IMG/VR virus record: IMGVR_UViG_3300021138_000174 | Location: 1-23,580 of that record | Strand: one strand, 5' to 3' | DNA length: 23,580 nt | DNA from: a virus | In this document: one piece after another, positions 1 to 23,580 of the stretch | Numbering within the stretch: position 1 is the first letter of the stretch | Layout: each line of letters opens with the position of its first letter | Program-made: the position numbers and the translations under genes | The notes under the pieces: model-generated | Databases searched by the model: none | Told to the model about the DNA's origin: nothing | Seen by the model: the letters and a program-made list of their open reading frames with translations, nothing else

Positions 1-38
1 GGCGTCTAGCCTTGTACAAACGATAAGCAGTAATTAGC

Positions 39-980
39 TTAGTCAAGAGCTTCCTCCCCCATCACACAGTGTTTGGCGTTATCAATGCCCCACTGTATAT
101 CAATTAGATCCATATCGCCAATATCTTTTACTTCTAGGTTTCCGTAGTTGAATATAGAAAACTCCATACCCTGTTCACGTAAAGCCTTGAATAGCAGCCT
201 GGTAGATTCTTTGCCTGTGGCATCGTTATCTAAAGCCAGTATCAAGACATCTGCTTTACGCATAAGGGTCAACTGTTCTTTACTGACTATGGCCCCCATG
301 ACAGCTACCCCACCGTCAATGCCAAGGCTTGATAGTCGAACAACGTCTAGTGGTGACTCTACCACCACCATGGTTCCACCTTCAAATTTATCGATGCTAA
401 AGAGGGTGCTCGACTTTGTGATCCCTGGAGGACGGTTAAAGAACCGGCGGGTTAGCTCGCCCTTTTCTTGCCAGCCAAGAAGCTTTCCTGCCTCTGTACG
501 GACTGGAAGGATCCAGGTAGAGTCTGAGTGTCTCCAAAGGATCTCGTGCTTCTTACAGGCTTCTAGGGTTAGCTTACGGTTACTGGCTGCCCACTCTGGA
601 ACGTCCTGGAATACCGAAAGGCGAGCATCGCTCATGTCAACCAGTCTGGGGATAGGTTGGTAGCTGTTACGAGCTTCTTCCAAGGAAGCTGACAACCTAT
701 CCCAGTCAACCTCTACGTTCTCGTCTAGCCATTCCTTGGCCTTAGAGATGCTGTCTAGTTCTAGGACATCAGAGATTAGGCTTAATAGATTGCCCTTGTA
801 TCCACAGGAGAAACAGTTATGGGCTCCCGTAATTATGTGAATACCCCAAGAAGGGTTGCTGTCTTCTACACCCTTGATTGCTTTATGCATTGGGCATAGA
901 GCCGTAATGTTGCTATTACGTTCTGTTCCCTCAATACCAAGGCGCAGTAGTACCCGCTCTACGTCACCAGCAGTAAACAT
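39..980 (-). CDS. Phage DNA primase, CHC2 zinc finger plus TOPRIM
   Basis: Primase that would make RNA primers for the phage fork. The N-terminus (about residues 5-75) has a CHC2 zinc finger: Cys29-x2-His32 and Cys56-x2-Cys59, followed by the usual GYKGN stretch. A TOPRIM core covers about 203-262, with Glu208 in VVVESPLD and the metal-binding pair Asp251/Asp253 in ALDNDATGK. The middle region (about 110-200) matches the layout of a small RNA polymerase-like primase core. At 313 aa it is about half the length of bacterial DnaG and has no room for the C-terminal helicase-binding domain. The start codon shares one base with the preceding stop (TAATG at 982-978), so translation is probably coupled to the 50-aa gene before it. 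Bases 1-38 hold no recognisable gene. Sure of family; whether it interacts with the DnaB-type helicase is inference. Confidence 0.93.
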   Translation of the reverse strand: MFTAGDVERVLLRLGIEGTERNSNITALCPMHKAIKGVEDSNPSWGIHIITGAHNCFSCGYKGNLLSLISDVLELDSISKAKEWLDENVEVDWDRLSASLEEARNSYQPIPRLVDMSDARLSVFQDVPEWAASNRKLTLEACKKHEILWRHSDSTWILPVRTEAGKLLGWQEKGELTRRFFNRPPGITKSSTLFSIDKFEGGTMVVVESPLDVVRLSSLGIDGGVAVMGAIVSKEQLTLMRKADVLILALDNDATGKESTRLLFKALREQGMEFSIFNYGNLEVKDIGDMDLIDIQWGIDNAKHCVMGEEALD

Positions 981-1132
981 TACTCTAGTTCCAATCCGAT
1001 CTTTTTAGCAAGAGTATCGACTAGCTCTCTGCTTGCTGCATACATGACTCCTTGAGCTTGCATGATCTCAACAAGTCCTGCAAAGGATTTCTCTAGATCT
1101 TCAACTCGCTCTTCTAATGTCTTATCCATCAT
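980..1132 (-). CDS. Small hypothetical protein, 50 aa, predicted coiled-coil
   Basis: Short gene sitting exactly in the gap between the zinc-ribbon gene and the primase. It starts at the ATG at 1132 (ATGATGGATAAG; the second ATG at 1129 is also possible), overlaps the previous stop as ATGA, and ends in TAA overlapping the primase ATG. An AAGGGGG ribosome-binding site lies just upstream and fits the second ATG better. The product begins MMDKTLEERVEDLEKSF and ends KKIGLELE. It is rich in Glu, Leu, Ala and Lys, has no Cys, and is expected to be fully helical with heptad-like Leu spacing. Precise stop/start overlaps on both sides argue that it is translated. Function unknown; a small adaptor for primase or helicase is possible from position only. 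Confidence 0.7.
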   Translation of the reverse strand: MMDKTLEERVEDLEKSFAGLVEIMQAQGVMYAASRELVDTLAKKIGLELE

Positions 1133-1356
1133 TCCCCCTTAATATATCCCGGCTTATCAACCGGGGTTGGAGCTGTAGCAAATGTTCCACAGATGGCACA
1201 CTCCATCGGTAAAAGATACTGTGATATCTCATAGTCTTCAAATGAAACCTTTAGGTTCCACAGATTTGATTCACACTTGGGGCACTCATGACATATGGTG
1301 TTCTCATAGTCCATGGTCCCGGTGTAATCAGGCCGTAGCTCTCGTATTGACTTCAC
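1129..1356 (-). CDS. Small zinc-ribbon protein, 75 aa
   Basis: Unrecognised small protein with two CxxC knuckles: Cys22/Cys25/Cys28 in ICHECPKCESNLW and the pair in MECAICGT about 25 residues later, the arrangement of a zinc ribbon. The spacing between knuckles contains alternating hydrophobic and polar residues consistent with beta strands. The chosen start is a GTG at 1356, inside the end of the WhiB gene, preceded by GAGG at a suitable distance. An in-frame ATG at 1314 would still keep both knuckles but has a weaker ribosome-binding site. The gene overlaps WhiB by 29 bases and its stop overlaps the next start (ATGA). Likely a nucleic-acid or protein-binding accessory factor; function unknown. 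Confidence 0.75.
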   Translation of the reverse strand: MKSIRELRPDYTGTMDYENTICHECPKCESNLWNLKVSFEDYEISQYLLPMECAICGTFATAPTPVDKPGYIKGE

Positions 1357-1591
1357 TGGACCTCATCCTTCTACGTAGCTTACGACGTTCTTCCGTGGTT
1401 GTTCCGCCCCAGATACCCTCTAAACGTTCGTCTAGAGCTAGGGTCAGACACTGTGACTGTACATCACATGTTGAACAGATACTTTTAGCAAGAAGACTCT
1501 GCATACGATCCTCTTCGTCTTCAGGAAAGAAGATGTCCGGATCTTTATCCGAACAAGCAGTGTTTCCATCAAACAGCGAAGGGGTTTCCAT
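1328..1591 (-). CDS. whiB: WhiB-family iron-sulfur transcription factor
   Basis: WhiB-like regulators bind a 4Fe-4S cluster through four Cys and contact the principal sigma factor of actinobacterial RNA polymerase. Counting from the ATG at 1591, the 87-aa product has Cys13, Cys39, Cys42 and Cys48 (the C...CxxCxxxxxC pattern), a DPDIFFP segment, the GIWGG turn at 59-63, and a basic tail TEERRKLRRR typical of the DNA-binding end. All four ligands and the turn are present, so it should be functional. The frame stays open upstream to 1699, but that part overlaps the helicase gene; an ATG at 1609 with GGGAGA close by is an alternative start. It overlaps the helicase by 23 bases and the zinc-ribbon gene by 29. 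The mycobacteriophage TM4 protein WhiBTM4 is known to alter host septation and superinfection; a comparable role here is inference. Confidence 0.93.
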   Translation of the reverse strand: METPSLFDGNTACSDKDPDIFFPEDEEDRMQSLLAKSICSTCDVQSQCLTLALDERLEGIWGGTTTEERRKLRRRMRSSEVNTRATA

Positions 1592-2816
1592 ATTCTTCAA
1601 AGCGTCCATTCTCCCAATCCCATAGTAGCTCTGCTTCTGCTGGTCCACTGTTACGACTTCTATCAATCCGAAGGATTCTAGAACTGTCGTCTTCTTCATC
1701 CTGGCGCTGTAGTGCTAGGACTACGTCTGAGTCTTGCTCAAACGAAGAAGAGTAACCGATGGCACTTGACGTAACTCGACCCTTGGTCATCTTGCTTGTG
1801 AGGACCTGGGTAGTCTGGATTACCGGTATGTTGTACTTCTGAGCAATGCGCTTCATGCCCTGAGTAATGTGCTGGAGGTTGCTTGGACTACCACGACGTG
1901 TTTCACCACGGCTGGCTTCCTCATCCTCCATAAGATAAACACCATCAACGAACAGTGCATCAGGACGATGCTTCTCTACCTTAGCAATAAGAGATGTTAG
2001 GTTCATTGCCTGGACGGAGTCAGTTAATAGAAACGGATGCATCTCTGAGTTTCTCTTAAGCCAAGCTTCATAGCGCTCTTCTTCATCAGGATTAAGAGCA
2101 CCACGAATAAGTCTGCTTTGAGCGATGTGAGCACGCATAGAGTCATAACGATGCTGTTGCTCTATGTTAGTCATTTCAAAAGATTGGAACATAGGTACAA
2201 AGCCATCTTCATGGAGGTTAGCTGCTACCTGCAAAGCAAGAACAGATTTACCTGTCTTTGGTGGAGCAATGATAGTGACTAGCTGTCCACCCTGCAGCCC
2301 ACCAGTTGCTAGGTCAATGGTGTTGAACCCACTGGCCATACCGATCAAGCCGTTAGGACGTAGCTTAATGTTTCTATAATCCTCAAGGCGTTGCTCTGTG
2401 TTGCTTGACAGGTTAACGTCATGGCTTTCAGAACCACCGGTAAGGGCAACCTTATGTATACCCGAGGTAAGGATCTCTGTGATTACGTCATTGTCTGCTA
2501 CCTCTTTAATGGAGGAACCAGCTGCTTGGACAGTATCAATCAGGGTCTGTCGATTGCGATAAGCAATCAACTGATCCAGTAAGTAACTAACTGAGTCGTC
2601 TACTTTTAGAAGGCGGTAGGTAGGATAGTTATCTAGCAGAGTTACTGCTGTAGGCACTTCTCCATATTTTGAAAAGTGATTACGAATAAACTTCCATATT
2701 TGCTGGTTCTCTTCGACAAAGAACCAATCATCTTTTACACCACGTTCTAATAGGTAGCCGAGATCACGATCACGGATGACCTTAGAGATTAACCGTACTT
2801 CGTTGTCCGCTGCCAT
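1569..2816 (-). CDS. dnaB: DnaB-family replicative DNA helicase
   Basis: Ring helicase that unwinds DNA at the phage fork. The 415-aa product has a DnaB-like N-terminal region (about 1-110), a linker, and a RecA-like motor domain from about 155. Visible motifs are Walker A APPKTGKS (184-191), the catalytic Glu in QSFEM (Glu214), Walker B LFVDG (288-292), the PVIQTTQ sensor motif (331-337), and the C-terminal RSRNSGP arginine region (387-392). The Walker A has Pro-Pro-Lys where many DnaB proteins have Arg-Pro-Ser/Gly, as seen in many phage helicases. The ATG at 2816 directly abuts the stop of the preceding gene. It belongs with the loader (3504-4169) and primase (39-980) as a phage-encoded replisome. 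Confidence 0.94.
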   Translation of the reverse strand: MAADNEVRLISKVIRDRDLGYLLERGVKDDWFFVEENQQIWKFIRNHFSKYGEVPTAVTLLDNYPTYRLLKVDDSVSYLLDQLIAYRNRQTLIDTVQAAGSSIKEVADNDVITEILTSGIHKVALTGGSESHDVNLSSNTEQRLEDYRNIKLRPNGLIGMASGFNTIDLATGGLQGGQLVTIIAPPKTGKSVLALQVAANLHEDGFVPMFQSFEMTNIEQQHRYDSMRAHIAQSRLIRGALNPDEEERYEAWLKRNSEMHPFLLTDSVQAMNLTSLIAKVEKHRPDALFVDGVYLMEDEEASRGETRRGSPSNLQHITQGMKRIAQKYNIPVIQTTQVLTSKMTKGRVTSSAIGYSSSFEQDSDVVLALQRQDEEDDSSRILRIDRSRNSGPAEAELLWDWENGRFEEYGNPFAV

Positions 2817-3221
2817 TTACACCCTCTCGATCTCCATGTACCAATGCCCGTATGCTAATGATCTATCTGGTATATCAATTACATTTTTTACTTCTGGTCT
2901 ATACGGGAGCTCTCCCACAAGATCGGAATAAGTTCTATATGCAGTTACGTAGTTAAACGGATTGGTACCTAGATTGTCAAGATCTTCTTCAATCTCTTTC
3001 ATCTCTTTTTTGGTATACCCGAACCCTGCTAACTCTAAGCGATACTCATGCTTCTCTGCAAATCGCCAGAACCTGGCGAGCTTGACCCTGTCGTACTCTA
3101 CTTCTTCAGTGTTCCTGACGATTCCAAGAACCCGAGTAATAGCAGGACGCCTACTAAGGATGCAGTCCAAAGTAACCACAATCCTCTGCGGTACTTCATT
3201 TGATATGTCCCCCCCTTGCAC
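2817..3221 (-). CDS. Hypothetical protein in replication cassette, 134 aa
   Basis: I do not recognise this protein. It is mixed alpha/beta, with a hydrophobic strand near the start (IVVTLDC), a basic helix region (VKLARFWRFAEKHEYRLEL), an acidic helix (KKEMKEIEEDL) and a C-terminal DIPDRSLAYGHWYMEIE. There are no metal-binding clusters or Walker motifs. The first possible start is a GTG at 3221, one base after the previous stop, which would rely on reinitiation because no good ribosome-binding site precedes it. A second GTG at 3179, preceded by AGAGG, would begin the protein at VTLDCILSRR and looks at least as likely. The stop abuts the helicase ATG. The position between a SWIM protein and the helicase suggests a replication accessory role, by context only. 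Confidence 0.75.
   Translation of the reverse strand: MQGGDISNEVPQRIVVTLDCILSRRPAITRVLGIVRNTEEVEYDRVKLARFWRFAEKHEYRLELAGFGYTKKEMKEIEEDLDNLGTNPFNYVTAYRTYSDLVGELPYRPEVKNVIDIPDRSLAYGHWYMEIERV
3098..3199 (-). CDS. Possible overlapping membrane microprotein, 33 aa
   Basis: An ORF in another frame, inside the start of the 134-aa gene. Its ATG at 3199 is the best initiation site in the area: a run of seven G preceded by AA lies nine bases upstream, whereas the larger gene's GTG at 3221 has no ribosome-binding site. The product starts MKYRRGLWLLW, continues with a hydrophobic stretch ending LLLLGF, and finishes with a polar tail containing two Lys, which is the pattern of a single-pass membrane peptide or signal anchor with a positive N-terminus. 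It may be chance, since the overlapping frame encodes a plausible soluble protein. The G-run could instead serve the GTG at 3179, though it is rather far away. Confidence 0.25.
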   Translation of the reverse strand: MKYRRGLWLLWTASLVGVLLLLGFLESSGTLKK

Positions 3222-3222
3222 T

Positions 3223-3507
3223 TTAAATAACCGTTACTGTTCCCCAGTAAAGGAGTAGGTCACGAAAGGCTTCATGTGAGGCCTTAGCCTCTTCAATAAG
3301 ATGCTTAGGTGTGTACTTAGAGATCTCTACAGGAAAGATGTCATCTTCCAGGCTGTCTAATACATAGCGAGTATGCTTGCAATTCTTACGGGTATTAAAC
3401 CCATTGCAAGAGCAGCGCAGATCCTTTTCAGTTGAGGCCTGTACCTCATCTACGCCATCAAGAGATAAGAAAAACTTAATTGTTTTCCACTCGATCACTT
3501 TACTCAT
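3223..3507 (-). CDS. SWIM-type zinc-finger protein, 94 aa
   Basis: The sequence DLRCSCNG...NCKH gives Cys32-x-Cys34 and Cys43-x-His45, the CxC-xn-CxH signature of SWIM zinc fingers, which bind nucleic acid or protein and occur in Rad51 accessory proteins, MuDR-type transposases and SWI2/SNF2 ATPases. The region before it (VIEWKTIKFFLSLDGVDEVQAS) is a plausible SWIM strand segment, and a helical tail follows. The protein is little more than the finger plus flanks. Its ATG overlaps the stop of the helicase-loader gene as ATGA. Placement between the loader and the helicase suggests an accessory role in loading or single-strand DNA handling; that is inference. Confidence 0.8.
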   Translation of the reverse strand: MSKVIEWKTIKFFLSLDGVDEVQASTEKDLRCSCNGFNTRKNCKHTRYVLDSLEDDIFPVEISKYTPKHLIEEAKASHEAFRDLLLYWGTVTVI

Positions 3508-4169
3508 TTCCTTCTATCTCCCTCCAGAGAATTTACATTCAAGTGCATGAATGCTTCATGAGCAAAACTATACATAGGTTCACCGTATATGTCACTCCAG
3601 CTTTCAATAGGAACGTTTGTCGTTACTATTGTTGGCAGGCCCTTATTAAAACGTGAACGCAGCATGGCATCAAGTGTTGACTCAGCCCAACCACTGCTAG
3701 TCCTGTATTCTTTTCCAAGATCATCTACAATGAGAAGCTTTATACTTTGGTCGTCTAATTCACCATACAAAGCCGCTGTTACATCGGTGTCATCTTCCCA
3801 ACCATTCTTCTCAATTCTAAGAAGCTTTGGAAAGTCACCAAAGTAAACTGGACGTGATGCAATCTTATTTCCCCACAGACCCTGTGGAGCATGACGAATA
3901 ATCTCTTGTGCAATTGTTGCAGCCAGTGTGGTCTTACCATGTCCTGGCTTACCGATCATAAGCAGTCCAACACCACAGGTGTCTTTGCCTTCGGATTTAA
4001 TTACTTCTCCATTTAGCAGAGCGTTCATCCAACCAATAACGTCTTCGATGACCTCGCCTTCATACGGGTCTAGATCTGAAAGCTCTTTACCAATATGCTT
4101 CATGGGGAAGTCAGCATTCTTAATCTGACTACGCAAGCTATATGGGTGAAGTTCTGAGACGCTATACAT
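3504..4169 (-). CDS. DnaC-like AAA+ helicase loader
   Basis: ATPase that loads a DnaB-type ring helicase onto melted origin DNA, in the DnaC/IstB/DnaI group. The 221-aa product has Walker A GKPGHGKT (73-80), Walker B LLIVDD (145-150), sensor I TTN (183-185) in PTIVTTNVPIESW, and Arg-rich residues at the C-terminus (EGDRRK). The N-terminal 60 residues would be the helicase-contacting part. It overlaps the initiator gene by 8 bases and the SWIM gene by 4, so the three are likely translated in step. The order initiator, loader, then helicase is typical of phage replication modules. IstB of insertion sequences is related, but there is no transposase nearby. Confidence 0.92.
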   Translation of the reverse strand: MYSVSELHPYSLRSQIKNADFPMKHIGKELSDLDPYEGEVIEDVIGWMNALLNGEVIKSEGKDTCGVGLLMIGKPGHGKTTLAATIAQEIIRHAPQGLWGNKIASRPVYFGDFPKLLRIEKNGWEDDTDVTAALYGELDDQSIKLLIVDDLGKEYRTSSGWAESTLDAMLRSRFNKGLPTIVTTNVPIESWSDIYGEPMYSFAHEAFMHLNVNSLEGDRRK

Positions 4170-5160
4170 TCTTGCTATCCAATCTTCCGAAGACTTCCTT
4201 CATTCGCTTCTGAGCTTTTGAATCAGCTGTAGCAGCTTCAACAACTTCTCGTTCCACAAACTTGTACCGGAACTTGTACCAGTACTTGAAGAACCGATGC
4301 ATGATGCTATCCCCTTTGCCTGGCTCACGCAAACTACGTGGGTCATTAAAGAAAGCTCGAATAGCAGCGAGTAGCTGAACTCTAGTAGCACCTTCACGAA
4401 TGTGCTTGTTGATCATGACTGACAAGGTCTTGGCGTTTGCCTGATCAGGAACGCCGGGAAGCTTCTGCTGCAATAGAGCATAGAACTCTCCGACTAGGTC
4501 GTGAGTGTTCCAGAACTCTTCTGGCTTATCAAAGCGGCTGGCCGCTTTTCTTTCTGGGACAGTCTTCTTGTACTTAGCGTTAAGCCGTGCACGCTTCTGC
4601 TCTGGAGTTTCTTCGAAACGTCCAACAGCACCAACGACATCTTCGTCAGCCATAGCAGCCAAGCGACGTATCTGGCTCTTAGAGAGCTCTGGCTTCTCCT
4701 CGCCGTCAAGATTCCAACCCATCTCATTTCCCTCCTTGGGTTTCACGCCCGCAGGGCGGGCAACCTGAATTGAAGGACGTAGTCCTTCAATGAGGTTTTG
4801 CTTACTACTATTATCTATATATATGACCGGCATACGGTTGCCGGTCGGTAAACTGCCGGTCGGTGTACTGCCGGTCGGTGAAGTCAATCCAAAGGCCTCA
4901 GGCGTATTGTTCAAGGATCCCCATGCGAACATCAGTTCCGTGCCGCATTGTCCATTTTCATCTCGGTACTTATGTGATTCTATGTAGCCATGCTTCTTAA
5001 GCTCCCTCATCCAACCCTCGATCTTTTTAAGACCATCTGGTAGGAACTGGTGAAACTCGTCAGCTGTTATTACTCGTCCTGTTTGCATCATCTTTAAGAA
5101 AAGATAACGTGCACCAACAGAAAGCATCGGATCGTCATAGACGTCTTCCGGCTTTTTCAT
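4162..5160 (-). CDS. Phage replication initiator / replisome organiser, winged helix
   Basis: 332-aa protein with an N-terminal winged-helix-like region (about 10-80; GARYLFLKMMQTGRVI, then a helix-turn-helix EGWMRELKKHGYIES), the layout of phage initiators such as DnaD-like and lambda O-like proteins. Next comes a flexible linker with the repeated tripeptide PTG (about 94-108), then a charged low-complexity stretch, then a helical C-terminal domain (about 215-330) containing a FYALLQQKLPG motif and aromatic residues HRFFKYWYKF. The DNA encoding the linker holds direct and inverted repeats (see 4746-4880). It lies directly before the helicase loader, which it probably recruits. A strong ribosome-binding site, AAGGAGGGG, sits two bases before the ATG at 5160. 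The family call rests on layout and context more than on conserved residues. Confidence 0.8.
   Translation of the reverse strand: MKKPEDVYDDPMLSVGARYLFLKMMQTGRVITADEFHQFLPDGLKKIEGWMRELKKHGYIESHKYRDENGQCGTELMFAWGSLNNTPEAFGLTSPTGSTPTGSLPTGNRMPVIYIDNSSKQNLIEGLRPSIQVARPAGVKPKEGNEMGWNLDGEEKPELSKSQIRRLAAMADEDVVGAVGRFEETPEQKRARLNAKYKKTVPERKAASRFDKPEEFWNTHDLVGEFYALLQQKLPGVPDQANAKTLSVMINKHIREGATRVQLLAAIRAFFNDPRSLREPGKGDSIMHRFFKYWYKFRYKFVEREVVEAATADSKAQKRMKEVFGRLDSKNV
4747..4761. repeat. GC-rich hairpin, 6-bp arms, 3-base loop
   Basis: GCCCGC (4747-4752), loop AGG, GCGGGC (4756-4761). It lies eight bases from the 10-bp hairpin at 4769-4791. Together the pair form a structured segment flanking the candidate origin. 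Confidence 0.75.
4769..4791. repeat. Perfect hairpin, 10-bp arms, 3-base loop
   Basis: Left arm 4769-4778 (ATTGAAGGAC), loop GTA, right arm 4782-4791 (GTCCTTCAAT). Neither side carries a T-run, so it does not look like a terminator. It is inside coding sequence beside the AT-rich tract. Confidence 0.85.
4826..4845. repeat. Inverted repeat overlapping first iteron
   Basis: ACCGGCA (4826-4832) and TGCCGGT (4839-4845) form 7-bp perfect arms around a 6-base spacer, TACGGT. The right arm is the first half of the first direct repeat, so the iteron half-site is present once in reverse next to the AT-rich tract at 4796-4824. Confidence 0.85.
4839..4879. repeat. Three 11-bp direct repeats, 15-bp period (iteron-like)
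   Basis: TGCCGGTCGGT occurs at 4839-4849, 4854-4864 and 4869-4879. Copies two and three also share the preceding AC and the following G. The 15-base period equals five codons and encodes the PTG-containing linker repeats on the minus strand. Confidence 0.9.
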
Positions 5161-5169
5161 TACCCCTCC

Positions 5170-5445
5170 TTAAGGACGGGGAACTCTCCTCGGCAATCCA
5201 CTTAGATCCCGGGCGTTGACCCCGACGAAAGTTTGCTCCACAAGTAATGAACTTGTCAAACCGAGAAATGTAGATGCCAGGATTTCAAAAATTGTCGCCC
5301 GACTTAAGGGCATCATTATTGTTGTTCCCAGGACCGAGAATAGTAGCGCAAGTAAACCCCTCCATTTACCAAGGGGTGCGATGAGGCTTTCTACTGCCGT
5401 TAAAACGCATGCTGTTGCAAAAGCTACGATCAATACGTTGGACAT
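5170..5445 (-). CDS. Small membrane protein, candidate holin
   Basis: 91-aa hydrophobic protein with three likely membrane segments (about 4-22, 29-46 and 53-71) separated by short charged turns (LGKWRG; LSRAT), and a soluble basic C-terminal tail (VNARDLSGLPRRVPRP). Size, segment number and position right after the receptor-binding protein are consistent with a phage holin, but no endolysin is adjacent in this window, and the tail-borne muralytic domains at 15501-18404 are entry enzymes rather than lysis enzymes. It sits between tail and replication genes with gaps of only 7 and 9 bases. It could equally be a superinfection-exclusion or other membrane protein. No sequence motif decides the matter. 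Confidence 0.55.
   Translation of the reverse strand: MSNVLIVAFATACVLTAVESLIAPLGKWRGLLALLFSVLGTTIMMPLSRATIFEILASTFLGLTSSLLVEQTFVGVNARDLSGLPRRVPRP
5230..5259 (-). promoter_or_regulatory. Possible promoter/operator ahead of replication genes
   Basis: On the minus strand TTGACA (5259-5254) matches a sigma70-type -35 exactly and overlaps an inverted repeat ACAAGT-5-ACTTGT (5240-5256). The -10 at 18-base spacing, CAAACT (5235-5230), is poor. It lies inside the membrane-protein gene, about 70-100 bases before the initiator start. Weak evidence. Confidence 0.2.
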
Positions 5446-5452
5446 TTACCAC

Positions 5453-8400
5453 CTACTGTGTAAAGATTGTCCTGTCAATGTAGAAGTGGGAAGTTCCAGC
5501 TATATCATTGTCCGGCACAAAGCTGACAGAGATAGTTGCAAAACTTGTACCCGCTCCATATACTTCAGGTTGGCGTACTACTACAGGTAGATAGTACCAG
5601 ATCCCTGCAGTAGTGATGTGAGTTGAGTTACTCTTGCTGAATACCGGGGTTCCTGAGGTATCTCCGGTGGTGTAGAACTTTGCCGTAAGAGTATAAACAC
5701 CAAAGCCATTTGAATCCGGAGCCTTAAGAACTACAGAGCCAGTAGCTCCACGGTTGCTGTAGATCTGAGCTGTACTAGCGGTTAAACCAAACGCCCCAGT
5801 GCTAACTGAGGTGACATGGCAGTAACCCTGTCCGTGACTACAAAGATCATTGTATAAAGATCCTTTAGAAACTAGTCTCGCAAGAACAGCGTTAGTGGGG
5901 GTCCAACCAAGAAGGCTTGCTTCAAAAGAAGGAGACTCAATTAAGTTACCCGCACCGTACTCTGTATATACATCTTCAGATGCTGTGTCTCCGGTTTGAT
6001 GAATATAGCTAGAACCCAAAGGCAAGAAGTTTGAAAGGTTAGCATCAAGACGATAGTTCTTTAGCTGATAATTAGGCCAGTAGTTACTGATGCCACCATG
6101 AGCACTAGGAACTCTTGTACCCCAATAATTTGATCCGGAGTTTCCTAAGCTAGGAAGCTTAAAGGTATAGGCGTCTGCTGGATCAATAAACTTACTAGCA
6201 TATTTTCCATTCTCTACCTGTACACCATCTAGATAAAAGGTTACGTTAGCCTGTATAGAAAGAGTAAAGCTTGTTTCTCCCTGTACTGGAATTCTTTCAA
6301 CAAAAATACGTCGCCAGTTATTTGCATTGTATGAGTCAAGAACTACCACATTAGAAGTGGTAGAGCCATTAGCAGTCGTGCTGATCGTATAGGTTCCTGC
6401 AGGACCGTAGATGTACGCTGAAGAAATAATGTCCTCACCATTAGAGCCACCGCTTAAAGTGTAAGGTGGATAGATCGTGGTAGAAGCAGTCACTGTGCCG
6501 CCACTCTTAGTTACCTTAGCTAAAGTGGTGCCAAACTTTGCTGTTGGGCTTTGATCAGAAGACATGGCAATGCTTCCGCCAGTTGCTGTCCATCCAGAAG
6601 TATTGGTTACAAAACTTGGGTTATTAACAAAGTTAAAGCGATCTCTTACTTCCCACAAGCAATCATTGGGGTCGTAATGATTCTCAGCTAGTGGATCGTT
6701 TGTTTGCCAAGATCCATCTCCTGTAAAGAATAGGGAGTTACTGTCAGTCATCTCCATAGCCATACCAAGTTGATTCATAGTATGGGTAAAAGAAGCGTTA
6801 CTTATATAGAAGACGTCTCCGATATTTGCATTCTCAACATACACGGTGACCTTTGCTAAAGGTTGAGGAGAGTCTTGCGTTGAATCAGGTGCTACGCCGC
6901 CTGAAACGAGCTCTTGATATGCTTGAGTAAGCATCATCGGCATTGAGTCTGTTACATCATTTACATTTGAATAGTATGGGTAACCCTGGCTGTCTTTAAG
7001 GATTTGAGTCTGCTCATTCGCACTTTGAGGAGCTGAGTACTCTACTCTAGCAACAGCGTTAGTCATACCGGCAGCTTCGAGAGCAGCTGTAGTAGCCACA
7101 TCAACATTAAACTGATAGTACCTACTTGGGTAAACTGCCATCCACTCTGAAACAACTGCAATTGTTCCTGCAGCAGTAGCCGTGACCTTAAGCATGGTGC
7201 TGTTATATGGCATAGAGAATGTGACGTTTGCTGTTTTACCTGTAATCGCTGCAGTTGTTGGAGAGGAAAGGGTAATAGAAGCCTGTTGATTAAAGTCAGA
7301 CAATACAATGCTGGAGATTGTTGTACCTGAAGCAATACCTGTTCCAGAAACAGACATGCCTTGAACAATGTCCACGTAGTTAACCGCAGGTACTCCACTA
7401 ACGGCGTTATTTAATAGAAGGGTTGTCGAGTTATTAGCTGCAGAACCGTTTGTTGTAATAACGGCTCCTGGTCTTAAAGCTGCAGCTGGTGGATTAGAGT
7501 CCACTGTTAAGGAAGCGTTATACCCAAACCAACCAGTAGTACTGTCAACCATTCGTGGGTTAATAATGTTGTTTACTTGATCTCCGTCAGCTGTAAGCTG
7601 AGTAGCTCTAGGATCCTGGTACTCAAGGGTTTTAATTTGAGCTTCTGCAAATTGCAACATATCAATAGCAAAGCGTTTTCCAACAGTTGTACCTGTGATC
7701 TGAATTCTCATTACAGCAAAAGAAGCATTAAGTGGTGCAGTCAATCCTTGGCGGTCAATGCTTCCTCCGGTAATAAACTCTGACCAAGCACTAGTTGTAG
7801 TAAAAGAGCTAGTTACTACGTCTGATCCAATGTGCAGATTATTGTTGTCATACCAACCTACGACAACTGTGTAGGATGCAGGAGTATCAATATGGCAAAT
7901 CCAACCACTGAAAATGTAGTTCATACCGTTTTGAACAGGGATGCCATACTGGCTCGCATATAAGGCAGTCGGTCCACCTACAGCTGGGGTTTGAGGAAGA
8001 GAGATTGTTACTGCGGTACCGGTAGAGGTAATAAGGCCGTAACCTGCTTGACGTGGTGGATACTGATAGTTATACATGTTAGGTACCGGTGCTACGATTG
8101 CTTTACCAATGTCAGTAGAAGAGGTAGAGTACTTCTTATTTACAAAACTACCACCTGTAACGTACCAATGTCCTGTGCTTTCCTCAAATGAGGAATCGTT
8201 GTAATCAAGCATCATATTTATGTATGGATCTATATCAACAGACCAGTGCGTTAAAGCACCAATGTATTCTTGAATAGCAGAGCTAGTTCCTTTACTTGAA
8301 AAGTTTCCAAGACCAGTTCTATAAAGAGCACGGTGGTAGAAGTCGCCAAGTGAAGGTTCATAATTAAATCCAAGATCTGCCATCTTTGCAGGCAAAATCT

Positions 8401-8971
8401 GAGAAGGAATAGAGCTACTTGAGTTTGATAATTCAAGCAGGTTTAGGTCTGCTCTAAATCGATCATACTCAAAAGCAAACGCATCTAGTACTAGGTCTAA
8501 GTCAAGGCGGTCGGCTTGTCCGGTAACATCACCGTACCCCTGGTAACTGTTTAACCAAGCTCCAGGAAACCATCGTTCAATTTTTTGCTTAGATCCGGTA
8601 TCTCCAACAATGGTGGTATAGGTGCTGCCACAAGGAATCCAAGTAGTTCCATTGAATACCCAAATAGAGTAGAAGACTTGCTTTCCAAAGTTTGCATCTA
8701 CATCATTAAAGCTTGTACGAAAGTTGTTGATGGTACCCCCATCAACCAGTGTTCCGTCATAGGGAGTGTCTGGTGTGCCGACGTAGGTCTTAATTACCTT
8801 CCAATGAGTTATAACTCTATCCGCAGGATCACCAGAGATGGCATTCCAAGTTAACTGGATTTGGCCATAGTCATAGCACCATGCTTTTAGATCGGATGCG
8901 TAAAACGCTCCGACGTTAATAACTTCTCCATACGTTTCAGTACCGTATAGAATTAGACCATATTTTGCCAT
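5453..8971 (-). CDS. Tail fibre / receptor-binding protein with P2 gpI-like N-region
   Basis: 1172-aa virion protein at the distal end of the tail module. Residues 30-120 look like a fibronectin-type beta domain (QIQLTWNAISGDPADRV). Residues about 125-245 resemble the P2 gpI baseplate family, with a helical LDLVLDAFAFEYDRFRADL, ILPAKMADLGFNYEP and YRTGLGNFSSKGT. The rest is beta-rich, with four modules each opening with an N-x-SF...GW signature like carbohydrate-binding jelly rolls, near 258-270, 468-481, 780-794 and 1008-1023. Around 530-560 is a VSGTGIASGTTIS stretch common in phage fibre proteins. These would attach the fibre to the baseplate at the N-end and bind cell-surface glycans at the C-end. 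The modular C-terminal half suggests host-range evolution by module gain. Confident of virion fibre role; module identities are by pattern only. Confidence 0.82.
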   Translation of the reverse strand: MAKYGLILYGTETYGEVINVGAFYASDLKAWCYDYGQIQLTWNAISGDPADRVITHWKVIKTYVGTPDTPYDGTLVDGGTINNFRTSFNDVDANFGKQVFYSIWVFNGTTWIPCGSTYTTIVGDTGSKQKIERWFPGAWLNSYQGYGDVTGQADRLDLDLVLDAFAFEYDRFRADLNLLELSNSSSSIPSQILPAKMADLGFNYEPSLGDFYHRALYRTGLGNFSSKGTSSAIQEYIGALTHWSVDIDPYINMMLDYNDSSFEESTGHWYVTGGSFVNKKYSTSSTDIGKAIVAPVPNMYNYQYPPRQAGYGLITSTGTAVTISLPQTPAVGGPTALYASQYGIPVQNGMNYIFSGWICHIDTPASYTVVVGWYDNNNLHIGSDVVTSSFTTTSAWSEFITGGSIDRQGLTAPLNASFAVMRIQITGTTVGKRFAIDMLQFAEAQIKTLEYQDPRATQLTADGDQVNNIINPRMVDSTTGWFGYNASLTVDSNPPAAALRPGAVITTNGSAANNSTTLLLNNAVSGVPAVNYVDIVQGMSVSGTGIASGTTISSIVLSDFNQQASITLSSPTTAAITGKTANVTFSMPYNSTMLKVTATAAGTIAVVSEWMAVYPSRYYQFNVDVATTAALEAAGMTNAVARVEYSAPQSANEQTQILKDSQGYPYYSNVNDVTDSMPMMLTQAYQELVSGGVAPDSTQDSPQPLAKVTVYVENANIGDVFYISNASFTHTMNQLGMAMEMTDSNSLFFTGDGSWQTNDPLAENHYDPNDCLWEVRDRFNFVNNPSFVTNTSGWTATGGSIAMSSDQSPTAKFGTTLAKVTKSGGTVTASTTIYPPYTLSGGSNGEDIISSAYIYGPAGTYTISTTANGSTTSNVVVLDSYNANNWRRIFVERIPVQGETSFTLSIQANVTFYLDGVQVENGKYASKFIDPADAYTFKLPSLGNSGSNYWGTRVPSAHGGISNYWPNYQLKNYRLDANLSNFLPLGSSYIHQTGDTASEDVYTEYGAGNLIESPSFEASLLGWTPTNAVLARLVSKGSLYNDLCSHGQGYCHVTSVSTGAFGLTASTAQIYSNRGATGSVVLKAPDSNGFGVYTLTAKFYTTGDTSGTPVFSKSNSTHITTAGIWYYLPVVVRQPEVYGAGTSFATISVSFVPDNDIAGTSHFYIDRTIFTQ

Positions 8972-8979
8972 TAGTTAGA

Positions 8980-9534
8980 TTACATCCCAGCTAGTAAGAA
9001 TGGGTTAAATGGGTTTGACGAGGCAACTGCAGCTGTTGCAGTAATCTCTGATTGAATAGTGTTCCAGTCTGAACTGTTTACATAAACTACATTTGCTGCA
9101 CCAACATGGGGTATACCGCTATTGTCGACATTAAATCCAAGAACATTTCCGTAGGTATAAGTTTCTACAAGGTTCCTGGTATTTGAAGAGATTCCATTTT
9201 TTACCGTAATACCAACACTTGATATCGCAGTGACGGCATCTCCACTCTTGGAGAAGTACGGACTGTTAGAGGTTGTCACACCATTAACAAGTCCAGCTTC
9301 AATGTTAGCCAAGCGATCAGACAGAGAATTCCATGGAGTAGAAGGTTGTGAAAAGGTTCCAGTCCATGTGGATGTGAGCATGCCTTCTTGAGCGATGCTT
9401 GTTCCATTGAGGTAGTACTCAATGTTGTAAACCTCAGTCTGCAAGGAGTTTACGTCATCAGCATTTACCGTATCCTGAAGGTTTACTTTAGGAGTAAAGG
9501 TGCGTACGTTTAACGGGAAGTATTGGGATGTCAT
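8980..9534 (-). CDS. Hypothetical baseplate/fibre-associated protein, 184 aa
   Basis: I do not recognise this protein. The N-terminal 50 residues (NLQDTVNADDVNSLQTEVYNIE) look like a short helical or coiled-coil segment, as in fibre attachment or trimerisation regions. The middle and C-terminal parts are beta-rich and Ser/Asn/Thr-rich (ISSVGITVKNGISS, TYTYGNVLGFNVDNSG), ending NPFNPFLLAGM. Its place between the gpJ-like wedge protein and the large fibre, eight bases from the fibre start, suggests a structural protein linking baseplate and fibre or a small fibre. No enzymatic motifs are visible. Confidence 0.72.
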   Translation of the reverse strand: MTSQYFPLNVRTFTPKVNLQDTVNADDVNSLQTEVYNIEYYLNGTSIAQEGMLTSTWTGTFSQPSTPWNSLSDRLANIEAGLVNGVTTSNSPYFSKSGDAVTAISSVGITVKNGISSNTRNLVETYTYGNVLGFNVDNSGIPHVGAANVVYVNSSDWNTIQSEITATAAVASSNPFNPFLLAGM

Positions 9535-9548
9535 TCTTTTCCTCTTCT

Positions 9549-11096
9549 TTAGCTATGTCCACCGGTAGGATTAATAACAAGATTACTTGCTGTAATGTAT
9601 GGCAACTGGTTGGGGTTCAATGAGATTGTACCCACACTGTTGTCGTTAGCGGTGTTTAAAGCGGAAAGGGTTACGAACAGTACACCCGGTACGTTATTGA
9701 TTGCCGATACAAGCTGAGACTGTGCAACTACTCTTCCAAATACATTCTGATCGTATGCAAAGAATCCGCCTGCATTTAAAAGTGCTTTCTTAATTGCAAT
9801 TACAACGCTAGATTGTTTGTAAGCACCATCAATTGTTACGTTAGCAGTTACATAGATCGGTACATACGTTGGAGGTAGCACGGTTACAGAGCTTCCAATA
9901 ATTAAGTTAGGCTCAAGAGATGCCTGTACTGCGAGCGCTAGATCGTTCCAATTACCTGTAGGAGTTGGAGTTCCATTAGTGGTTACAATTCCAGGGGTAT
10001 AGGTTCCATCATCCTGGGTTTGAACGTAAAGACTGACTGAGCTCCATGTTCCAGCTACGGCATTAGCTTTACCAACAAGAGGTACTGTTAACGCAAGGTT
10101 GCTGAAATCATTGAGGGTTACTCCTCTAAACTGAGTATTGATTGCCGCCTTAAGCTTGGACTTAAGCTGAGTTAGATCATCAGCGTCCGCACCACCTGAT
10201 GCAGCATAGGTGTTGGATACTTGCAATGAAGAAAGAGCAGAAAGATCTGGGTTACCTGGAATAAAGGTAACTTCAGTCAATGCTCCTGCAACAATGTTTC
10301 CGGATAACCCTGCACTGGTCTTATAGATGGCTCCAACTAACTGGTTAGTGGAAGGAATCATTCCATTAACGCCATCACCAAATACAACATTTGTTGTCCC
10401 ATCTTCATTTAAGAAGGTAGTAAATACGTGGTCTGTAGGGCCTGCTTCAATAAGGTTTGCAACGTATGTCCACGGTGAAAAAGCTGCACCCTGACCAACG
10501 TATATGTTTAAAGATCCTTGAACAACGTTTGTATCATAGATTGTAAACGTTTGGCTAAGTGACCCATCTGTTGTTCCCAAGCTAATGGGGATAGGCTTAT
10601 GGTAGGTGGGATCAATTAAATCCGGGCGATCTGTATTTACTGTCTTACCTTCAGTGGCGTCAATAGTTACTGTCTCACCTGGTTGAAGCTGGGTTGTTAG
10701 CTCAGCGGCCTCAAAGAAGACTTCACGATATAAGCCATAAATTAGGGGTGCCATAAACTGGGTACCTATTGGTACATCTAAAGCAGTAATTCCATTATTT
10801 GTAATACTTACTTCTACGTTAGCTGGAGTTGGGCCAGAGGGGGTATAGCCAAAAAGCTCTGCAAGCTGTAAAACGGTAGATGTTTTAGCTGAGGTTGTTA
10901 TGGCGATTTCATTTGCAACACGGTCGGTGTAATAGGACATGATGTCGCCCATATAAGCAAAGGCTTCTACCATGATGTTTCCTAGATCATTTGGATCCGT
11001 AGGATTCCAGTTATAGCCTGTTCTAACGTTAATTAGATTGATGAGGTCGGCTTTGATAGATTCAAAGTCTCTAGAGGTATAGTCTATTTGAGTCAT
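9549..11096 (-). CDS. Baseplate J-like wedge protein (P2 gpJ / T4 gp6 family)
   Basis: 515-aa baseplate wedge protein. The start MTQIDYTSRDFESIKADLINLI and the NDLGNIMVEAFAYMGDIMSYYTDRVANE stretch are typical of the J-like family. They are followed by TSAKTSTVLQLAELFGYTP, a family hallmark region, and a beta-rich middle. The C-terminal part contains VLPPTYVPIYVTANVTID and an AIKKALLNAG...GRVVAQSQLVSAINNVPGV segment, again as expected. Length is within the family range. It starts with a TAATG overlap on the gp25-like gene, so the two wedge proteins are probably made together; in T4 and P2 the equivalents (gp6/gp25, gpJ/gpW) assemble into the same wedge around the hub. Confidence 0.93.
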   Translation of the reverse strand: MTQIDYTSRDFESIKADLINLINVRTGYNWNPTDPNDLGNIMVEAFAYMGDIMSYYTDRVANEIAITTSAKTSTVLQLAELFGYTPSGPTPANVEVSITNNGITALDVPIGTQFMAPLIYGLYREVFFEAAELTTQLQPGETVTIDATEGKTVNTDRPDLIDPTYHKPIPISLGTTDGSLSQTFTIYDTNVVQGSLNIYVGQGAAFSPWTYVANLIEAGPTDHVFTTFLNEDGTTNVVFGDGVNGMIPSTNQLVGAIYKTSAGLSGNIVAGALTEVTFIPGNPDLSALSSLQVSNTYAASGGADADDLTQLKSKLKAAINTQFRGVTLNDFSNLALTVPLVGKANAVAGTWSSVSLYVQTQDDGTYTPGIVTTNGTPTPTGNWNDLALAVQASLEPNLIIGSSVTVLPPTYVPIYVTANVTIDGAYKQSSVVIAIKKALLNAGGFFAYDQNVFGRVVAQSQLVSAINNVPGVLFVTLSALNTANDNSVGTISLNPNQLPYITASNLVINPTGGHS

Positions 11097-11503
11097 TATG
11101 CCTGTCCTGTAATCGTTCCATCAGAATTAAAGATCGAGGTTTTGACAGTGCTTTGTAGCAGACTGCCGTCTGGTATCTGTATGACAACAAGAAGAGTTGC
11201 TGTTCCAAACTCATCAAAGTTCTCTACATCTACAGAGATTAATTTTACATCCGTCATCCATTTAGAAATGGCTGTACTTACAGCTGTTTGGACTGCTGGA
11301 CCAAACTTGTTCTCATTCTGAAACAGGGCGTTAGTAAAATCAGTGCCGTAGGCTTGAAGCATTGGGCGTTGACCTACGTGGGTTGATAAAAGAGTCAACA
11401 AACGATCCAAGTAAATTTGTCCTGGATCTACAGTTGTATATACAACTCCAAATTTATCTAAAGTAAAGGGGTACTTAAGGGCTCTCACTGGACTCCAATC
11501 CAA
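11096..11503 (-). CDS. gp25-like baseplate wedge protein (GPW/gp25 family)
   Basis: 135 aa, the usual length for the GPW/gp25 family, which fastens sheath to baseplate. The conserved layout is present: LKYPFTLDKFGVV, then IYLDRLLTLLSTHVGQRPM with the Leu-rich helix and the Gly-Gln/Glu-Arg-x-Met motif, then QAYGTDF. A mixed helix-strand C-terminal half ends in LLVVIQIPDGS. T4 gp25 was once called a lysozyme, but no muralytic active site is evident here. The gene overlaps the spike gene by 19 bases and the J-like gene by one (TAATG). Confidence 0.9.
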   Translation of the reverse strand: MDWSPVRALKYPFTLDKFGVVYTTVDPGQIYLDRLLTLLSTHVGQRPMLQAYGTDFTNALFQNENKFGPAVQTAVSTAISKWMTDVKLISVDVENFDEFGTATLLVVIQIPDGSLLQSTVKTSIFNSDGTITGQA

Positions 11504-12000
11504 ACTGGGTACTCAGGGTCTCCGGCTATAAACATAATCCACACAAGCTGCCCTACATCAGGCACCGTTCTATGGGGGGTGTGTTCTGTGGTAGCGGCGT
11601 TGTCTGCTGCTACTGCAAGGGAATTTTTACCTGTAACGGTTTTATGTGCATGGGTCAAAGTTCCCGCACCAGACTTGGCGACCACAGTCAAAGCGGGAAT
11701 GCTTACAGAACCACCTTGAGGGTCTCCTGCGCTTACCGGTGTAGTTGTAAGTAGGGCAGCAACTGACGCCGCAGTATGGGCTACATGGTCAGCATGAGTT
11801 TCATTTACAGTCACTGGAAGAACTGCTCTAGCCCACCCATGAACCTCTTGCCCTGTAGGTTGGCTAACCGTAACTTGAATCCTATTTTTCTTTAATGGGT
11901 CGTTGATAGAGGTTACTTTGCCCTCATAAATTCCATAGAATCTAAGTCGACCGGTAGGATCCATACCATATTCTTGATCGGGATAATGTTGAGTCGTCAT
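11485..12000 (-). CDS. Tail spike, gp5/gpV-like OB-fold protein with His-rich insertion
   Basis: 171-aa puncturing-tip protein. Residues about 21-62 (YGIYEGKVTSINDPLKKNRIQVTV...HGWARAVLPV) and 146-171 (VPDVGQLVWIMFIAGDPEYPVWIG) are the two halves of the OB fold of the gp5/gpV family. Between them is an insertion of roughly 80 residues containing eight or so His, including HADHVAH (69-75), THAHK with an HxH at 117-119, and TEHTPHRT (139-145). The usual C-terminal beta-helical needle is absent. In P2-type spikes an HxH motif binds iron at the tip, so a metal-binding role for the insertion is possible but inferred. It starts ATGA-overlapped with the second hub gene. Confidence 0.82.
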   Translation of the reverse strand: MTTQHYPDQEYGMDPTGRLRFYGIYEGKVTSINDPLKKNRIQVTVSQPTGQEVHGWARAVLPVTVNETHADHVAHTAASVAALLTTTPVSAGDPQGGSVSIPALTVVAKSGAGTLTHAHKTVTGKNSLAVAADNAATTEHTPHRTVPDVGQLVWIMFIAGDPEYPVWIGVQ

Positions 12001-12602
12001 AGAACTGCGCTCCCCTTAGTTGCTGTCCAAGTAGTGGTTAACGAAGAAACTCCGTAATTAGGAACTGTGGCCGTATAGTTATATCCAGAAGCAGGATCTT
12101 CCGCAGCTGCAGTTACCGGAAAGGTGACTTGTGGAGAGGCTACGTATCTTGGTACTGGTACTGAGTTAGCGTTTACATTTGCGTCATAAGAACTCAGAGT
12201 TGAGTTAGCAACAGTTAAGCTTTGTCCAGCTATCTCTGAGTTAACGTTTCTATTTTCAGATGTGTTCTTAGCATTCGGATTGGTGTCACCAAGTTTATCT
12301 GTACCCAATTCTAGCTCGATCATGTACGGAGCTACTGTTCCACCAAAAACATGGTGGACTGACAATACTGTCCAGTAACCCGACATGTCATTAGGCAATC
12401 CATCTAAATAGATTGGATCATAAGGACGCAGGGTACACGTACCTACAACAGTCGCCTTAGCTCTGTAGGCATAACGATGTGTATCAGCTAGGTCGCTAGC
12501 GATGTACTTAGACTCGCTAAGAGAGGTTGCTACTTCATATACGTGGTGCTTCTTAAACTTAGCTGGAGAGCTAGATGAAGCACTTGAAAATCTACTCGCC
12601 AT
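11997..12602 (-). CDS. Baseplate hub, C-terminal half (gpD/gp27-like, split)
   Basis: The visible homology is to the last domain of late-control D-type hub proteins: ADTHRYAYRAKATVVGTCTLRPYDPIYLDGLPNDMSGYWTVLSVHHVF, corresponding to the 'leu-arg-pro-gly-asp ... gly-leu ... ser-gly-tyr ... val ... his' region. The N-terminal half of the hub is the preceding gene in another frame. I chose the ATG at 12602 because it overlaps the end of that gene (TTATGGCGAGTAG) with GAGGA about a dozen bases upstream; an earlier GTG at 12620 has no clear ribosome-binding site. From that ATG the product is about 201 aa. The remaining C-terminal half is Asn/Thr/Ser-rich and unassigned. It would form the trimeric hub on which the spike sits. 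Confidence 0.75.
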   Translation of the reverse strand: MASRFSSASSSSPAKFKKHHVYEVATSLSESKYIASDLADTHRYAYRAKATVVGTCTLRPYDPIYLDGLPNDMSGYWTVLSVHHVFGGTVAPYMIELELGTDKLGDTNPNAKNTSENRNVNSEIAGQSLTVANSTLSSYDANVNANSVPVPRYVASPQVTFPVTAAAEDPASGYNYTATVPNYGVSSLTTTWTATKGSAVL

Positions 12603-13434
12603 AAGTAAAGAAGTCCTCACTAGGGCTTAGGGATCCAAGATTAGGAACGCTGTAGTCCTTTGCAGCGTGGGTCGTAGCTATTGGTGTCGAGGTAATTGTT
12701 GAGGTACCAGTGATTACTCGGTTTACCTTTGCACCTAGATCTGGATTATCATCAGAGATCTCTGGTTCAAAGTAAAAGCAAGTACCATACATGCGGTTGT
12801 GGATACTTAATCCATCCTCATACTTAAAGTATGGGGCAGATGGCTTTTTTTCATTGTAGATTTTATCCTTAGATACAAATGTAAGGGTTGTGTTTTCAGC
12901 ACGTAAAGCAAAGCCGGCTTGTTTAGCTAACCTACGAAGAAGCTGCCAATCGCTTTGTCCTGCTTGAACTATCGACTCACGAATACGGGGATGGCGCTGG
13001 GTTACAGACTGCATGCCGTGCTTAGCTGCAATCTTAGAAACAACCCCATCAGCCGTGGTGTTCTTGTAAACCTTTTGATCAGTATTTTTTAGGAGGTACG
13101 AAGCGGAGACACAAGTAACAGTTGTAGAGTGAACCTCTGTACCTGAGCTGGGTTCTAGGGTATACACGTAACCATTAAACTTAGAAGAATTGGGTCCGCT
13201 TGTATAAACAAACTCAACAGGGTCCCCAGAGACTACGATCGTGCTATCTAGAAAGGGTTTTCCTTTAAACTCAAGAACTAAGATGTCATGAGAATCTATC
13301 TCTTGAAAAAGTTCAGCACCGATCAAGAGCAGCTCTGTAGAAGGTGTTTTGGGAAAGCTTACAGAGAAGCTAGAGTGTCTAGCCGTAGACTCCCATAGGA
13401 AGTTACTTTGAGGGGAGATAGTTGTATCAGCCAT
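12592..13434 (-). CDS. Baseplate hub, N-terminal half (late-control D / gp27-like)
   Basis: 280-aa protein matching the first two domains of D/gp27-type hub proteins. There is a beta-rich start with DILVLEFKGKPF and GDPVEFVYTSGPNSSKFNGYVYTLEP, then VTCVSASYLLKN, the TADGVVSKIAAKHGM segment, and the hallmark QAGQSDWQLLRRLAKQAGFALRAENTTLTFVSKD. The expected final barrel is missing here and is encoded by the next gene in a different frame. The start ATG at 13434 overlaps the LysM-like gene by 8 bases. The hub forms a trimeric ring between tail tube and spike. Natural division into two polypeptides, rather than decay, is suggested by the clean start/stop overlap, but a sequencing frameshift cannot be excluded from sequence alone. 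Confidence 0.85.
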   Translation of the reverse strand: MADTTISPQSNFLWESTARHSSFSVSFPKTPSTELLLIGAELFQEIDSHDILVLEFKGKPFLDSTIVVSGDPVEFVYTSGPNSSKFNGYVYTLEPSSGTEVHSTTVTCVSASYLLKNTDQKVYKNTTADGVVSKIAAKHGMQSVTQRHPRIRESIVQAGQSDWQLLRRLAKQAGFALRAENTTLTFVSKDKIYNEKKPSAPYFKYEDGLSIHNRMYGTCFYFEPEISDDNPDLGAKVNRVITGTSTITSTPIATTHAAKDYSVPNLGSLSPSEDFFTYGE

Positions 13435-13714
13435 TAGGAATCCTAATAACTGTTCCAGGAATAATGTCCCATGGGTCTGTAATCTCTGGATTTAAATCCA
13501 TGATCTCCCACCAGTATGATGAGCTGCGTATTGCTCCAGAGTTTTGAGCAAGGTTACCTAATGTATCTCCGTCTTCCCAAGGATACTCAACATATGATGC
13601 GCTGAACTTGGTAGGCCAGTTTCTGTATACAGATATGTCTGGAGAAATAGTTACTGCATTTACTACTTGAAGGATCGGTCCGTCGTAATATCTAGAGAGT
13701 CTGCTTATGCTCAT
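13427..13714 (-). CDS. LysM-like baseplate protein (T4 gp53 / P2 gpX type)
   Basis: 95 aa. Residues about 40-94 have the LysM arrangement: a first strand and DGDTLGNLA turn, a helix with SSYWWEIMDLNPEI, and a closing strand IIPGTVIRIP. In contractile tails such small LysM proteins (T4 gp53, P2 gpX) are structural parts of the inner baseplate rather than wall-degrading enzymes. The N-terminal 35 residues probably mediate assembly. It begins with a TAATG overlap on the 595-aa gene and runs 8 bases into the hub gene, consistent with coupled production of hub components. Confidence 0.85.
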   Translation of the reverse strand: MSISRLSRYYDGPILQVVNAVTISPDISVYRNWPTKFSASYVEYPWEDGDTLGNLAQNSGAIRSSSYWWEIMDLNPEITDPWDIIPGTVIRIPNG

Positions 13715-15501
13715 TACTTCTTACCCTTCACTGAAGCCTTAGTTGTAGCAACCTTTGGAACAACTGCATTGGCTGTAGCAGCTGCAGTAGTTGCATCGGT
13801 TGATCCAAATACAGGAATACGCATAGCTTGAATATCTACCGTAGTTAACATAGGGACCATGTTTGCTGTAAACATAACGTGGTTAACATTTATAGAGCTA
13901 AGAGAGATCTTGTAACGAAGGTTGTCATGGAATCTAATCCAACATGGGATACCCGTGATATATCCAAAGTCTGAGCTTTTATCATTCATGGTCAATAACT
14001 CGCCTGAAGCAGCTTGCGGATCACCGTTAAGCAGTCTGTATAAGAACTCTAGGTCGTATTCTGTTCCACGATTGATTAAACCGGCAACCTCTGTAGGTGT
14101 AAGAGTTCTAGGATAGTTCTTTGAATAAGAACCGGTTATTCCTGAAAGCTCTGTCATATCTGCAATTCGGTTTAAGTAAAGAGTAAAGCTGACTGTGGTA
14201 TTACCACCAATAGTATTGGCTGGATCTGCAGATGCTTGGGTCCAGTCAATTGGACTAGTAACAGTAGTGTTGTAAGAAATAGTTGTAGGGTTATAAGCAA
14301 ACCTAAACTTATAGGCATTGGGGCTTTGAGACTTCCAGTTGATATTGTTTGGATCAGAGAAGAAGTATCCTAAATTATTGTTTAGATCAGCATAGCCAGC
14401 AAATCCAGTTAAACGCTTTGTAAGCGGCACATCTCTAGTTAAAAAATGATTAGGAGGATTAGTAATGAACTTATCATCCATTGTATTATTGGCATAGTTA
14501 TTTATATTGGGGTTTGTTGTAGTGGTTCCAGCAGAACTAGGTCCGGTGGGATTTGTAGCGGGGCTAGGGCTACAGTTAAGCTGAGATGTAATATAGGCTT
14601 TAGCTGCTTTAAATGAGGAACCAGCATGATTAAGGCTTACTAACTCAGAGTTAGGGTTAAGGGTAGTTGGGCTTGAGAGCTTGTTTCCATATCCATCCCA
14701 AGCATCTACGTAAAAGTTATAGAAACTATTTATAGGTGGGGTAGTAGAGTACTCATACCGCATAGTAAGCCAACGCTTATTGCAAGGATCGTACCCACCA
14801 ATACCTCCATACATAGCTAAAGCATCGAGGACTTCTTGAGGAGCTTGTCCGGTATTCTTTCCACCTGCAGAAAAGGTTACTGGCTTTGGGGTGTAGAAAA
14901 GCTGAGACGTTGGAACATCAATATTGCTATTAGTGCTATTTTCATCAACATAAGTATTAGCTTTTAATACAACACCCACATCAGGAATTCCAATGTAACC
15001 GGTTGCATTAGGAAGGGGAACTACCTCTATATAAAACGCATCACCATGAAATGTGCTGCGGTATGCACCACGTTGAAGAGTTGCTGTAGGGTCTACCGGG
15101 ATAGCGGTAGAGGAAAGATCATCGTTTCCATGCACTGTATTAACAGCGTAGATCTTTGCTACTTTTTTTAATCCGGCAATCCAGGTGTCAAGGCTTTCCC
15201 CAGACGTATTTGGTATGGAAATAACATCATTAGTAAGAGAGGTTCCGTTAGTTGCCAGATCGTTCATCTGTGAGGTTGTTAAAGCAGTCGTTTGATTTGG
15301 GTATGTAATGCCGCTCCAAACACGGATGACATACATTACATACTGCCCGTTGTTTACAGTTCCATTAGTTAATGGCAACCATCCGCCATTAGATCCAAAG
15401 TACTTAAACGCAGGGTTGGAGGAAGTAATGGGGGTAACCGTAATAGCCGGGTCACTAACAAACGCTTCAATAGTATAAAAGGCTTTTGTATCGTATGACA
15501 T
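13714..15501 (-). CDS. Large baseplate/tail protein of unknown family, 595 aa
   Basis: Not recognised as a named family. It sits between tape measure and LysM-like protein, both with one-base TAATG overlaps, which is where tube-end and hub adaptor proteins are usually found. Residues 1-320 are beta-rich with many Asn, Thr, Tyr and Ser, then comes a low-complexity Pro/Thr/Asn linker (about 312-345). The C-terminal part from about 380 has a more conserved look: YKFRFAYNPTTISYNT, TTVSFTLYLNRIADM, RGTEYDLEFLYRLLNG, GIPCWIRFHDNLRYKISLSSINVNHVMF, resembling tail proteins that precede LysM proteins in contractile tails. It ends in a Ala/Lys-rich tail. The N-terminal half may be a lineage-specific addition. 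Structural role confident; identity not. Confidence 0.72.
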   Translation of the reverse strand: MSYDTKAFYTIEAFVSDPAITVTPITSSNPAFKYFGSNGGWLPLTNGTVNNGQYVMYVIRVWSGITYPNQTTALTTSQMNDLATNGTSLTNDVISIPNTSGESLDTWIAGLKKVAKIYAVNTVHGNDDLSSTAIPVDPTATLQRGAYRSTFHGDAFYIEVVPLPNATGYIGIPDVGVVLKANTYVDENSTNSNIDVPTSQLFYTPKPVTFSAGGKNTGQAPQEVLDALAMYGGIGGYDPCNKRWLTMRYEYSTTPPINSFYNFYVDAWDGYGNKLSSPTTLNPNSELVSLNHAGSSFKAAKAYITSQLNCSPSPATNPTGPSSAGTTTTNPNINNYANNTMDDKFITNPPNHFLTRDVPLTKRLTGFAGYADLNNNLGYFFSDPNNINWKSQSPNAYKFRFAYNPTTISYNTTVTSPIDWTQASADPANTIGGNTTVSFTLYLNRIADMTELSGITGSYSKNYPRTLTPTEVAGLINRGTEYDLEFLYRLLNGDPQAASGELLTMNDKSSDFGYITGIPCWIRFHDNLRYKISLSSINVNHVMFTANMVPMLTTVDIQAMRIPVFGSTDATTAAATANAVVPKVATTKASVKGKK

Positions 15502-18404
15502 TAGACGCTCGCAATTCCCTTACGTCGTAGCTGCTGATGCAGCTGCCTGTTAAATTCATTCACCATATCGTTAGCACCCTGAACGCTCGCCGTTGCAATA
15601 TTTACATTCATCTGAACTTTAATGTTTACCTGCTGATTAGCATTAAAGGATGTGCTTGTAGGCATTCCATACGCACCCTTAGATGCACCCACTTCAGCAA
15701 GAGACATGCTTGGAGCAGAACTGCCGCCCACACCGTATCCATCTGACTTAGCTGTTAGCTGAGCGTCATAAAGGTATTTAGAGAACTCTCCGCCGGTATA
15801 GGTAGACCAGGCATTCCAATTAGTTCCGTGGTTACTCTTATCCCAAGCAGCTTTAATATTATACGCTGGGTTTTGAAGTCTACTTGCGTCTCTATCTGGA
15901 TCGTTCCATTTCTTCCAATCCTTTAAAGAACGAATCTGGAATAAGCCAACGCTTGGACCCCACTTGCTATCTTCAAGCTTTACATCACCAATAGCATTTG
16001 GTCGACCTTGAGACTCTGCAAGTGAAACAGCAAATGCAGTAGAAAGGGCTTTTCCACGAAATCCCTGTGCATACAGCATCCTCATGTATGCCCCTCGGCT
16101 GCCTCCAGGCATGCCCTTTACATCTCCAGGTACAAGATTGATGGTGCTATCAATCAATGGGGTTCCATCTGTTGCAGAAAGCTTTGAGCTGTTACCCAAG
16201 GTATTTAACATGTCGCTGTAGTTGAGTGGGTTACCTGCCATCATCGCACTAGCTAGCTGCGATGGTAGTCCTACAGAGTTTAAGATTCCTGGATCAGAGA
16301 TAGTGTCAATACTGACTGATTTATTATTAGCACCCTTAGCTGGGGCACCCATGGCTGTAGGAAGCGGTGGTGAAAACTTAGAGCTTCCTGCTCCAATATA
16401 TTTAGATGGATCAACACGGCCCTGTGCACCGACGCCACCGTTATCACGAAGTTCAAAGTGAAGATGCGGACCAGTTGAATTACCAGCTCCAGGGGTTCCT
16501 GGCTTACCACCAGAGAGTCCGATCTCTTCACCCTTACGAATCTTCTGTCCAGAGTGAACCTTGACCTGAGAAAGGTGGGCATAGAGAGTTGATTTCTTAC
16601 CGTGGGTAATGATTACGTAATTTCCGTAATCCTTATCTAGGCCTGTATAGGAAACAACGCCATCAGCCGCAGCATGTACTGGTGTGCGGGGTTGAACGGC
16701 GTAATCAATACCTGTATGTGAAGTCCACTTAGATGGGTTGTGGGGATCACGGCGCTTACCGAAGCCTGAGCTTACGGCGTGCTTATCTGTGGGGTAGTTC
16801 ATCTCTGGGCTGCCACTAGATGCGGCTGTACCCATTCCTGGGGCTGCATTACCGCCCTGGAATAATCCCTGGATTAGACCCGCACCTGCTCCTAAAACGG
16901 CTCCTATGGCCGTTCCAGGGCCCGGAAGGATGCTTCCTATGGAAGCGCCTATAAGAGCGTCTATGCCCATGTCAGCGGCCGTGTTACCGACCTTTTTGAC
17001 TGTCTTATTCTTGGCTAATCCAGTGTTATCCAGACCGCCCTTAAGAAGACTTGCCAAGGCAGCCAAGCCGGCTAGTCCTCCGGCTTTACCTAAACGTCCC
17101 GCAATTCCAGCCCCGCCCTTGGCTGTACCGACTGTGTATCCCTGACCTGGAAAGTTTTCTGCAGCAGCAATCGGATTGTTCTGAGAACTAAGCATCTGTG
17201 ATAGAGCACGGTTTTGAAGAGCTCCATAACCAAAGCTCATACCTGCCCCAGCTAATGTGGAGATGGTTGCTCCAGGACCACCAAGTCCTGGGAAGGTTTC
17301 AAGAACGCCTTTAAGCTTTCCAAATAGATCGACAACTCCAGGAAGGGTATTGGCTAATCCAGCCATGCCGTTATTAATCGAGGCAGCTGTGTTAAGGGAG
17401 GTGTTGTATCCAGATACAAGTCCGCCGCTCATTGCGGTGGTTACATTAGATGTACTTGTATTGTAATTAAACTGAGCGGCTAAAGGACTTCCTGCCCCAA
17501 CCTTCATTAGTCCAAGAGCAGATGTAGATCCGCTTAGATCTGATTTACTTAAACCAGAACCCTTTGATGCACGAGCAACAATACCTGCTTGAATGCTCGC
17601 CATGAGGTCTGGGTTGCCGCCAGCAATCTGTGCAATAGTGTTATAGCCCTTGCTGTTAGGGTTGTAAACCATCTGAGCTTGATCAAGGGTTACAGTCTTA
17701 CCACTATATAAAAAGTTATATACACCATTGATGATGTCGTTGATTGGCTTAAGAGAGCCATCAGGATTACGAGCGGTCACACCAACTCGTAAGAAGTTCA
17801 TGCCGTTAATTCCGGAGAGTCCAGCAGCTACTTGCTGATTGCTTCCTCCAGTAAGTGCGCTAAGTCCACCTACAGCCCCCATAATATTTTTGGAGCTCAT
17901 GGTGTTGGCTAAATAACCACCACTATATGCAGCAGTGGCCATCGCTTGAATAGGGCCGGTAGCACTAGTGGCTCCGTTACCTACGGCTTTATTAGCCGCT
18001 TGCATTGCCTGCATAGCAGACATGCCACTAAGGCCTGCAAATGTATCTGCAGTCATACGCTGGGTTACAGCGTTCATCGTTGAAGGCATCATGCCCATAC
18101 CGATGCTACCTACTGTTGCTACAGCGGCAATTCCACCTGCAACCTTTTCAGCAGTTGTATATGGGACATTCGGCATAGTTCCCATGCCGATGTTTCCACT
18201 ACCAGTGTTGTTACCATTTTTACCAACACTGCCTAGGGACTTAGCAATATTGTTTGCAGACTTTTCCATCTGCAACATCAGCTTTAAGCTGACATTAAAG
18301 CCCTTGTTTACTTTATTAAAGAAAGAGTCAAGACCAGCGTTTGAGCCCAGGGCAAGTGCACCCCCCGAGTCGGAAGGCATCTGCATATTGCCGTATGCGG
18401 CCAT
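15501..18404 (-). CDS. Tape-measure protein with M23 peptidase and transglycosylase domains
   Basis: 967 aa, the longest gene of the tail core, following the frameshifted chaperone as tape measures do. Residues 1-520 are Gly/Ala/Met/Asn-rich and helical, with hydrophobic glycine-rich stretches near 440-456 and 480-515 that could insert in the membrane. Residues about 535-665 form an M23 (LytM-type) zinc endopeptidase: HTGID with His563 and Asp567, YAHL with His610, and HLH with His647/His649. Residues about 770-880 are lysozyme-like: Glu797 in SLAESQGRPNA is the likely acid, followed by GLFQI (820-824). The two domains would cut peptide and glycan strands during DNA injection. About 145 nm would be the upper bound for tail length at 0.15 nm per residue, less for the folded domains. 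The TAATG start couples it to the chaperone extension. Confidence 0.93.
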   Translation of the reverse strand: MAAYGNMQMPSDSGGALALGSNAGLDSFFNKVNKGFNVSLKLMLQMEKSANNIAKSLGSVGKNGNNTGSGNIGMGTMPNVPYTTAEKVAGGIAAVATVGSIGMGMMPSTMNAVTQRMTADTFAGLSGMSAMQAMQAANKAVGNGATSATGPIQAMATAAYSGGYLANTMSSKNIMGAVGGLSALTGGSNQQVAAGLSGINGMNFLRVGVTARNPDGSLKPINDIINGVYNFLYSGKTVTLDQAQMVYNPNSKGYNTIAQIAGGNPDLMASIQAGIVARASKGSGLSKSDLSGSTSALGLMKVGAGSPLAAQFNYNTSTSNVTTAMSGGLVSGYNTSLNTAASINNGMAGLANTLPGVVDLFGKLKGVLETFPGLGGPGATISTLAGAGMSFGYGALQNRALSQMLSSQNNPIAAAENFPGQGYTVGTAKGGAGIAGRLGKAGGLAGLAALASLLKGGLDNTGLAKNKTVKKVGNTAADMGIDALIGASIGSILPGPGTAIGAVLGAGAGLIQGLFQGGNAAPGMGTAASSGSPEMNYPTDKHAVSSGFGKRRDPHNPSKWTSHTGIDYAVQPRTPVHAAADGVVSYTGLDKDYGNYVIITHGKKSTLYAHLSQVKVHSGQKIRKGEEIGLSGGKPGTPGAGNSTGPHLHFELRDNGGVGAQGRVDPSKYIGAGSSKFSPPLPTAMGAPAKGANNKSVSIDTISDPGILNSVGLPSQLASAMMAGNPLNYSDMLNTLGNSSKLSATDGTPLIDSTINLVPGDVKGMPGGSRGAYMRMLYAQGFRGKALSTAFAVSLAESQGRPNAIGDVKLEDSKWGPSVGLFQIRSLKDWKKWNDPDRDASRLQNPAYNIKAAWDKSNHGTNWNAWSTYTGGEFSKYLYDAQLTAKSDGYGVGGSSAPSMSLAEVGASKGAYGMPTSTSFNANQQVNIKVQMNVNIATASVQGANDMVNEFNRQLHQQLRRKGIASV

Positions 18405-18556
18405 TACTTCACCCTAGGTCTCTCTATGGCTTTGTTAATCCAAAGCATTCTTTCTCTGACAGAGAGATTGCGGATCTCAGTTAAAGTCCAACCAGGATAA
18501 TTCTGAGCCAGAATATCGTAGGTCTGGATTACTAGATCGTAATCAATCTCACTCTT
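18404..18556 (-). CDS. Tail-assembly chaperone frameshift extension (no own start)
   Basis: An ORF open from 18619 down to a TAA at 18406-18404 in the +1 (equally -2) frame relative to the chaperone gene. It encodes IDYDLVIQTYDILAQNYPGW followed by TLTEIRNLSVRERMLWINKA and a basic end. Between the frame's upstream stop (18622-18620) and this conserved-looking helical segment there is no ATG, GTG or TTG; the only in-frame ATG leaves 14 codons. Its stop overlaps the tape-measure ATG as TAATG. Together this is what a programmed frameshift product looks like: a short chaperone plus a longer fusion (about 318 aa) made at low level, as in lambda gpG/gpGT and P2 E/E+E'. The frameshift itself is inferred. 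Confidence 0.8.
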   Translation of the reverse strand, partial: KSEIDYDLVIQTYDILAQNYPGWTLTEIRNLSVRERMLWINKAIERPRVK

Positions 18557-18563
18557 GAAACAA
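18549..18563 (-). other. Probable programmed frameshift site
   Basis: The chaperone frame ends TTG TTT CAA GAG TGA (18563-18549). Slipping +1 from TTT (18560-18558) to TTC (18559-18557) keeps perfect tRNA-Phe pairing and continues AAG AGT GAG ATT GAT into the extension frame. Slippage at the stop codon itself, or a -2 shift as in phage Mu, would also reach it. No classical XXXYYYZ heptamer fits because the required shift is not -1. Confidence 0.5.
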
Positions 18564-19361
18564 CTCTGCCAACGTAAGTGGCATCGGGACCTCCGACCCG
18601 CAGAACTTACATGGCACTGTTACTTCGCTGAGTTGTGGACCTGGGTTGCGATCTGATATAGCCTTAAGGATATCCCGGCGGTCTTTGATACTGAGCTGAC
18701 GAACCTGCTCCGTATCCATGACAGGGAGACCATTAATGGTCTTAACGCAGCTCTTGAGTACGAGGGTGTCTAATTCAGCTGCGGTCTTATTGGATGAGTT
18801 TACTATAGCTTTCTGTGTAATACCGTTTGGAAGAGATACTTCTACCTCACCAATCTTGCACTTAAGAGTGAAAAGGCGATCACCGTCTAGCTTTTTAACC
18901 TTAACGTCTTTGTTAAGATCAATAGATACTTCTTGAACGTCTGAAGAACATGGGCAGATATTTCCTTCAAAATTAATCTCATCACCAAAGGTGACACGAC
19001 GAATCGTAAGGAGGATAAGCTCACGGTCTCCAGCTAGTAACATATCGAGTGTATCCCGATCTACTGCTTTTTCACCAAGCTTTACTACTGCTCGTTCTAG
19101 GATGGCAAGGAGGGCTTTGCCTGTATCTCCAGCTTTTGCAATAGCTTCTTCATCTGCTCCGTTTAGTTCACGAACTTCTGCAGTTCCAATAAATCCATCA
19201 AATGGATCCATTAATCCTGCAGCCAACTCTACGTGAGTATCAGGAGGCGTCTCAACACGCTTCTTAGCGGGTTTAGCTACCGCCTCCTGAGCCTCTAATG
19301 CTTCTGCGACCATCTTATTCGCAAGTTGTGGATTATTAATTGCACTTACTTCGTTAGTCAT
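18549..19361 (-). CDS. Tail-assembly chaperone with four-cysteine zinc motif
   Basis: 270-aa protein between tail tube and tape measure, the fixed position of tail-assembly chaperones, which coat the tape measure during tube polymerisation. It has an acidic N-terminal region, then GFIGTAEVRELNGADEEAIAKA and a helical ILERAVVKLGEKAV...LLAGDRELILLTIRRVTFGDE. A Cys136-x-Cys138 pair and Cys251-x2-Cys254 (CKFCG) flank a central beta segment, so a split zinc site is likely. T4 gp26-type and related proteins share such features. AAGG precedes the ATG at 19361. A fraction of ribosomes probably shift near the end into the extension at 18556-18404. Confidence 0.8.
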   Translation of the reverse strand: MTNEVSAINNPQLANKMVAEALEAQEAVAKPAKKRVETPPDTHVELAAGLMDPFDGFIGTAEVRELNGADEEAIAKAGDTGKALLAILERAVVKLGEKAVDRDTLDMLLAGDRELILLTIRRVTFGDEINFEGNICPCSSDVQEVSIDLNKDVKVKKLDGDRLFTLKCKIGEVEVSLPNGITQKAIVNSSNKTAAELDTLVLKSCVKTINGLPVMDTEQVRQLSIKDRRDILKAISDRNPGPQLSEVTVPCKFCGSEVPMPLTLAELFQE

Positions 19362-19386
19362 ATTGTTTACCTTATCGTTTTAATGT

Positions 19387-20022
19387 TTAAGCTGAAGGAA
19401 GGGTCTGTGCTCCACCTGCAGTTGTATAGTCCTGAGCGTATGAAACGTCAAAGCCTTCATGAACAACCTGAATTTCTTCAACCATGAGGGTGTTAGCACC
19501 GGCATCAAGGTTGCTGTAGCTGAGGTTTGTGATCCATGCGTTATAGACTTTGAAGCGCAGTGATACATGCTGATCTGTTGGATTTCCAGCAACTCCTCCA
19601 TTAAGGTTAGTTGTGCCCTGTGGGTTAGGGTGGCTGAGTACTGCGATGTCAATTGTGCAACGGAAATCTGCGCCAATTCCTGTTGTAGCATCTCCACTGA
19701 GTACTGTAAACAAACGCTTCATCCACATTGGGTTTGCATCCTGTGCAAGCATTACACCCTTAGAAAAGCTAATAGGTGTAAAAGAAGTCTGACCAGGAAT
19801 CTGGTGGAAGTTCGTGTTATATCCACCTTCACGGTAAGCGATTGCTTCAGTAGCAATACTCAAACCAGAAGCTGATACGAATCCCATAGTTGCCCAGGCC
19901 TTATTTGCAGATGCCCATGTAGAGTCTTGTGCATGGGGGCTAAACGTAACCAAGAACTTAAAGTTACGAACTGGATCCGTAGCAAGTGTGCTAAACGGAT
20001 TAGTGATTGGACCGTTAGTCAT
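19387..20022 (-). CDS. Tail tube protein (T4 gp19-like)
   Basis: 211-aa protein directly after the sheath. Family features are VRNFKFLVTFSP at the start, FVSASGLSIATEAIAYREGG, and PGQTSFTPISFSKGV, the core strands of the gp19-type tube fold, then a C-terminal VYNAWITNLSYSNLDAGANTLMVEEIQVVHEGF. It forms stacked hexameric rings inside the sheath through which DNA passes. A strong AAGGAG ribosome-binding site ten bases before the ATG matches the high amount needed. Length is slightly above the common 140-170 aa; a Gly/Asn-rich loop near 145-165 (TTNLNGGVAGNP) accounts for part of this. Confidence 0.93.
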   Translation of the reverse strand: MTNGPITNPFSTLATDPVRNFKFLVTFSPHAQDSTWASANKAWATMGFVSASGLSIATEAIAYREGGYNTNFHQIPGQTSFTPISFSKGVMLAQDANPMWMKRLFTVLSGDATTGIGADFRCTIDIAVLSHPNPQGTTNLNGGVAGNPTDQHVSLRFKVYNAWITNLSYSNLDAGANTLMVEEIQVVHEGFDVSYAQDYTTAGGAQTLPSA

Positions 20023-20036
20023 TTTTAGTTATCTCC

Positions 20037-21593
20037 TTACGCCGTAGCGTTTCCGGTAAGTTGTCCCAACTTGATGACAACAAACTCTGCTGGGTATTCA
20101 ATAGCTACGCCTATTTCGACATTTACAATGCCGTTCTGGATATCTGCATCGCTGTTATTAGTAGCGTTACAAGTTACATAAAAGGCCTGGCTTGGATCTG
20201 TTCCACGAAGTCCACCCTGCTGCCAATATCCACGAAGGAAGGTAGAGAGTGAGGTTGTGATGCGTCCCCATAGAATTGAGTCATTATTCTCAAACAGAGC
20301 AAATGCGCTGCGCTGTTCAAGCTCTGTCTTCAAGTACATGATAGAACGACGAACGTTGATGTAGCGGTTAGATGTGGTGTTGTTCATGGTACGAGCGCCC
20401 ATGATTACGATTCCACTACCTGGGATCTGACGGATAGCATTGATTGGTTCTGTACCAGTATTCAATGTATCAAGGTCAGAGTTAGAAAGCTGGGTCTGTG
20501 TTGCAACAGCCAGTGCAATTCGGTTGCTGAATCCTGCTGGTGCTTTAAAGACACCACGTGCTGAATCGGTAGCAATGTACTGGCCGATTGCTGCAGCTCC
20601 AGGAGCTTGATTACGAAGTGCGCCACGAGCAGCCTTTGTTGTATCTGGAATACTGATCCAAGGATAGTAGAGGGCTGCAACTTCACCAGCAGAAGAACCT
20701 GCAAATGGTGATGTAGCTTTAAGGTCAGAAGCATACTGCTTAGCATCTGATACTGCAAGTCCTGATGGAACGTCACAGACTACAAAACAGTTTTCACGAC
20801 CGGCTGCATATGCAACAGCATCTGCCTGAAGCTGTAGAGACAATGTGCGATCTCCTGAGCTTCCACCTGAGGTGTACTGGTAAGCAGCCTGAGGAATGTT
20901 AAATACTAATGGATTCTGAATAGGATCAAAGTTAGTATAAACAGCCTGATAGTTAGCACGTGAAGGTGCTGATCCATCAAGACCACCTGTAAGTGCATGC
21001 TGTACTCCGTCAGCTGTAGGGTTGTTTCCTGGAGCAACTGTTGCAGAGTGCTCGTCAGTTACAACTACATACGCTGAAGATGCATTGATGTATGAGATTG
21101 CGTAGCGTGGATCAGTGCTTGACATTGAAAGATCAGTAAACTGCTCAATAAGAGTTGAAGTTCCACCGATCAATTCATATACGTAGAGAGCAAAACGACC
21201 AGCAGCACCGGTATTGATTACCTGAACTGAGAGTGAGTTGCCCCATGAACCAGCATTAGATGCAGTTACTAGAAGGGTTGACAAAGATGAGCTGTCTGTC
21301 AAGACAACTGATGAGGCTGCGGATCCTGAACCTAGGACACGCTGAACGTAAGCTTGGTTACCGCCATTAGCAAAAAAGTTATAGACAGCCCAAGTGGTTG
21401 GATAAGCATCTTGTACATCTCCGAAGCTATCAACAAACTTCTTCCATGAACGTACGAGTACTGGTGCTGAGGACTTTCCTGAAGGCAATGCTCCAAGGAA
21501 AGCGCCAACAGCAGAGCCATTGTCAGTTAGTTCAACTGTCTGGCTTACTGGCACTTCTTGTACAAAGACGCCGGGTCTACTAAATGTAGCCAT
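20037..21593 (-). CDS. Tail sheath protein
   Basis: 518-aa contractile sheath subunit. The N-terminus MATFSRPGVFVQEVPVSQTVEL and GAFLGALPSG are the classical sheath start. The C-terminal domain has NVRRSIMYLKTELEQRSAFALFENND, SLSTFLRGYWQQGGLRG and an ending VEIGVAIEYPAEFVVIKLGQLTG, the most conserved part of the family, which mediates subunit meshing. Middle residues (about 95-250) would be the surface-exposed variable domain. AAGGAG lies about ten bases before the ATG. The 55-base gap before it (21594-21648) contains a short TAGGTACCTA palindrome and no clear promoter. Confidence 0.97.
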   Translation of the reverse strand: MATFSRPGVFVQEVPVSQTVELTDNGSAVGAFLGALPSGKSSAPVLVRSWKKFVDSFGDVQDAYPTTWAVYNFFANGGNQAYVQRVLGSGSAASSVVLTDSSSLSTLLVTASNAGSWGNSLSVQVINTGAAGRFALYVYELIGGTSTLIEQFTDLSMSSTDPRYAISYINASSAYVVVTDEHSATVAPGNNPTADGVQHALTGGLDGSAPSRANYQAVYTNFDPIQNPLVFNIPQAAYQYTSGGSSGDRTLSLQLQADAVAYAAGRENCFVVCDVPSGLAVSDAKQYASDLKATSPFAGSSAGEVAALYYPWISIPDTTKAARGALRNQAPGAAAIGQYIATDSARGVFKAPAGFSNRIALAVATQTQLSNSDLDTLNTGTEPINAIRQIPGSGIVIMGARTMNNTTSNRYINVRRSIMYLKTELEQRSAFALFENNDSILWGRITTSLSTFLRGYWQQGGLRGTDPSQAFYVTCNATNNSDADIQNGIVNVEIGVAIEYPAEFVVIKLGQLTGNATA

Positions 21594-21648
21594 TCCGGTT
21601 TACTCCTTAGTTATAGTTGGTTTCTGTAGGTACCTAGTGGTGAGCGTT

Positions 21649-22233
21649 TTATGAACCGTATGTATGGTCTTGATAGTTAAACGTGATCTTGGGCGTTTGT
21701 GTAACTTCGTAGATTTCTGAGAAGACTTCTGGGAAGAGCTCAGAACTAATACGAATAGTATAGACGTTACTGAACAGTCTTTTATCCTGTTCTGTTCTAT
21801 CTCTTTTGGTGAAGCTCAAAACATCCAGACGACGGGCGGTCCCATCCTCAGGGATATATAGCTGACCAAATCTAAATGGCAGTCTTCCAGGACTGAAGAG
21901 CGCATTAATCATCGCCCGATCATGTCGTGGTTGACGGCAGTAGGTGGTGACCTGATAGTCAAGGTTTACTGGAATTGGTTCCCAAGTAGCTATAGGACCA
22001 GCTTGACCTTCTGGGGTATATGGCGTGGTTATATACCCACGCATGGCACGGTCAAAAGCTTCAGCAATTCCAATCAATTCAATGGTTATATATGGATATG
22101 ACTGCTGATGGATTTCTTTATCTGGCTGACCATAGAACACCGAAACAGGACGAGCCGAGTTTCCGGTATCAGAGACCGTAATCCCTGTTAGTAGGGCTTT
22201 AAGGGCAGCCTCTTCGTTTAATACAAATGGCAT
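21649..22233 (-). CDS. Neck / tail-terminator-like protein, 194 aa
   Basis: Protein of unknown family immediately before the sheath. It has a mixed layout: ALKALLTGITV helix, FYGQPDKEIHQQSYPYITIELIG, a central PIPVNLDYQVTTYCRQPRHDRAMINALF and a C-terminal NVYTIRISSELFP. The pattern 'short helix, YPYI(T/S)IE, then DYQVTTY...R..HD' resembles tail-completion or terminator proteins, and proteins of this place in myoviruses cap the tail at the neck. The start overlaps the previous stop (TAATG). No catalytic or metal motif is seen. Function is mostly from position. Confidence 0.7.
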   Translation of the reverse strand: MPFVLNEEAALKALLTGITVSDTGNSARPVSVFYGQPDKEIHQQSYPYITIELIGIAEAFDRAMRGYITTPYTPEGQAGPIATWEPIPVNLDYQVTTYCRQPRHDRAMINALFSPGRLPFRFGQLYIPEDGTARRLDVLSFTKRDRTEQDKRLFSNVYTIRISSELFPEVFSEIYEVTQTPKITFNYQDHTYGS

Positions 22234-22529
22234 TATGCAAGCCCCTTACCTTTAGCAGCTTTAGTAAAGTGATTAGCAATGTCGTCATAAGAAATGCTGC
22301 TCAGGGTATTCCTGATCATGGGATTAGCAGAAGTATCCTCACCACCAAGTTCCACGTGGTAGGCGTCGTCTGTAATACCTGTTACGGTAGGGACCATGTC
22401 CTCAAGGCTAAATCCCAGGTTCTTTGCATGCGGAATATTCAGGCTCTGTAGCTTGGCCTGTTGCTCTGCTTCAAAGTTTGAGATTGACTGCTGTAACGCT
22501 GCTATAAAATCGGATCTTGGTGATGTCAC
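22233..22529 (-). CDS. Hypothetical neck-region protein, 98 aa
   Basis: I do not recognise it. The N-terminal third is helical and Gln/Glu-rich (DFIAALQQSISNFEAEQQAK), the middle has DMVPTVTGITDDAYHVELGGE, and the C-terminus SYDDIANHFTKAAKGKGLA is again helical. The start is a GTG at 22529 overlapping the previous stop as GTGA; the stop overlaps the next ATG. Position between head and tail genes suggests a head-tail joining role or a virion-assembly factor. No motif decides. Confidence 0.72.
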   Translation of the reverse strand: MTSPRSDFIAALQQSISNFEAEQQAKLQSLNIPHAKNLGFSLEDMVPTVTGITDDAYHVELGGEDTSANPMIRNTLSSISYDDIANHFTKAAKGKGLA

Positions 22530-22684
22530 TTGCCACGCCTTGAAGCTAGGTATCCTGCAATTAACCCGCCAGCGATTTTAACGTCTGTCTTTTTAGGGTC
22601 AGCAGATCCCGTAACTCCACGGACAAATTCACGTGTGTCAGCATCGGACTCATTACGTAAGAGTCGTTGCACTAATAAGATCAT
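22526..22684 (-). CDS. Small hypothetical protein, 52 aa
   Basis: Begins MILLVQRLLRNESDADTREF and ends AGGLIAGYLASRRGK. The ATG at 22684 has an excellent ribosome-binding site (GGAGG, four bases upstream), and the stop overlaps the next gene's GTG, so it is very probably translated. The C-terminal IAGGLIAGYLA stretch is short and hydrophobic with glycine spacing and could contact a membrane or pack as a helix. It is the first gene after the terminator, so it heads the neck-tail transcription unit. Function unknown. Confidence 0.75.
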   Translation of the reverse strand: MILLVQRLLRNESDADTREFVRGVTGSADPKKTDVKIAGGLIAGYLASRRGK

Positions 22685-22757
22685 AAATCCTCCAGATGAA
22701 GGCGCAGGTACAGCAGCAGGGTTCCGGATTACTCCGGCGTCAAGTACAAGGATAAAT

Positions 22758-22781
22758 GAAAAAGCCCCACATAGTGGGGCT
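22758..22781 (-). terminator. Intrinsic terminator after the small-gene cluster
   Basis: Read on the minus strand, AGCCCCAC-TAT-GTGGGGCT (arms 22774-22781 and 22763-22770, 8 bp, 3-base loop) is followed at once by a T-run (22762-22759). It begins six bases after the stop of the 45-aa gene. The rest of the 22685-22786 gap holds a CCGGA-4-TCCGG inverted repeat (22724-22737) and a TTGACG without a good -10. Confidence 0.88.
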
Positions 22782-22786
22782 AATCC

Positions 22787-22924
22787 TTACTTCTTTTTCT
22801 TCTTCTTTACGGTCTTCTTGACCTTCTTGGCTAGTTTGGCATCGTTCTTTTCATCCTGCTCTTCAAAGGCTTTTCTTTGAGCTGGAGTCATGCCCTTTTC
22901 AAACTTACTATCCTTGTGAGCCAT
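22787..22924 (-). CDS. Lys-tailed basic microprotein, 45 aa
   Basis: From the ATG at 22924 the product runs MAHKDSKFEKGMTPAQRKAF, a charged helix EEQDEKNDAKLAKKVKK, and a terminal run of six Lys. The frame is open upstream to 23053 but that part overlaps the two Cys-rich ORFs and looks non-coding, so the later ATG, with GGGCGG upstream, is preferred. A very basic tail on a mixed-charge helix suggests nucleic-acid or acidic-protein binding. It is followed directly by the terminator. Function unknown. Confidence 0.65.
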   Translation of the reverse strand: MAHKDSKFEKGMTPAQRKAFEEQDEKNDAKLAKKVKKTVKKKKKK

Positions 22925-22973
22925 TAGATCCGCCCTTACCGCAGGTGCAGTTCTGACACTTGCACTCTGGCAT
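22908..22973 (-). CDS. Cys-rich microprotein, 21 aa, metallothionein-like motif
   Basis: Starts MPECKCQNCTCGKGG and stops at a TAG (22910-22908). Four Cys in a CxCxxCxC pattern within eight residues is a metallothionein-type metal cluster motif. Its ATG directly follows the TAA of the other Cys-rich ORF, and AAAGG lies upstream at workable spacing. The tail overlaps the start of the 45-aa gene by 17 bases. At 21 aa it could be chance, but two neighbouring Cys-rich ORFs in one polarity make that less likely. Confidence 0.5.
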   Translation of the reverse strand: MPECKCQNCTCGKGGSNGSQG

Positions 22974-23066
22974 TTACTTGCCTTTCTTAGTGGTTGGCTT
23001 AGAAGTCTTCTTGCAAGCACCCTTGCAATTAGGCTTTGAGCATCCACATCCACATGCTTTGCACAT
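22974..23066 (-). CDS. Cys/Lys-rich microprotein, 30 aa, metallothionein-like
   Basis: Starts MCKACGCGCSKPNCKGACKK and ends with a Lys/Thr tail. Six Cys in the first 18 residues (Cys2, 5, 7, 9, 14, 18; CxxCxCxC-x4-C-x3-C) with no aromatic residues except none, and about nine Lys, is the composition of small metallothioneins. GGGAGA lies seven bases before the ATG at 23066, and the stop of the acidic gene is three bases before that ATG, so expression is likely. Metal binding is inferred from Cys spacing; a Cys-rich structural zinc knuckle is an alternative. Confidence 0.65.
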   Translation of the reverse strand: MCKACGCGCSKPNCKGACKKTSKPTTKKGK

Positions 23067-23068
23067 AG

Positions 23069-23194
23069 TTATTCTCCCTGTTCGGTTGTTGGGGCTTCCT
23101 CTGCTGGAGCCTCTTCTGATGGTGTATCTAAGTCTAATACAAACTCTGGGTGAAGCCCGTCGTCTGTTGTAGCTGCGTCAATATCTGGCATCAT
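23069..23194 (-). CDS. Acidic microprotein, 41 aa
   Basis: Starts MMPDIDAATTDDGLHPEFVL and continues with a Glu/Pro/Ala-rich tail (SEEAPAEEAPTTEQGE). It has many Asp and Glu and no Lys or Arg, so it is strongly acidic and probably disordered. The ATG at 23194 overlaps the preceding stop (ATGA) with CAGG just upstream; the next in-frame ATG is at 23191. Acidic, disordered, Pro-rich short proteins near head genes sometimes act as scaffolds or charge partners of basic proteins; here that is only a suggestion, supported by the basic genes on either side. Confidence 0.65.
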   Translation of the reverse strand: MMPDIDAATTDDGLHPEFVLDLDTPSEEAPAEEAPTTEQGE

Positions 23195-23418
23195 CCTGTC
23201 TTTCTGTGAGTGGAGTGCCATTTCTTAGCACCCGCTATACCCTGCTGGGGGTTCTTTACCCGACCGTTACTTACCTCGGTTAGATTCATCTTCTTGTGTG
23301 AAGTTCCAGACTTTTCATCCGGATGGTTAAGCATAACGTCCCCGCCAGGCTTTTGTGTAACGACGTGCTTTTGACCCTGAATGGTAGCGGTCTTTTTACG
23401 AACTTTACTCTTTGGCAT
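23191..23418 (-). CDS. Basic hypothetical protein, 75 aa
   Basis: Begins MPKSKVRKKTATIQGQKHVV and ends GAKKWHSTHRKTG. Lys, Arg and His dominate, with few hydrophobic residues, so it is probably extended and nucleic-acid or polyanion binding. Its ATG at 23418 is preceded by AGGAT at good spacing, two bases after the stop of the partial gene at 23421, and its stop overlaps the acidic gene. Not recognised; a minor head protein or DNA-associated protein is possible from position. Confidence 0.72.
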   Translation of the reverse strand: MPKSKVRKKTATIQGQKHVVTQKPGGDVMLNHPDEKSGTSHKKMNLTEVSNGRVKNPQQGIAGAKKWHSTHRKTG

Positions 23419-23420
23419 AA

Positions 23421-23580
23421 TTATCCTACGTTATAAATAGTTAAGTTGGCTGATGGAGATGCTGGGCGAGTCGGGTTAGTACCAGCCGCTGTAGCAAGAA
23501 GTGACATTCCAGAAGCACCTGACCACCAATGAAATTGAATGTAATCATTTGGTACAACAGTAATTGGGGACTCAATGTTT
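23421..23580 (-). CDS. C-terminal end of an unidentified protein (partial)
   Basis: The last 52 codons of a gene that begins beyond the window edge, ending in TAA at 23423-23421. The fragment contains NDYIQFHWWSGASGMSLLATAAG and finishes PSANLTIYNVG. The alternating hydrophobic pattern suggests beta strands, as in virion surface or decoration proteins, and the location before neck genes fits the head module. Too short to identify. The window ends inside the gene, so the 5' end is at 23580 in this view only. Confidence 0.7.
   Translation of the reverse strand, partial: NIESPITVVPNDYIQFHWWSGASGMSLLATAAGTNPTRPASPSANLTIYNVG

Follow-up and report, generated by a model that had tools for sequence, protein, structure and literature searches.

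The stretch of viral DNA analysed here (23,580 nt, the window) carries near one end two short, cysteine-dense minus-strand genes, ORF A and ORF B. On that strand they are followed by a lysine-rich 45-aa ORF, by genes for proteins of 52, 98 and 194 aa and by the tail sheath gene. The features of the region are as follows:

20037–21593, minus strand: tail sheath (phrog_23, 2e-46).
21649–22233, minus strand: conserved 194-aa protein, probably a tail terminator; it has no PHROG match and served as the anchor.
22233–22529, minus strand: 98-aa protein, probably of tail-completion type, without PHROG match; LEYGTxxxPPxPALRxF-type proteins stand at the same place in relatives.
22526–22684, minus strand: 52-aa protein, the first gene past the terminator, with homologues in relative loci.
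22763–22781, minus strand: intrinsic-terminator-like hairpin that closes the microprotein array (hairpin scan).
22787–22924, minus strand: 45-aa Lys-rich microprotein (MAHKDSKFEKG...), sharing 17 nt with the end of ORF B, with homologues (p45) in many loci.
22908–22973, minus strand: ORF B, 21 aa, MPECKCQNCTCGKGGSNGSQG, from the ORF listing, with versions in relatives.
22974–23066, minus strand: ORF A, a 30-aa microprotein, MCKACGCGCSKPNCKGACKKTSKPTTKKGK, with an H1 head and a Lys-rich tail (ORF listing, conserved position and strand, pN/pS).
23046–23066, minus strand: codons 1–7 of ORF A, M-C-x-x-C-G-C, the N-terminus that is constant throughout the family and agrees in register with the HypB nickel site.
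23069–23221, minus strand: 50-aa acidic ORF upstream of ORF A (ORF listing), with a similar acidic ORF in locus L088.
23074–23079, minus strand: Shine-Dalgarno sequence of ORF A.
23191–23418, minus strand: 75-aa basic array microprotein of the HVVTQKPGGDVMLNH type, with homologues in relative loci.

Profile searches against PHROGs and Pfam placed a WhiB gene at 1328–1699 of the window. In PMC10202952 and PMC6802176, whiB serves as a marker of actinophages, and its presence here points to an actinobacterial host. Positions 12040–23580 are identical to locus L003, a part of a contig of 103,932 bases (G001) whose capsid protein belongs to phrog_1357 and shares 73% identity with its counterpart in Streptomyces phage LuckySocke.

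An earlier note on this DNA had described the two genes as adjacent ORFs of 30 and 21 codons, and both were found on the minus strand with the cysteine patterns that it gave: C2, C5, C7, C9, C14 and C18 in ORF A (CxxCxCxC-x4-C-x3-C) and C4, C6, C9 and C11 in ORF B (CxCxxCxC). As it had also noticed, the TAA of ORF A directly abuts the ATG of ORF B, in one frame. It had assigned a ribosome-binding site to each gene; that of ORF A is a good Shine-Dalgarno sequence (AGGGAG), whereas that of ORF B is a weaker AAAGG lying inside the end of ORF A. As only a single TAA separates the two ORFs (22973–22974), readthrough would yield one protein with 10 Cys.

The cysteine density of the pair is by itself a weak argument, being only mildly unusual: when the window was shuffled 300 times by a first-order Markov model, 25 of the shuffles had at least two short ORFs with at least four Cys and 18% Cys. 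An ORF with CxCxxCxC occurred in 5 of these 300 shuffles and an ORF starting MCxxCGC in none. The two ORFs are regarded as real because they are conserved, ORF A strongly and ORF B in a smaller sublineage, and not because they are Cys-dense.

Relatives of the window phage (lineage A) were fetched by the tail sheath, blind to the ORFs. The best 80 of 297 were kept (sheath identity 46–100%), and loci with less than 1950 nt upstream (35 of the 80) were dropped, leaving 45. One or more ATG-started ORFs beginning MCxxCxC precede the tail genes, in the same orientation, in 41 of these 45 loci (62 ORFs in all). No such ORF was found on the reverse strand upstream of the sheath in the 45 loci, nor on either strand in 541 kb of sequence downstream. 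Since these loci, like the capsid-selected ones described below, include near-duplicates, they were also counted as clusters at 95% DNA identity, and 27 of 29 sheath clusters were positive. In each of the two negative clusters (L026/L029/L030 and L028) one phage has the gene elsewhere in its contig, namely G011 for L030 and G013 for L028, where the ORF reads MCATCGCGKPKDKHG...; the L026 and L029 fragments gave no match. Thus ORF A keeps its place and strand before the neck and tail genes, in line with the earlier assignment of the pair to a phage virion region. Its conservation in diverged phages led us to reject a chance ORF, and ORF A is, by this comparison of sequences, a genuine phage gene.

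A scan with the H1-subtype motif gave at least 120 viral stretches. Among the matches listed, 107 of 118 new loci have a gene of the window phage's family beside the match, and one of the remaining 11 (L141) is plainly a chance ORF. The subtype is restricted to viruses: the same motif occurred in 24 stretches of a 257-Gb collection of cell genomes, and none of the 24 continued as SKPxCxGxC.

Selection on the head was estimated from 91 DNA variants among the H1 matches listed. The pN/pS ratio was 0.097 over the 19-codon head and 0.25 on the codons left free in the search, the second being the fairer value because the scan fixes seven residues. Eleven sheath-selected variants gave 0.098, and 0.28 on the free codons. 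In both this lineage and the second one (lineage B, below), Cys codons (TGT vs TGC) and Gly codons vary synonymously. Purifying selection, the lack of which had been named in advance as refuting the proposal, is therefore present, at a head pN/pS of about 0.1 (0.25 on free codons). The shuffles with two Cys-dense ORFs could still be taken to favour the view that the genes are chance ORFs, but the selection on ORF A and the conservation of such genes in both lineages leave it next to no probability.

Loci L002–L201 contain 181 unique short proteins starting MCxxCxC, of which at least one, that of L141, is spurious. Four main head types were recognized, MCKxCGCGCSKPxCxGxC, MCATCGC, MCxxCGCGKKKGxxGxGKG and MCAKCGCGCKxGKPAKGCKCxCATC, and they combine with a handful of exchanged tails, some of which are also present as separate ORFs. 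One tail type carries the sequence DxDxDGxLExSD, which it shares with EF-hand and dockerin loops (PF00404, PF00036; Dockerin_1 at E 0.017, under the cut-off); the loop is absent from ORF A of the window, however, and a sister of this tail lacks the acidic ligands. Within the array region, CxxCGC stands directly after the ATG in 44 of 47 unique in-frame cases, and two of the three others fit a separate upstream gene of 80–95 aa. A Shine-Dalgarno-like run precedes 42 of the 44 heads. In the sheath-selected sample, Gly6 is present in all 42 unique heads, the search not having demanded it, and 23 of the 42 have C2, C5 and C7 as their only Cys. The 44/47 and 23/42 counts indicate that the common feature is the N-terminal three-Cys motif and that the six Cys of ORF A are an elaboration of it.

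A scan for MCATCGC gave at least 120 stretches. The matches listed comprise 116 matches in 102 new loci, and 30 of them (29 loci) lack genes of the window phage's family. Of those 29 loci, 18 have a capsid gene about 1–2 kb upstream, in the same orientation. The capsid of this second lineage is phrog_1357, as in the window phage, but only 29% identical to the capsid protein of the latter. Lineage-B loci were fetched by the capsid protein alone, the best 80 of at least 600 being kept, and those with less than 2200 nt downstream (17 of the 80) were dropped, leaving 63. Downstream of the capsid gene, 56 of the 63 have an MCxxCxC ORF (46 of 49 clusters at 95% capsid DNA identity); the reverse strand gave none, nor did either strand in 389 kb of upstream sequence. 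All 54 unique lineage-B proteins have exactly three Cys, with Gly at residue 6 in 38 of them and Asn in the other 16.

Over the two marker-based samples, the family is present in 97 of 108 loci and in 73 of 78 clusters after dereplication. In terms of sequence it is defined by the N-terminal motif M-C2-x-x-C5-G6-C7, with Asn6 in some lineage-B members. Its genes share the coding strand of the head/neck gene blocks in which they lie, and those of the window's lineage belong to an array ending at a conserved hairpin. For the hairpin count, 40 of 176 loci were dropped because their sequence upstream of the anchor is shorter than 1300 nt, and a terminator-like hairpin was found between the array end and the 52-aa gene in 122 of the remaining 136 loci. 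The same scan gave 135 hairpins on the forward strand vs 83 on the reverse strand, such hairpins being partly symmetrical. The frequency of the hairpin (122/136) suggests that the array and the tail genes fall into separate transcription units, the first of which closes with the array.

Gene position alone would place the microproteins in the virion. The position of the lineage-B gene downstream of the major capsid gene, that of the lineage-A gene before the neck and tail genes, and tails ranging from Lys-rich to acidic are all consistent with structural microproteins, which Cys2, Cys5 and Cys7 would staple to capsid or neck proteins through disulfides or a metal, any handling of metal being incidental. 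A disulfide has no obvious need of the strict residue-2 position, which fits an amine ligand, and we hold this structural role to be possible but doubtful. The sheath-selected lineage-A proteins have a median charge of +12 and 32% Lys, and many of their array neighbours are also Lys-rich, as expected if a zinc-knuckle-like tip and a Lys-rich tail bound phage DNA or RNA in a nucleic-acid or regulatory role. However, lineage B retains the tip with tails of only 3–12% Lys that are often acidic, which makes such a role quite improbable.

The earlier note had classed both peptides as metallothionein-like. A buffer of this kind, in which one or two small Cys-rich peptides supply or protect the infected cell (Zn, Cu, Cd), draws on the shortness and Cys content of ORF A (6/30, 20%) and ORF B (4/21, 19%), above the roughly 15% taken as the lower bound for the class, and on the Cys density of the H1 and H4 heads and of a CTCGTCKSC element. 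In addition, the CxCxxCxC of ORF B resembles the N-terminal half of bacterial SmtA-type metallothioneins. The likeness to SmtA/BmtA proteins is limited to the small size and Cys-richness of the window subtype and to this ORF B motif. No metallothionein profile matched ORF A or ORF B in Pfam (E<=1), or ORF A in NCBIfam; one protein of a distant relative (L075) matched PF12749 at E 0.86, below the cut-off. CxC/CxxC clusters are not family-wide either, as three Cys are all that is present in the 23 lineage-A heads noted above and in every lineage-B protein; the Cys are fixed N-terminally rather than spread, and the genes sit within virion blocks. On the negative profiles and the three-Cys relatives we rejected membership in the metallothioneins, and a buffering role seems unlikely. 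The related claim that the peptides are metal chelators stands in part: probable metal ligands are present in the sequence, but their layout is the CxxCGC of HypB, whose characterised metal is nickel and not zinc.

According to the review PMC7055735, E. coli HypB has its high-affinity site in a CXXCGC at the N-terminus, where Cys2, Cys5, Cys7 and the N-terminal amine bind Ni(II) with subpicomolar affinity in a four-coordinate planar geometry. ORF A, which starts MCKACGC, has this CxxCGC from residue 2, and in the phage microproteins all four published ligands are in register at the extreme N-terminus. The 5' end of E. coli hypB, which we take to encode MCTTCGCG, was checked against 5426 E. coli genomes, and this start matched 5374 of them. 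As a control, the MCxxCGC pattern was looked for in 63 cell genomes (59 from a single order, plus four others) and gave 27 matches, 12 of them at the start of ORFs longer than 100 aa and the remainder in short ones. Nine of these 12 contain SSPGSGK and a tenth a similar P-loop, and for this reason 10 of the 12 were read as HypB. The phage proteins differ from HypB in being short and phage-encoded, in their variable non-HypB tails and in lacking the P-loop GTPase domain, for which the 30 aa of ORF A leave no room; none of the 116 MCATCGC matches listed lies in an ORF longer than 100 aa in a scan without length limit.

In favour of a HypB-like tip, the NCBIfam model HypB_prefix_1 (NF053667) matched 6 of 10 heads (best E 2.6e-4). 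Against it, all six matches fall below the curated cut-off of the model (best 22.3 bits vs 30), and ORF A of the window was not matched at E<=5. When 42 H1/H4 proteins were scanned, HypB matched five (best E 0.0091), and a calcium-binding family unrelated to HypB scored as well on one (E 0.0065). We therefore claim the same site layout and not homology. PMC7055735 describes the N-terminal site as peculiar to the HypB of E. coli, but the cell-genome control showed the same MCxxCGC start in other HypB proteins. Residue 6 is Asn in 16 of the 54 lineage-B proteins, and the AlphaFold models were not informative as to fold (ORF A, pLDDT 69.8, without secondary structure; the EF-tail relative L057, pLDDT 62). 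Foldseek, run on the L057 model, found no counterpart in the PDB, and the single match from a profile search of the PDB was at chance level (E 3.5). The motif was not found in five named relatives scanned whole (BRock, LuckySocke, FlowerPower, ct2KA10 and DSL-LC01) with the pattern fixed at CGC, CNC forms being looked for in the fetched stretches only. Searches of named phages by tblastn with three head types gave no match in two runs and only matches of E 2 or worse in a third. Finally, no NiSOD match was found in 16 phage contigs, in a search whose control was likewise without a match anywhere.

On balance, we think it rather probable that ORF A belongs to a large and unnamed family of late microproteins of the virion region, with a HypB-like metal tip and exchangeable tails, and that ORF B is an accessory. 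ORF A would be expressed late, and its initiator Met would be cleaved off, as initiator Met is removed before Cys. The free amine so exposed would join Cys2, Cys5 and Cys7 in a tight, planar binding site, resembling that of E. coli HypB, for Ni(II) or a soft metal like it. The strict position of Cys at residue 2 is what an amine ligand would require, and nickel as the metal of the tip is inferred from the analogy with HypB. In the window subtype, C9, C14 and C18 may provide a second thiolate group, or they could form a zinc or copper cluster instead. The Lys-rich tail of ORF A may anchor the protein to DNA or to the particle. As the tails differ and are exchanged between heads, the tip would be the working part and the tail would determine location. 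In some of these phages ORF B, a CxCxxCxC peptide, may likewise supply metal ligands. Should the tip bind nickel in the way of HypB, the family would represent a viral use of a chaperone-type metal site cut to seven residues. More speculatively, and with low confidence, diverse uncultured phages might carry, in or with the virion, a dedicated class of nickel-tipped microproteins with exchangeable tails, which would keep nickel from host enzymes or place a metal centre in the particle.

ORF B is, as far as its sequences tell, real but sporadic, and the evidence for it is smaller than for ORF A. Of 177 anchored loci, 157 of which extend 700 nt or more upstream, 15 carry CxCxxCxC on the coding strand; none carries it on the reverse strand. 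Four of the 15 (L001–L003 and L106) are the window's own sequence or identical in peptide. Close versions occur in L087/L110/L125, in L136 (inside a longer ORF) and in L162, and looser ones in L012/13/15/31 and in L017/L076. Four close DNA variants gave a pN/pS of 0.11 across ten codons, among them several that the search had fixed, and of 0.48 at the three codons between the Cys. The direct abutment of A and B is not universal, since 680 nt separate the start of A (upstream) from the B motif in L087, L110 and L125. In L087 this gap is filled by a 190-aa ORF and ORF B nevertheless keeps its adjoining Lys-rich ORF, with the same spacing in L110 and L125. The Lys-rich ORF of L093, L098, L119, L189, L193 and L200 carries a related element, CTCGKCKxCK, fused to its end.

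The family seems to be without a name as yet, and its members may escape gene callers, being so short. PHROGs gave no match at E<=1 for ORF A, ORF B or the scanned head variants, except for one lineage-B protein (E 0.13, outside the Cys motif), and none of the heads scanned matched a Pfam or NCBIfam family above cut-off. In the parts of the open-access literature covered, on metallothioneins of phages, prophages and viral metagenomes and on CXXCGC in phages, no description of the family was found, nor anything on DUF6321. DUF6321, DUF6496 and a CWxGYxQVGMK module are small basic microproteins neighbouring the family in the arrays of related phages, but they lack the N-terminal Cys tip. Of the three, DUF6321 and the CWxGY module are also found in other phages, named cyanophages among them. 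The CWxGYxQVGMK module is a free microprotein in phages of the window family, and in Actinomycetia phage DSL-LC01 (L226, 6701–7744) it lies within a 347-aa protein shortly after the portal gene.

Other observations concern the surroundings of the arrays. In L233 (G011, 87454–88957) the microprotein array lies away from the tail genes and adjoins an HNH-like ORF, and in L158 an ORF that we take to be DNA cytosine methyltransferase-like stands between the array and the neck genes. At −6806 to −5814 relative to the sheath, L004 encodes a 330-aa protein, presumably radical-SAM-like (CNSGCWFC), which adjoins glycosyltransferase-like and epimerase-like ORFs. A 384-aa protein of the fibre region with a very Cys-rich stretch is encoded in L003 at −6921 to −5767 relative to the sheath (G001, 40525–41679), and similar Cys-rich proteins are present in L012, L059 and L063.
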